Shown here piece by piece: positions 1 to 57,084 of a stretch of DNA of 57,084 bases. Every line of letters starts with the position of its first letter. Position 1 is the stretch's first letter. The position numbers and the translations under genes were made by a program. The stretch covers positions 1-57,084 of the forward strand of contig CALLVD010000008.1 of the NCBI GenBank assembly GCA_938010385.1. Reading direction: 5' to 3'. The notes beneath the pieces are model-generated. The model saw only the letters and a program-made list of their open reading frames with translations. It was not told the DNA's origin and searched no databases. The DNA comes from an uncultured Robiginitomaculum sp. (GTDB taxonomy: Bacteria; Pseudomonadota; Alphaproteobacteria; Caulobacterales; Maricaulaceae).

Positions 1-278
1 ATATTCAATACATTGTAACCGTTCAGCAGACGTAAGCGGGGTATATCTACACGGCTCGACACCGATCTTTGGTCGCGGGATCCGGAGAAAGGTTGCGATT
101 AACTCAAATTTTAAGGCGTCCGATTTTTTTGGGTGTTTAGACCCCGAATTCCTTGCTCGGCACATTACGATAATTTTCAAATAATACACCTAAAAATAGA
201 ATTTTAACCATACTTTTGAACAGGTTTGCAACTATAGGTTCGTAATGAGGTCTTGAAGCAAATTTTTCAGGATTTAGA

Positions 279-1484
279 ATGAAAAGCGCACGAATGTTTT
301 TTCTATTATTCCGCGCCATATGCGTTGGAATAACTTTATTGCAAATTGGCCAATTCTCCCACGCGAGTGAACAGACTTCAGCAACCCGCTTAAATTCGGC
401 GCCCACAATGGAGCGACCATTTGTTGTGTTAATTCAGGCCACAGATAAATTGGAAGACTCGCCATGGTTCCAAGGAATTGACAGTTACGCTAACAACGCG
501 GCGACGTCGCTGAATATAGATTTCAAGCACTTACTCACAGGCGATGACAGAAGCGAAATTCCGAAAGTTCTTGTAAACTACATCCACAATGAGCGCCGGC
601 CCGACTACTTATTGTTCGCCAATCAAATTGAGATTGCCCCCGGCATTCTTCAATTATGTGAGGAAATGGGAATTAAGGCATTTATGATTAACTCCCCATT
701 GTCCAAAAAAGACCGCCAAGTTCTGGGGGAGCCAAGGGAAGATTTAACAAATTGGATTGGCGAAATCATCCCCGATGATGAGCAGGCCGGATTTGAATTA
801 GCCCGTATTCTCATTGAAAAAGCCCGTGAGAACAAGCAAGCAAACGGCGAGACCGGCAAAATAAAAGTAATTGGAATTTCGGGCACGAATGCAACGCCCG
901 CATCTGCACTGAGAGTTGAAGGCTTAAAACGCGCAATCGCGATGCACGAGGATGCAGAGTTACTTCAAGTCGTTTCTGCACGCTGGGTTCCTCATGTCGC
1001 GGCCCAAAAATACAGATTATTGGTTTCACGCTATGGCGAACCGGACGTAGTTTGGGCAGCGAATGATGACATGGCTTTAGGTGTATTGGAAGAGGCCCGC
1101 GCCTTTAAACACATGCCTGCAATCGGAGGCTTTGATTGGACACCGCCGGCTATCCGAGCCTTGCAAAAAGGCGAGCTGAGCGCCTCTATGGGCGGTCATG
1201 ACTTTGAAGTCGCCTATGCACTCAAAATCCTTAAAGCCTATCATGAAGGCCGGGACTTTCTGCAAACAAGTGGGACAACCTCGTTAAAATCTAAGCTTAC
1301 CTCCCTGACTCCCGAGACTGTTTACGACCATAGCAATTTTCTGACCGCAATTCGCGAAACAGAAGTCGACTATGCCACAGGACTATCTGCCTTGCTTCTT
1401 AATAAAGAAGACTATGCAGATATTTCCATAGACCAATTCAAGAAGAATTTTGAGGCAAGCCCTCTCGCAGATGGAGCGAAATAA
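279..1484 (+). CDS. Periplasmic substrate-binding protein (Peripla_BP_4 / ribose-binding-like)
   Basis: 401 aa ORF with N-terminal signal peptide; type I periplasmic-binding fold pattern (VVWAANDDMALGVLEEAR, IGGFDWTPPAIRALQKGELSASMGG). No ABC permease or ATPase nearby. Confidence 0.8.
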   Translation: MKSARMFFLLFRAICVGITLLQIGQFSHASEQTSATRLNSAPTMERPFVVLIQATDKLEDSPWFQGIDSYANNAATSLNIDFKHLLTGDDRSEIPKVLVNYIHNERRPDYLLFANQIEIAPGILQLCEEMGIKAFMINSPLSKKDRQVLGEPREDLTNWIGEIIPDDEQAGFELARILIEKARENKQANGETGKIKVIGISGTNATPASALRVEGLKRAIAMHEDAELLQVVSARWVPHVAAQKYRLLVSRYGEPDVVWAANDDMALGVLEEARAFKHMPAIGGFDWTPPAIRALQKGELSASMGGHDFEVAYALKILKAYHEGRDFLQTSGTTSLKSKLTSLTPETVYDHSNFLTAIRETEVDYATGLSALLLNKEDYADISIDQFKKNFEASPLADGAK

Positions 1485-3604
1485 TGTCTCAATGGACGCA
1501 AAGAATAGGAACAAAACCCGCTTTGGCAGGGCTTATTGCGATTATCAGCATACTCTTGATTGAGGCATTGCTGTCTTGGCTTTATGCCAGCAAGACCTTG
1601 AATGCTGACTTTAAAGCTGAAGTCAATTCACATTTATCTTCATCCGCTGAAGCCATGATTATGCCAATCTGGGATCTTGATATTGAATCCTTAGACGGAA
1701 TGGCGAAATCAATCTCCCTTACTCCAAATGTTATCTCGGTGAAAGTTACAGATCCGGCAGACATAATTTTGACGCATCACGTTAATCATGATGTGGCGGG
1801 GGGCAATCCACTGGAAATATCTCGGAATATTGAAGCAGCCTATAACCGAAACATAGACAAAACAGGAACTTTAACGATTGTGTATTCGCGTACCCAAATA
1901 GGAAAAAAATTGATGCATATCGCCTGGAAATCAACGGCTAGGATGATTGTGTTTTGCGTATTATTTTTCGGTGTTTTGCTAATTACAATCAGCACAGTCG
2001 TTTTGCCAATCAGGTCCTTGGAACAAACCGTGAGAAAATACAACGAACGACAAAATCTGTCATTCGTCCCCGGGGAAGACCGAGATGACGAAATGGGGTC
2101 TTTGGCTCGCGGATTTAAGTATATGGCGAAGCAAATACATCAAAATGTTGCGACGCTGGAAGCGCGCGTCATACAACGCACACGAGAGCTGAATTCAGCC
2201 GTTCAAGACGTTGTCGCAGCCAACAAAAAATTAGAGAATGCCGCCCTGCACGATCCGCTTACGGGTTTGCCAAACCGTCTCTTCATTTCTAAATATTTGG
2301 AAGAAGAAATACAGAAAGCGGATGCGACAAACAACACAATTGCGGTAGCCCATATTGACCTCGACAATTTTAAAAAAATCAATGACACATACGGCCACTC
2401 TGCCGGTGATTTTATGTTGGTACAAATGTCTCTTCGAATGAAAGAATGGATCAACGGGGATAAAATGATTGCACGAGTGGGCGGGGACGAATTTCTTTTA
2501 ATATCTACCGACTGCCGCTCACCTAAAGATATTGAGTCCGAGATTACAGGCTTGCTGAGTGCATTGATGCAGCCTTTAAACTTTGAAGGCATCACATTGC
2601 AAACCAGTGCATCAATTGGAGTTTCGCACTATCCTAATTCCGGGTGTGACAGTAATGAGTTGATAGTCAATGCGGATTTGGCGTTATACAAAGCAAAAGC
2701 AGACGGTCGCGGTTGTATTCAGTTCTTTAAAAAACCGATGAGACAAGCGCTTAACTGGCAAAAAACGCTGGAAGCTGAAATGGTGATTGCCCTTGAAAAG
2801 CAGCAGTTTGTGCCATTTTTTCAGCCGCAAGTCGATATTGCCACCGGAAACATCAGCGGCGTCGAAGTGCTCGCACGGTGGAAGCATGAAGACCGCGGGT
2901 TAATCCCCCCTGATGTTTTCTTGCCTGTTGCGGAACGCGCGGGTCTCATGGTCTCGCTTGGCAAACAAATTATTGAAAAAGCCATTATTAGCGCGGCGGA
3001 TTGGCAGGCCAATAAGATTGAATTTGGACGTCTGGCTCTGAATTTATCAGCTGTGGAACTGGCTGAAGAGGGCCTGGTGGATTGGCTGTTAAGTACCGCA
3101 GAAAAGCACAATCTCTCTGCGGAAAAATTGTCTGTAGAGATTCTCGAAACGGTCATAATTGATGACGAAAGGTTTGATCTTGTTAAGCGATTGAGACATC
3201 TGAGGCAGGCCGGTGTCTATGTTGAGCTGGACGATTTTGGAACCGGTTATGCCAGCTTGCAGCAGTTAAACGCTGAAGAAATTGACCGAATAAAAATTGA
3301 TCGCAGTTTTATTAAAGGTATAAATTTAGATCAAAACAAGGCGGCCATTGTTAAAGCCATTGTAGATATGACACTAACCATGGGTGTGGAGGTCATAGCC
3401 GAGGGTGCAGAGACGAAAAATGAACTGGACACATTGTTTGAGTTTGGGTGTCACGTTGTTCAGGGTTACGGAATCGCAAAACCAATGCCTGTGAACGTGA
3501 TGGATGAATGGCTAAATCTGTTTTGCGGACACTCCCATCAAATAAATGCTGCGGTGCATATTCAAAAGAAAATCGAACGCACAAAGTACAAGCTAACCGG
3601 TTAA
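1484..3604 (+). CDS. Membrane GGDEF-EAL protein (periplasmic sensor, HAMP, GGDEF, EAL)
   Basis: Two TM segments flanking a periplasmic domain, HAMP-like region, RVGGDEF motif, EAL-domain motifs (EVLARW, DDFGTGYASL, KIDRSFI, AEGAET, QGYGIAKP). TAATG overlap with the preceding gene. Confidence 0.93.
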   Translation: MSQWTQRIGTKPALAGLIAIISILLIEALLSWLYASKTLNADFKAEVNSHLSSSAEAMIMPIWDLDIESLDGMAKSISLTPNVISVKVTDPADIILTHHVNHDVAGGNPLEISRNIEAAYNRNIDKTGTLTIVYSRTQIGKKLMHIAWKSTARMIVFCVLFFGVLLITISTVVLPIRSLEQTVRKYNERQNLSFVPGEDRDDEMGSLARGFKYMAKQIHQNVATLEARVIQRTRELNSAVQDVVAANKKLENAALHDPLTGLPNRLFISKYLEEEIQKADATNNTIAVAHIDLDNFKKINDTYGHSAGDFMLVQMSLRMKEWINGDKMIARVGGDEFLLISTDCRSPKDIESEITGLLSALMQPLNFEGITLQTSASIGVSHYPNSGCDSNELIVNADLALYKAKADGRGCIQFFKKPMRQALNWQKTLEAEMVIALEKQQFVPFFQPQVDIATGNISGVEVLARWKHEDRGLIPPDVFLPVAERAGLMVSLGKQIIEKAIISAADWQANKIEFGRLALNLSAVELAEEGLVDWLLSTAEKHNLSAEKLSVEILETVIIDDERFDLVKRLRHLRQAGVYVELDDFGTGYASLQQLNAEEIDRIKIDRSFIKGINLDQNKAAIVKAIVDMTLTMGVEVIAEGAETKNELDTLFEFGCHVVQGYGIAKPMPVNVMDEWLNLFCGHSHQINAAVHIQKKIERTKYKLTG

Positions 3605-3866
3605 AAAATCCGGTAAGTCGAATCCTCATAAATATGATTCTTAAAACTATCGCTCACAAAGTCCGCCCAACCATTCCGGATTAAGCAACGCCTTGGCCTG
3701 CAAAATCAATGCGGATATTTGGCAATTAGGTGTCCAACCGAAGGCTATGCTTTCGTTAATTGGGTTAAGCCGGATTGCGGTCTGCGAACGCATTAATCTT
3801 TACAAATTGAGCCAAGGCGAGTTTGCGGCTTTGCTCCGTATTCAGGGCCGGGCGGCACCTTGGCTC
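3601..3866 (-). pseudogene. Decayed C-terminal fragment of an unidentified protein
   Basis: Reverse-strand conceptual translation, joined across frameshifts: ALNTEQSRKLALAQFVKINAFADRNPA / RLNPINESIAFGWTPNCQISALILQAKALLNPEW / ADFVSDSFKNHIYEDSTYRIF-stop. An extra TTGG explains the last frame change. Confidence 0.4.
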
Positions 3867-3925
3867 ATAAAATTTCAAAGGTGACATCCTTTACCGGTGT
3901 CCTGCCGGCCCGGACTGTTATCACG

Positions 3926-3980
3926 ATGTGGCGTAAAGAATACAACCATATGAGGCCACATCAAGCCGGCGGCCTGCCAT
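3926..3980 (+). pseudogene. IS3-like transposase C-terminal remnant
   Basis: Translation MWRKEYNHMRPHQAGGLP resembles the W..(D/E)YN..RPH..LG C-terminus of IS3-family integrase-core transposases; the rest is absent. Confidence 0.5.
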
Positions 3981-4081
3981 TTGTTACCCGAGATTCCAGA
4001 CCACACCGGGGCATAAAGGGACAAGTGCAAGCGGCCGGAAAACTCACACTCAACACCTCTTTTTACAATACCGTCGCCTTT

Positions 4082-4099
4082 CCGCTTAGGTCTAAGCGG
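4082..4099. promoter_or_regulatory. Perfect inverted repeat upstream of the sugar transporter (candidate operator)
   Basis: CCGCTTAG-GT-CTAAGCGG, about 48 bp upstream of the ATG at 4147. Confidence 0.4.
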
Positions 4100-4146
4100 G
4101 CAAGGACAGGAATTGACAAGTTAAGTGTGGCATTTCAAAAGCGAGC

Positions 4147-5787
4147 ATGGACACACATTATTCAGAAAACGACAGACTCGCCAAACTCAGTTTACGCGAA
4201 CGCATCGGCTACGGGCTTGGGGACGCAGGGTTTAACTTTTATTGGGCTATTATCGGCTCGTATCTGGTTTTTTTCTACACTGATATTTTCGGAATAAGCG
4301 CCGCCGCCGCCGCAACTATGGTGACGGTTACCAAAATCATGGACGCCTTTACTGACCCTGCTATCGGCGCTTTAGCCGATCGGACCAAAACCCGGTGGGG
4401 AAAGTTTCGTCCCTTTCTTTTGATTGGCGCAGTTCCGATGATGGCTGCCGGCATACTGACGATGACCACACCTGACCTTGGTGAAACCGGCAAGTTAATT
4501 TGGGCCTACGGCACATATGCATTACTGATGTTATGCTACACATTTCTGAACATACCTTATTCTTCACTCTCGGGCGTGTTGTCAGCCGATGGCAGAGAAC
4601 GTAACAAAATTAACAGCACGCGTTTCTTTTTTGCTTATTTGAGCAGTATCATCGTAGGCACGGCGACCCCTGATATTGCAGCTTTTTTTGGCGGCGGTGA
4701 CCCCAACAGCGCCAAAGGTTGGCAAATGACTATGGTTATCTATTCCGTCATAGCCTCCTGTCTGTTCCTTGTAACATTTTTCACAACCAAGGAACGTGTT
4801 GAGCCTCCCAAATCCCAAAAATCAGCGAGCCCCCTTCAAGATTTGAAAACCTTATTTGTTTGCATGCCTTGGCTGGTGCTTTTCATTTTGGCTATGTTTT
4901 TTATGGTCATCATGACCCTGCGCGGCAGTTCCGCCGCCTATTATTTCAAATATTATCTGGTACGGCTGGATTTATTAGGGGCTTATATCGGCCTGCAATT
5001 TCTGGGGCTGATGATCGGCGCCGTCTTGGCGGGTTACGTCACGCGGTTTATTGACAAGAAAAAGCTGCTCATGGCAACGCTTTTGATTGTTGGCACTTTA
5101 AGCCTTATTTTTACGGCGCTCCCCAAGCCTGACCAATCGGGCATTATCCGAATAGATGCAGAGACAGCTCAAACCATTCAAGCCCAAGATTTGCTGAACG
5201 CACCGGTTGAAGGGAAGCTTACGTGGGAATCTCATGAAAAAACAATTTGGATTTTTAAAACACGTGTTCCAATGGCCGAAACAGGTCCAAGCCTGAAAGC
5301 GCAAGATCACCTGAACAAAACAATCAGCGTAAAGCAGAAAAATCCGGATGGGACGATTACAGACAGCGGTAAAACCCCAATCGAGATATATTATATTTTC
5401 ACGCTTAACTTCCTCATCAGCATTGCCTTAGGGTTTAAACCGCCTATCACATGGGGAATGTATGCCGATGTGGCAGATTTCAATGAATGGAAAACCGGAC
5501 GCCGGGCTACAGGCATGACCTTTTCGGCAACGACATGTTCTCAAAAACTGGGCAGCACTATTGGGTCCGCGGCCCTATTGGGAATGCTTGCAAGTTTGGG
5601 TTACCAAGCCAATAAGATTCAGGGCGATGCCTCTGTCAGCGGTATCGTCTATATGAAAACGCTAATTCCGGGAATATTGGCATTTTTGACCGCAGCCGTG
5701 CTGATTTTCTACAAGTTAGATCAAACTCGCTTGGACAGTATTCAAATCGATCTCAAAAATCGGCATAATGGAGACGCACCGCAATGA
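4147..5787 (+). CDS. GPH-family (MelB-like) sugar:cation symporter, MFS
   Basis: 546 aa polytopic protein; GYGLGDAGFNFYWAIIGSYLVFFYTDIFGI, DAFTDPAIGALADRTKTRWGKFRPF are GPH family signatures. Confidence 0.9.
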   Translation: MDTHYSENDRLAKLSLRERIGYGLGDAGFNFYWAIIGSYLVFFYTDIFGISAAAAATMVTVTKIMDAFTDPAIGALADRTKTRWGKFRPFLLIGAVPMMAAGILTMTTPDLGETGKLIWAYGTYALLMLCYTFLNIPYSSLSGVLSADGRERNKINSTRFFFAYLSSIIVGTATPDIAAFFGGGDPNSAKGWQMTMVIYSVIASCLFLVTFFTTKERVEPPKSQKSASPLQDLKTLFVCMPWLVLFILAMFFMVIMTLRGSSAAYYFKYYLVRLDLLGAYIGLQFLGLMIGAVLAGYVTRFIDKKKLLMATLLIVGTLSLIFTALPKPDQSGIIRIDAETAQTIQAQDLLNAPVEGKLTWESHEKTIWIFKTRVPMAETGPSLKAQDHLNKTISVKQKNPDGTITDSGKTPIEIYYIFTLNFLISIALGFKPPITWGMYADVADFNEWKTGRRATGMTFSATTCSQKLGSTIGSAALLGMLASLGYQANKIQGDASVSGIVYMKTLIPGILAFLTAAVLIFYKLDQTRLDSIQIDLKNRHNGDAPQ

Positions 5788-8135
5788 CATATCCATTAAA
5801 GGGGGCGAAGGATATTTATGCCCCTGATGACTCCGGACTGCGGTACAATTTATACTCTCCGACAAAATTGCCTTTGGCGTCATCTTTTCTGTGGTCGTCA
5901 AAAGTCCTGTTACAAGTCAGCGCGGGCGGGTTTGTCAGGTCCAAATATCTGTCTCCGGAGCCTGCTAAATACTCCTATGCGCCTAACATAGAAGCGACGA
6001 CTTTCTTCCAGCCTGAAATGCCTTACTATGCGCACCATCCCGGCCGATTTTTCTATATTAAAGACTTGGATACGGGCGCTCTTTATTCTGCCCCCTATGA
6101 ACCTGTTAAAGCTAGGCCCGAAAAATTCGTCTTTTCCTCGGGGCAAACCGATATTCGTTGGGATGTTACGTTCGAGGGTTTAAAATTTGAGATTACTTTA
6201 ACGCCGGCTGAAGAGGATATCGTTGAACTCTGGTCGGTGAAACTCACCAATGCATCGGGGCGTCAACGCCGTATAAAATTTGTTCCGTGCTTCTCAGTTG
6301 GCTTTATGAGTTGGATGAACCAGTCAGCAGCCTATGATGCTGACCTTCAAGGTATCGTTGCAGACTGCGTTACGCCTTATCAAAAGCTGGAAGATTACGA
6401 TCGCATCAAAGCCTGCCGGGATAAGACATTTCTTCTGGCGAGAACTGCGCCTGATCATTGGGAGGTCAGCCGAGCCCGCTTTGAGGGGCGCGGAGGTATT
6501 CATAAACCTGAAAGCCTAGAAACAGGGTTTTCAAATCGACCGGCCAATTACGAAACCCCCATTGCCGCCCTGTCTTATGATTTGGATTTGGGCATAGCCG
6601 ACACAAAGGATTTTGATTTCTTGTTTGGCCCGGCCTTTGATAAAAAGGAAATTTCAAGAATAAAGCAGGCTTACTTCGGCAAAGCAGAAAATAAGAGCCC
6701 GCAGAAAACACGCGATAATAAACTGCAGGCCTGCAGAGACGTATTACAAATCGAAACGCCGGATAAAGACTTCAATAATTTTGTCAATTCTTGGCTGCCG
6801 CGCCAACTGCTCATGCACGGGGAAATCAATCGCCTTACGCAAGATCCGCAAACACGAAACTATCTTCAAGATAATATGGGGATGAGCTACCTGGCCCCCG
6901 AAAAAATGAAGCAGGCCATCCTACGAACCTTATCACAACAAAATGATGACGGGTCTCTTCCTGATGGAATATTGCTACATCCAGATGCAAAGTTTAATTA
7001 CATCAACACCATCCCCCATAATGACCACAACATATGGCTGCCCATTTGTTTAGAGTCGTATCTGGATGAAACAAATGATTACAAAATTTTGGATAAAGTC
7101 GTAGCCGGTCAAAGCGTTACTGACCGCATCAATGCGGCCATGACATGGCTTATCGGCAATCGCGACAATCGCGGCTTGAGTTACATTGCTCAAGGGGACT
7201 GGTGTGATCCGATGAATATGGTGGGGCCTGAGGGCAAAGGCGTTTCAGGCTGGCTGACAATAGCGACAGCGCACGCCCTTAAAATTTGGAGTCAGATATT
7301 AACGCGCGCGGGACGCAAATCGCCCGGCAACATTAAAACGGCCTTCCTTGATATTGCCGCAGCATCTCAAGACCATTTGTGGGACGGACAATGGTTTATT
7401 CGGGGAATTTCAGATAACAATCAGAAGTTCGGGCAAAACAGCGATAGTGAAGGCCGTATTTTTCTCAACCCTCAAAGCTGGGCTCTGATGAGCGGCATTG
7501 TCAGCCCCGAACAGAGTGATGAAATTATTGCCTCCGTCGAGCAGCACCTGGCAACGCCCTACGGGGCAACCATGCTCGCGCCGGCTTATACAAAAATGCA
7601 TGAGCATATTGGGCGAGTCACCCAAAAATTTCCGGGATCGGCTGAAAACGGATCCGTCTATAATCACGCCGCTGTCTTTTACATATACAGCCTTTATCAA
7701 ACAGAGCATTTTGACCTTGCGTTTAAACATTTGCGCGCCATGCTTCCTCAAGACGACCAAGCAGATATTCTGCGGCGCGGGCAATTACCTATCTTTCTTC
7801 CCAATTACTATCGGGGTGCTTATCATCAGTTTCCCGACGAAGCAGGCCGCTCGAGCCACATGTTTAATACGGGTACGGTGAGTTGGTATTATCGCTGCGT
7901 CATCGAAGAACTCATCGGATTACGAGGCCATCCTGACGGACTACTTATCCGGCCCAAACTGCCGTCGACTTGGCCTGCCCTATCGGCAAAACGTCTGTTT
8001 CGTGGAAGCGAAATCAACCTAACCGTGACGCGCGGCGCGGATCCGCAGGTGAGTGTTAATGGCAAGCAGCAAAAAACGCCTCTGCTCACGGACATAAAAC
8101 CGGGACAATCCTATGACGTCAAAGTAATTATCTGA
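5784..8135 (+). CDS. GH94-family glycoside phosphorylase (cellobiose/laminaribiose phosphorylase-like)
   Basis: 783 aa; GDWCDPMNMVGPEGKGVSGWLT catalytic-region signature, N-terminal GH94/GT36-like beta-sandwich and C-terminal RLFRGSEINLTVTRG. ATGA overlap with the transporter. Confidence 0.87.
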   Translation: MTYPLKGAKDIYAPDDSGLRYNLYSPTKLPLASSFLWSSKVLLQVSAGGFVRSKYLSPEPAKYSYAPNIEATTFFQPEMPYYAHHPGRFFYIKDLDTGALYSAPYEPVKARPEKFVFSSGQTDIRWDVTFEGLKFEITLTPAEEDIVELWSVKLTNASGRQRRIKFVPCFSVGFMSWMNQSAAYDADLQGIVADCVTPYQKLEDYDRIKACRDKTFLLARTAPDHWEVSRARFEGRGGIHKPESLETGFSNRPANYETPIAALSYDLDLGIADTKDFDFLFGPAFDKKEISRIKQAYFGKAENKSPQKTRDNKLQACRDVLQIETPDKDFNNFVNSWLPRQLLMHGEINRLTQDPQTRNYLQDNMGMSYLAPEKMKQAILRTLSQQNDDGSLPDGILLHPDAKFNYINTIPHNDHNIWLPICLESYLDETNDYKILDKVVAGQSVTDRINAAMTWLIGNRDNRGLSYIAQGDWCDPMNMVGPEGKGVSGWLTIATAHALKIWSQILTRAGRKSPGNIKTAFLDIAAASQDHLWDGQWFIRGISDNNQKFGQNSDSEGRIFLNPQSWALMSGIVSPEQSDEIIASVEQHLATPYGATMLAPAYTKMHEHIGRVTQKFPGSAENGSVYNHAAVFYIYSLYQTEHFDLAFKHLRAMLPQDDQADILRRGQLPIFLPNYYRGAYHQFPDEAGRSSHMFNTGTVSWYYRCVIEELIGLRGHPDGLLIRPKLPSTWPALSAKRLFRGSEINLTVTRGADPQVSVNGKQQKTPLLTDIKPGQSYDVKVII

Positions 8136-8326
8136 GCTTACCCAAAGCTGACGGCCGTCAGTTCGCAGGGCCTCGATTATTAAGGTATGAATACGGTTCG
8201 GGTTTACGGCCCCATTTATTTTAAAGGGCAAAACCTGCAAATAACTCTACGGGAAAATGGCGGGAAGTTAGGGCGCAGGTCAGTGTGATTAACAACACTC
8301 GCATGTGTACAAACTCTGAATTCCAA

Positions 8327-9268
8327 TCAGTTGTTTTGATAGACTCGAACCCAATCGATAACCATTTCGGCAGGAAAGGATGCGGGCTCAAAAGGGCCTC
8401 GGCCTTCACCGTCGGGGAGATTTCCGCCCACGGCCAAGTTCAAAATCAGATGAAAGCCTTGGTCAAAAGGTGCGCTTGGGTTTTCCGACTTTGGAATGGT
8501 GGCCGTGTGCCAATCCGCCTTGTCGACTTTGTAAACAAGGTCTCCGTCCACATACCATTGAATGTGATCAGGCGCCCATTCCGCCGCGAAGATATGAAAG
8601 TCTGTCGGCTCGCCGGGCAGAGCCTGCCGCTTAAATAAAACATTGTTATGCGGCCAAGGCTGTCCGAAATGTAGGGCCGCCCCGGTCCGGGTTTCAATTC
8701 CGACGGGACCGCAATCGGTGCAGGGTTCGCCCAGGTTGACGGCTTCCATAATGTCAATTTCGCCGGACAGGGGCCATTTACCGTAAGCGTTTTCCTCCGG
8801 CAGCATCCAGAAAGCGGGCCACGTGCTTTGCCCTTGAGGCAGCCTTATGCGCGCTTCAAACCGTCCGTAAGTCCAATCGGCAAGACCATAGGTGCGGACT
8901 TTTCCGGAGGTATGGCTTTGGGTTGTGAGCCCGCCGCGATCCGTTTTCTCTTGAGAAAAGCGCTCGCCGGTAAAGGATTCCGGCTTGGCAATCAGGTGCA
9001 GGTAACCGTCCTTGACTTGGATGTTATCCGGCCGGTCCGTATAGCATTGGCGTTCATAATTTCCGCCGCCCCAACAGGATGTCTCCGCCTGCCATTTTGT
9101 CCGATCAAGCGCGTCTCCCTCAAACTCATCAGCCCAAACTAATGTCATGCCGGGACGCTCCGGAGCTGAGACAGCGCGAGCGCTCTCAATGCGGCCCTCG
9201 GCGCTGTTACACCCGCACAGCAGAGCCGCGCCGAGCAAGCCGGTGAGAGTCTTTATGCCCAATTTCAT
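8327..9268 (-). CDS. GH16 family beta-glucanase (laminarinase-like), lipoprotein
   Basis: GEIDIMEA catalytic motif, WPAFWMLP, lipobox LLCGC. Confidence 0.92.
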   Translation of the reverse strand: MKLGIKTLTGLLGAALLCGCNSAEGRIESARAVSAPERPGMTLVWADEFEGDALDRTKWQAETSCWGGGNYERQCYTDRPDNIQVKDGYLHLIAKPESFTGERFSQEKTDRGGLTTQSHTSGKVRTYGLADWTYGRFEARIRLPQGQSTWPAFWMLPEENAYGKWPLSGEIDIMEAVNLGEPCTDCGPVGIETRTGAALHFGQPWPHNNVLFKRQALPGEPTDFHIFAAEWAPDHIQWYVDGDLVYKVDKADWHTATIPKSENPSAPFDQGFHLILNLAVGGNLPDGEGRGPFEPASFPAEMVIDWVRVYQNN

Positions 9269-11187
9269 TATTGGCGCGCGGCCGCGGTATAAGTCAGGCC
9301 ATAGCCGCGCGGTTTATATTGACCCGAGCCGTTTGCAGGCCAATCGAAAGGCAGCTTGCCTTTGAAGTTATAATCGCCTTCAACTAAAACGTCTGCAAGG
9401 CCGCCCCCTTCACTGCCCGGCAGCCATGCGGCCACAAATGCATCAGACGCCTGAATGGCAGCATCAACGCCGCGCGGGCGACCGGAAAGAAAGACCGCAA
9501 CCACCGGAATATTGCGCGCTTTTAAGCTTTGCATAAGCTTAAAATCTGCAGAGCTTGTCAGGTCAAAATCAGTATTTTGCAAATCCCCTTCCATTTCTGC
9601 ATAGGGTGTTTCGCCGAAGACGATGACTGCGACATCAGCCGCCGTCGCCGTGTCAGATGTGACAGTGCCGGAGCTGATCGCCTGTTCAAAACCGTCTTTT
9701 ACGGTAGTGAAGCCTTTATACTTTTCATCGGCGACGTCGCGGCCCTGCCATGTAAGGGTCCAGCCGCCGGATTGCATAGAAGGGCTGTCAGCGCCGGAGC
9801 CGGCGACGATGACATTGGCACGCTTGGAGATTGGCAAGGCGTTGTCATTCTTGAGCAGGACCAAGGATTCACGCACGGCCTGACGGGCAACGGCCCTGTG
9901 GCTTTTATGTCCGATCAGTTTGGCGCGACCCGCCAGCCTTTGCGTTGACGGCTTGCCGTCATCAAACATGCCGGCGCGCATTTTGACCCGTAATATGCGC
10001 CGCACGGCATCATCAAGGCGCGCCTGCGAAATCTCGCCGGCATTTACCTGGCGCACTGCATTGTCCAAGAACGCTTTCCAATCGTCAGGGACCATAATCA
10101 TATCAACGCCGGCATTGATGGCGGCCGCGCAGGATGATTTCGTACATCCCGGAATTTGTTCGTGGCCGTTCCAATCACCGATGACAAAACCGTCAAACCC
10201 CATTTTGCCTTTGAGCACATCGGTCAGCATGTATTTGCTGCCGTGGAGTTTATTACCGTTCCAGCTGTTAAAGCTGGCCATGACGGTTTGGACGCCGGCG
10301 CCGATGGTTTGGACATAGCCTTGTCCGTGAATATCGAAAAGCTCTTGCTCGGACAGAACCGTATTGCCTTGATCTTTACCGCCGGCTGTGCCTCCGTCGC
10401 CGATGAAATGTTTGGCAGTGGCGACGAGTTTTTGCTCGGACAGGAAGTTACCCAGCGCCGGATGACCTTGGAGACCCAACAGGATTTCTTTGGACAGTTC
10501 TGCGACGATTTTCGGATCGCTCGAATAGCTTTCATAACTACGGCCCCAGCGAATATCGCGGGCGACGGCAACTGTCGGCGCAAATGCCCAGTCTATGCCT
10601 GTCACAGCGACCTCGCGGGCGGTTGCCGTTCCGATATCGCGCATCAAGCCCGGATTATTGGCGGCGCCCAGACCGATATTGTGCGGAAATATAGTTGCGC
10701 CTTGGACATTATTGTGGCCGTGCACCGCGTCCGTTCCCCAGATAATAGGAATTGCGAGCCGGCCATCGCCTGTATCCATCGACGCGCCGTAAAACCGGTT
10801 AGCCAAAGCCAGCCATCCGGCAAGCGGGCCGTCAACTTTACCGGTCGGCCAAGAGCCGCCGCCGTTCAGGACTGACCCGATATTGTATTTAGCCGCGTCG
10901 TCTGGCGAGATGTTTTTGATTTCGGGCTGAATTAACTGGCCAACTTTCTGCGCCGTGTTCATTTGCGCCAGCAGCGCATCAATTCTCGTCTCTATTCCTG
11001 CATCAAGACCAATGGGTGACTTGACCGCCGGCCATATTTTGTCGGCTTGCGCGCTCAGCGGGGCGCTGAGCGGGACAGACGGCTTGGACGGGGTCACGGG
11101 CGCGGACTGCGCCTGGCTTGAACCCGTCGTGGCGCAAGCGGCAAAAATCAGGCAGGCGGCAGCACTTAGAAAAAGAGACTTTTTCAT
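9268..11187 (-). CDS. GH3 family beta-glucosidase, lipoprotein
   Basis: 639 aa; KHFIGDGGT, GFVIGDWNGH nucleophile region, WLPGSEGGGLADVL; lipobox FAAC. Confidence 0.93.
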   Translation of the reverse strand: MKKSLFLSAAACLIFAACATTGSSQAQSAPVTPSKPSVPLSAPLSAQADKIWPAVKSPIGLDAGIETRIDALLAQMNTAQKVGQLIQPEIKNISPDDAAKYNIGSVLNGGGSWPTGKVDGPLAGWLALANRFYGASMDTGDGRLAIPIIWGTDAVHGHNNVQGATIFPHNIGLGAANNPGLMRDIGTATAREVAVTGIDWAFAPTVAVARDIRWGRSYESYSSDPKIVAELSKEILLGLQGHPALGNFLSEQKLVATAKHFIGDGGTAGGKDQGNTVLSEQELFDIHGQGYVQTIGAGVQTVMASFNSWNGNKLHGSKYMLTDVLKGKMGFDGFVIGDWNGHEQIPGCTKSSCAAAINAGVDMIMVPDDWKAFLDNAVRQVNAGEISQARLDDAVRRILRVKMRAGMFDDGKPSTQRLAGRAKLIGHKSHRAVARQAVRESLVLLKNDNALPISKRANVIVAGSGADSPSMQSGGWTLTWQGRDVADEKYKGFTTVKDGFEQAISSGTVTSDTATAADVAVIVFGETPYAEMEGDLQNTDFDLTSSADFKLMQSLKARNIPVVAVFLSGRPRGVDAAIQASDAFVAAWLPGSEGGGLADVLVEGDYNFKGKLPFDWPANGSGQYKPRGYGLTYTAAARQ

Positions 11188-11207
11188 AATATTATTCCGT
11201 ATAAGGT

Positions 11208-11246
11208 TTTAAAAAATCAGCGCGCAGAGCAAAGTCTGCGCGCTTT
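11208..11246 (-). terminator. Rho-independent terminator/attenuator between TBDR and GH3
   Basis: Perfect 10-bp stem AGCGCGCAGA-gcaaag-TCTGCGCGCT (11219..11244) followed on the minus strand by GATTTTTTAAAA. Confidence 0.7.
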
Positions 11247-11258
11247 AACAGCCTATAT

Positions 11259-14096
11259 TTACAGCTTGGCCCGCAGACGAATGCCGTAAGTACGCGGACG
11301 AGAGAAGAAGCGCGTGTTATCAAACTGCGTGATAATAATGCCCTGCTCTCTTTGTTCATCGGTTACATTGGCAACCCACCCTTCGACGCGGTATTTACCT
11401 TCGTCATCAAAGGTGTAGCCGGCGCCCAGGTCGAACGTCCAATACGGTTCAACTTCGTCATCAAGACGCCGCGCAACATCATCATCTGGATTATAATCAA
11501 TGCCGTTGAAGATCGTCATGTTCTGCTCTGACCGATAGCCGAAGGAGACCTGCGCATCGAACATACCGGCATTGGTAAAGTCCCAAGCTTTGGACAGTTT
11601 CCCATTGAGCTGGATTTCGGGCGTTCTAATCAGGCGATTGCCTTCGATTGAACGGTTCACGGCATTAACGGCATCCACATCAGCCTGATAGCGGGCATCT
11701 TGGATTTCTTGCGAGTCAACAACGCGCGCCTCTTTCAGCCACAGCAACGTGGCATCAAAGTTGACATTGCCCGGAAACTCTACGCCTGTTTCAAATTGCG
11801 CGCCGTAAATTTCGGCGTCAGAGGCGTTAAAGTTGAAAGCGACAACAGTCCCGCCGCCACCGTCTACGGGCTCGGCACCGATGAAGTCTCTGACCTGCGC
11901 GGTAGACAATAAAGTTGTCAGTTGAATGTCGTTATAGTCGTAATAGAAGGCCGAAGCGTTGAACGTGATCGGGAGGGTTTCAAACTCAAATTCCTGCTTT
12001 GACCCGATTTCATATAATGTCAGACGTTCTTGGTCATAGGTCGGCGCCGGGCCCAATGGCGTAAACTCAGTCGAAGCTCCGCCGGCGAGGTTGAATGAGC
12101 CGTCAGATGGCGCAATGCCGGGAATATTGTCGTTAAATCCGCCGGATTTACTGCCGGTCGCGACAAGACCGTAAACCAAGTGATCGTCGGACACATCAAA
12201 CTCGCCGCGAATGCGCCAATCGACAAAGTCCTGTTTCAATGCGCCATTTTGAATGGCCGCGTCAAAATTATCAGTGGCAACAACCGCGAAAGACACATTA
12301 CCGACAAGGTTATCAAAATCACCGCCGCCGAAATTCGTTGCGGTCGCTTGCGTGAAACAGCTATTGCCGCTTGTTCCGTCAAAGCCGATTAAGAGCTCAG
12401 GACAAGGAGGCCGGTCGCCGAACGGTATCGGATCAACAACCTCGCCATTGGCGTAAATATCGTCGAGCCCGTCCCGCGCACCAAAGCGCGCGACGCCGTC
12501 AAAATAAAAATCAATAACTTCCTGTGCATCGACCACGCTGTCTCTATTGGTATCAGGATTAAAGATTGTGCGATCAAACCCTGCAAATTCAAACCCTTCT
12601 GTGCCGACGCCGGTGGCAAAACAGCACCCGAAGAAATCACCGCCGATAATGAAGGCCTGACCGAAGCGGGCATTAACACCGAACCGCTCTTTTTGGTCTT
12701 CCGTGTAGCGCAGGCCGCCGGAGACGCGGAATCTATCCGTGACGTCATAAGTCGCATCACCGTAGACGGACCAGCTTTCCGTATCCGTAAACTGGTTAAA
12801 TTCAATACCTGAGAAAAACGGATTGCGGTCACCTGTCGTAGCCAGCAAAGTGCGCTGATCTTCTTCAAATACGAAGGCGCCTAATGTCCATGAGAGCTTT
12901 TTATCATCATTAGAAAATGCGCGGACCTCATGGATTGTGCTTTCGCTGTCCGTCAGAAACTGAATTCGCGAGAAATTATCAATATCGCCGGCGCTGATAT
13001 TATCCAAAACGCCGTCATAAGCGACGGAGGCCGGAGTCACAAAATCATAATCAAACAGCAAATCACGTTTTGATCCGATATATTCAACGCTGAACGTATC
13101 AAAATCATATTCAGCGTGCAGTTTAATTCCGCTGTGTTCTGTATCTTCTTCCGGCGTAAACGCGCGGCCGACGACTTTACGCGGGTCTTTGATGCTTTCA
13201 GGTCGAATGCCGTTTCCGAGCGCATTGGCGTAGTTCACGCCGGTATAGCCGGAGCCTTGCTGCTTAAGCTGATCCGCCGTTAATGTCAGAGACAGGCGGT
13301 CTGTCGGCTCCCAGAGCGCGGTGACGCGAATGCCGCTGTCATCTGCGGCCTCGCCAACGCCAACACCTTCCGCTTCACAGGTCGGGACATTCAAGCCAAG
13401 CTCGTCGCTGCACGGCGTAATGCTTTGCAGATAGCTGTCGTGCTCGGACTTATAGCCCGCAACACGAATAGCCGCCGTCTGTCCGATTGGAATATTGACC
13501 ATGCCCTCAATCGAACGTTCATTGAAGTTACCAATGCCGACTTCGGCCATGGCGTCCCAATTTCCAAGCCATGGCTTCCAAGGGATAATGTTGACAGAAC
13601 CCGCAGTCGCATTGCGGCCGCGCAGCGTGCCTTGGGGACCGATATTAACTTCAACGCGCTCAATATCAAAGAAGCCAGCCCCAACGCCGGCAGGACGCGG
13701 CAGATAGACGTCATTCAAATGCGTGGCGGCTGCCGGATCGCCGAGTTCCGTGTTGTTGGAAGAGCCGACACCGCGAATATACACTTCGACATTGCCTTGA
13801 TTGTTGGCGATGGACAGGCCGGGAATTTTTCCGTCGATGTCTGTAACGTCTGTAATGCCAAGCATTTTTAACTCTTCGCCTGAGATAGCAGCCGCAGTAC
13901 CGGCGTAATCCTGCAGCGACTGTGCGCGGCGTTCGACAGTGACGATGACTTCAGATGTGCCGTCCGCATTGTCGATAATTTCGCTTGATGACTGCGCCGT
14001 TGCGCTCATAGGCAGAGCCATTGCCGCTGTAATGGCCGCAGCCGATACGCTGCGCATGGAGAAAAGTTTAGAAAATTCTGATGTGTGATATCGCAT
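11259..14096 (-). CDS. TonB-dependent outer membrane receptor
   Basis: 945 aa; plug domain (VIVTVERRAQSLQDYAGTAAAISGEELKMLGI), C-terminal beta-barrel ending FFSRPRTYGIRLRAKL. Confidence 0.95.
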   Translation of the reverse strand: MRYHTSEFSKLFSMRSVSAAAITAAMALPMSATAQSSSEIIDNADGTSEVIVTVERRAQSLQDYAGTAAAISGEELKMLGITDVTDIDGKIPGLSIANNQGNVEVYIRGVGSSNNTELGDPAAATHLNDVYLPRPAGVGAGFFDIERVEVNIGPQGTLRGRNATAGSVNIIPWKPWLGNWDAMAEVGIGNFNERSIEGMVNIPIGQTAAIRVAGYKSEHDSYLQSITPCSDELGLNVPTCEAEGVGVGEAADDSGIRVTALWEPTDRLSLTLTADQLKQQGSGYTGVNYANALGNGIRPESIKDPRKVVGRAFTPEEDTEHSGIKLHAEYDFDTFSVEYIGSKRDLLFDYDFVTPASVAYDGVLDNISAGDIDNFSRIQFLTDSESTIHEVRAFSNDDKKLSWTLGAFVFEEDQRTLLATTGDRNPFFSGIEFNQFTDTESWSVYGDATYDVTDRFRVSGGLRYTEDQKERFGVNARFGQAFIIGGDFFGCCFATGVGTEGFEFAGFDRTIFNPDTNRDSVVDAQEVIDFYFDGVARFGARDGLDDIYANGEVVDPIPFGDRPPCPELLIGFDGTSGNSCFTQATATNFGGGDFDNLVGNVSFAVVATDNFDAAIQNGALKQDFVDWRIRGEFDVSDDHLVYGLVATGSKSGGFNDNIPGIAPSDGSFNLAGGASTEFTPLGPAPTYDQERLTLYEIGSKQEFEFETLPITFNASAFYYDYNDIQLTTLLSTAQVRDFIGAEPVDGGGGTVVAFNFNASDAEIYGAQFETGVEFPGNVNFDATLLWLKEARVVDSQEIQDARYQADVDAVNAVNRSIEGNRLIRTPEIQLNGKLSKAWDFTNAGMFDAQVSFGYRSEQNMTIFNGIDYNPDDDVARRLDDEVEPYWTFDLGAGYTFDDEGKYRVEGWVANVTDEQREQGIIITQFDNTRFFSRPRTYGIRLRAKL

Positions 14097-14117
14097 GATG
14101 TTCCCTTGGATTTTTTT

Positions 14118-14137
14118 TGATTACTGTTACGTAATCA
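14118..14137. promoter_or_regulatory. Perfect inverted repeat upstream of the TBDR
   Basis: TGATTAC-tgttac-GTAATCA, with nested TTACGTAA; about 22 bp upstream of the TBDR start. Confidence 0.4.
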
Positions 14138-14169
14138 GAGAGCGTCGCTGCGCCGCAAGCGCTTTGCGG

Positions 14170-14204
14170 TGAGTGGGACTTTTTTTGCGATGAATGGGAT
14201 TTTA
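14170..14204. promoter_or_regulatory. Imperfect direct repeat with 21-bp period (candidate LytTR-type operator)
   Basis: TGAGTGGGACTTT and TGAATGGGATTTT starting at 14170 and 14191. Confidence 0.35.
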
Positions 14205-14945
14205 ACGAAAGCGCTCGCGCAGCGCCGGCCCATATGATCGGCTGACTTTCAAACGGTGCCCTGACTTGGTGACGATAATGGCTTCGCCTTTTTTGCCGGG
14301 AATAATCCGCTCAATTCTGTCTTCATTGACAAGTGTTGAGCGGTGTATACGCAGAAACTTATCCCGGGGTAATTGCGCCTCTATTGCTTTTAATGTCGAG
14401 CGCACAAATCGCGTCCTGCCTTCCAGATGAAGGCACACGTAATCCCCCTCGGCCTCAACCCAATAAATATCACTTTTAACCAAAAACGCGATTTGATCCC
14501 GGTCTTTTACGATTAGCGTCCGATCTTGCGACGGCTCCAATGTTGTCAACATTTGCGACTTGGGTACACGCGGCGCGGCGGCCGCCAAAGCCTCGCGGGC
14601 GCGGCTCACGCTTTGAATGATTTCTACGTCGTCCAGCGGCTTCATGACGTAGTTAACCGCCCGAACTTTAAAGGCATCTACGGCATACTGCGCATACGCC
14701 GTCGTGAAAACAATCAAGGGCATGACGTCACTTTGAATAGCTTTAATGACGTCAAACCCTGTCATTATCGGCATTTCAACATCTAAAAACATGACATCAG
14801 GGCCATGTTCAAGAACAGCATCAACAGCGTCAAACCCGTTCTCGCATTGCGCTACAACCTCAATGTCAACAATGTCGTCGAGTATAGCCTTTAGGTAACT
14901 GCGCGCCAAGGGCTCGTCATCCACAATGATCGCTCGTAAGGTCAT
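14202..14945 (-). CDS. LytTR-family DNA-binding response regulator
   Basis: N-terminal REC (IIVDDEPLARSYLKAIL, VMFLDVEMPIMTGFDV), C-terminal LytTR (IYWVEAEGDYVCLHLEGRTRFVRSTLKAIEAQL). Confidence 0.95.
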   Translation of the reverse strand: MTLRAIIVDDEPLARSYLKAILDDIVDIEVVAQCENGFDAVDAVLEHGPDVMFLDVEMPIMTGFDVIKAIQSDVMPLIVFTTAYAQYAVDAFKVRAVNYVMKPLDDVEIIQSVSRAREALAAAAPRVPKSQMLTTLEPSQDRTLIVKDRDQIAFLVKSDIYWVEAEGDYVCLHLEGRTRFVRSTLKAIEAQLPRDKFLRIHRSTLVNEDRIERIIPGKKGEAIIVTKSGHRLKVSRSYGPALRERFR

Positions 14946-16063
14946 ATCGCAACATCTTTTTGTAAAATTGGCACATAAGGAAGTTTGAGGGTTACCTGTA
15001 ACCCGCCCAAATCCGATACGCCGTAAGTTACCGTTCCGCGTTGCGGGTAATGCGTCTCGACGCGCGATTCTGTGTTTTGCAAGCCGACACCTTTTTTAAG
15101 GTCTGCAACGATGTCGGCGGCCTGAACATCGTTCCGTCCGCTATCTGATACACTCAGGACAAGGGCATCATCCCGGCGCTCTGCCGTCAGGCGCAGTGTT
15201 CCGCCTTTAACTTGACCTGCGACAGCGTATTGCAGGGCGTTTTCAAATAATGGTTGTAAAATTAATGCAGGAATGTTGGCGTCAAGCGTGTCCTCATCAA
15301 CATTAAAAACAGTGGTCAACCGATTGCCATATCTTACTTTTTCTATATCCAGATAGAGCTTAAGCGTGTCTAATTCTTCTTGCAGGCTTATGTCTGTTAC
15401 GCCTTCTTTTTCTAAAGAAAGGCGCAGAAAGTGACTGAGCTGTGAGATCATTTTGCGCGATTGATCCAGGCGGTTTGTCTTAACCAGAGCGGAAATAGAA
15501 TTTAACGTATTAAACAAAAAGTGCGGATTAAGCTGATACCGCAGCATTTTCATTTGCGCGTCACGGGACAAACTTTCAGCTTCGACCCGGCGCAGTTTCT
15601 CCGCTTCAACATCGGCCCGCTGCGCCGCAATTTGTGAATAAGCTTTGGCAATATAATAAAGCGCGGCCCAGAAACCGAAAATCAACAAAGCGGTAAAATA
15701 CCAACCGCCGAAGTCTTCCCAGATATTGGGCGCCGACAACATAACCTCGAACGTTGCCATGCGGAAAATATTCCAAATAAACGCGGTAGCGCCGACGAGC
15801 AGCAAATGCGCGAGTATGCGGCGCACAATCCCGCCTGTGCCGGCATATCGCAGCAGCCGCGCCAGAGGCCATGTCAGAAACGCCCCTGTTACCGCCTGCA
15901 GCGCGATATGCACTAAATGCATCCATTGCGGATCGCCATACCAAAGGGTCAGCGATAAAAACGACAGAATACAAAACAGCGCCCAAGCAATGACCTGTAC
16001 GCCCCACCACGGCAAAGCAATGGCCTTTGCATAGTCTTCGCTTTTCAAATTTTCAGCCTTCAA
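14942..16063 (-). CDS. LytS/YehU-type sensor histidine kinase
   Basis: QLNPHFLFNTLNSISALV (His_kinase domain) after four TM segments; ATGA overlap with the regulator. Confidence 0.94.
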   Translation of the reverse strand: MKAENLKSEDYAKAIALPWWGVQVIAWALFCILSFLSLTLWYGDPQWMHLVHIALQAVTGAFLTWPLARLLRYAGTGGIVRRILAHLLLVGATAFIWNIFRMATFEVMLSAPNIWEDFGGWYFTALLIFGFWAALYYIAKAYSQIAAQRADVEAEKLRRVEAESLSRDAQMKMLRYQLNPHFLFNTLNSISALVKTNRLDQSRKMISQLSHFLRLSLEKEGVTDISLQEELDTLKLYLDIEKVRYGNRLTTVFNVDEDTLDANIPALILQPLFENALQYAVAGQVKGGTLRLTAERRDDALVLSVSDSGRNDVQAADIVADLKKGVGLQNTESRVETHYPQRGTVTYGVSDLGGLQVTLKLPYVPILQKDVAI

Positions 16064-16287
16064 ATCAGAAATCCAAAGTTAAATTCAGTCGGTCTTAACC
16101 CGAACCTTTACACTTTACGAACACATTGAAAAGGCCTGCCCGCAAAACGGGACCGCAGAAGGAGCCGGCGTAATACTTGGCTGACTGAAACGCTCTGTCT
16201 GTATGAGTGAAATAGTCAAAAATTCTTTGCGACAAATCGAATGATTAGGCGTTATGTATATGCATCACGATATAGCAGGCAGAAATT

Positions 16288-18078
16288 TTGTATACTTCAA
16301 GACACGCGTTTTCGGCAATTTTATGTGGATTTGCTTCTATCGCGGCAACGCCTGTTGCCTGCGCACAAGTCCCCCTTGCGACCGTAGAAGGCGAAATGCC
16401 GGGTGAGCTCAAGAACTTGATATCCGATGTCATGGGCGACGTTGAAAGCCCACCGCGCTCGCTGGCGCAAGCGCGCCGCCGGGTCGAAAAAGCAAGCGAA
16501 AAGGCGACCTCAGTTATGCGGTCCCAAGGTTATTACAGTGCTGATATTGATGCGCGCGTAATAGAAGCGCCGGCGCATGCAGACGCAAGTAAACGCGTTC
16601 CGCCGCGTCCGGTCCTGACAATTTCGCCCGGGCAGCAATTTAGAATCGGAGCTCTGGACGTTGCCTATTCCGGCAGTCCGCCCGATATTGCCGAGCAGAC
16701 TTTTCAAAAAATTACGTTGGCAAAAGGCGACCCGGCTCTGGCGGCTGAGGTCGTGGCGGGAGAACTGCAGGCTGTAAACTATCTCAACGCTAACGGATTC
16801 CCGGAGGCTAAAGCCTCCGAACGCAAAGCCGTTGTCGATCACAAAACCAAGACGATGGCTGTGACCTATAACATCAGCGCCGGGCAAAAAACCCGCTTTG
16901 GCCAAATCAGGCAGACGGGCACGGCTTATTTGGTAAAAAGCTGGCCGCAAATGATTGCGCCGTTTAAGCCCGGAGATGATTTTGACGTTCGCAAGCTGAA
17001 CACGCTTTCGTCGCGGGTTATCGGAACCGGCGTGTTTGACGGGGCGACGGCGACACTTTCTGATGAAGCCACACCCAATGCCGACGGAACAGTTACGCGT
17101 GATGTTATCCTTGATGTCGAGCAAGGCGCGATTAATACCGTCAGCGGTGAGATCGGCTTTTCAACAACAGATGGCAGCGGCGTGGATTTAATCTATGAGC
17201 GCCGCAACTTTATCGGCTACGCGCAGACGCTGACACTCTCTTCGAGCGTGAAAACAAACCAAATCAGCTTTGGCACAGATTATAATATTCCTTTTGCTTG
17301 GCGCGAAGACCGGGAGCTGGATTTAGGCGCAGAAATTGCGCAAGAAGATACGGATGCGTTTACCGGCGATCGGGTCAGTGCCAACGCATTGATGACACAG
17401 AAAATCAATAAAAAACTTAAAGCAGGCCTCGGTTTCGGACTTGAGGCGTCACAGTTTGATGAAAACGGTGCGGACGTCAGGTCCTATCTGTTTGAGGGCC
17501 TCGGCCGCGCCACTTATGATTCACGCAACAGTCTTTTTGATCCTGAAAAAGGCTATTTTGCAGAGACATCATTGGTGCCGACCTATAATTTCGGCGATCA
17601 GAGCGGTTTCTTTACAACAGCGGAACTCGGAGGCAGCACATATCGCCGGGTTTCCGACAGTTTTGTTGTTGCCGGACGGGCGAAGCTGGGAACAATTTTC
17701 GGCGGAGATTTGGCGAGCATCCCGCTGAACCGCCGGTTTTATGCCGGCGGCGGCGGGTCCGTTCGCGGCTTTGGCTATCAAACTATATCTCCCGAGAATG
17801 CTCAGGGCGAGCTGATCGGCGGGCGCTCGATTACCGAAGTCGGTGCAGAGCTGCGCTATAAAGGTAAGGGCCCCATAGGTTATGTCGCGTTTTTGGATGC
17901 GGGCTCTGTCACTCAAGAGCAGTCTCCTACCTTCAGTGACGTGCGCGCAGGTGTCGGTTTAGGCCTGCGCTATTATACAAGCTTCGCTCCGCTCAGAGCT
18001 GACATCGCTATTCCGCTCAACAAACGCGACGGTGATGAGGACGTGCAGCTCTATATCAGTATCGGGCAGTCTTTCTGA
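16288..18078 (+). CDS. tamA: TamA-like Omp85 family autotransporter/translocation assembly protein
   Basis: POTRA-like N-terminus and Omp85 barrel (RRFYAGGGGSVRGFGYQTISP); immediately followed by tamB. Confidence 0.88.
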   Translation: MYTSRHAFSAILCGFASIAATPVACAQVPLATVEGEMPGELKNLISDVMGDVESPPRSLAQARRRVEKASEKATSVMRSQGYYSADIDARVIEAPAHADASKRVPPRPVLTISPGQQFRIGALDVAYSGSPPDIAEQTFQKITLAKGDPALAAEVVAGELQAVNYLNANGFPEAKASERKAVVDHKTKTMAVTYNISAGQKTRFGQIRQTGTAYLVKSWPQMIAPFKPGDDFDVRKLNTLSSRVIGTGVFDGATATLSDEATPNADGTVTRDVILDVEQGAINTVSGEIGFSTTDGSGVDLIYERRNFIGYAQTLTLSSSVKTNQISFGTDYNIPFAWREDRELDLGAEIAQEDTDAFTGDRVSANALMTQKINKKLKAGLGFGLEASQFDENGADVRSYLFEGLGRATYDSRNSLFDPEKGYFAETSLVPTYNFGDQSGFFTTAELGGSTYRRVSDSFVVAGRAKLGTIFGGDLASIPLNRRFYAGGGGSVRGFGYQTISPENAQGELIGGRSITEVGAELRYKGKGPIGYVAFLDAGSVTQEQSPTFSDVRAGVGLGLRYYTSFAPLRADIAIPLNKRDGDEDVQLYISIGQSF

Positions 18079-21000
18079 TGACGACAGAGACCAAAACAAA
18101 AAAGTCATGGCCTCGCCGCGTTTTGTGGGCTTTGGCCGTTCTTGTAATTTTAAGTCTGCTCGCGATTGTTGCGCTGCGCATTTTTATCACAACCGGCAGC
18201 GGTGCGCGCTTTATAGAATCTCAGATAAACAAGCGCAGTTTCGGGCCTATCGAACGGGTTGAGATTTCCGGCCTGTCCGGCGACCCTTTGGACATCTTTT
18301 CTATAAAATCTGTTAAAGTGTATGACGTTGACGGCGTCTGGCTGACCGCAAATGATATCGACATTGATTGGAATCCTTGGGCCTTGCGCGGCAGAGTCTT
18401 GGACTTGGACTCCGTCATTGTTTCCAAATCAGAACTGGTACGCCGGCTTAAGCTCAACTCAACTCAGTCACCGTCACCGTCGACCGATAATCCCTATTCC
18501 GTGCAGCTTGAATCGGGGCGTGTTGGGGCGTTCACGCTCGATGGATCCTTTATAGGGCAGCAGGCCGTGCTCTCTGTGTCCGGCGGAGTTACAACACAAA
18601 AGAGCGGCGCGATTGACGCAAAGCTCAGCGCCGTGCGGATTGATGCGGCAGGCGACGCGCTGAGCCTTGATTTCATACGCAACCGCTCCGGTGAGATGGT
18701 CGGCGATTTTGACCTGAAAGGCGCGGACGGCGGGACATTTGCGACCTTACTTCGCGTACCGAAAGGCACGGCGCTGTCGGGGACAGGTCAAATCCGGGGT
18801 GACATTGAAACGGGGCAAGGTGATATAGTTATTGCCTTTAACGGCGCGCCTAAAATTACCGCCAAAGGGTATTGGTCAAAAGATCAAGGCGGGGTTCAGG
18901 GGAATTTAAATACCACAAATTGGCCACTCTTTGACCGTTCCCGGCGCGGACTTGGAGACGAAGTTGACATTACAGCCTTTCTAAGCCGTACGCGCTCGCC
19001 GGAGGACTTTGAAGTCGTTGTCAAATCTGACCGCTTGACCGCCACCGCGCGCGGCCAATTGAACCCTGAAGGCGGCCTTCATGACTCAGTGAAGGTGACA
19101 GCGCGCTCAAACAGCGTAGGAGCGATTTTACCCCTGCCCGACGGATACAAGCTCGGCGCAGGCGATGTAGACGGGACTGTCAATATAAATCCGGAATACG
19201 CGTTTGCAGGCACGGTTGGTCTTCGTGATATCACAACACCATATGCAAGAGCGGCCAGCCTAAAAGGCCCTGTAAGGCTTCGCCAAGGCGGCGACGCTGT
19301 CTATGATATAGAGGGCAACTTAACGCTCGACAATCTGACGACGACCGCAGAAATTCCAATTAAATTAAGCGCAAAAACGCAGCTCACCGCCAAGGCGCGG
19401 CTGAACAGTGAGACGACCGAGATTGCCGGTGTGACTTTTAGCGTCACCTCAGGGGAGACAACATTAAGAGCATCCGGCGATGCCAATTACACCGCTCCGA
19501 GCTTTAATATCTCGGGCGATGTGGCCGCGAACATCACAACCATGGGCGCTGTGCCGGCCGGAGCGCTGCAATCGGATTTCAGATTACAGAAAACCGCAAC
19601 CTCTTTACTCGCTTTTTCAGCTGACGGCGGCTTTAAACCGGCTGCCGCACTAGCGCCGCCCTTTGACAGTTTACTGGAAGGCGGGGTGAACTTTGATGTG
19701 GATATGTCACCTATTGAGGGCGGTCTGCAGATCGCGCAGGCAAAACTTGCCGGACAAAATATTCGCGCCGCATTATCCGGTCGCGTGACAGAAACGCTAA
19801 ATATTGAAGGGGAAGCGCTTTTATCGGCCCCGCTTACCTACCCACCCGTATCTCTGTCCGGCGAAACGTCCGCAAGCTTCACCGCCACGGGAGCGCGCAC
19901 GGATCCCAATCTTCGCCTTGATGCCCGTGCCGGCAAAACAGAAGTCAGCGGTTACGTTTTGCAAGATGCAAGACTGCGCACAGAAATAAAGGATATTATG
20001 AATGCGCCAAAAGGCCCGCTGCGCCTTACAGCCAATACAGAGCAAGGTAAGTTGGATATCTCTGCTGACTTTGCCTCTCGCGAACAGGTTTACATCGCAA
20101 ATGATATAGTCTTGACTTGGGGTAGACTGACGGCGACGGGGGACATCACAAAACCGGTCAACGCACCGGCTGCAGGAAAAATCAGTCTTAATCTGCCGGA
20201 AAAAGGTGATCAATTTGCGCGGGCTGATTTGACCCTGTTTGCGCAAGGGCAAAACCAGGGAATTTCGCTCAATGCCGATGGCAAAAATATCGCTTACAAA
20301 GATTTTGCTTTCGACAAGCTGTCCGCTCGCGCCGAAGGGACTCTGTCATCACTTGAGGGACAAATTCAGGCTGAGGGTCAACGTAAGTTGAATGTCTTGG
20401 AGCGACAATTCAGCCTTAATACTCCATTTTCTTTATCGCGTGCAGACGACGGCGCTTACCGGGGCACGCTCAATCCCGACGCAAAATACGGCAATGTAGT
20501 TTTGGACGCCGGGCCACCTATACAAGCCGAATATAACGCCGGTGACATCACGCTCATCGCCCCCCTTTCGATTTCAGGGTCAAACCTTGATATCCGTTAC
20601 TCCAAGCTTTCGGGTCAAGAAAAATTCGTTTTAAAAACGTCCGAACTTCCGATTTCGCTCATCCCTATGCCGGGGAGTTTGGCAGATACGCGCGGCCGTA
20701 TCGGAGCAGATATTCAACTGGCGACTGCACCGGACGGAACAGGCGCGGCGGGCGGCGGGCGTGTTACCCTTACGGATTGGCGCGGCTTTGATATTGACCG
20801 CGAAACGGGGTTGTCGGGCGACATGAGTTTTACCTTTTCAGGCGACCGGATTAACTGGAAACTTGACGCATCGTCTTCGAAGGGCTTTACAGCGTCCGGC
20901 GAAGGCAATTTGCCGATTTCAAATGCGCCCTCCTTGGCAGCCATTCGGCCGCGTATGAATGCACCTGTCTCAGGGAAGTTTGATGCTTCAGGCGAAGCGG

Positions 21001-22295
21001 CCGCTATATTGGGGCTGGTCACACCGAGCGATGCTAATCCAAGCGGACAGCTTAAGGCGAACCTGAGCCTTTCGGGGACGGCTGCTGATCCTTTGGTGGA
21101 GGGTCAAGCTTCCGGCAGTGAATTAAGTTTAGAGGCGCCACAGCTGGGGACGAGGCTGAGAAAGGGACGTTTTACCGCCAACTTCAAAAACGATACCTTG
21201 GAAATAAAAGACGTCTTCGTCGCTGACAACAGTAAAGGAACGATTACAGGACAAGGCCTATTTAAACTTGGTGAATTTGGACGACCTGTCGGAGAGCTTA
21301 ATATGAAGGCCGCGAAATTTCGGGCGCTCGACCGTAGAGACTTCGAGGGCACTGTGACAGGTAATTTAGGATTTACAGCCACGCAGGAAACAGGGACGCT
21401 GACAGGAGATATCACGCTTAATCAGGCTGAGGTCAAACAATTCGTGACAGGGGGAGCCACTGTTGTGGAAATTCCCGTGGAAGAAATCAATAAATCGGAT
21501 CGGCTTAAACCGATTGAGATTAAAGCGCCTGTTACGCCCATCAGTCTTGACATAAATTTGCGCGCGCCACGCCGGATTTTTGTTCGCAGCCGTGGTCTCG
21601 ATGTCGAGCTATCCGTAGATGCAAGCGTTAAAGGTACGCTTACCGCTCCTGAAGTTTATGGTGAGGCCAATATCCTTCGCGGCGGCTATAAAATTGCCGG
21701 AAAAGAACTCGCCTTTGAAACCGGCGGCATTAAATTTGACGGAGAACTCAGCAAGGCTCGGGTTAACCTTGTCGCCAATACGAACACGCAAAACCTGTCC
21801 GCAACGATTGAGATTAAGGGCACGGTTGCTGAACCTGAAATTGAGCTGTCCAGCTCCCCTGACCGCCCCCAAGACGAAATCCTCTCTGCGCTCTTATTTG
21901 GACGATCCGCAACAGAGCTCTCTACAATCGAAGCCGCTCAGCTTGCGGGAGCTTTGGCACAGTTTTCGGGAGCGGGCGGCGGCTTTGACCTTATGGGCGG
22001 CCTGCGAGACGCGTTGGGTGTTGGTCAGCTAAGCATCGGTCTGGGTGAGGACGGAGGAGCTCAGATTACGGGCGGGCGCTATCTGGCAAAGAATGTATAT
22101 TTGCAGGTCTTCTCCGGCGGCGGCACCGGTCAAACAGGCGCCGTCATAGATTGGGAAGTGCGCAAAAACATTTCTCTGCGCTCAAAAATCCAAGCTGATA
22201 ATGACCAAAGCTTCACGTTAAAATGGAAACGGGATTTTTATAGCAGGCCCGTCTTGATGTTGCGGACAATCAATGGCGATTGCGGCGCAAAATAA
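18078..22295 (+). CDS. tamB: TamB-like translocation and assembly module protein
   Basis: 1405 aa, N-terminal TM, C-terminal DUF490/TamB region (GEANILRGGYKIAGKELAFETGGIKFDG, QDEILSALLFGRSATELSTIEAAQLAGAL). Confidence 0.92.
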   Translation: MTTETKTKKSWPRRVLWALAVLVILSLLAIVALRIFITTGSGARFIESQINKRSFGPIERVEISGLSGDPLDIFSIKSVKVYDVDGVWLTANDIDIDWNPWALRGRVLDLDSVIVSKSELVRRLKLNSTQSPSPSTDNPYSVQLESGRVGAFTLDGSFIGQQAVLSVSGGVTTQKSGAIDAKLSAVRIDAAGDALSLDFIRNRSGEMVGDFDLKGADGGTFATLLRVPKGTALSGTGQIRGDIETGQGDIVIAFNGAPKITAKGYWSKDQGGVQGNLNTTNWPLFDRSRRGLGDEVDITAFLSRTRSPEDFEVVVKSDRLTATARGQLNPEGGLHDSVKVTARSNSVGAILPLPDGYKLGAGDVDGTVNINPEYAFAGTVGLRDITTPYARAASLKGPVRLRQGGDAVYDIEGNLTLDNLTTTAEIPIKLSAKTQLTAKARLNSETTEIAGVTFSVTSGETTLRASGDANYTAPSFNISGDVAANITTMGAVPAGALQSDFRLQKTATSLLAFSADGGFKPAAALAPPFDSLLEGGVNFDVDMSPIEGGLQIAQAKLAGQNIRAALSGRVTETLNIEGEALLSAPLTYPPVSLSGETSASFTATGARTDPNLRLDARAGKTEVSGYVLQDARLRTEIKDIMNAPKGPLRLTANTEQGKLDISADFASREQVYIANDIVLTWGRLTATGDITKPVNAPAAGKISLNLPEKGDQFARADLTLFAQGQNQGISLNADGKNIAYKDFAFDKLSARAEGTLSSLEGQIQAEGQRKLNVLERQFSLNTPFSLSRADDGAYRGTLNPDAKYGNVVLDAGPPIQAEYNAGDITLIAPLSISGSNLDIRYSKLSGQEKFVLKTSELPISLIPMPGSLADTRGRIGADIQLATAPDGTGAAGGGRVTLTDWRGFDIDRETGLSGDMSFTFSGDRINWKLDASSSKGFTASGEGNLPISNAPSLAAIRPRMNAPVSGKFDASGEAAAILGLVTPSDANPSGQLKANLSLSGTAADPLVEGQASGSELSLEAPQLGTRLRKGRFTANFKNDTLEIKDVFVADNSKGTITGQGLFKLGEFGRPVGELNMKAAKFRALDRRDFEGTVTGNLGFTATQETGTLTGDITLNQAEVKQFVTGGATVVEIPVEEINKSDRLKPIEIKAPVTPISLDINLRAPRRIFVRSRGLDVELSVDASVKGTLTAPEVYGEANILRGGYKIAGKELAFETGGIKFDGELSKARVNLVANTNTQNLSATIEIKGTVAEPEIELSSSPDRPQDEILSALLFGRSATELSTIEAAQLAGALAQFSGAGGGFDLMGGLRDALGVGQLSIGLGEDGGAQITGGRYLAKNVYLQVFSGGGTGQTGAVIDWEVRKNISLRSKIQADNDQSFTLKWKRDFYSRPVLMLRTINGDCGAK

Positions 22296-22544
22296 ATTAT
22301 TCGGGAGACGTTCCAGCTCTTCGCGAATTCACTGTCAGTGCCGGCGCAATATATCAGGAATTACCGGAGTCAGGATTGATAATATCAAGCGGTAAGGCCT
22401 ACCCCGCCCTGCTCAACGGTCATCAAAGGCGACTTATCCCGAACATGCAGCACGCGTTTAAATTGCACAATATGTGCAATATGTTCATTACGCGATATCG
22501 CAGATTTTCAGGTTCTAAAACGAGCCCGCTTCAAAAGCAGAGCT

Positions 22545-25127
22545 TCAACCGTCTTTGGCATTAAGGCTTTTGATTGCATTTTGAACAGACGACTTATCAT
22601 AAGGTTTTTGCACAACGGGGGCTTGGGGATATCGTCGGGTAATTTCCGTCGCGTCACCATAGCCGGTTGCAAAGGCAAACGGGACGTTTTGCTTCGTCAG
22701 TTCCGACGCTATCGCCTCACTCGTTTCGGTCCCAAGATTCACATCAAGCAAGGCAAAGCTGATTTCTGCGCCTGCAACGGCGTCCAGCCCTTCTCTGACA
22801 TTCGGCGCAATAGTGACCGTCTGCGCGCCGATTTCGCCCAATATATCTTCCGCGTCCATTGCAATGATAATGTTATCTTCCACAACCAAAACGTGGCCGG
22901 AAATTTTTGCGCCGGACGAAGACTGCGCTTCAGTCTCTTTTGCCGGCTTGGCATTTAACGCATTCCGATATTCAGACACAAAATTAGGCGGGATCATAAA
23001 TGATGCCTCAAGCCCGGAAGTTTTATAACTCAGTTGCGCATCGCCATTGAGTTCAAAAGGGACAGAGCGCTCAATAATCGTTGTTCCGAACCCTTTGCGA
23101 ACGGGCGGAGCCTGAATAGGCGGCCCGCCGATCTCAACCCATTTTATGTCTAATGCATCGTCAATTTGCCGCGATAGAGACACCTCAACGCGCCCGGCAA
23201 CCTCGCTTAAGGCGCCGTATTTAATAGAGTTTGTCATCAGTTCATGAATGACGAGCGCCAATGTCGTATAGGCCGGCGGCGTAATAAGCGGGTCCGGCCC
23301 GGTAACGGAAACGCGCGGATTTTTCTCATCCAGATACGCTTTTGCCTCTGTAAAAATCAAATCCTGCGCGGACGCCGGCCCCCAATTTTCATTGGTGATT
23401 TGGTCATGCGCCTGCGCGAGTGCATGCACGCGGCCACCGACAATTTCGGTAAACTCGGAAATAGATTTGGCGTCGTCTTTACTCTGATTAATCAAGCCTT
23501 TGATCAAGTTAAGAATATTGCGCACGCGGTGGTTAAGCTCAGCAATCAGGATTTCCTGACTTTCCTGCGCTTTTGCCCGCTCTTTTAAGGAGGTATCAGA
23601 CATACGCAGAACGACTTCGAGCAGCGTCACTCTGAGCGCTTCCGCCGCCCGGCGCTCTCCGGCTGTCCACGGGCTGCACGTGTTGCGTACAACCTGCTGC
23701 CAAGCCTCGAAACTTTTACGCGGAGAAAGACGGCTTCCGTATTTACCGACTGTCACGGGTTTTTGGGGATTACCGGCCCAATTGACCATGCTCGCAATTT
23801 CCCGGCGGCACAAGACGATAAAATCCCGCGGCGTTCTGGACACCGGCAAAACCATAATGCCGGCTGTTCGGTCCGCGAAATCTGCGGCATTCGGATATGA
23901 CGAAATCAGGTTTTTATTGTCGTAAACGCGGCCCGTCGCTGTTGTATTAAGAAACGGAACCATGCCCGCAAACTCCTCGCGCGTCGGCGTTTGCCCGACG
24001 GCGGTAAAATTGCCGTCAATCCAGCCGATTGCCCCGTCATAGGGTATAACCTCATTCATACCTGCCAGAACTTGGTCTAAGCTTTCAGCAATCGTTTCCC
24101 CCTCGGCCAGTTGTGACATCAGGCGGTCATGCAGTCTTTGCGCGCGAAGCTGATCTCTTTTTTCTTCATCAGTTTCGTGTTGATCCAAAATGAAAGCAAA
24201 AAGCTGACCAAACAGCTCAGCCGCAGATCGGATATTAAACGGCAGGGTTTTCGGCGTCTCATTATGACAGGCAAACAGCCCCCAAAGCTTTCCGCGTTTT
24301 AAAATAGAGATCGACATAGAAGCCGCCACGCCCATATTACGCAGATATTCCAGATGTATCGGCGATACGGCGCGCGTCGTGCTCATAGTGAGATCAAGTG
24401 GCCGTCCTTCGGGATTTGTGGCGGGAATAATGTCAACGCCTTCATCAGACGCATCGGCAATAATCCGAAGCAGGCTGCGCTTATATAAAGCCCGCGCCTG
24501 TTTGGGTATATCAGAGGCCGGATAATGCAGGCCTTTAAAGCTCTCTTGATTAGCTTTAAGCGATTCCGCGACAACCGTTCCTGCGCCTGTCTCAGCAAAT
24601 TTATAGACAAGAACCCGGTCAAAGCCGGTCAGCGCCCGTAACTGGCGCGCCGCTACGTCACATAATTCCTCAGAGGACGCAGCTTTGTTAATGCGTTCCA
24701 TCATAGGGCGAACATAGGAGGTATGGTCCGCGCGGCTGACCTCTTCATATCGCTCAATTTCGATAATAATAAACCGGCCTGACATATGAAGACCGACATT
24801 ATACAAAGTTTCAGAATCCGTCAGGCGCAATCCGAACATACGCTCCATGGAATCGGGGCTGCCGAGAAGCTGCAGACGGGTTCGCATTTCATGCACAGCG
24901 TCAGCCGATAGAATATTGCGGATAGGCATGCCTATGGCATCACTTGCCTCAATCCCGATGAATTTGTGCAGGTTCAAAGAGGCATGATTGACAATCCAAT
25001 CCGTAGACACAGCCAATAACGCACCATATCTTTGGACGCGGCCCAATATATGGATAGGCTCGCGATCACAATTTGTCAGATCAATCGGTTCGTCCGGTTG
25101 CAGCGCTTCTTGCGAATTATCAGACAT
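22545..25127 (-). CDS. bphP: Bacteriophytochrome hybrid kinase (PAS-GAF-PHY, HWE-type kinase, receiver)
   Basis: Cys in NCDREPIHILGRVQRYG; PASDIPKQARALY; PHY PRKSF motif; kinase LNHRVRNILNLIKGLI; C-terminal REC with FAFATGYG. Confidence 0.93.
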   Translation of the reverse strand: MSDNSQEALQPDEPIDLTNCDREPIHILGRVQRYGALLAVSTDWIVNHASLNLHKFIGIEASDAIGMPIRNILSADAVHEMRTRLQLLGSPDSMERMFGLRLTDSETLYNVGLHMSGRFIIIEIERYEEVSRADHTSYVRPMMERINKAASSEELCDVAARQLRALTGFDRVLVYKFAETGAGTVVAESLKANQESFKGLHYPASDIPKQARALYKRSLLRIIADASDEGVDIIPATNPEGRPLDLTMSTTRAVSPIHLEYLRNMGVAASMSISILKRGKLWGLFACHNETPKTLPFNIRSAAELFGQLFAFILDQHETDEEKRDQLRAQRLHDRLMSQLAEGETIAESLDQVLAGMNEVIPYDGAIGWIDGNFTAVGQTPTREEFAGMVPFLNTTATGRVYDNKNLISSYPNAADFADRTAGIMVLPVSRTPRDFIVLCRREIASMVNWAGNPQKPVTVGKYGSRLSPRKSFEAWQQVVRNTCSPWTAGERRAAEALRVTLLEVVLRMSDTSLKERAKAQESQEILIAELNHRVRNILNLIKGLINQSKDDAKSISEFTEIVGGRVHALAQAHDQITNENWGPASAQDLIFTEAKAYLDEKNPRVSVTGPDPLITPPAYTTLALVIHELMTNSIKYGALSEVAGRVEVSLSRQIDDALDIKWVEIGGPPIQAPPVRKGFGTTIIERSVPFELNGDAQLSYKTSGLEASFMIPPNFVSEYRNALNAKPAKETEAQSSSGAKISGHVLVVEDNIIIAMDAEDILGEIGAQTVTIAPNVREGLDAVAGAEISFALLDVNLGTETSEAIASELTKQNVPFAFATGYGDATEITRRYPQAPVVQKPYDKSSVQNAIKSLNAKDG

Positions 25128-25668
25128 AAATTCTTTCTTTTATTTCGTTGTTCGCGGCTTCAAATATCTCAAAGCCATGATTGGCAGACTCAACAATCTG
25201 TGCAATCTCCTGATGTGAAAAACTTTGCGCCCCCAGATGGGCCAAAAACTTTGTCCAGACTGCGCTGTCTTTTGACCGGGTGACAAACCGATTGGCATTT
25301 TTAACAACAGGATCACGCGAACAATCCCACTCTTTAAACAAGACCTTACCGCCCAAGGAACTTCCCGCCATAACATAAATCAATCCGAGCGCATGCATAT
25401 TTGCCCGCTTCGGCCGCGATGCCCAGACAGGCAGAGCGGCGCCCAGTTCTGAAATATCGGCCTGCAAGTCGTCGAGCCGTTCTGACTCATCCCTCAAATC
25501 ATCATAACCGAAGAGAATATCACTCAGATGCAGGCGCGCGAGATAGTGAACGCTCAGGTAACTGTGCAGTCCGCCGGCCGAAGTCAGATCATACTTAATC
25601 AATGCCGCATCTAACCGGCTGTGCGCTGCCTTTGTATCGTCTCTGAGCATAAACCTTAACGCATTCAT
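25120..25668 (-). CDS. bphO: Biliverdin-forming heme oxygenase
   Basis: LRDDTKAAHSRLDAAL (proximal His region), YVMAGSSLGGKVL; overlaps the bphP start by 8 bp. Confidence 0.87.
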   Translation of the reverse strand: MNALRFMLRDDTKAAHSRLDAALIKYDLTSAGGLHSYLSVHYLARLHLSDILFGYDDLRDESERLDDLQADISELGAALPVWASRPKRANMHALGLIYVMAGSSLGGKVLFKEWDCSRDPVVKNANRFVTRSKDSAVWTKFLAHLGAQSFSHQEIAQIVESANHGFEIFEAANNEIKERIYV

Positions 25669-25727
25669 TTCAGTAGCTTAGCGCATAAAAATACTGATGC
25701 AAGCGGGCTTGAACAGTGCTCTGAAAA

Positions 25728-26417
25728 TTATCGGGCTTTGATTTGAAATATTCGATGTTTATAGGCCACAACGACGGATTGTATATTCGGCATAGCATCC
25801 GTGAAAGCCGGATCTGACACATAAAGACCGCCCGTAAATGTCCCGAACGACGGCAGGATAATACCCGCTTCACTGACCGCGAAACATGGCGCAGACACAG
25901 AGCCCAGCCGCGAAGAAATCTTAGCCTTGGGATGATAGTGTCCGCAAATATTGACGCCGTCAGGACATTCATATGGGTGGTGGGTAAGAAGGAAACCGCC
26001 CGCCTGCACGTGATCTTCGCGCCCGCCGGTGACGGCGCTTGGGATATCGGGGTCATGATTGCCGAGCACCCATATAAACTCGCAAGCGTCACCGGACAGC
26101 GCGTTTAGTTGCGCAGCCGCTTGGGGTGACAGCCGCTCATCTGCGCGCATGTCATGGAAGCTGTCCCCCAGAGCGATAATGCGTTTCGGGCGGTAGTCAT
26201 CCGCAATGACGCGCAGCCGCTCTATAGTATCTTGGGTATCAAAGGCCGGCAGGACCGAGCGGCCAAACTCTCGCAAATAGCTGCCCTTTTCAAAATGCAT
26301 ATCAGCAACAAGCAAGGTCTGACATTCCGGCAGAAAAGCCACCTTACGAGAGTCGAGAATGATTTCACCGGCGCGAGTCTTTAAGGCGAGTTTTTCAGCC
26401 TTTGGTGGCGTTCTCAT
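25728..26417 (-). CDS. pdeM: Ligase-associated DNA damage response endonuclease PdeM
   Basis: LLVADMHFEKG, ALGDSFHD, WVLGNHDP metallophosphoesterase motifs; start set at MRTPPKAEKLALKTRAGE rather than the longer ORF start at 26507. Confidence 0.88.
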   Translation of the reverse strand: MRTPPKAEKLALKTRAGEIILDSRKVAFLPECQTLLVADMHFEKGSYLREFGRSVLPAFDTQDTIERLRVIADDYRPKRIIALGDSFHDMRADERLSPQAAAQLNALSGDACEFIWVLGNHDPDIPSAVTGGREDHVQAGGFLLTHHPYECPDGVNICGHYHPKAKISSRLGSVSAPCFAVSEAGIILPSFGTFTGGLYVSDPAFTDAMPNIQSVVVAYKHRIFQIKAR

Positions 26418-28899
26418 TGACAAAATCTCTGACGGTTTCCAGGCGCATATCGGCCATATCTTCATGGGCAGCGCCTTCCAATATGGCCATCTTTGCCTCG
26501 CCGACAAGGGTCTCCTTGCCCAATTGCATCATGGACGGAATGGAGAGCGGTGAAGCGTGGGGAAGAATTTTATAGGTGATTTCTCCCTGAACGTCCGACA
26601 GCCAGCGGCGCAGACGCGGAATATCTAAAAGGTCGCGCTCCGCCTCCTCGCGGGCAATGCGCAGCAATATATGGTCAGGGTCATATTTCAGCAGCACATC
26701 GTAAATGAGGTCCGTACTGAATGTGACCTGCTTCATCGTGCGCTTGGCTCCCGGCAAGCGCTGCTCTGTCAGGCCGGCAATGGTCGCGATTTTACGAAAG
26801 CTGCGCTTGACCATCGGGGCTTCCGAGACCCAGCGCTCATATTCATCAGAGAGGATATCTTCGGACATCAAATCCGCGACCTGATTAACCGGCTCGATAG
26901 ACGTGATGGTCAGGGCGTAATCGGTGATGGAATAGGTCAGCGGTTTAAGCCCGCGCATTTCCATGCGCCTCGTCATCAGAAGGCCGAGCGCCATATTAAC
27001 TTTACGCCCTTCAAAGCTGTGAATAACGATGACGTGGACGCCGCGGTCAAAGAAACCCTCTGCCAAGACGCCTTCGCTTTTCGGCAGTTGCGAGAACTGC
27101 GCTTGCAAAGCCAGCCAGTCCTGTATTTGCGCAGGGAGTCGGCTCCAACCGGCCGGCTGAGAAATCAAACGCCTTACGCCGCCGGCCAAAAATGTCGAGA
27201 GCGGCATCACCCCGCCGGCAAAGGCCGGCACTTTGGGCGGGGTCTTTTTCGGCATTGGACTGGCTTCCAACGCCATGTCGCGAATGCCGTGATAGCGCAG
27301 GACTTCGCCGCCAAAGACAAAACTGTCACCGGGCGCAATGCCCATGACAAACCGCTCTTCAATCTCGCCGATATTGCGAAAGCGCTTGGATTTCATATTC
27401 GGAAAGCGCCGCACGCGCAGTTTGGCATATTCAACGATTGTGCCGATATTCATGCGGTGCCGACGCGCCTGTTGCGGCGAGGAAATTTCATAGCCGCGTG
27501 ATGTCGATTTCAATCTGGAAAACCGGTCATAAGCTTTCAGCGCATAGCCGCCGTCTTGCGCAAACCCGACCAGCAAATCAAAGTCAGACTTTGACAGATT
27601 TCGGTAAGGCCAAGCGCTGCGGATTTCGCTGAGCGTTTCGCGCTTTTTAAATTTGCCCGCGCAGGCCCGGTTGACGATGTACTGCACGGCGACATCCATA
27701 GCCCCTTCCGTATAGTCCTCTCCGTCACGCTGCCCGGCGTCAATGGCATCCATCGCCACGGCGCATTCAACCGCTTCGAGCGGATTGCAGGGGACCAGAA
27801 CAGCTTCGGACGGTTCATCCATGCGGTGATTGGACCGGCCGATACGCTGCAAAAGCCGGCTGACGCCTTTGGGCGCGCCGACTTGCAGGATGAAGTCAAC
27901 ATCGCCCCAATCAATACCCATTTCAAGAGCAGACGTCGAGACAACCGCCCGCAGCTTACCTTGCGCAATTAAGCTTTCCGTTTTCTGCCGCCGCTCACGC
28001 GAGAGCGAGCCGTGATACAGGCCAATCGATAAATTGTCGTCATTGATCTGCCAAAGCTGCTGAAAGAGCAGCTCTGTTTGCGCGCGCGTATTGACGAAAA
28101 CGATAGAGCTTTTGGCCTTTTTTATAGCCGCGTAAATATCTTTGACCGCAAAGCGCGGATTGTGACCGCCCAGCGGGTAGCGCGCCTCGGTCTGCATAAT
28201 TGACAGCTTTGGTGAGGCGTCGCCGCGCACTTCGATAATTTTAGCCGGCGCGTCTGTGGGCCCGAGCCATTTCGCCGCCGCCTGGGCATCCGCGATAGTC
28301 GCAGACAGGCCAAACCGGATATGCCCGGGCGCCAAAGTCTTGAGCCGCGCCAAAGCCAGTGACGTGAAATCCCCGCGCTTATTTGTGGCAAAGCTGTGCA
28401 GCTCATCGACAATGACGGTTTGCAAGTCGGCGAAATAGTCGGCAGCATCCGGATAAGACAGCAAGAGCATCAGACTCTCGGGCGTGGTCAGCAGGATATT
28501 CGGCGGCGTCTTACGCTGCTTTGTTCGCTGATAAGATTTTGTATCACCGGTGCGCACGCCTATGGTGATGGGCAGTCCCATTTCCGCAACAGGGCGATTT
28601 AGGTTGCGCTCAATATCATTAGTCAGCGCCCGAAGCGGGGAGATATACAGCGTGTGTAGCTTCGCCCCTGCGCCGGTTTGCTTTTGCGATAAATCAATCA
28701 GGCTTGGCAAAAAGCCCGCGAGGGTTTTGCCGCCGCCGGTCGGGGCGATTAACAGCGTGTCTTCGCGCCGTGCAAACGCGCCAACCATTTGCCGTTGATA
28801 GTCGCGGATGGCCCAGCCCTGGCGCTCGAACCAGCGCTCAAATTCGCCCGGAACCTTACCCGCACTCAACCGCTTCGTCTGTGTCACCGTATCAAGCAT
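26395..28899 (-). CDS. Ligase-associated DEXH box helicase (Lhr-like)
   Basis: LLIAPTGGGKTLAGFLP, VDELHSF, GLSATIAD, RIGRSNHR motifs; next to nuclease and ligase. Confidence 0.93.
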   Translation of the reverse strand: MLDTVTQTKRLSAGKVPGEFERWFERQGWAIRDYQRQMVGAFARREDTLLIAPTGGGKTLAGFLPSLIDLSQKQTGAGAKLHTLYISPLRALTNDIERNLNRPVAEMGLPITIGVRTGDTKSYQRTKQRKTPPNILLTTPESLMLLLSYPDAADYFADLQTVIVDELHSFATNKRGDFTSLALARLKTLAPGHIRFGLSATIADAQAAAKWLGPTDAPAKIIEVRGDASPKLSIMQTEARYPLGGHNPRFAVKDIYAAIKKAKSSIVFVNTRAQTELLFQQLWQINDDNLSIGLYHGSLSRERRQKTESLIAQGKLRAVVSTSALEMGIDWGDVDFILQVGAPKGVSRLLQRIGRSNHRMDEPSEAVLVPCNPLEAVECAVAMDAIDAGQRDGEDYTEGAMDVAVQYIVNRACAGKFKKRETLSEIRSAWPYRNLSKSDFDLLVGFAQDGGYALKAYDRFSRLKSTSRGYEISSPQQARRHRMNIGTIVEYAKLRVRRFPNMKSKRFRNIGEIEERFVMGIAPGDSFVFGGEVLRYHGIRDMALEASPMPKKTPPKVPAFAGGVMPLSTFLAGGVRRLISQPAGWSRLPAQIQDWLALQAQFSQLPKSEGVLAEGFFDRGVHVIVIHSFEGRKVNMALGLLMTRRMEMRGLKPLTYSITDYALTITSIEPVNQVADLMSEDILSDEYERWVSEAPMVKRSFRKIATIAGLTEQRLPGAKRTMKQVTFSTDLIYDVLLKYDPDHILLRIAREEAERDLLDIPRLRRWLSDVQGEITYKILPHASPLSIPSMMQLGKETLVGEAKMAILEGAAHEDMADMRLETVRDFVNENATKG

Positions 28900-28906
28900 A
28901 TTGTAA

Positions 28907-28927
28907 TTACGGGGTCCTTACGGGGTC
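28907..28927. repeat. Tandem direct repeat TTACGGGGTC (11-bp period) in a divergent promoter region
   Basis: TTACGGGGTC at 28907 and 28918, between helicase (-) and exonuclease (+). Confidence 0.55.
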
Positions 28928-28971
28928 AGACTTAGGAGACTTATATTTCAAACGCTTCAGCAGAAGATTGG

Positions 28972-29970
28972 ATGCAAGTGCGGCCGCAAGGTCTGTATTA
29001 CGTGCCGGCCGATGCCTATATCGACCCGCATGACGCAGTCGGACGCGCCATCATCACCCACGGTCACGCCGATCATGCCCGCGACGGTCACGGCGAGGTC
29101 TTCGCCACGCCGGAAACGCTCGAAATTATGCGCACGCGCTACTACCTGAAAGATGAGACGCAAGAGACGGGCTTGGCCTATGGCACGCGGCATGATCTGG
29201 GCAATGGCGTTACGCTTTGGTTTGCGAGCGCGGGACATATTCTCGGCTCTGCGCAGGCCGTGCTGGAATATAACGGCACGCGCATTGTCGCCGCGGGCGA
29301 TTATAAACGACACCCCGACCCGACCTGCACGCCGTTTGAAGTCGTGCCATGTGACGTCTTCATCACGGAAGCCACCTTCGCCCTGCCCGTTTTTCAGCAC
29401 CCCCCGCTGGAAGCCGAAGTTGAAAAGCTGCTGCGGTCCCTGCGCGCCCTGCCTCACCGCACCCATATTGTCGGCGTTTACGCGCTGGGGAAATGCCAAC
29501 GGCTGATGAAGACATTGCGCCTCGCCGGCTATGAAGAACCGTTTTACATGCACGGCGCCCTTAAGCGGCTGACCGAGCTCTATGAGGGCTACGGCCAAGA
29601 CTTCGGCGCATGGGAATTGGTCAGCGAAATTCCGCGCGCTGATAAGCACGTCTTTCAAGGCAAAATCGTGCTTTGCCCCCCGGCGCAGATCAATGATCGT
29701 TGGTCGCGGCGCTTTGCCGACCCGCTGCCGACAGTGGCCAGCGGATGGATGCAAATTCGCGCCCGTGCCCGGCAAAAACGCGCGGAAATGGCGCTTGTTG
29801 TCTCGGATCATGCCGATTGGGGGGACCTTATCCGTACGTGCGAAGAGACAGGCGCAGACAATATCTGGATTACCCACGGACGCGTCGAAGCGCTGCAATA
29901 TGCGCTGGAGCAGCGCGGCATGAAAGCCAAAGCGCTCAACCTGATCGGCCGTGATGAGAGCGTGGAATAA
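28972..29970 (+). CDS. Ligase-associated DNA exonuclease (metallo-beta-lactamase fold)
   Basis: ITHGHADHARDGHG and SAGHILGSAQAVLEYNGTRIVAAGDYK motifs. Start may lie further upstream. Confidence 0.9.
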   Translation: MQVRPQGLYYVPADAYIDPHDAVGRAIITHGHADHARDGHGEVFATPETLEIMRTRYYLKDETQETGLAYGTRHDLGNGVTLWFASAGHILGSAQAVLEYNGTRIVAAGDYKRHPDPTCTPFEVVPCDVFITEATFALPVFQHPPLEAEVEKLLRSLRALPHRTHIVGVYALGKCQRLMKTLRLAGYEEPFYMHGALKRLTELYEGYGQDFGAWELVSEIPRADKHVFQGKIVLCPPAQINDRWSRRFADPLPTVASGWMQIRARARQKRAEMALVVSDHADWGDLIRTCEETGADNIWITHGRVEALQYALEQRGMKAKALNLIGRDESVE

Positions 29971-31559
29971 TGGAGCGCTTTTCCGACCTTTTGGACGATC
30001 TCTATTTCACCAATTCCAATTTGGCGAAAGAAATGATTCTGACGCAATATTTGCGCGCGACGCCGGACCCGGACAGAGGCTGGGCCTTGGCCGCTATATC
30101 GGGAACGCTGAGTTTTGATCTGTTTAAGCGCAACGTCATCAAATCCCTGATGATGGAGCGCATGGACCCGGTTTTGTTTGATATGGCCCGCGATTATGTC
30201 GGCGAAATGAGCGAGACTGTCGCGCTCGCCTGGCCGCAATCGCCCGATGCGGTGCGCCTGAACCGCCTCCCGGATTTGCATGAAGTCATTGCGGAATTTC
30301 AGGCGCGCGACAAGGCGGGCATCCGTGACTATCTGATTAATTTGCTCGATAACATGTCACCGCCGCAGCGCTGGGCTTTGCTGAAACTTGGGACACGGGG
30401 GCTGCGTATTGGCATGTCTGCGCGAACGGTTAAGCAGACTTTGGCGAAGATGAAAGACGTTGAAATCGATATTATTGAATCTGTCTGGCACGGCTTAACG
30501 CCGCCTTATACGGAGCTCTTTGCCTGGATTGACGGCAAGGCAGACCTGCCGGATATGAGCGACGTCGTCACGTTCTCGCCGGTCATGCTCGCCCACCCGA
30601 TCGATGAGGAGAAAGACCTGCCCCGCATCACGCCGCAAACCCATATCGCCGAATGGAAATGGGATGGCATACGGGTGCAGGTTTCGAGCACAGGCAAGGA
30701 GACAAAGATTTTCTCGCGCAAAGGCGAAGACATTTCAGGCAGCTTCCCTGATCTTGCGCAAGCAATTGATTTTCGCGGCGTCATCGACGGAGAATTGCTC
30801 GTTAAACCGAACGGCGAGATTGGATCCTTTAATGATTTGCAGCAGCGTTTAAATAAGAAAAAACCTGGCAAGAGCCTGATGGAGAAACTTCCCGCGCACG
30901 TAATTGCCTACGACATTATTGAGCAAGACGGCGTTTCGCAACGCGCATTGCCGCTCTCGCAACGCAGAAGCGCACTGGCGGAATTAGTTGCCACGCATGA
31001 AAACGAGCGCATAGACATGTCAGAGGACTTAACGTTCTCTGATACGGATGATCTGCGCAATCTCCGTAAGCAGGCCGCACAAACAGGCGGGCTGATTGAA
31101 GGCGTAATGATAAAAGACCTGTCGAGCCTTTATGTGTCAGGACGTCCAAAGCATGCTTGGTATAAATGGAAGCGCGATCCGTTTTTACTTGATGCTGTGC
31201 TGATGTATGCGCGGCGCGGCACAGGAAAACGCTCATCATTCTATTCGGATTATACGTTTGGCCTTTGGAATGATGAAGGTGAATTGCTTCCCATCGGTAA
31301 AGCCTATTTCGGATTTACGGATGAAGAGCTTAAAGAGATCGACAACTGGATTCGCCGTAACAAAACCCAACGCTTCGGCCCCGTGCAGGAAGTTAAAAAA
31401 GAGCTGGTTTTTGAAGTTGCTTTTGACGCGGCGCAAATCAGTAAGCGTCACAAATCCGGCTTTGCCCTGCGCTTTCCACGCATTCACAGAATACGGTGGG
31501 ATAAGCCCGCGAATGAGGCCGACAGGCTCGATGCCCTCGCGGCTTTACTCGGTCAATAG
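29970..31559 (+). CDS. ATP-dependent DNA ligase
   Basis: EWKWDGIRVQ (KxDG), DGELLV, EGVMIKDLSSLYVSGRPKHAWYKWKRDP. Confidence 0.94.
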   Translation: MERFSDLLDDLYFTNSNLAKEMILTQYLRATPDPDRGWALAAISGTLSFDLFKRNVIKSLMMERMDPVLFDMARDYVGEMSETVALAWPQSPDAVRLNRLPDLHEVIAEFQARDKAGIRDYLINLLDNMSPPQRWALLKLGTRGLRIGMSARTVKQTLAKMKDVEIDIIESVWHGLTPPYTELFAWIDGKADLPDMSDVVTFSPVMLAHPIDEEKDLPRITPQTHIAEWKWDGIRVQVSSTGKETKIFSRKGEDISGSFPDLAQAIDFRGVIDGELLVKPNGEIGSFNDLQQRLNKKKPGKSLMEKLPAHVIAYDIIEQDGVSQRALPLSQRRSALAELVATHENERIDMSEDLTFSDTDDLRNLRKQAAQTGGLIEGVMIKDLSSLYVSGRPKHAWYKWKRDPFLLDAVLMYARRGTGKRSSFYSDYTFGLWNDEGELLPIGKAYFGFTDEELKEIDNWIRRNKTQRFGPVQEVKKELVFEVAFDAAQISKRHKSGFALRFPRIHRIRWDKPANEADRLDALAALLGQ

Positions 31560-31573
31560 CCCGCTTCACCCAT

Positions 31574-31610
31574 TAAAAAAAACCGCTTTCATCAGAAAGC
31601 GGTTTTTCTT
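31574..31610. terminator. Bidirectional rho-independent terminator
   Basis: AAAAAAAACCGCTTTC-atca-GAAAGCGGTTTTTCTT. Confidence 0.85.
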
Positions 31611-31644
31611 TCGGGGTAATGAAATTACCCGATTTTATGCCGGC

Positions 31645-32019
31645 TTAATTATTAGCAGGGTCATCGGCTTCCGGTCTGTCAATATCAATGGTCGGAAGAG
31701 AGATTGACGTCTCATCCATATCTGCGTCCATGTCGACAGGTACTTCGATTTCTATGGTCTTAGTTTCCACATCGACGTTCGGGACAGAAACGCCGACTTG
31801 CGTTGTGCCCAAGTTAACATCGGCGACATCGACATCAAATTCAGGCATTTGGCCGGTTTCGGCAGACACATCAACGTCGACTGTAGGAAGGCGCGCTTCT
31901 TGGGTTTGATCGACATCAATCAAATATATAGCCGCCGCGCAGACGGCGATAACGGCTGCAGACCCTAAAATCCATGCGCCAATTTTTTTACCGGAATTGT
32001 TATCATACGAATTAGTCAT
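31645..32019 (-). CDS. Membrane-anchored acidic protein of unknown function
   Basis: Single TM (IGAWILGSAAVIAVCAAAIYLI) then an Asp/Glu/Val-rich alternating domain. Confidence 0.7.
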   Translation of the reverse strand: MTNSYDNNSGKKIGAWILGSAAVIAVCAAAIYLIDVDQTQEARLPTVDVDVSAETGQMPEFDVDVADVNLGTTQVGVSVPNVDVETKTIEIEVPVDMDADMDETSISLPTIDIDRPEADDPANN

Positions 32020-32067
32020 ATTTCAGTCTTTCATGTTGGTGGGGGGGGAGGAGAGTTTTATTCGGAC

Positions 32068-32244
32068 CTAAACATTGCCCTTAGGGCCTACAAAGAACCA
32101 AATAATCAAGCCGACCAGCGGCAGCAGCAGGACAAGCAAGCCCCACAAAATTTTGGCGACGGTTGAGGCACCTGACTTAATGATTGAGAGGATCGCCCAG
32201 ATGACGATAATGAGATGCAGAATTCCAAGAATGCCTTCTAACAT
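32068..32244 (-). CDS. PLDc_N-domain small membrane protein
   Basis: 58 aa hand translation MLEGILGILHLIIVIWAILSIIKSGASTVAKILWGLLVLLLPLVGLIIWFFVGPKGNV; absent from the ORF track because of size. Confidence 0.85.
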   Translation of the reverse strand: MLEGILGILHLIIVIWAILSIIKSGASTVAKILWGLLVLLLPLVGLIIWFFVGPKGNV

Positions 32245-32292
32245 TTTTTATTCCTTGTGTGTTTCCGGGCTTAATTGCCCGATTGCAGTACC

Positions 32293-32317
32293 AACGAGCA
32301 CATCACGCTTGAGTTCC
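32293..32317 (-). promoter_or_regulatory. EcfG-type promoter (GGAAC-N16-CGTT)
   Basis: Minus strand GGAAC tcaagcgtgatgtgct CGTT, 49 bp upstream of the PLDc_N gene. Confidence 0.75.
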
Positions 32318-32396
32318 GAAATAAAAAAAATGCCCCCTGATTCGTTTTGGGCCGTATATAAACATTGCCTAAATCCGTTTTTAACCGACTTAGTTT

Positions 32397-32421
32397 GGAA
32401 CGAAGTCTTAAACGACGGGTT
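32397..32421 (+). promoter_or_regulatory. Possible variant EcfG-type promoter (GGAAC-N16-GGTT)
   Basis: GGAAC gaagtcttaaacgacg GGTT just upstream of the receiver gene at 32430. Confidence 0.4.
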
Positions 32422-32429
32422 GTATACGC

Positions 32430-32795
32430 ATGACCAGAACAATTTTAATCGTTGAAGACGACCCGTTCATCGCGATGGACCTGCAAGACACGTTTGAAGA
32501 AGCGGGCTATACGGTTTTGGGTCCCGTAGCTTCAGTCGTTCCCGGTCTGCAAATCATCAGTCAAACACAGCCCGATGTCGCCATGCTCGACTATAATTTG
32601 GGACGTGAGACGAGCATTCCTATCGCCCGGAAACTTGATGCAGCCTCTGTCCCCTACGTCTTTTTGTCCGGACAGGTAGAAAGCGTTATTGCTGCAAATA
32701 ATACCGAACAGAGAAAAGTGTTTAAAAAGCCGTTTGACGGCGAGCAGATTATTGCATTTGTCGACAGTGTGCTTGAGACAAGACAGGCGGGCTAG
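32430..32795 (+). CDS. Single-domain response regulator
   Basis: REC domain only: ILIVEDDPFIAMDLQDTFEEAGY, VAMLDYNLG, FKKPF. Confidence 0.9.
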   Translation: MTRTILIVEDDPFIAMDLQDTFEEAGYTVLGPVASVVPGLQIISQTQPDVAMLDYNLGRETSIPIARKLDAASVPYVFLSGQVESVIAANNTEQRKVFKKPFDGEQIIAFVDSVLETRQAG

Positions 32796-32962
32796 CGCTC
32801 CCCCAACCCTCGGCCAACATATCAACGGCGGGGAAGGCCATGATGTTGACAGTTAACCGAGGCACCAAGTCCTCTGAGAGAGCGACCCGGCGAGCAGAGC
32901 AGTAAACAGTTTGCCTGCCGGGTCATTAACCCACGTTAACTGAGCTGCTAATGCCGCATGGG

Positions 32963-34045
32963 CTATTCAAGACGCTCTCTGCGGGCGATAACTGTATAGT
33001 GTAAGCCGCCGGGCAGAACGTTATGCTCAGCGGTTCCTTGCAAATCCGCAGGGACTATTCGGGTGAGGATCTGGCTGCCAAAACCTTTGTGATTTGTGGG
33101 CCCGTGATTAAGGCCTGTCGCAGTTTCCCGCCATTCAAACCGGATTGTGTCGTCGTCACTGCCGGTCCAAGAAAAATTGACAAAACCTGTATCGCTTTTC
33201 AGCGCGCCGTGCTTGACCGCATTAGTCGCCAATTCGTTGAGCATAAGGGTTAGGGTAAACGCGCCTCTTGCAGAGATAAATATATCCTCTTTCGTCGACA
33301 GACTGATCCGTGAACGGGTTTCAGGCGAAAGAAATGGCGACACCGTTTTTTCGAAAAGCGCTGACAGGGGCGCACTTTGAAATTTTTGCGCCGCGATAAG
33401 CGCCTGTGTTTCTGCCAATACGGTTATTCTGTCTCGCAGCCGCTTTGCAAAATCCTTCTGATCGCCGCCGCTGCGCGCCATCAGGGAAATAAGACTGGAC
33501 ACGTGTGCGTACATATTGCCCATACGGTGGCGCAGCTCTTCATTGACCACGTTCAAATCGTCAATAACCTGCCCTTGAGCATTAGCTTCGATTTCAGCCA
33601 TGACCGTTGCCGCCATATCAGCCAATATTTGCCTATCCTCTTCATTAAAGTCATTCCGAGGCTTTGAATCTATGACGCACAAGGTCCCCAGAGCGTGCCC
33701 GTCGCCCGTAATCAGCGGCGCCCCGGCATAAAATGAAATATTGGGATCGCCGGTGACTAAAGGATTTGAAGCAAATCGGGGATCTTTATTGGCGTCAGGC
33801 ACGACCATTATGTTTTTTGATTGAATTGCATACGCGCAAAACGCCTGATCACGCGGTGTTTGTATTGCGTCGAGTCCGTGGCGGGACTTAAACCATTGCC
33901 TATCTTTATCGATGAGAGAAACCAGAGCAATTTCAGTGCCCAGCGCTCTGGAGGCCAGGCGCGTTAAACGGTCAAATCTTTCCTCAGGAAGGGAATCCAG
34001 CAATCCCGTCCGGCCCAATGCAGCCAGTCTGTTCTGTTCAGTCAT
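32963..34045 (-). CDS. GAF-domain HWE/HisKA_2 family sensor histidine kinase
   Basis: GAF domain (RLTRLASRALGTEIALVSLIDKDRQWFKSRHGL), ELRHRMGNMYAHVSSLISLM, LNELATNAVKHGAL. Start set at MTEQNRL. Confidence 0.88.
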   Translation of the reverse strand: MTEQNRLAALGRTGLLDSLPEERFDRLTRLASRALGTEIALVSLIDKDRQWFKSRHGLDAIQTPRDQAFCAYAIQSKNIMVVPDANKDPRFASNPLVTGDPNISFYAGAPLITGDGHALGTLCVIDSKPRNDFNEEDRQILADMAATVMAEIEANAQGQVIDDLNVVNEELRHRMGNMYAHVSSLISLMARSGGDQKDFAKRLRDRITVLAETQALIAAQKFQSAPLSALFEKTVSPFLSPETRSRISLSTKEDIFISARGAFTLTLMLNELATNAVKHGALKSDTGFVNFSWTGSDDDTIRFEWRETATGLNHGPTNHKGFGSQILTRIVPADLQGTAEHNVLPGGLHYTVIARRERLE

Positions 34046-34157
34046 AATAAACCTCGCGCCATGGCGCACAAGGCCTTCCCTTCGTGCAAGCTAGACTATT
34101 CGCCGGCGTTTGTCTGTTTTATTTTGCTGTATGACAAAAGGGTGTTTTAAACGCCTG

Positions 34158-35558
34158 TCAGGAGCGTCCGCCGCCCCATTCCTGCGAGGCCTGAACGCTC
34201 ATATAATATTCGGGATCGGATATCATCCGCTCTGATTTTTCAAATTCTGCCTTCAATTCATCCCGCTCCAATTCGGTCGGGAGGTTTTCCATGGCCGACC
34301 GTTTGAGCTTTTTCAACTGGGCCATCAGCACATCTTTGTGCGCATCGGTCTTCGCCTTTGCCGTCAGCTCCGTTAAAATAGTCAGCATTTTCAGGCACGT
34401 ATTGCGATCAGCTGTAATATAGGCCCGGCTCTGGTCACAGATCACGCTGACAAACCGTTCAAAGGAAATCGGATAAGAGATAATCCTGACGTCCCCATTC
34501 TCGTCGCGGCGATACGGGCTCGGTAAATTTGCCCGCATCATGGCGCTGATCGCGCTTTGGAACCAGTTGATACAGTTTATGGCTGTAAACGGGTCATTTA
34601 TGCCGGGGGACAGCGCCCGCGCCAATATCTCAACAAGTTCATCGGCCAAAAACAAAATGTTTTGATGCGCTGTTCTGTCTTGGCCCATAGCAAATCCGGA
34701 CCGCAGCTTTTTACTGTCACCCTCTGCCGGCTTGAACGCGGTCAAATCGCTGTTCCAAACATGCATGAGCACATCATCATTAACGGCAAAATCACCCGGC
34801 CTATATTGAAGGCGGACCACCGCATTGTTTTCTGTAGCCCAGTTTAAAATAGCAGTCTCGTTCACGGCCTGAATATAGCCCTCTGCAGAATTATAGATCG
34901 GCACAGCCTCGATCAGATCATATTGACCGGCATCAGGATCTTCGGATTGTTCGCCCTCGCCGATATTTTCAGGATACATATCCTGAATATCACGCCTAAG
35001 CTTCCTGCCGACCTGCCCCGTAATATTACCGACATTGAGGGTTTCAGGAATGTGATGGATAAAGAAAATCATAACGCCGACACTGACCATGGTCAGGCCC
35101 ATAGCGACCAAAATCGATAAGTTAGGCACAAACTCTGCGACAGCGTTTTCCGCACCGGTTCCATCGCCCGTGCGGGCAATACGAAGGATAAGCAGGCAGT
35201 AGACAAAGGTAGAGGTAAAGGTCCCTAATGTGACTTGGTTTGCGCGGTCGCGCATAAAATTACCGATTAAACGCGGCCCATATTGCCCCGCAGCACTCGT
35301 TACAGCGACCATAGTGATTGAAAAGGTCACACTGGCGACGGTCATCATAGAAGCGGCAATCGTCGTCAAAATTGCGCGCGCGCCATCGGCCTTATTTGAA
35401 TAAAACCAACCCAAATCTTCTGCGAGTCTGTAGTCCCAGTTCTTATCAATGTGACTTGTCAACATGGCCAAGAGAAAGGCCCCGAGTGCCATCAAGCCGG
35501 GAATAAAGTAATAGCTGCCCTGTAAATCATTCCAAAGCTTAATGAGCCGGGCGTTCAT
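34158..35558 (-). CDS. DUF2254-family membrane protein
   Basis: 466 aa polytopic protein; TVASVTFSITMVAVTSAAGQYGPRLIGNFMRDRANQ. Confidence 0.8.
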   Translation of the reverse strand: MNARLIKLWNDLQGSYYFIPGLMALGAFLLAMLTSHIDKNWDYRLAEDLGWFYSNKADGARAILTTIAASMMTVASVTFSITMVAVTSAAGQYGPRLIGNFMRDRANQVTLGTFTSTFVYCLLILRIARTGDGTGAENAVAEFVPNLSILVAMGLTMVSVGVMIFFIHHIPETLNVGNITGQVGRKLRRDIQDMYPENIGEGEQSEDPDAGQYDLIEAVPIYNSAEGYIQAVNETAILNWATENNAVVRLQYRPGDFAVNDDVLMHVWNSDLTAFKPAEGDSKKLRSGFAMGQDRTAHQNILFLADELVEILARALSPGINDPFTAINCINWFQSAISAMMRANLPSPYRRDENGDVRIISYPISFERFVSVICDQSRAYITADRNTCLKMLTILTELTAKAKTDAHKDVLMAQLKKLKRSAMENLPTELERDELKAEFEKSERMISDPEYYMSVQASQEWGGGRS

Positions 35559-36574
35559 TCCGACGCTTCAGCGATTGCAGGGTCAGACGATCCGCCCTTG
35601 CCCATAACTTGATAACGAGGCTTAGGCGCGGCGTCGCTTTTAGGCGCCGGCCACCCCTCTCTCTGGCCGGTTCTGTCACCGTCTGTTTCTTCTGTCTGGT
35701 CATGGAAAAGATGAACCCGCGTGTCATAGGGCATATCAATGGCAGCCTCATCCAGCGCTTTTTTGACGGCGCGCACGACTTCAGAACGCTGTTTAACGAC
35801 ATTGCCCCGCTTGCTGTCCGTCCACCAACGCGCCCGCAACGTAACCCAGCTGGCCGCAAGGTCCCAAGCGAACACTTCCGGCGCAGGATCGTTTTCAACG
35901 CCATCAATTTTTCGCAACTCTTTCTCGATAATCTCGCAAGCCTCATCTATGTCATCGGCATAGCCGATTCCGATGTCATATTGCGAGCGGCGAAACTCGT
36001 TCCCCGTCTTTACCAAAACGGCATTGGTGTAGATATCACTGTTGGGGATGACAGCCCGTTGACCGTCATAAGTGTTGATAATCGTAGCCCTTGTTTCAAT
36101 TTTCCCGACAGTTCCCTCAAAGCCGTTCACAGCAATTTGATCACCGATTTCAAAGGGTTGACGGATTAAGATAAGCATTCCTGCCAGCCAGTTTTGCAAT
36201 ATATCCTTAAATGCAAATCCGATTGCCACGGAGCTGACGCCAAGGCCCGCAATTAAATCACCGGGATTTAATGTCGGGACAATGATTGTTGCAGCGACAA
36301 GCCCGCCAAGCAAAATAACGGCTGACTTTAAAAAGCCGCCCAACACTTCACCCAAATTACTGCGACCGCGAGACGTCGCTGCCCGGTTAACAGCTTTCTT
36401 GATAATTGCCGCAAGGATTATGAATATTATGAAGACAATTATTGCGACGACAATATTGGGCAGCGTTTTGACAAAACCGTCCAGCCATGAGTCGACTCGC
36501 TCCAACGCCAATGACGGGTTCAGATCAATTTCACCTGTTTTATCATCGATTTTAGCGGTTTCAGTATCAGACAT
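35555..36574 (-). CDS. MscS-family mechanosensitive channel
   Basis: GLGVSSVAIGFAFKDILQNWLAGMLILIRQPFEIGDQIAVNGFEGTVGKIETRATIINTYDGQRAVIPNS is the classic MscS region. Confidence 0.95.
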   Translation of the reverse strand: MSDTETAKIDDKTGEIDLNPSLALERVDSWLDGFVKTLPNIVVAIIVFIIFIILAAIIKKAVNRAATSRGRSNLGEVLGGFLKSAVILLGGLVAATIIVPTLNPGDLIAGLGVSSVAIGFAFKDILQNWLAGMLILIRQPFEIGDQIAVNGFEGTVGKIETRATIINTYDGQRAVIPNSDIYTNAVLVKTGNEFRRSQYDIGIGYADDIDEACEIIEKELRKIDGVENDPAPEVFAWDLAASWVTLRARWWTDSKRGNVVKQRSEVVRAVKKALDEAAIDMPYDTRVHLFHDQTEETDGDRTGQREGWPAPKSDAAPKPRYQVMGKGGSSDPAIAEASE

Positions 36575-36597
36575 TATTTCCCCTCGGTCGATGAGAA

Positions 36598-36622
36598 TAC
36601 GGGACAGGGCCGGAAAAGTTCC
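36598..36622 (-). promoter_or_regulatory. EcfG-type promoter (GGAAC-N16-CGTA)
   Basis: Minus strand GGAAC ttttccggccctgtcc CGTA, 24 bp upstream of the MscS gene. Confidence 0.7.
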
Positions 36623-36698
36623 CGCTCTTTTTTATAAGCCTGAAAGGAACCAATAGGAGCGCCAAACATTTATTCTCCGAGACCAAAGGAAAAATGAA

Positions 36699-37172
36699 AT
36701 GCTCAAACTCTTACTCTGTACCGCGATTATTTCGCCCTGTTTCATAATCCCTCTGTCGAAAATTTCGGCAAATACTTCGCTTACATCATATACTGCACCG
36801 AGCTTTGAGGACGTTTTTGTAGAGCCGGAGTTGCAGCGTCTTGAAAATTGTCAGTCGGCAAAGCTGGATGTGTTTTTTCACGACGAATATGTCACGCTGC
36901 ACACAGCAGAGTATCTTGCTCAGGCCGTTAAGCTTGTAAAGTCCTGTGATAATGCTGATTACGTCATCAACCCCATTGTTCCGGAGTTACAGATCGGCGT
37001 GACAACCGACCTCTTAGAGGCTCAGGTGCAAGAGCTATCGCTTATTCTCAAAGCGCATGGTATAGAGTCGCGCATAGCTGACCCTCAAATCCAAACGGAA
37101 TTTAACAGCCTGTCTGTCAATGGCAGAACTGCAATTCTGTCGATAGCAATTAGTGAGGGTAACAGCGCGTAA
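36699..37172 (+). CDS. Hypothetical secreted protein (possibly degenerate OmpA C-terminal fold)
   Basis: 157 aa with signal peptide; no confident family. Confidence 0.6.
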   Translation: MLKLLLCTAIISPCFIIPLSKISANTSLTSYTAPSFEDVFVEPELQRLENCQSAKLDVFFHDEYVTLHTAEYLAQAVKLVKSCDNADYVINPIVPELQIGVTTDLLEAQVQELSLILKAHGIESRIADPQIQTEFNSLSVNGRTAILSIAISEGNSA

Positions 37173-37184
37173 GCGAGGTTAGCA

Positions 37185-37907
37185 ATGAAAACATTGATGA
37201 AGCGCGTCGGACACTATGTTGACCTGATTGATGATGAGTTTGAAAATTTATCACAGCTCCCCCACCGTATGGAAACACGCCGTCCCGGTGAGGAAATCGT
37301 TGCCGTCGGCGATACGATTGACTTTGTCTTCGTCATCGAGTCCGGCTGGGCAATTCGCTACCGCATACTTGATGACGGCCGCAGGCAAATCCTGAATTTT
37401 ATGCTGCCGGGCGCATGCTTTGACATGATGTCCATGGCCTATGCAAAATCCGATCATGCCGTCAGTGCTGCAACAGAGGTAACGCTGCGCCGTATTAAAT
37501 CGTCAGATTTCCTCAGAGCCATATCCACACGGCCCAAGCTCGCTACGGCATTTTGGTGGGTTGCCATTCAGGAAGAAGCTATCCTCAGAGAGCAAATTAT
37601 CAGAATTGGTCGCCGCTCTGCAAAAGAGCGGGTAGCCCATTTACTGCTTGAGCTTAATCGCCGTATTGCAGCCGTTGAAGGCCGTTTGACCGATATGATT
37701 GACCTGCCTTTTCCTCAGGCTCTATTCGCCGATGCGCTGGGCCTGTCTATCGTACATGTCTCAAGAACACTGACAAAGCTGAAAACCGAAGGGTATATAA
37801 AAACCGTATCGCAGGGCATTCAAATTCTGGAGCGCGATAAAATGGCTGAAATGTGCGACTTTGACAGCCGCTATTTGCACTTGGAACGCCTAAAACTTAC
37901 GGACTAA
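37185..37907 (+). CDS. Crp/Fnr family transcriptional regulator
   Basis: Cyclic nucleotide-binding-like fold (RRPGEEIVAVGDTIDFVFVIESGWAIRYRI) and HTH_Crp (LPFPQALFADALGLSIVHVSRTLTKLKTEGYI). Confidence 0.92.
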   Translation: MKTLMKRVGHYVDLIDDEFENLSQLPHRMETRRPGEEIVAVGDTIDFVFVIESGWAIRYRILDDGRRQILNFMLPGACFDMMSMAYAKSDHAVSAATEVTLRRIKSSDFLRAISTRPKLATAFWWVAIQEEAILREQIIRIGRRSAKERVAHLLLELNRRIAAVEGRLTDMIDLPFPQALFADALGLSIVHVSRTLTKLKTEGYIKTVSQGIQILERDKMAEMCDFDSRYLHLERLKLTD

Positions 37908-38326
37908 ATCTTCAATGATGTGGATTTAATCGCAGTCATTGCCAGTTCTGCGGCCTTCAGATGATGGTTAAGCAGATCTTCCGTCAGTGTATCGTTGACA
38001 CAGGATAGGCAGTCCTGAAGGGCGTGGTGGAAACCCGTTTCCTGCTCAAGATGATCTCCCGGAGAAATCTGCTGTGGCATATCCCTGCAATCATTTGCCG
38101 GATCTGTCTCAGGTTTTTTCAAATCTATACCATGATTGGCAAGAATGGCGTCCACGGCGCCAATGAAAGACTGCTTTTGCGCCATAGCCCTGCCGATCCG
38201 CTCGCGATCAGTACAGGCTCCCATGTCGTCATAGAGACAATTGTAAAACCACAAATTATCCAGAGCAACGCTGCGGCAGGTTTTAAGCCTGCCGAGCGTT
38301 TGCTTATCCAGATTGGCATCAGTCAC
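37904..38326 (-). CDS. Predicted helical-bundle protein of unknown function
   Basis: 140 aa, alpha-helical, six Cys, directly downstream of phyR; stop codon overlaps the convergent Crp gene stop. Confidence 0.65.
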   Translation of the reverse strand: MTDANLDKQTLGRLKTCRSVALDNLWFYNCLYDDMGACTDRERIGRAMAQKQSFIGAVDAILANHGIDLKKPETDPANDCRDMPQQISPGDHLEQETGFHHALQDCLSCVNDTLTEDLLNHHLKAAELAMTAIKSTSLKI

Positions 38327-38336
38327 CTGTCAGTTA

Positions 38337-39107
38337 TCAGGCGTTAGAGAAAAACAGAGCTTGGCTGATGGCAGCTTTTACATTCGCCGGCTTAAACGGT
38401 TTGGATATAAGATAAGCGGGCTCGGGCTTGTCCCCGGTCAGCAAGCGCTCCGGAAAGGCTGTAATGAAAATCACCGGAACGTCATAGGATTTTAAAATCT
38501 CATCGACGGCCTCAATGCCGGAGCTGCCGTCAGCAAGTTGCACATCGGCGAGGACTAAGCCCGGCTTTTTATCTGCCGCTGCGTTCACGGCATCTGTGTG
38601 CGTGGCAGCAATACCGTCAATCGTATGCCCAAGGTCTTCAACCAATCCCTCAATATCGGCCGCAATAATCGGCTCATCTTCGATAATCAGGACATTTGTG
38701 CGCAGTTGCTTCTCAATGTCGGCTTCCGCTTCAGCGAGAAGCGCAGACGCTTTTTCCTGATCAACATTCATCACTCCTGATATATCTTCAATCGACATGC
38801 CTTCCAATGAATTGAGCAGGAAAGCTTGGCGCGATAATGGCGTAAGCCTACGGACGCGGTCGGCAGCCGTCAGCTCGTCGCCCAAATCAGCCTCAAGTTT
38901 AGCGCCGGTGGCGTTCCAAATCGCCAAAAACATGCGATATAATGAAACTTTTGGCGGATGATCCTCGCTCACATCAGCCTCGCCGGCGACCAGCGCCTCC
39001 AAGGCTGTGCGGACATAACGGTCACCCTCAGACTGTGACCCCGTCAGAGCGCGTGAAAATCGGCGAAGATAGGGTAAATGAGGGGCAAAAGTTTCAACGA
39101 GGCTCAC
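38337..39107 (-). CDS. phyR: PhyR anti-anti-sigma response regulator (sigma-like domain plus REC)
   Basis: N-terminal ECF-sigma-like domain, C-terminal REC (VLIIEDEPIIAADIEGLVEDLGH); divergent from nepR-ecfG. Confidence 0.94.
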   Translation of the reverse strand: MSLVETFAPHLPYLRRFSRALTGSQSEGDRYVRTALEALVAGEADVSEDHPPKVSLYRMFLAIWNATGAKLEADLGDELTAADRVRRLTPLSRQAFLLNSLEGMSIEDISGVMNVDQEKASALLAEAEADIEKQLRTNVLIIEDEPIIAADIEGLVEDLGHTIDGIAATHTDAVNAAADKKPGLVLADVQLADGSSGIEAVDEILKSYDVPVIFITAFPERLLTGDKPEPAYLISKPFKPANVKAAISQALFFSNA

Positions 39108-39129
39108 AGTAAAATCCTTTATTATTGCG

Positions 39130-39154
39130 GGAACGATTGTTCCGATACGCCGTT
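39130..39154 (+). promoter_or_regulatory. EcfG-type promoter, distal, of nepR-ecfG
   Basis: GGAAC gattgttccgatacgc CGTT. Confidence 0.8.
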
Positions 39155-39189
39155 TATATTACGACAGCAAATTTATTGTTCAAAATCTT

Positions 39190-39214
39190 TACGCGCGCGG
39201 AACCTTTTAGTTCC
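39190..39214 (-). promoter_or_regulatory. EcfG-type promoter of phyR
   Basis: Minus strand GGAAC taaaaggttccgcgcg CGTA, upstream of phyR start 39107. Confidence 0.7.
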
Positions 39215-39223
39215 GGCTGCGTT
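39199..39223 (+). promoter_or_regulatory. EcfG-type promoter, proximal, of nepR-ecfG
   Basis: GGAAC cttttagttccggctg CGTT. Confidence 0.8.
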
Positions 39224-39257
39224 CAATATTTTTGCGGGGACACAAAAAGGCCATAGA

Positions 39258-39440
39258 ATGACTGATAAACGCGCTACTCACAAACGGAGGCGTACGGACG
39301 CCGGAGATACATTCTCCAAAGAGGACTTGCCGGATAAAATCGGCAAGAACTTACGCCAATTGTACGATGATGTGCTTAATGAGCCGGTTCCGGATGATTT
39401 CCTGAGCCTTTTGTCTCAAGCTGACGCAAAGTCTGAGTGA
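39258..39440 (+). CDS. nepR: NepR family anti-sigma factor
   Basis: Internal ATG of the longer ORF; MTDKRATHKRRRTDAGDTFSKEDLPDKIGKNLRQLYDDVLNEPVPDDFLSLLSQ carries the NepR signature IGxxLRxxYDxVxxEPVPDxFxxLL. Confidence 0.93.
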   Translation: MTDKRATHKRRRTDAGDTFSKEDLPDKIGKNLRQLYDDVLNEPVPDDFLSLLSQADAKSE

Positions 39441-40102
39441 GGTCGGATGACATGTTACAGGAAAGCCGTACGATGACCGCACCCCATGAGGACGCAAGCG
39501 CGTCTGAAAGCGCCGCGCAGGACACGCCCGAATTTGATGAGGCCGCTTTCAAGAAGGACCTCACCGACTTGATTCCGCATTTGCGAGCGTTTTCACGCTC
39601 TCTGTGCGGAAACGCTACGCTGGCGGATGACGTCGCTCAAGACGCCCTGCTAAAAGCCTGGAATGCCCGCGAGCGCTTTATACCGGGGTCAAACCTGAAA
39701 GCCTGGACGTTTACGATTTTACGTAATCAGTTCTATTCGATTAAACGCCGGTCCTGGCGGGCGACATCTCTGGCGCCGGATGTGGCCGAGCAAACAATCG
39801 TTGCGGCGTCTGATGCAGAGCAGTCCATGCACTTGGTTGATCTGCGCCGCGGTTTGGACATGCTCCAGGCTGACCAACGTGAAGCTATTATTTTGGTCGG
39901 TGCGTCAGGATTATCCTACGAAGAAGCCGCCGAAATTTGCGATTGCGCCGTTGGCACAATCAAAAGTCGCGTCAGTCGGGCCAGAAAAGCGCTGGAGACG
40001 ATTATGACTTCCGGTAAATTTGACGGCAAGGGTGATGACGTTCGGGCGCTTGACGCTATGGATGCAATTTTAGACGAAGCAGACGCGCTCTCACGCGGTT
40101 AA
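39437..40102 (+). CDS. ecfG: EcfG family general stress sigma factor
   Basis: Sigma-70 region 2 (LTDLIPHLRAFSRSLCGNATLADDVAQDALLKAW) and region 4 (LSYEEAAEICDCAVGTIKSRVSRARKAL); GTG start overlaps the nepR stop (ATG alternative at 39452). Confidence 0.95.
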   Translation: MRSDDMLQESRTMTAPHEDASASESAAQDTPEFDEAAFKKDLTDLIPHLRAFSRSLCGNATLADDVAQDALLKAWNARERFIPGSNLKAWTFTILRNQFYSIKRRSWRATSLAPDVAEQTIVAASDAEQSMHLVDLRRGLDMLQADQREAIILVGASGLSYEEAAEICDCAVGTIKSRVSRARKALETIMTSGKFDGKGDDVRALDAMDAILDEADALSRG

Positions 40103-40132
40103 ACGTCTCTCTTATTTTCAGGCCGGATATCC

Positions 40133-41785
40133 ATGAAGGATTTGAGAGTCAGACTTGGTTTCATTTTAGCGTTGGCACTCATGCCATTGTTGATATTTTC
40201 TGTTTCGAAATCATACTCTGACTTCAATCGTGACAGAACCTTATTGCGCAGCAATACAGATTTAACCGCCCGAATGGCTCTGACTGAAATCGTCAGCAGC
40301 TTTGAAGTGACGCGCTCCTTATTAAAATTCAAATCGACCCTTTTGCCTCAAGAGGATTGCAGCAGTGATTTGCAGCGACTTACGAGCGAGTATCCCCAGT
40401 TTTATAACCTTGTGCAAGCAGACAGCATAACAGGGCAAATAATATGCTCGGCAAAACCGGTCAAAAGTGACCGGATTGACTTCAAGTCTTTCTCGGACTC
40501 CGTCTCGCCTAAGCAGCCTTTCCATACTGAAATCATTGACGGAACAAGCGCTGACGGCGAGCCTGGAAAAGTGCTGATTACGGTTTATGCCGATTTTAAC
40601 AATGACAAAATTACCGGATATTACGCAGCGGTGGAGGATATAAATTATTTCCCGGCGCTCTTAAAGAAGTCCAAGATATCTGATCAAAATGAGCTGGCTC
40701 TTATCGATGGCAACGCAGGAAAATTAGCGGGGGATTTAAGTGAAGCCAATTTTGAGGGATTGAAAGAGGCCTTTAAAGCCCGGTCTATGGACGACAATCG
40801 GTCATATTACGACGCAGAAGGCCGCCCTATTCTCATTCTCTCAACGCCGGCAGATAACATCTATCTCGCCGTCGCAAGCCGTAACGGCAGTAACGAAAAT
40901 TTGCAGACGTTCAACCCGTTCACCTATGCCGCCCTGCCCGTCTTTGCCTGGCTTTTCGGCTTTGCCGCAATCTGGCTGTCGACAGATCAGCTTATCTTGA
41001 TCCACCTTCGCAGGATGCGCGCTGCCACAATGCGGTTTGCAAATGGCGACCGAAAGGTTCGCGTCGGCCCGCTCAACAACGCCCCCGATTCTATTCGCGC
41101 TTTGGGGAGTAATTTTGATAAGATGGCCGACCGCATCGCCGAGCGCGAAGCGATTATCAGCGACTCCCTTGATGAGAAAGAAGCGCTCCTGCGCGAAATT
41201 CATCACAGGGTGAAAAACAACCTTCAGATTATTATCTCACTGCTGAACATGCAGGAACGCAAGCTGACCGATAAAGACGGCTTGGCAGCCATTACCGATA
41301 CGCGCAGCCGGATTAATGCAATCGCTTTGGTTCACAGAGGTCTGTATGAGAGCGCTGATTTGCGCGTCGTTGATATGCAAAAGTTCTTAGATCGCTTACT
41401 GCCCGAATTGACCATCGCCTTAGGATTGGAAGAAAAAGACATTACGGTTACCAGCCTGGCGCAATGCGAACCGATGGAAGCCGACACAGCAACGCCTGTG
41501 GCTCTGTTTGTCGTCGAAGCCCTGACAAATGCCACAAAACACGGCGTGAGCCGCGGCGGCAAAGTGGCTATAAACATTCTGCAAGACGGAAAAGAGGCCA
41601 CGGTTTCGATCGCCGATGACGGAAAAACTGTCACAGATATCAACGCTATGGGCAATGGCACCGGCATGAAATTAATGCGGGGTTTTGCCCGCCAACTGGG
41701 TGGCAGTCTGGGCAAACGCGTTGATGAAAACGGCTATGAAGTCTCAATAAAATTTTCGCCGCGATCCGCAAAGAAACTTGTTTGA
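40133..41785 (+). CDS. Membrane HisKA_2/HWE-type sensor histidine kinase (PhyK-like candidate)
   Basis: Two TM segments with extracytoplasmic domain, HAMP, EIHHRVKNNLQIIISLLNMQ, EALTNATKHG. Confidence 0.9.
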   Translation: MKDLRVRLGFILALALMPLLIFSVSKSYSDFNRDRTLLRSNTDLTARMALTEIVSSFEVTRSLLKFKSTLLPQEDCSSDLQRLTSEYPQFYNLVQADSITGQIICSAKPVKSDRIDFKSFSDSVSPKQPFHTEIIDGTSADGEPGKVLITVYADFNNDKITGYYAAVEDINYFPALLKKSKISDQNELALIDGNAGKLAGDLSEANFEGLKEAFKARSMDDNRSYYDAEGRPILILSTPADNIYLAVASRNGSNENLQTFNPFTYAALPVFAWLFGFAAIWLSTDQLILIHLRRMRAATMRFANGDRKVRVGPLNNAPDSIRALGSNFDKMADRIAEREAIISDSLDEKEALLREIHHRVKNNLQIIISLLNMQERKLTDKDGLAAITDTRSRINAIALVHRGLYESADLRVVDMQKFLDRLLPELTIALGLEEKDITVTSLAQCEPMEADTATPVALFVVEALTNATKHGVSRGGKVAINILQDGKEATVSIADDGKTVTDINAMGNGTGMKLMRGFARQLGGSLGKRVDENGYEVSIKFSPRSAKKLV

Positions 41786-41799
41786 CGCCGGCCCGGCGG

Positions 41800-41824
41800 G
41801 GAACCTTCTGCTGTCTCTTCCGTT
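41800..41824 (+). promoter_or_regulatory. EcfG-type promoter (GGAAC-N16-CGTT)
   Basis: GGAAC cttctgctgtctcttc CGTT upstream of the gene at 41882. Confidence 0.75.
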
Positions 41825-41881
41825 AGTTAGGTTCAAGCGCTTCAATACTGACGCGCTATACCAATTTAGAGGAGACCTATT

Positions 41882-42178
41882 ATGGCGACCCAAAAGAAAA
41901 ATGTTATCGACCTTAATCCGGACATAAACAAACAGATCGAAACATTGCGCGCCGATATCGCTTTGCTCACAAAAACCGTAAAGACTCAGGCTACCCAAAC
42001 GGCCAAGGCCAAAGCGTCTAAAGTTACAGAGACAGCCACCGTTAAAGCGGCTGAAACCAAGGCAAAATATGACGAGCTGGCAAGCACAGCTGAAAAGTCA
42101 ATTAAAGAAAACCCGCTGTCTGCCGTCGCAATCGCGGCCGTAGCCGGTATGTTTATCGGCCTCTTGTCTCGCCGTTAG
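41882..42178 (+). CDS. DUF883/ElaB-like membrane-anchored stress protein
   Basis: Lys/Ala-rich amphipathic helix followed by ENPLSAVAIAAVAGMFIGLLSRR C-terminal TM. Confidence 0.8.
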   Translation: MATQKKNVIDLNPDINKQIETLRADIALLTKTVKTQATQTAKAKASKVTETATVKAAETKAKYDELASTAEKSIKENPLSAVAIAAVAGMFIGLLSRR

Positions 42179-42187
42179 GCCCGCTTA

Positions 42188-42619
42188 ATGTTGAAGTTTC
42201 TCCTCGCTGCAGCACCCTATGTTCTGAAAGCGCCTAATAAATCTTCGCAAAAGCAGATTGCACGCAGCTTCACAGCTCTTATGCTTTTCGCTTTAAGCGC
42301 CATTATGATTACGGCAGCAAGCTTTATTTATATTGCGTCTGTTTACGGCGCAGCTATAGGCCTTTTGGTTGTTGCCGCCATATGTCTGTTGGGCGGACTT
42401 GCGCTGCAATGGAAGGCTAAATCGGCCAACCGCGCAGTCGTGCAAGACACGGTTTTAACGGAGACATCAGACCCGCTTGCCGCCTATGTACCGGACACAA
42501 TTTTGCAAGATCCGAATGTGTCCAAAGTCATCGGCCAAATCAAGGCGAACCCTTTAACAGCCGGATTGGCAGCAGCCACAATAGGCATGCTGCTTACACG
42601 CGAAATAATGAAAGACTAA
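42188..42619 (+). CDS. Two-TM membrane protein (phage holin family-like)
   Basis: 143 aa with two hydrophobic helices, co-directional with the DUF883-like gene. Confidence 0.7.
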   Translation: MLKFLLAAAPYVLKAPNKSSQKQIARSFTALMLFALSAIMITAASFIYIASVYGAAIGLLVVAAICLLGGLALQWKAKSANRAVVQDTVLTETSDPLAAYVPDTILQDPNVSKVIGQIKANPLTAGLAAATIGMLLTREIMKD

Positions 42620-42621
42620 TT

Positions 42622-42774
42622 ATGACAGACGTTCATACAAATAACGACCCCGCTAAATTAACCCCGCGCGAAGCCAGATCGGCGACGCCCGTGAAAGGCA
42701 TGCCCTATGTATTGAGCATTTCAATAACCGCCGTTATCGTTCTTGCCGTCATCGGACTGGCGATTTATCTTTAA
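42622..42774 (+). CDS. Small single-TM protein
   Basis: 50 aa hand translation MTDVHTNNDPAKLTPREARSATPVKGMPYVLSISITAVIVLAVIGLAIYL; 2 bp after the previous stop, followed by a terminator. Confidence 0.75.
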   Translation: MTDVHTNNDPAKLTPREARSATPVKGMPYVLSISITAVIVLAVIGLAIYL

Positions 42775-42809
42775 TCGCAGTCTACGCTGTAGAATAATGC
42801 TAATTCAGA

Positions 42810-42834
42810 GCCGCCCGATATGGGCGGCTTTTTT
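42810..42834 (+). terminator. Rho-independent terminator
   Basis: GCCGCCC-gatat-GGGCGGC-TTTTTT. Confidence 0.9.
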
Positions 42835-43564
42835 AATATAAAAGTCGGGACGTCACCGGCAAATGATCAGAGTATCCTGCGCGCTCGACTGCGATGTCCT
42901 GAACGCTGAAATGCTTGGAAACGAGTATGTGATCGAGGTCTTTACGCGGATTCCAGCTCGGATATGTCTTGTCAGCCGGGGTCGTCAGACGCTTCATCTC
43001 CAATAAAGATGCCAGCGCAGACAGGGGGAGCGAGGACGCGCCGCAGTTAAAATCACCGGTGATGATGACCGGCTGATCCTTCGGGGCATGCTCTGCCAAA
43101 TATTCGACCTGCATAATTTGATCGGCCCGGCCCAAACTTAGATGCACATTCAGAACATAGAAGGGCTTGGGCGCCTCAATTTTTGCCAAGATAGCCCCGC
43201 GCCCCGCCCGTTTCCCGGGCAGCTTTAAGTCGCAAATATCCGACTGCGGATATTTTGAAAGAATAGCATTGCCATGCCGTGAAATATTACCGACCTTCCG
43301 ATTTTCCTGAACTGATGCAAACCCATAATCTGAACTGAGTAAAATTTCGTCCACCTGAGATTTAAACCCGGAACGGCGGCCGCCTAAGTCAACTTCCTGC
43401 AAGCACGCCACATCATAATTTGATATCACGCCGGAGATATTTTGCAGCGTTTTCATTTTAGATTTAGAATGAAAGAGTTGCAGCCTTGCCTGAGTCACAT
43501 ACTGGCTATAGGCCTTCGTGCCGATTGCGGCTTGAATATTATAGGTGATAAGTTTCAACGGCAT
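42833..43564 (-). CDS. Endonuclease/exonuclease/phosphatase family protein
   Basis: LKLITYNIQ, CLQEVD, ITGDFNCG, LDHILVSKHF, YSDHLPV. Start set at MPLKLITYN. Confidence 0.88.
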   Translation of the reverse strand: MPLKLITYNIQAAIGTKAYSQYVTQARLQLFHSKSKMKTLQNISGVISNYDVACLQEVDLGGRRSGFKSQVDEILLSSDYGFASVQENRKVGNISRHGNAILSKYPQSDICDLKLPGKRAGRGAILAKIEAPKPFYVLNVHLSLGRADQIMQVEYLAEHAPKDQPVIITGDFNCGASSLPLSALASLLEMKRLTTPADKTYPSWNPRKDLDHILVSKHFSVQDIAVERAGYSDHLPVTSRLLY

Positions 43565-43573
43565 CGCAATCTT

Positions 43574-43599
43574 AACGTCAAGGCGGAACACAAAGTTCC
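43574..43599 (-). promoter_or_regulatory. Possible EcfG-type promoter (GGAAC-N17-CGTT)
   Basis: Minus strand GGAAC, 17 nt, CGTT, overlapping the plus-strand promoter of the next gene. Confidence 0.45.
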
Positions 43600-43609
43600 C
43601 ATACACGTT
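43585..43609 (+). promoter_or_regulatory. EcfG-type promoter (GGAAC-N16-CGTT)
   Basis: GGAAC acaaagttcccataca CGTT upstream of the cardiolipin synthase gene. Confidence 0.75.
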
Positions 43610-43630
43610 TAATTACGGTTAGGGAATAAT

Positions 43631-45088
43631 ATGACCGGTGTACCGATTACAGCGCTTTTGCATATCTTGGCCGTGACCTTAATGAGCCTGAGAATCTTAT
43701 ATCGGCGCATGGCGGTCAATACGACGATGGCTTGGCTTGTTATTATTGCCGCGCTGCCGGTTGGCGGAATAATTTTGTATTTCCTGTTCGGGGATCATCG
43801 CTTGGGAAGAAAGCGCCTGAAACTTGGGGAGCGCATACGCGGCTATTACCAAAGGGCCTATGAAATTAATGAATGCGACATTGCCCAAGATCAGATGTCG
43901 GTATCCCCCTATTTCGAGGATTTATCGCGGGTCGTTGCGACGGAAACCGGGTTTCATCCGTCTGTTACTGAAAACATTCGTCTGTTTGATGAAGCCGGCC
44001 ACATCTTCAGCGCTCTGGTAGAGGACATTGATGCGGCAAAGCACAGTTGTTTTGTAGAATTTTATATTGTCGAAGCCCAAGGCCGCGTTATCCCCGTTTT
44101 GGAAGCCATAGAACGCGCCGCCCTGCGGGGCGTGCAGTGCCGTTTTTTGGCCGATGACATAGGCAGCCGAAAGTTTTTAAAAAGCAAGTGGCGAGCCAGG
44201 CTGGAGCAAGCCGGCGTCGTCATTGTGCGATCTTTGGAAGTCAGTTTCTTAAAATCATTTTCCAAAAGAACCGACCTCAGAAACCACAGAAAACTCGTCG
44301 TGATTGATTTATCCGTCGGCTATATCGGCAGCAGCAATCTTGTCGATCCGACCAAATTCAAACAACACGCTGATGTCGGGCAATGGGTCGATATTATGGC
44401 CCGTGTGGAAGGGCATATCTCTTCCTCCCTTGCTGTCGTTTTCAATACAGATTTTATTTTTGATAAAGACGGCGAAAAATACGACGTTGAGAAGCTGAAA
44501 AACCTTCCGCGTGTAACACCGCCCCAGCCGGCCACAAGCAACGCTGTTTTGCAGCTTATACCGTCAGGCCCGGAAATGCGCACCGCCTTAATTTATGAAG
44601 TCATTATCGCCGCTCTGTTTGGCGCCAGACAGTCAATCACGATTGTCACGCCTTATTTTGTCCCGGATGAAGCGCTTGTCTTAGCTTTAACCAATGCTGC
44701 GCGGCGGGGCATCGACGTCTTGCTCATTCTGCCGGAGCGCATCGACTCGATTATGGCTCGCCATGCAAGTGAGGCCGTCTACGATGATTTGCTCGCCGCC
44801 GGCGTTGTCATACGCCGCTACCAAAGCGGCATGCTCCATACGAAAGCCATTTTGATTGACGACAATGTTTCGTTCATAGGCACCGTCAATATAGACATGC
44901 GCAGTTTTTATTTAAATTTGGAAGTGACCCTCGCCATTTATGACAAAGCCTTCACGCAGCGATTACAGACGACTGTCGACCATTACGTCGCGCGCGCCGA
45001 CCGGCTGTCTTATGAAGTTTGGCAAAAACGCTCAAAAGTGAAGCGGTTTAAAGAGAACGTTTTACGATTGGCCGCGCCGCTCCTGTAG
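43631..45088 (+). CDS. cls: Cardiolipin synthase (two PLD HxK motifs)
   Basis: N-terminal PLDc_N TM region, LRNHRKLVVIDLSVGYIGSSNL and MLHTKAILIDDNVSFIGTVNIDMRSF. Confidence 0.93.
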   Translation: MTGVPITALLHILAVTLMSLRILYRRMAVNTTMAWLVIIAALPVGGIILYFLFGDHRLGRKRLKLGERIRGYYQRAYEINECDIAQDQMSVSPYFEDLSRVVATETGFHPSVTENIRLFDEAGHIFSALVEDIDAAKHSCFVEFYIVEAQGRVIPVLEAIERAALRGVQCRFLADDIGSRKFLKSKWRARLEQAGVVIVRSLEVSFLKSFSKRTDLRNHRKLVVIDLSVGYIGSSNLVDPTKFKQHADVGQWVDIMARVEGHISSSLAVVFNTDFIFDKDGEKYDVEKLKNLPRVTPPQPATSNAVLQLIPSGPEMRTALIYEVIIAALFGARQSITIVTPYFVPDEALVLALTNAARRGIDVLLILPERIDSIMARHASEAVYDDLLAAGVVIRRYQSGMLHTKAILIDDNVSFIGTVNIDMRSFYLNLEVTLAIYDKAFTQRLQTTVDHYVARADRLSYEVWQKRSKVKRFKENVLRLAAPLL

Positions 45089-45112
45089 GAACGAAAACCC
45101 GTTCAGCGCGTA
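45088..45112 (+). promoter_or_regulatory. EcfG-type promoter (GGAAC-N16-CGTA)
   Basis: GGAAC gaaaacccgttcagcg CGTA upstream of the hemerythrin gene. Confidence 0.7.
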
Positions 45113-45145
45113 ATTTATGGGAGCACACAAACAAAGGAATTTCCC

Positions 45146-45592
45146 ATGAATATATACACACGATTAAAACAGGATCACGAAAAGCAACGCGATCTTTGCG
45201 ACAAAATCAAATCAACGCACAGCGGATCAAAAAACCGCGCCAATCTGTGGGAAGAGCTGAAAGTTGAATTGGAAGCTCATGCCGCCGCCGAAGAACAGGT
45301 ATTCTACTCTGCGCTTATGCAAAAGCCCGACGGCACGGAGGAAGCCCGACACAGCGTTCACGAGCATCAGGAAATGACCAAGCTTATCACCGAGCTGGAC
45401 GCTATGGATCAGTCAACTGATGTTTGGGAAAAGAAGTTTAAAAAGCTCGCCCATGACGTCATTCATCACGTCGACGAAGAAGAGGCCGACATTTTCCCTG
45501 CGGCCAGAAAAGTCATCGCAACGCAAAAAGCCAGTGACATGGTTGAGGCCTTTAACACCCGCAAACCGGCCGAAGTCGAGCGTCACGCCTGA
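45146..45592 (+). CDS. Hemerythrin HHE-domain protein
   Basis: LKQDHEKQRDLCDKI, HAAAEEQVFYSAL, VHEHQEM, HHVDEEEADIFP metal-ligand pattern. Confidence 0.9.
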   Translation: MNIYTRLKQDHEKQRDLCDKIKSTHSGSKNRANLWEELKVELEAHAAAEEQVFYSALMQKPDGTEEARHSVHEHQEMTKLITELDAMDQSTDVWEKKFKKLAHDVIHHVDEEEADIFPAARKVIATQKASDMVEAFNTRKPAEVERHA

Positions 45593-45613
45593 TAAACAGC
45601 TTTTCAATGATCT

Positions 45614-46417
45614 TTAAAGAAATCGCCGGGATTTAAGCTCGGCGATTTCTTTTGTCCAAGGATCAGCAGAGGCAAAATTTCCGTCTTGCCAATAAATCTC
45701 CGTGACTTTTATTATCTCGGAGTCAATCTCAATGTGATTAAAGCTCGCAGGCTTATTGCGGCGGCGCACTGACAGCGTTCCGGATCCGATAGACATAATT
45801 TCCGTTTCATCGGGCTGACGCTCCAGCGCGAAAGGCGCATGCACATGACCGCTCAGAACGGCGTCAATATTCATCTCGCTGAGACGCGTCAAAGCCTGCG
45901 CGCCCTGCTCCGTCTCTTTTTGCAGCGGGGACGACGGCGGATAAACAAGCGGATGGTGAACTGCGATCATCTTAACAGTTTGCGGCGATGTCGCTTTGAG
46001 CTGCGCAATTTTTTTATCCAGCACCTCCGGGTCAACAACACCCAATGACCAGTCCGGTTTGGCTTGCCATCCACGGGCTGTATTCATCGGCACAATGGAC
46101 ACGTGCTTATCTGTGAAGTGCGGCTCACCCTGCGGGGCAATGATCTTGTTATAGCGCCCAAACGGATTGAAAAATCGTTGCAACAGGCCAAACATCGGCG
46201 TGTCATGATTACCGGGCGTAATAAGTTTTGGCCCGGGCAGCGTTCGCAGCCAATCGCGCGCAGCATAGAATTCCTGCGTCTTGCCGTTTTGGGTTATGTC
46301 CCCGCAAATAACCGTTACGTCCGGTTTGAGCAAATCGACCGTGGCTTTAAGGGCCGCCATGGCGTCTTTGTCTTCGACGCCGAAATGAATATCGGCAAAT
46401 TGTACAATGGACGTCAT
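45614..46417 (-). CDS. Metallophosphoesterase
   Basis: FADIHFG, VICGDITQNG, PGNHD, LSGHVHAP motifs. Confidence 0.9.
   Translation of the reverse strand: MTSIVQFADIHFGVEDKDAMAALKATVDLLKPDVTVICGDITQNGKTQEFYAARDWLRTLPGPKLITPGNHDTPMFGLLQRFFNPFGRYNKIIAPQGEPHFTDKHVSIVPMNTARGWQAKPDWSLGVVDPEVLDKKIAQLKATSPQTVKMIAVHHPLVYPPSSPLQKETEQGAQALTRLSEMNIDAVLSGHVHAPFALERQPDETEIMSIGSGTLSVRRRNKPASFNHIEIDSEIIKVTEIYWQDGNFASADPWTKEIAELKSRRFL
45616..45653. terminator. Bidirectional terminator hairpin
   Basis: AAAGAAATCGCCG ... CGGCGATTTCTTT between convergent genes. Confidence 0.7.
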
Positions 46418-47322
46418 CGGCTATCTCCGCGGTGCAGCTCAGGGGCTAAAACCATGACACCCTCAGGTTCAAATTTTATCTCAATCGGGCACCGCATTTG
46501 TTCAGATTCTCCGTCAAGAAGAACGTCAAACGCGCCTTGCCCGTCAATGCTCACACGCTCGGCAAAGGCGGTTTTCACTAACACGCTGTCACGCCAATCC
46601 TGCGTCAAGGCTTTGGCCCCAATCCCGATTAGCTCAGAGACCGAAAGCTGCGGCACAGAGGCCAGTTCAAATTTATCAGGCTGCGTTGCGCCGGATGTCA
46701 TAAAGGGGCAGTAAATTTGCAGTCCGTTTGCCTCGGTTTCGAAACCTGCCCCGTCGACTTCAACTGCAAATCCTTCACCGTGGGCTATGGCCGAAAGAAC
46801 ATCAGGGATTTGTTTTACCGCTGACAGAACTTCACCGCCGCGCAGCGATTCCCGCGCTTCAGACAAAACGATAGGGTCACCCAGAATTGCGCCGCAGAAA
46901 AACACCCGATCATTGACCAGACCGCCGACTTGCCATCTCGCCTGCTTTTGCGCCAACGCCATCTCCAGCGCTGCATGCCAATCATCAGTGCCGTAAAGCG
47001 CTTTGGGCAACATATTCATCGTGCCGCCCGGCAAAGCGACTAAGGGTATGCCCGCCTCTCTCGCAACGATAGCCCCCGCCCTGCACGTTCCGTCGCCCCC
47101 ATACACCGTCAATAAGTCAGCGGCGGAGTCTTTTATTGCCTGTAAGCTGTCCTTAAGCCCGTCAGGCTCAACGCAATAAACTTTCGGCGCAGGCAAGCCG
47201 TGGCGGATAAAGATTTCGGGCAAAGCTTCGCTGATATCGGACGTGCTGCCGGATGCGATGTTGATTAACACCACGGGCGTTTTAAACGCGGGCTGTGATA
47301 TGTCGGACCGCGCTTCAGTCAT
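46414..47322 (-). CDS. Diacylglycerol kinase family lipid kinase
   Basis: LTVYGGDGTCRAGAIVAREAGIPLVALPGGTMNMLPKALYG matches DAGK_cat GGDGT and PxGTxN motifs; ATGA overlap with the metallophosphoesterase. Confidence 0.88.
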   Translation of the reverse strand: MTEARSDISQPAFKTPVVLINIASGSTSDISEALPEIFIRHGLPAPKVYCVEPDGLKDSLQAIKDSAADLLTVYGGDGTCRAGAIVAREAGIPLVALPGGTMNMLPKALYGTDDWHAALEMALAQKQARWQVGGLVNDRVFFCGAILGDPIVLSEARESLRGGEVLSAVKQIPDVLSAIAHGEGFAVEVDGAGFETEANGLQIYCPFMTSGATQPDKFELASVPQLSVSELIGIGAKALTQDWRDSVLVKTAFAERVSIDGQGAFDVLLDGESEQMRCPIEIKFEPEGVMVLAPELHRGDSR

Positions 47323-47470
47323 GGTTTTTCGGTAAACTCATACCGTTTAAACGTGCAGACGCACCGAAAGTTGCCTGCTCTTTCGCATTGCCTAAATAAC
47401 GTGCCGGTTTCGGAACCAAATAGCTTTTCAGACCTTCTTTCAGCGTACAACCCACTGAAAGGAAGATGAC

Positions 47471-47638
47471 ATGGAAAGCGAACATATTAAAAGCGCCGCA
47501 AACAAACTGACAGGCAAAGCCAAGGAAAAGCTTGGTGAGACCGTCGACGACAAGTCACTTGAGCTTAAGGGCAAAGCCCAACAGCTAAAGGGCGACGCGC
47601 AAAACATCCTCGGCGACGCCAAAGACGCTGTTGAGTAA
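47471..47638 (+). CDS. CsbD family stress protein
   Basis: 55 aa hand translation MESEHIKSAANKLTGKAKEKLGETVDDKSLELKGKAQQLKGDAQNILGDAKDAVE. Confidence 0.9.
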   Translation: MESEHIKSAANKLTGKAKEKLGETVDDKSLELKGKAQQLKGDAQNILGDAKDAVE

Positions 47639-47685
47639 AACAGAAAAATTTATACCCGCAATGTTCTGTGAAACATAGCAACGGA

Positions 47686-47715
47686 AAAGCCCGCTAAGAT
47701 TTAGCGGGCTTTTTG
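47686..47715. terminator. Rho-independent terminator
   Basis: AAAGCCCGCTAA-ga-TTAGCGGGCTTTTT. Confidence 0.9.
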
Positions 47716-47798
47716 CGTGCCGGGGTGTGCGTTGCGCGGGCCATAGAGGGTCGCATCGCTCCCATTGGCAGAGCGAGAAGCGGGCCTTTGCGGTAAAA

Positions 47799-48854
47799 TT
47801 ACTCGACAATGGCGACGGTTATCGCATTGCCCAGATCTGTGCGCGCATCGCTCAGCGTCAGATAACCGGTATCAGGATTGACAGACCAAAGGCCGACATG
47901 GCCCTTATTGGTCGCCGTAATAATATAGTCACCGCCCGGGGACATGGCCCAATCGCGGACCTCCCCAAACCCCATCGGGACAATACCGGCTTGCGTCAGT
48001 GAGCGGTCCGGCTTGACGTCAAAAAAGGCCATATCCTGATTGACCCGATTAAAGGCATAGACGCGCCGCCCGTCGGGCGCGACGTGAATATCGCTGCTGC
48101 GGTTCATCGCGCCATCTGTTGTAGTCGCGATGACCTGCTTGGGCGGCTGCTTGACCGCGCCTGTAGCGACGTCAATGTCAAAGACAGCCACTTCGCTGCT
48201 ATGCTCAAGCAGCAAGTAAAGCGCATCGCCGCTCGGATGGAAATCCAAATGGCGCGGGCCGCCGGGCACGGTGACAATGGGCGGCGTTATCGGCGTGACC
48301 GTGCCGGCCGCTTGATTGACCGTGAATTGACGCAGTATATCATCCCGGCATCCGGCGTAGGCAAATTTACCGCTCGGGTGGACGCGAAATTGGTGAGCCT
48401 CGCTGCACGGAAAATCTTGCGGCGCGGAAAATGTCTCCCCGTCAAAGCGCCGCGCGGTCAGGCGTTTGTCCGGAAAATGCGCGGTGAAAACCATGGCACC
48501 GTCAGCGCTTGTTTCGACCGCTGTCGCGCCTCTGCCCGCTTGCGCGCTTGCAATCGGCGTAATTTCAGCCCCGTTTAGACTTAGCGCAGACGCAGTCAGC
48601 TTATTCGGGTGCAGCGAATAAAGCGTATCGCCGTTGACACGAACATAATGCGCATTTGTATTGTCAGTCTGCGTCTGTCCTGTGAATTTCAGTGTTGTCG
48701 GACTGTAAGTCAGGATTGTTGTCGGGCCTTTGTTCGCGCCGATTATGACGTGACTCTCACTCCCGGCTGCCGGGCCGGACGCCGGCTGAGATGAACAGGC
48801 GCAGAGCACGCCCGCTGCCGTAATAACGGTCAATGATTTAAACAGGCTCAACAT
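47799..48854 (-). CDS. Lactonase family beta-propeller lipoprotein (6-phosphogluconolactonase-like)
   Basis: Repeated YVTN/lactonase blades (PGGPRHLDFHPSGDALYLLLEHSSEVAVFDID); lipobox LCAC; start set at MLSLFKS. Confidence 0.82.
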   Translation of the reverse strand: MLSLFKSLTVITAAGVLCACSSQPASGPAAGSESHVIIGANKGPTTILTYSPTTLKFTGQTQTDNTNAHYVRVNGDTLYSLHPNKLTASALSLNGAEITPIASAQAGRGATAVETSADGAMVFTAHFPDKRLTARRFDGETFSAPQDFPCSEAHQFRVHPSGKFAYAGCRDDILRQFTVNQAAGTVTPITPPIVTVPGGPRHLDFHPSGDALYLLLEHSSEVAVFDIDVATGAVKQPPKQVIATTTDGAMNRSSDIHVAPDGRRVYAFNRVNQDMAFFDVKPDRSLTQAGIVPMGFGEVRDWAMSPGGDYIITATNKGHVGLWSVNPDTGYLTLSDARTDLGNAITVAIVE

Positions 48855-48925
48855 TTTTACCCCACAATATTTTTCTATTTTCTTGCACCTTAAGGCTTTG
48901 GCCGCCGCGCACAATCACTGAAAAG

Positions 48926-48950
48926 GGAACGCTAGTGCGACCGGTGCGTT
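48926..48950 (+). promoter_or_regulatory. EcfG-type promoter (GGAAC-N16-CGTT)
   Basis: GGAAC gctagtgcgaccggtg CGTT upstream of creA. Confidence 0.75.
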
Positions 48951-48988
48951 TCAACCGTGAACCAAAAGATTAAAAAAAGAGAGATCCG

Positions 48989-49483
48989 ATGAAAACTGCC
49001 GCTTTAACTGCCCGATGCGCCCTTGCCTTAACGACCGTATGGCTTGCCGCTTGCGGAGGTTTAAGCGGCGGCGATGTCGCTGAAATCAACAATGATTGGA
49101 CCGGAAACGAGATTAAGATTGAGAGCTTTGAGGACGAAAAAGTCAGCGGCGTCACCTGCCATATGGCGCATTTTGACCGCGGCGTCATAGACCGTCTTCG
49201 GCGCGGCGATTGGTTTGAAAACCCGTCAAACGGCTCAATCTCTTGCGGCGTAACCGGCCCGGTGGTGATCGGCGATATATCCAAAAGCAAAGGCGGCGAG
49301 GAAGTGTTTCGCCAACGCCAAAGCATTATCTTTAAAAAGCTCGCTGTGCGCCGCGTCTGGGATGCTAAAAACAACACGCTGGTTTATTTGGTATATTCAC
49401 GCCAAATCGTTGACGGTTCGGCCAAGATGAGTATTGCGAGCGTTCCGCTTTTTGGTCACGATGTGACACGCACCGGAGGCTAA
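48989..49483 (+). CDS. creA: CreA family protein
   Basis: NDWTGNEIKIESFEDEKVSGVTCHMAHFDRGVIDRL and TLVYLVYSRQIVDGSAKMSIASVPL are characteristic of CreA. Confidence 0.9.
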   Translation: MKTAALTARCALALTTVWLAACGGLSGGDVAEINNDWTGNEIKIESFEDEKVSGVTCHMAHFDRGVIDRLRRGDWFENPSNGSISCGVTGPVVIGDISKSKGGEEVFRQRQSIIFKKLAVRRVWDAKNNTLVYLVYSRQIVDGSAKMSIASVPLFGHDVTRTGG

Positions 49484-49484
49484 A

Positions 49485-49901
49485 GTGAGCGAAGACTATA
49501 CTGACGCGGATGAACTTTCTGTTCGCGCCATAGAAAATTTGGCAGGATTGATGGATAGCCGTTTTACCCTGCCGGGCACGAATATCAGTCTGGGCCTGGA
49601 TACAATTATCGGCCTTATTCCCGGTATTGGTGACACAATCGGTCTTGGCGTGTCAGGCTATATCATCGCCCGCTCTGCCAAGCTTGGCGTCCCGAAGCGT
49701 AAGCTGGCGCGTATGGGGATGAACAGCGGGATTGACTGGGCTATCGGCACGATACCGCTTATCGGTGATATCTTCGATGTGGGCTGGAAAGCCAATAATC
49801 GCAATGCCGCGATTTTGCGCAATCATCATAACAAAGTTCAGGCCAAGCGCCGCAAGTCCTCTGACCCCGTGACGATCGACCCGAACGAAAAGTTTATTTA
49901 A
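49485..49901 (+). CDS. DUF4112 domain protein
   Basis: ENLAGLMDSRFTLPGTNISLGLDTIIGLIPGIGDTIGLGVSGYI, GTIPLIGDIFDVGWKANNRNAAIL. Confidence 0.87.
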   Translation: MSEDYTDADELSVRAIENLAGLMDSRFTLPGTNISLGLDTIIGLIPGIGDTIGLGVSGYIIARSAKLGVPKRKLARMGMNSGIDWAIGTIPLIGDIFDVGWKANNRNAAILRNHHNKVQAKRRKSSDPVTIDPNEKFI

Positions 49902-50113
49902 GCCTTAGAAACTTCGCTGTGAGATTTTAGCACGGCGTCACCGTCATCTTGTTTGATGTAGTAAGCCGGCTCATCATCAGACGCCTTGCGGGTGACTTCA
50001 TTGCCTTTAATTTTGCGGGTAACTTTTTCGGTATAGACCGTATCAATTTTTCCGGTCGCTGTGCCGCTGCCCCAGTTCCATTCAACCTGAGTGCCTTTAG
50101 AATATCCTGACAT
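49898..50113 (-). CDS. DUF2945 (HVA1/TUDOR-like) protein
   Basis: MSGYSKGTQVEWNWGSGTATGKIDTVYTEKVTRKIKGNEVTRKASDDEPAYYIKQDDGDAVLKSHSEV; shorter start than the ORF track, placed downstream of the promoter. Confidence 0.88.
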   Translation of the reverse strand: MSGYSKGTQVEWNWGSGTATGKIDTVYTEKVTRKIKGNEVTRKASDDEPAYYIKQDDGDAVLKSHSEVSKA

Positions 50114-50139
50114 AACTTGCTCCTGTGTTGTGCTTATCA

Positions 50140-50164
50140 TACGCGGCGAGCGCGCATCCGTTCC
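50140..50164 (-). promoter_or_regulatory. EcfG-type promoter (GGAAC-N16-CGTA)
   Basis: Minus strand GGAAC ggatgcgcgctcgccg CGTA, 26 bp upstream of the DUF2945 start. Confidence 0.72.
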
Positions 50165-50230
50165 GCGCAATCGCCGGAACATTAGGCCGCCCTGCGCATT
50201 GATTTCGCAGCAACACTGAAAGGATAGCCC

Positions 50231-50374
50231 ATGGCCAATGACACAATCGAAAAACGCACAGCCGAGAATAAGACAGGCGCCTTATACGACAATAAGGTTG
50301 TTCACCTGTCATCGCAAAAGGCCGCGCAAAATCTGAAAGACGCGGCGGCTGAGCAATTCGGCGAAGAAGAATAA
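50231..50374 (+). CDS. Small hypothetical protein (47 aa)
   Basis: MANDTIEKRTAENKTGALYDNKVVHLSSQKAAQNLKDAAAEQFGEEE; divergent from the DUF2945 gene. Confidence 0.55.
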   Translation: MANDTIEKRTAENKTGALYDNKVVHLSSQKAAQNLKDAAAEQFGEEE

Positions 50375-50375
50375 A

Positions 50376-50452
50376 TGGTCGGAGTAGCAGGATTCGAACC
50401 TGCGACCCCTAAGCCCCCAGCTTAGTGCGCTACCGGACTGCGCTATACTCCG
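50376..50452 (-). tRNA. tRNA-Pro (anticodon GGG)
   Basis: Minus strand CGGAGTATAGCGCAGTCCGGTAGCGCACTAAGCTGGGGGCTTAGGGGTCGCAGGTTCGAATCCTGCTACTCCGACCA: 7-bp acceptor stem, GGTTCGAATCC T-arm, CTGGGGG anticodon loop, encoded CCA. Confidence 0.95.
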
Positions 50453-50569
50453 ACGTAAAGATTTAAGGCCTGATTTCACATAGCGTGAGATCGGGCCTTT
50501 TCCGATTGGGCGGTTATAAGGAGCGCGCCTTCGCCCCGCAATACCAAAGACTGCGAAACGGCGCAGGCA

Positions 50570-51163
50570 TCACGTCTTTTTTTGATATTTTTCCCAGCGA
50601 CCGCGCAGGCCTTTCAGCTTATCTAAAGCCACCGTCAAATCTGCCTCGGATTGCGCGCTGATTTGCGGCGCAGCCGGCGGCGCGGGGGTAAACGGTACGA
50701 CGGTCGGCTGCACGCCTTCGTCTTGAATTTGGGCAGTAGCCGGCGACGGCGGCGCGGCAAGCACCTGTTTCGCGGCAGGCGCAAATTCGGGCTTGGGCGG
50801 AATGCCGGGCTTAATTCTGTCAGGGACAAGATCGCGCTGCTCTATCGGACGCGAGGGTCGGCGCTCGGCGGCTGAATGGCCAAGTTCGACAACGCTTTGC
50901 GCGCCTTTAACTTTAATCAGTTTTTGAACGTCTTTGATTTTGTGTTTTTCATCATGGAGAAGAATGCGAAGGCCGCGCAGAAAATCGATATCCTCGGGAC
51001 GGTAAAACCGCCGTCCGCCGCCCCTTGTGACCGGCTGCAAATCCGGAAATTTGGCTTCCCAAAACCGCAAGACATGTGGCTTTAAATCAAGCTCATCTCC
51101 GGCTTCGCTGATAGTGCGAAAGGCGCGACTGGACTTATTTTGCATACTTATATCCTTCGGCAA
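50570..51163 (-). CDS. MerR family transcriptional regulator
   Basis: FRTISEAGDELDLKPHVLRFWEAKFPDLQPVTRGGGRRFYRPEDIDFLRGLRILLHDEKHKIKDVQKLI; located next to ihfA. Confidence 0.93.
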   Translation of the reverse strand: MPKDISMQNKSSRAFRTISEAGDELDLKPHVLRFWEAKFPDLQPVTRGGGRRFYRPEDIDFLRGLRILLHDEKHKIKDVQKLIKVKGAQSVVELGHSAAERRPSRPIEQRDLVPDRIKPGIPPKPEFAPAAKQVLAAPPSPATAQIQDEGVQPTVVPFTPAPPAAPQISAQSEADLTVALDKLKGLRGRWEKYQKKT

Positions 51164-51268
51164 GCGGCATGGCGCATAAAGGCGCGGGCTTATCGTCTTG
51201 ATATTATAGCTGATTCGCGCCCCATTTCATAATGCAAGGCAAAGGGCAGCGCGGCGCGCAGATTACTG

Positions 51269-51583
51269 CTATTTTTTTGCCGCGGCGGTCAGGGATGCAT
51301 TGACCCGGTCTTTGAGTACATTTGACGGTTTGAACACCAAAACGCGGCGCGATGTAATCGGGACTTCTTCGCCGGTTTTCGGGTTGCGCCCGATCCGTTC
51401 GGATTTATCGCGCAGAGAGAACGTGCCAAAACCGGCAAATTTTACCGTTTCGCCGCGCAGCAATGCGCCAATCATATGATCTAGGATAGACTCAACAAGA
51501 GATGCCGATTCAGCACGCGACAAGCCAATCTCACGATAAACGGCTTCGGTCAGGTCAGCGCGGGTGACAGTATTTGTGCTCAT
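51269..51583 (-). CDS. ihfA: Integration host factor subunit alpha
   Basis: [81 protein letters not shown]. Confidence 0.95.
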
Positions 51584-51704
51584 ATCGATATCGCTTTAAA
51601 GCGCCCCTCAGTCTTAAGACTTAAGCGCGGCAGGGCGCATTTGGCAAGAAAAAACCTTATAAAACAGTCTCAAAAACTTAAAATCAGGCTAAAGTGTCCG
51701 CCGG

Positions 51705-52682
51705 TTAATAGCCAATCAAGGCCGCGCCCCATGTAAATCCGCCGCCAAAGGCCTCCAGCATAATCAGATCGCCGCGCTTTATGCGCCCGTCGTTTTTAGC
51801 GGCCATAAAGGCCAGCGGAACGGAGGCCGCCGATGTATTGGCATGGCTTGCTACAGTGGAAATCACCTTATCAGCGTCCACGCCAAGTTTTTTAGCAACG
51901 CCCGCCAATATGCGCTGATTGGCCTGATGCGGGACGAACCAATCAATCTCGGTAGTATCAATGCCGGCATTATCCGCGCAGGTTTGAATTGCGCCGGAAA
52001 TATCAGTGACCGCATGGCGAAACACCTGATTGCCCAGCATACGCAAATGCCCGACCGTTTGCGTGCGAGACGGGCCGCCATCCACATAAAGCATATCGCG
52101 GTGCCGCCCGTCAGAGCGGATAAAGCTGCTGATCACGCCCTTACCCTTGCCGTTATCATCGCTGCCGGCGGCAGAGAGGACAAACGCCCCGGCCCCGTCG
52201 CCGAACAGCACACAAGTCGTGCGGTCTTCCCAGTCCAGTATGCGCGAGAACGTCTCTGCGCCAATCAGCAGAGCGTGCTTGGCCTGCCCGGCCTTAATCA
52301 TGGAATCCACGACGGTGACGCCGTAGATAAAGCCGCTGCAAACCGCCTGCACGTCAAAGGCTGCGCCATGGGTCATGCCGAGCGCTTCCTGAACGATGGT
52401 CGCCGTAGACGGAAAGGTCAGATCCGGCGTGGTGGTCGCGACAACGATTAAATCAATATCGTCCGCGCTCAAACCCGCATCTTGCAGCGCAGCCTGCGCC
52501 GCTTCGGTCGCCAGATGAGAGGTAAACTCGCCCTCACCGGCCACGTGGCGCTGCTTTATCCCGGTGCGGGCCTGAATCCATTCGTCGGAGGTATCGACTT
52601 TTTTGGCCAATTCGTCATTGGTCATAATCGTCTGCGGCAAATATCCGCCAACGCCGCTGATGACAGTTTTTAAAGATGACAT
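51705..52682 (-). CDS. fabH: 3-oxoacyl-ACP synthase III (FabH)
   Basis: AFDVQAVCSGFIYG active-site Cys, WFVPHQANQRIL, SHANTSAASVPLA. Confidence 0.96.
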   Translation of the reverse strand: MSSLKTVISGVGGYLPQTIMTNDELAKKVDTSDEWIQARTGIKQRHVAGEGEFTSHLATEAAQAALQDAGLSADDIDLIVVATTTPDLTFPSTATIVQEALGMTHGAAFDVQAVCSGFIYGVTVVDSMIKAGQAKHALLIGAETFSRILDWEDRTTCVLFGDGAGAFVLSAAGSDDNGKGKGVISSFIRSDGRHRDMLYVDGGPSRTQTVGHLRMLGNQVFRHAVTDISGAIQTCADNAGIDTTEIDWFVPHQANQRILAGVAKKLGVDADKVISTVASHANTSAASVPLAFMAAKNDGRIKRGDLIMLEAFGGGFTWGAALIGY

Positions 52683-52691
52683 AGATGTGCC

Positions 52692-53750
52692 TTAAACTTC
52701 CGCAGCCGACTCAATATCGAGTTCGGCATCATGCAGGCGGGTGAGTGTTTTTTCAATCTCTGCGTTAAAATCACTCTCGGCCAAGCTCATCGCAACGTTG
52801 ATGGCATTGGCGTAGCCTTTGGCATCCGTGCCGCCATGGCTTTTGACAACCACGCCGTTCAGCCCCAAAAACGCCCCGCCGTTAAAATTACGCGGATCAA
52901 TGCGCGCTTTCAGCCGGGAGAACGCCACAGCATTTATCAGCTTGGCAAGCTTGCCGAACACATTGCCGTCCAGCGCGTTTTTCACCAAATCCCCGATAAA
53001 TCGCCCGGTCCCCTCGGCCGTCTTCAGCGCAATATTGCCGGTAAAGCCGTCCGTGACAATCACGTCGACAGTACCGGTCGAAATGTCATTACCCTCAACA
53101 TAGCCGGCATAATTGAGGCCAAAATCAAGCTCTTGAAACCGCTTATGGGCCGCTTTAATTGTGGCCGTGCCTTTTTCCTCCTCGGTCCCGACATTCAGCA
53201 GGCCGACGGACGGCGATGATTTCTTATACAGCGCGCGGTAATAGGCTTCGCCGAGCACTGCAAATTCAGTCAGCTGCGTTTCATCACAATCAATATTGGC
53301 GCCGATATCAAGCACGATGCATTGCCCGCCCGCGCGCGGCCACACGCCGGCAATGGCCGGGCGCTGCACGCCCTCTTTCATGCGTAATTGCAGTTTTGAC
53401 ATGGCCATCAGCGCGCCGGTATTGCCGGCCGATATAGCCACGCGGGCCTCGCCGGCTTTGACGGCCGCAATGGAATTCCACATAGAGCTGCCCTTGCCGC
53501 GCCGCAGGGCTTGGCCCGGCTTTTCATCCATGGCCACCGCCTTGTCCGAATGCACGATTTCGCTGCGCGCTTTGGTCAGCGGCGCTTTTTTCAGAAGTTT
53601 TTCAATCGCGGCCTGATCACCGTGGAGCAGAAAGCGCGCGGCGCGGCTTTTGCCGTCCGTTTTTAAAAACCGCTCACAGCCGGCAATGACGATGCCGGGC
53701 GCGTCGTCCCCGCCCATGACATCCACAGAAATAATAACGCCTTCAAGCAT
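52692..53750 (-). CDS. plsX: Phosphate acyltransferase PlsX
   Basis: ISVDVMGGDDAPGIVIAG, SAGNTGALMAMSKLQLR, VTDGFTGNIALKTAEGT. Confidence 0.96.
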   Translation of the reverse strand: MLEGVIISVDVMGGDDAPGIVIAGCERFLKTDGKSRAARFLLHGDQAAIEKLLKKAPLTKARSEIVHSDKAVAMDEKPGQALRRGKGSSMWNSIAAVKAGEARVAISAGNTGALMAMSKLQLRMKEGVQRPAIAGVWPRAGGQCIVLDIGANIDCDETQLTEFAVLGEAYYRALYKKSSPSVGLLNVGTEEEKGTATIKAAHKRFQELDFGLNYAGYVEGNDISTGTVDVIVTDGFTGNIALKTAEGTGRFIGDLVKNALDGNVFGKLAKLINAVAFSRLKARIDPRNFNGGAFLGLNGVVVKSHGGTDAKGYANAINVAMSLAESDFNAEIEKTLTRLHDAELDIESAAEV

Positions 53751-53814
53751 ATACAGCCGACTCCCTTTGCTGCGCCCTGTCTACAGCACGCGCGCCGGCC
53801 TGACTACCGCCAAG

Positions 53815-54342
53815 TCAGCCCGCGATAAAGGGCGCGAAGCTGACCTGTCGGGATTTTAACGCAGGCAGTTCCATAGCATCCACGCCGGCGTAGGATTGCG
53901 CGATGTAATCGCTCAGGGCGCGAGTAAAATCGTCGTCCCCGTCCGGCAGAAGATTGCTTTTTATCGTCTCCGTCAGTGACGCTTCGCCGTGCAGAGCCTG
54001 CGTATAGGCCTTCGTGCGCTCAAAAAACAGCGAGATCATCGGCTTGATGCGCCGGGAAATCCCGGTATCGGCCAGGCCCTCTTCGCGCATAGCGATATTA
54101 AAGTCCTGCACCATCACGTCATAGAGCGCTTGGTTAAGCTGACGGCCTTCGTCACCGAATTTTTGCGCCGCCGCCATAATTACCGTCATATGCAGGGTCA
54201 GAAGGTCGATGCGGCCGTTATAACTGTCATCAACCTTCCCGGCCCCGTAAAACGCCGGCAAGCGCGATTGCTTTAAGCATTCTGTGTAAAGACCGGCGGC
54301 AGCGATATCCTCGCCCCGGCGTTTGAAAAGCTTACCAAACAT
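53815..54342 (-). CDS. Ubiquinol-cytochrome c chaperone family protein (CBP3-like)
   Basis: LYTECLKQSRLPAFYGAGKVDDSYNGRIDLLTLHMTVIM, LYDVMVQDFNIAMREEGLADTGISRRIKPM. Confidence 0.9.
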   Translation of the reverse strand: MFGKLFKRRGEDIAAAGLYTECLKQSRLPAFYGAGKVDDSYNGRIDLLTLHMTVIMAAAQKFGDEGRQLNQALYDVMVQDFNIAMREEGLADTGISRRIKPMISLFFERTKAYTQALHGEASLTETIKSNLLPDGDDDFTRALSDYIAQSYAGVDAMELPALKSRQVSFAPFIAG

Positions 54343-54433
54343 GAAATCCTCTTAAATCTGCAGCCTTCACGCTTGCATGCGCGCCCGAGCTTGGTTAGGT
54401 CATATCAACCTTACAGTATATAGGAAGCGGTCA

Positions 54434-54937
54434 ATGGCCTCTGCACTGATTAAAACTGTCGCAGCTGCGGCGCTGATAATGGGATTTGGGCTCTCGGCCT
54501 GTAACCCGACCTTGCGGACACACGGCTATGTGCCGACAGAAAAAGACAAGCCCCAGGAAATTGAGCCCGGCGCCGATACCAAAGCCACCGTGCTGGCGCG
54601 CCTCGGCAATCCGTCTACCACCGGGACTTTCGAGCAAGAGACATGGTATTACATGTCATCGGTACGTCAGCGTCTGGCCTATCTGCGCCCGATTACCGAA
54701 GAACGCCAAATCACAGCCGTCGTCTTTAACGATGACGGCCAAGTCCAAGCGGTCGCCGAATACGGCCTTGAAGACGGACGCATCGTCAACTTTGTCGGCC
54801 GCGAAACCCCGACGCGCGGACGCGAGCTCTCCGTACTCGAACAAATCTTCGGCACAATCGGCCGTCTGCCGACCGACAGCCTGACCGGCAATCGCCAAAC
54901 ACCCGGGGGGGGAGGCGGCCCGGGCAGCGGACGCTAA
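54434..54937 (+). CDS. bamE: Outer membrane assembly lipoprotein BamE (SmpA/OmlA)
   Basis: Lipobox LSAC, RTHGYVP..., ARLGNPSTTGTFEQETWYYMSS; start set at MASALIKT. Confidence 0.92.
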   Translation: MASALIKTVAAAALIMGFGLSACNPTLRTHGYVPTEKDKPQEIEPGADTKATVLARLGNPSTTGTFEQETWYYMSSVRQRLAYLRPITEERQITAVVFNDDGQVQAVAEYGLEDGRIVNFVGRETPTRGRELSVLEQIFGTIGRLPTDSLTGNRQTPGGGGGPGSGR

Positions 54938-54960
54938 GTCCGCCTGCCCTGACCCGCTGC

Positions 54961-54995
54961 AAAGCCCGGCCGCATATACGCGCCGGGCTTTTTTT
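54961..54995 (+). terminator. Rho-independent terminator after bamE
   Basis: GCCCGGCcgcatatacgcGCCGGGC-TTTTTTT. Confidence 0.85.
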
Positions 54996-55040
54996 GAGGG
55001 GTGAATCCCTGCCGGCTTCCGGCATCATATGCTCCCTTCG

Positions 55041-55147
55041 CTCATCCCGGCGAAGGCCGGGATCCAAGCGATTTCGCGGATGTCCCAAATTTGAACTGCG
55101 CTAATCGCAGGTTCGGCTTGGATCCCGTTTTTCAACGGGATGAGCGG
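55041..55147. repeat. Inverted pair of short palindromic elements (BIME-like), pair 1
   Basis: CTCATCCCGGCGAAGGCCGGGATCCAAGC (55041..55069) and the opposing GGCTTGGATCCCGTTTTTCAACGGGATGAGCGG (55115..55147). Confidence 0.8.
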
Positions 55148-55327
55148 CGAGAGGCCGGTGCTTGAGCTGAAAACCCAGCGCGAAGACTTGAGGCGGGAAG
55201 TTTGGTGACCGGTACTTGGACCCTTCCAAAATAGGGGGTTCGATTGTCAGGCGTTGTCGGAGGAATATCAGATACAAGCAATTCACGCCTAAAAACCAGT
55301 CTGCCTTGGATATCCTATCTCAAATCC

Positions 55328-55433
55328 GCTCATCCCTGCGGAGGCAGGGATACAGTGGCGCGAATGATGTGTTGAGCTCTCCGGCCTCGATTTGGCCTCG
55401 CCACTTTACCCCTGCCTGCGCAGGGGTGAGCGG
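55328..55433. repeat. Inverted pair of short palindromic elements (BIME-like), pair 2
   Basis: CGCTCATCCCTGCGGAGGCAGGGATACAGTGGCG and, opposing, CGCCACTTTACCCCTGCCTGCGCAGGGGTGAGCGGG. Confidence 0.8.
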
Positions 55434-55640
55434 GTAATGGAGAGATTGTTCGAAATTACGATCCAATGTTATCGACACCAATTCGCTTCCGTCACTGTAT
55501 CCCTTTCTAAACTCGGAGCGCTCAAGTCTGCAGGCTTGGCGCAGTAGGCTCATACCCCCTCGATACAAGCCCCCTCTCACATTCCCCCTTGCATCCCTCA
55601 CCGCCTTACTGTAACAGCACGCTAACACAGTGAGACGGAT

Positions 55641-55961
55641 ATGACGCAAGTGGTGCAAATTGAACGGCAGACGGATGTGGCGACGCGCAGGGCGCTTTTG
55701 GCGCAGGCTATGGCGTCTGTGCCGGATGCGGAAACGCTGGAGCAATTTTTGATTGATCTTTGCACGCCGGCAGAGCTGCGCGCCCTGTCCGAGCGTTGGC
55801 ATGTGGCCAAGCTGCTGGATGCGGGCGAGCTGTCTTACCGCGAAATTAATGCCCGCACGGGCGTATCGACAACAACCATCGGGCGGGTCGCCCGGTTTTT
55901 AAATGAAGAGCCCCACGGCGGATATCGCGCGGCGCTGACAAGATTGAAAGATAAGACATGA
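55641..55961 (+). CDS. YerC/YecD family TrpR-related regulator
   Basis: LIDLCTPAELRALSERWHVAKLLDAGELSYREINARTGVSTTTIGRVARFLN. Confidence 0.93.
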   Translation: MTQVVQIERQTDVATRRALLAQAMASVPDAETLEQFLIDLCTPAELRALSERWHVAKLLDAGELSYREINARTGVSTTTIGRVARFLNEEPHGGYRAALTRLKDKT

Positions 55962-56842
55962 GTGACAGATTACGCATTGCGGTGCAGAAAAAAGGCCGTC
56001 TGGCCGAAGACAGTTTTGCCATGCTGAAAAAATGCGGGCTGCGGTTTTCCATACGCGGCGGCGGCTTGCTGGCGCGGGTGAAAAACGTACCCGTCGATTT
56101 GTTGCTGGTGCGTGATGATGACATTCCGTCATTCGTCGCGACCGGCGCGGCGGACCTTGGCATTGCCGGTGAAAACGTGCTGGTCGAAGAAGTGCTGATG
56201 ACCGCCGGCGGCATGGACGCGGTGATTGATCGCCGCCTTGGGTTTTCGCGCTGTAAGCTGTGCCTCGCGGCGGATTCCAACGGCCCTATCCAATCATCAA
56301 AGGATTTGGAAGGCACAAAAATCGCCACGACTTACCCCGGCGTATTGGGAAAATACCTGAAAGAAAACAATATCAAAGCGACATCTGTTGAGATGAAAGG
56401 CGCGGTTGAGCTCGCCCCGAGCATTAATATCGCAGAGTCCATTTGCGACCTCGTGTCCTCCGGCGCGACGTTAGAGGCCAATGGCCTTGCCGCGTTTGAA
56501 ACTATCTTAGAATCCGAAGCGGTTTTAATAAAATCATCGCGCAAATTCTCGCCGGAAAAGCAGGACATTTACGACAAGCTGGTGCGCCGCATTGACGGCG
56601 TGCTGCGCTCTGCTGACAGTAAATATATCATGCTGAATGCGCCCAAAGACGCCGTCGCCGCCATCAGCGAAATTCTGCCGGGATCTGATGCGCCGACCAT
56701 TATCCCGCTTGGCGGTGATTCCGATTTGGTCGCCGTTCAGGCCGTGTGTACAGAAAATGTCTTTTGGGACACGCTGGAAGATTTAAAAGCCGCGGGCGCG
56801 CGCTCCATCCTCGTCCTGCCGATTGAAAAGATGTTAGGTTAA
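55958..56842 (+). CDS. hisG: ATP phosphoribosyltransferase
   Basis: RIAVQKKGRLAEDSFAMLKKCGL, KIATTYPGVLGKYLKENNI, APSINIAESICDLVSSGATLEANGL. Confidence 0.95.
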   Translation: MSDRLRIAVQKKGRLAEDSFAMLKKCGLRFSIRGGGLLARVKNVPVDLLLVRDDDIPSFVATGAADLGIAGENVLVEEVLMTAGGMDAVIDRRLGFSRCKLCLAADSNGPIQSSKDLEGTKIATTYPGVLGKYLKENNIKATSVEMKGAVELAPSINIAESICDLVSSGATLEANGLAAFETILESEAVLIKSSRKFSPEKQDIYDKLVRRIDGVLRSADSKYIMLNAPKDAVAAISEILPGSDAPTIIPLGGDSDLVAVQAVCTENVFWDTLEDLKAAGARSILVLPIEKMLG

Positions 56843-56845
56843 ATC

Positions 56846-57084
56846 ATGCAAACCTTCGTTTGGTCAGATTTAAACGCATCGCAGCGCGAGGCCGCCCTCG
56901 CCCGCCCCGCCGCTATGCTGGACGATACGGTCATCGGCGGCGTCAAAGCCATCATGGCCGAAGTGCGCGCGCGCGGTGATGACGCTTTGCGGGAATTCAC
57001 TGCGAAATTTGACGGCGCGACCCTGACGGATATTCGCGTGCCGGCCGGGGATTTGGAAGCGGCCTGGGATGATCTGGACGCCGG
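56846..57084 (+). CDS. hisD: Histidinol dehydrogenase, N-terminal part (truncated by window end)
   Basis: MQTFVWSDLNASQREAALARPAAMLDDTVIGGVKAIMAEVRARGDDALREFTAKFDGATL. Confidence 0.9.
   Translation, partial: MQTFVWSDLNASQREAALARPAAMLDDTVIGGVKAIMAEVRARGDDALREFTAKFDGATLTDIRVPAGDLEAAWDDLDA

Follow-up and report, generated by a model that had tools for sequence, protein, structure and literature searches.

The first two genes of the window very probably form a co-receptor operon, in which an exported solute-binding protein (SBP) would provide the ligand input to a membrane-bound c-di-GMP enzyme. We put the probability of this reading at about 0.8. Sequence shows an exported SBP, the order of domains, catalytic motifs that are intact, the overlap of the two genes, a receptor domain with homologues and, across the family, pairing with signalling outputs and no transporter genes; contact between the two proteins, the ligand class and the direction of regulation we infer.

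In the proposed mechanism, the SBP would close on a small molecule in the periplasm, probably a sugar or sugar-like compound, and dock on the membrane protein, presumably a dimer, at its compact PAS-type domain, which is CHASE5/LapD-like. The signal would pass through the second transmembrane segment (TM2) and HAMP and tip the enzyme towards either its diguanylate cyclase (GGDEF) or its phosphodiesterase (EVL-type EAL) activity, so that the c-di-GMP level would be set by an external chemical. NspS-MbaA (PMC8079147) and the general SBP-receptor mechanism (PMC9602780) are the analogies for this scheme, in which the ligand-loaded SBP on the receptor dimer would bias cyclase against phosphodiesterase activity.

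The gene pair

The window is one whole contig (G000:C8:1-57084, 57,084 bp), and all coordinates are window positions. The features of the locus are as follows.

279..1484, + strand: exported type-I SBP, Peripla_BP_4, 401 aa (ORF, Pfam, 3h75 match, hydrophobic segment)
about 279-365, + strand: signal sequence of the SBP (single N-terminal hydrophobic segment, ending ...SHA-SEQ)
1473..1486, + strand: GGAG ribosome-binding-like site and TAATG stop/start overlap coupling the two genes (sequence)
1484..3604, + strand: 706-aa membrane protein, HAMP-GGDEF-EAL, with intact motifs in both catalytic domains (ORF, Pfam, motif positions)
1577..1945, + strand: periplasmic CHASE5/LapD-output-like domain, residues 32-154, with a P-I-W-D-L-D motif; presumed SBP docking domain (leave-one-out HMM, 4u64)
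1988..2143, + strand: HAMP domain (Pfam 8e-6)
2243..2713, + strand: GGDEF domain, GGDEF motif at residues 333-337, no RxxD I-site (Pfam 6e-44, motif positions)
2786..3484, + strand: EAL domain, EVL type, with E461(VL), N520, E552, DD583-584, K605 and further motifs (Pfam 5e-67, motif positions)
3884-3967: C-terminal remnant of an integrase core (rve_3, IS3-type, 5e-6), between the pair and the MFS/GH94 genes
4147-14096: putative beta-glucan locus with MFS_2, GH94 phosphorylase, GH16, GH3 and TonB receptor (domain matches)

The ORFs 279-1484 (401 aa) and 1484-3604 (706 aa) share one base within TAATG, and ribosome-binding-like motifs precede both starts (AGGA at 269-272 for the SBP, GGAG at 1473-1476 for the receptor). 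ORFs, Pfam matches and transmembrane segments thus bore out an earlier note on this DNA, which had described a binding protein overlapping a two-TM, HAMP, GGDEF-EAL protein. The note's statement that the binding protein lacks ABC partners also held: no ABC gene was recognised in window positions 1-14100, and the CUT2 permease PF02653, present in 12 of 14 control genomes, was absent from the 75%-complete host genome. Counts of promoters and terminators showed no clear excess over shuffles. The pair lies at the contig edge, 278 bp from the end, and its upstream neighbour lies off the contig.

The binding protein

Compared with Pfam, the SBP matched Peripla_BP_4 (7.1e-17), and its closest solved structure was 3h75, annotated "periplasmic sugar-binding domain protein" (146 bits). 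Matches were limited to Peripla_BP_4/3 in Pfam and to the RbsB type; the protein did not qualify as PotD-type. In the search of solved structures no LuxP chain was matched at E<=1. When aligned to 1drk, R212, N262 and D286 fell on the sugar-contact positions of RbsB, that is, the residues we take to contact ribose. R212 is conserved in 52 of 54 relatives, most of them have D or N at position 286, the aromatic pair at positions 63-64 is near-invariant and a GGH signature at 305-307 occurs in nearly all. A sugar or polyol is a plausible ligand. Single-sequence structure predictions gave pLDDT values of 39.9 and 54.0, too low for use. A scan of the genome contigs for relatives returned one weak relative.

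The receptor enzyme

The 706-aa protein has transmembrane segments at residues 13-31 and 155-173, followed by HAMP (169-220), GGDEF (254-410) and EAL (435-667). The residues E461, N520, E552, DD583-584 and K605 coincide with those reported for active EAL enzymes (mapped on RocR, PMC9993111). Since both motif sets are intact, both activities are possible for this receptor, as has been argued for MbaA (PMC8079147). Only three EAL proteins were found in the host genome, so the product of 1484-3604 makes up a large share of its visible EAL-type c-di-GMP machinery.

Signalling partners of the SBP family

Relatives of the SBP were searched in 399 genomes of the phylum, 385 of the class, 99 close genomes and a plasmid collection. 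Counting the window, 54 relatives scored above 50 bits, and the gene surroundings of this family set were read. In 24 of the 54 we found a signalling partner or a fusion, and in none of the 54 a CUT2 transporter gene beside the SBP. The conserved pair without ABC genes, which the earlier note had named as a check, was thus found; the pattern it had named as refuting, homologous pairs always beside ABC genes, was not.

The partners encoded as separate genes carry GGDEF (7), GGDEF-EAL (4, window included), histidine kinase (7) or MCP (1) outputs. Further partners are one EAL protein, with one gene between, and a CHASE5 protein without a recognised output domain (L062; its label "CHASE5-GAF" was given without a Pfam GAF match). 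The SBP is fused to GGDEF once (L059) and to a hybrid histidine kinase twice (L065 by Pfam, L063 by phmmer). In most partnered operons the spacing is about -15 to +74 bp; in L045 it is 214 bp, and in L041 and L098 one gene intervenes between SBP and partner.

Several of these loci have an unusual make-up. In L041 (3391-5391) the SBP is followed by a second exported protein of 293 aa with no Pfam match and then by a CHASE5 hybrid kinase, possibly a three-part receptor. L059 (6729-9194) encodes one protein with Peripla_BP_4, SBP_bac_3 and GGDEF, that is, two binding domains on one cyclase. In L065 (2674-7779) and L063 (1-7955) the SBP is fused to very large hybrid kinases, and L065 additionally carries dCache, PAS, two receivers and Hpt.

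The other 30 of the 54 relatives are solo SBPs with neither partner nor transporter adjacent, which counts against the co-receptor reading. Many of them belong to a single genus (g136) or are carried on Pseudoalteromonas plasmids. L036, L038, L039, L042, L044, L052, L053 and L061 belong to this solo group, and several of these adjoin a divergent gene resembling sulfite/nitrite reductase.

As a control, identical queries and +/-1.5 kb windows were applied to a matched set of 30 proteins from the same class with strong Peripla_BP_4 matches. Transporter genes (ABC or permease) accompanied 26/30 control SBPs and 0/41 members of the family of the window SBP (P0001; Fisher 1.6e-15), whereas signalling genes accompanied 0/30 and 13/41, respectively (Fisher 3.7e-4); these counts are phylogenetically non-independent, and the +/-1.5 kb windows lose some partners. 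An internal contrast comes from the search itself: two relatives below 50 bits, in Mesorhizobium (L078) and Rhizobium (L080), lie with ABC genes and are ordinary SBPs of transporters.

Existing annotation agrees with the pairing in Salinivibrio (SBP and diguanylate cyclase) and Cupriavidus (SBP and histidine kinase). Database records of the family read "ABC transporter substrate-binding protein", an annotation that masks its probable signalling role.

These data bear on an alternative in which the SBP serves ordinary sugar uptake with a permease and ATPase encoded at another locus, and the GGDEF-EAL gene is merely adjacent. Such a role would agree with the CUT2/RbsB-type fold and pocket residues, with a genome only 75% complete and with a contig end 278 bp before the pair. 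However, the genome has no PF02653 permease, adjacent CUT2 genes occur in no family member compared with 26/30 ordinary SBPs, and fusions of the SBP to signalling domains exist. We consider uptake quite unlikely.

A shared periplasmic domain

Seventeen SBP partners, among them the window receptor, have a common topology in which 108-134 residues separate TM1 from TM2; their outputs are histidine kinase, GGDEF, GGDEF-EAL or unassigned. An L-W-x-x-D motif occurs in most of these domains and reads PIWDLD in the window receptor. Leave-one-out HMMs recovered 17/17 partner domains, 16/17 below 1e-6 (window receptor 4.9e-8; L055 only 0.014), with no off-target match among 1890 ORFs. Pfam CHASE5 (PF17149) was matched at E<=1 by 12 of the 17 domains, the window's own being unmatched. 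The sole solved relative of the periplasmic part was 4u64, the LapD output domain of Legionella CdgS9 (E 0.0013).

The pairing conserved without ABC genes, the exchanged outputs, the fusions and the 17 homologous periplasmic domains argue for the SBP as co-receptor. The earlier proposal of an SBP that delivers its ligand to the receptor is thus well supported by comparative genomics, with physical contact as its inferred part. A further point against the co-receptor reading is that the CHASE5-like domain also occurs without a neighbouring SBP: 26 weaker matches in 20 genomes fell outside the SBP-linked receptors, and at the 20 of these loci that were read no family SBP adjoined the match.

Three partners, L045 (MCP), L046 (histidine kinase) and L095 (histidine kinase), have a larger periplasmic region of about 280 residues in place of the short domain. 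In L095 (8018-10735) this region is a TorS sensor domain, carried by a hybrid kinase next to the SBP-family gene, a link to TorT-TorS.

Comparison with known systems

The closest precedent is NspS-MbaA of Vibrio cholerae and Sinorhizobium meliloti, a polyamine SBP with a GGDEF-EAL receptor, which is a better functional match than LuxPQ. Signalling by this system is independent of transport (PMC8079147, PMC9993111), and MbaA without its SBP is a constitutive phosphodiesterase. As in NspS-MbaA, the window's SBP gene lies directly upstream of, and overlaps, a TM-periplasmic-TM-HAMP-GGDEF-EAL gene (cf. PMC9993111), and, like V. cholerae MbaA, the window receptor has an EVL-type EAL domain. In contrast, NspS is a PotD-type polyamine SBP whereas the window SBP is a type-I Peripla_BP_4 protein with sugar-type pocket residues; MbaA has SGDEF whereas the window receptor has the canonical GGDEF; and the window's periplasmic domain, about 123 residues long, is CHASE5/LapD-like, unlike that of MbaA.

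Compared with LuxP-LuxQ, a type-I SBP would likewise present its ligand to a membrane receptor, but the output is GGDEF-EAL instead of a hybrid kinase. The earlier LuxPQ label was not supported: besides the different output and the missing LuxP match, no LuxQ-periplasm domain was matched by Pfam in the window receptor. By its sequence affinities, the pair belongs to neither the NspS-MbaA nor the LuxPQ family. TorT-TorS also uses a type-I SBP as co-receptor, and at L095 the partner of the family SBP is a TorS_sensor kinase; the window receptor, however, carries the short CHASE5-like domain and not the helical domain of TorS. RbsB and MglB are CUT2 SBPs of the same fold family, and R212/N262/D286 match the RbsB ligand contacts; unlike them, the window SBP has no permease or ATPase and carries the GGH signature (305-307).

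LapD and CdgS9 share the TM-HAMP-GGDEF-EAL architecture and, by profile (4u64), the periplasmic fold. In CdgS9 the LapD output domain adopts a PAS-like fold and binds the protein LapG, which sets a precedent for protein docking on this fold. An inside-out, LapD-like mode, in which c-di-GMP binding in the cytoplasm causes the SBP, or some other protein of the periplasm, to be captured by the periplasmic domain, would fit the shared architecture and this sole solved relative. However, LapD has degenerate motifs, a GWxQ docking loop and LapG as partner, whereas both motif sets of the window receptor look intact, GWxQ is absent from its sequence and LapG (PF06035) was not found in the host genome. 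Homologous domains also sit on kinases and plain cyclases, which require the outside-in direction. An inside-out mode is therefore very unlikely. Direct sensing by the receptor domain of a signal of its own, with the SBP unrelated or accessory (a buffer or scavenger, for example), is highly improbable: CHASE5-like domains without an adjacent SBP and the many solo SBP relatives would agree with it, but without functional coupling the fusions, and the tight operons with several output types, are difficult to account for.

For the co-receptor reading, the genomic features of SBP-activated transmembrane receptors (gene adjacency, a periplasmic domain and no transporter partner) were found, and binding of the SBP to that domain is predicted. 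Most likely the pair senses a nutrient or another chemical in a way whose general type is known, with parts that have been little studied. To our knowledge, the inputs of most c-di-GMP enzymes are unknown, and a recognisable pair of SBP family and receptor domain gives a handle on them. The ligand of the soluble SBP, once found, would point to the signals for many cyclase/phosphodiesterase, kinase and chemoreceptor partners.

A broader reading, which we hold only tentatively and rate below even odds, is that of a transporter-free, sugar-type SBP family with a dedicated CHASE5/LapD-like docking domain serving kinases, cyclases and GGDEF-EAL proteins, and chemoreceptors via other domains. The window pair might then be a horizontally acquired sugar-to-c-di-GMP member and the first SBP-mediated sugar input to a GGDEF-EAL enzyme. 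A 2022 review states that, within the PBP clan, SBP_bac_3 domains alone have been studied in c-di-GMP networks (PMC8846402). Our literature search returned no description of the SBP family as a c-di-GMP input under the terms tried; an earlier mention is possible.

Evolution of the pair and its surroundings

In the SBP tree the window is sister to the histidine kinase-paired SBP of G082 (support 99/98) and stands apart from the other GGDEF-EAL pairs (L047, L049, L050). The output type thus changes within the SBP family. The receptor-domain tree lacked resolution and did not reproduce this grouping; because of this disagreement, we claim that outputs have been exchanged across the family but do not claim strict co-inheritance. 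Co-evolution of SBP and receptor domain by mirror-tree was dropped, since its significance came from near-identical pairs only (r=0.07, p=0.34 after dereplication).

The pair was likely acquired horizontally. Its GC content is 0.447, compared with 0.525 in the window beyond 8136 and 0.54-0.555 in three other stretches of the genome, a deficit of about 8-10 points relative to the rest of the genome. Besides the host's own, the SBP is present in 1/99 close-relative genomes (98/99 without), and homologues of the receptor (P0002) among relatives match only its cytoplasmic half.

The earlier note had also suggested a sugar or glucan link to the nearby locus. The glucan locus is real, but we rejected a specific link to the pair as evidence, given the integrase remnant, the GC change and the surroundings of the SBP relatives, among whose neighbours no consistent glucan theme was found. 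The integrase remnant suggests a mobile-element scar at the junction. The low-GC contig end, 1-8135 (0.447-0.479), spans the pair, the MFS transporter and GH94. Among 60 other relatives searched, GH94 was found in one (G032, a 59% relative), and this rarity indicates that the entire low-GC contig end may be imported.
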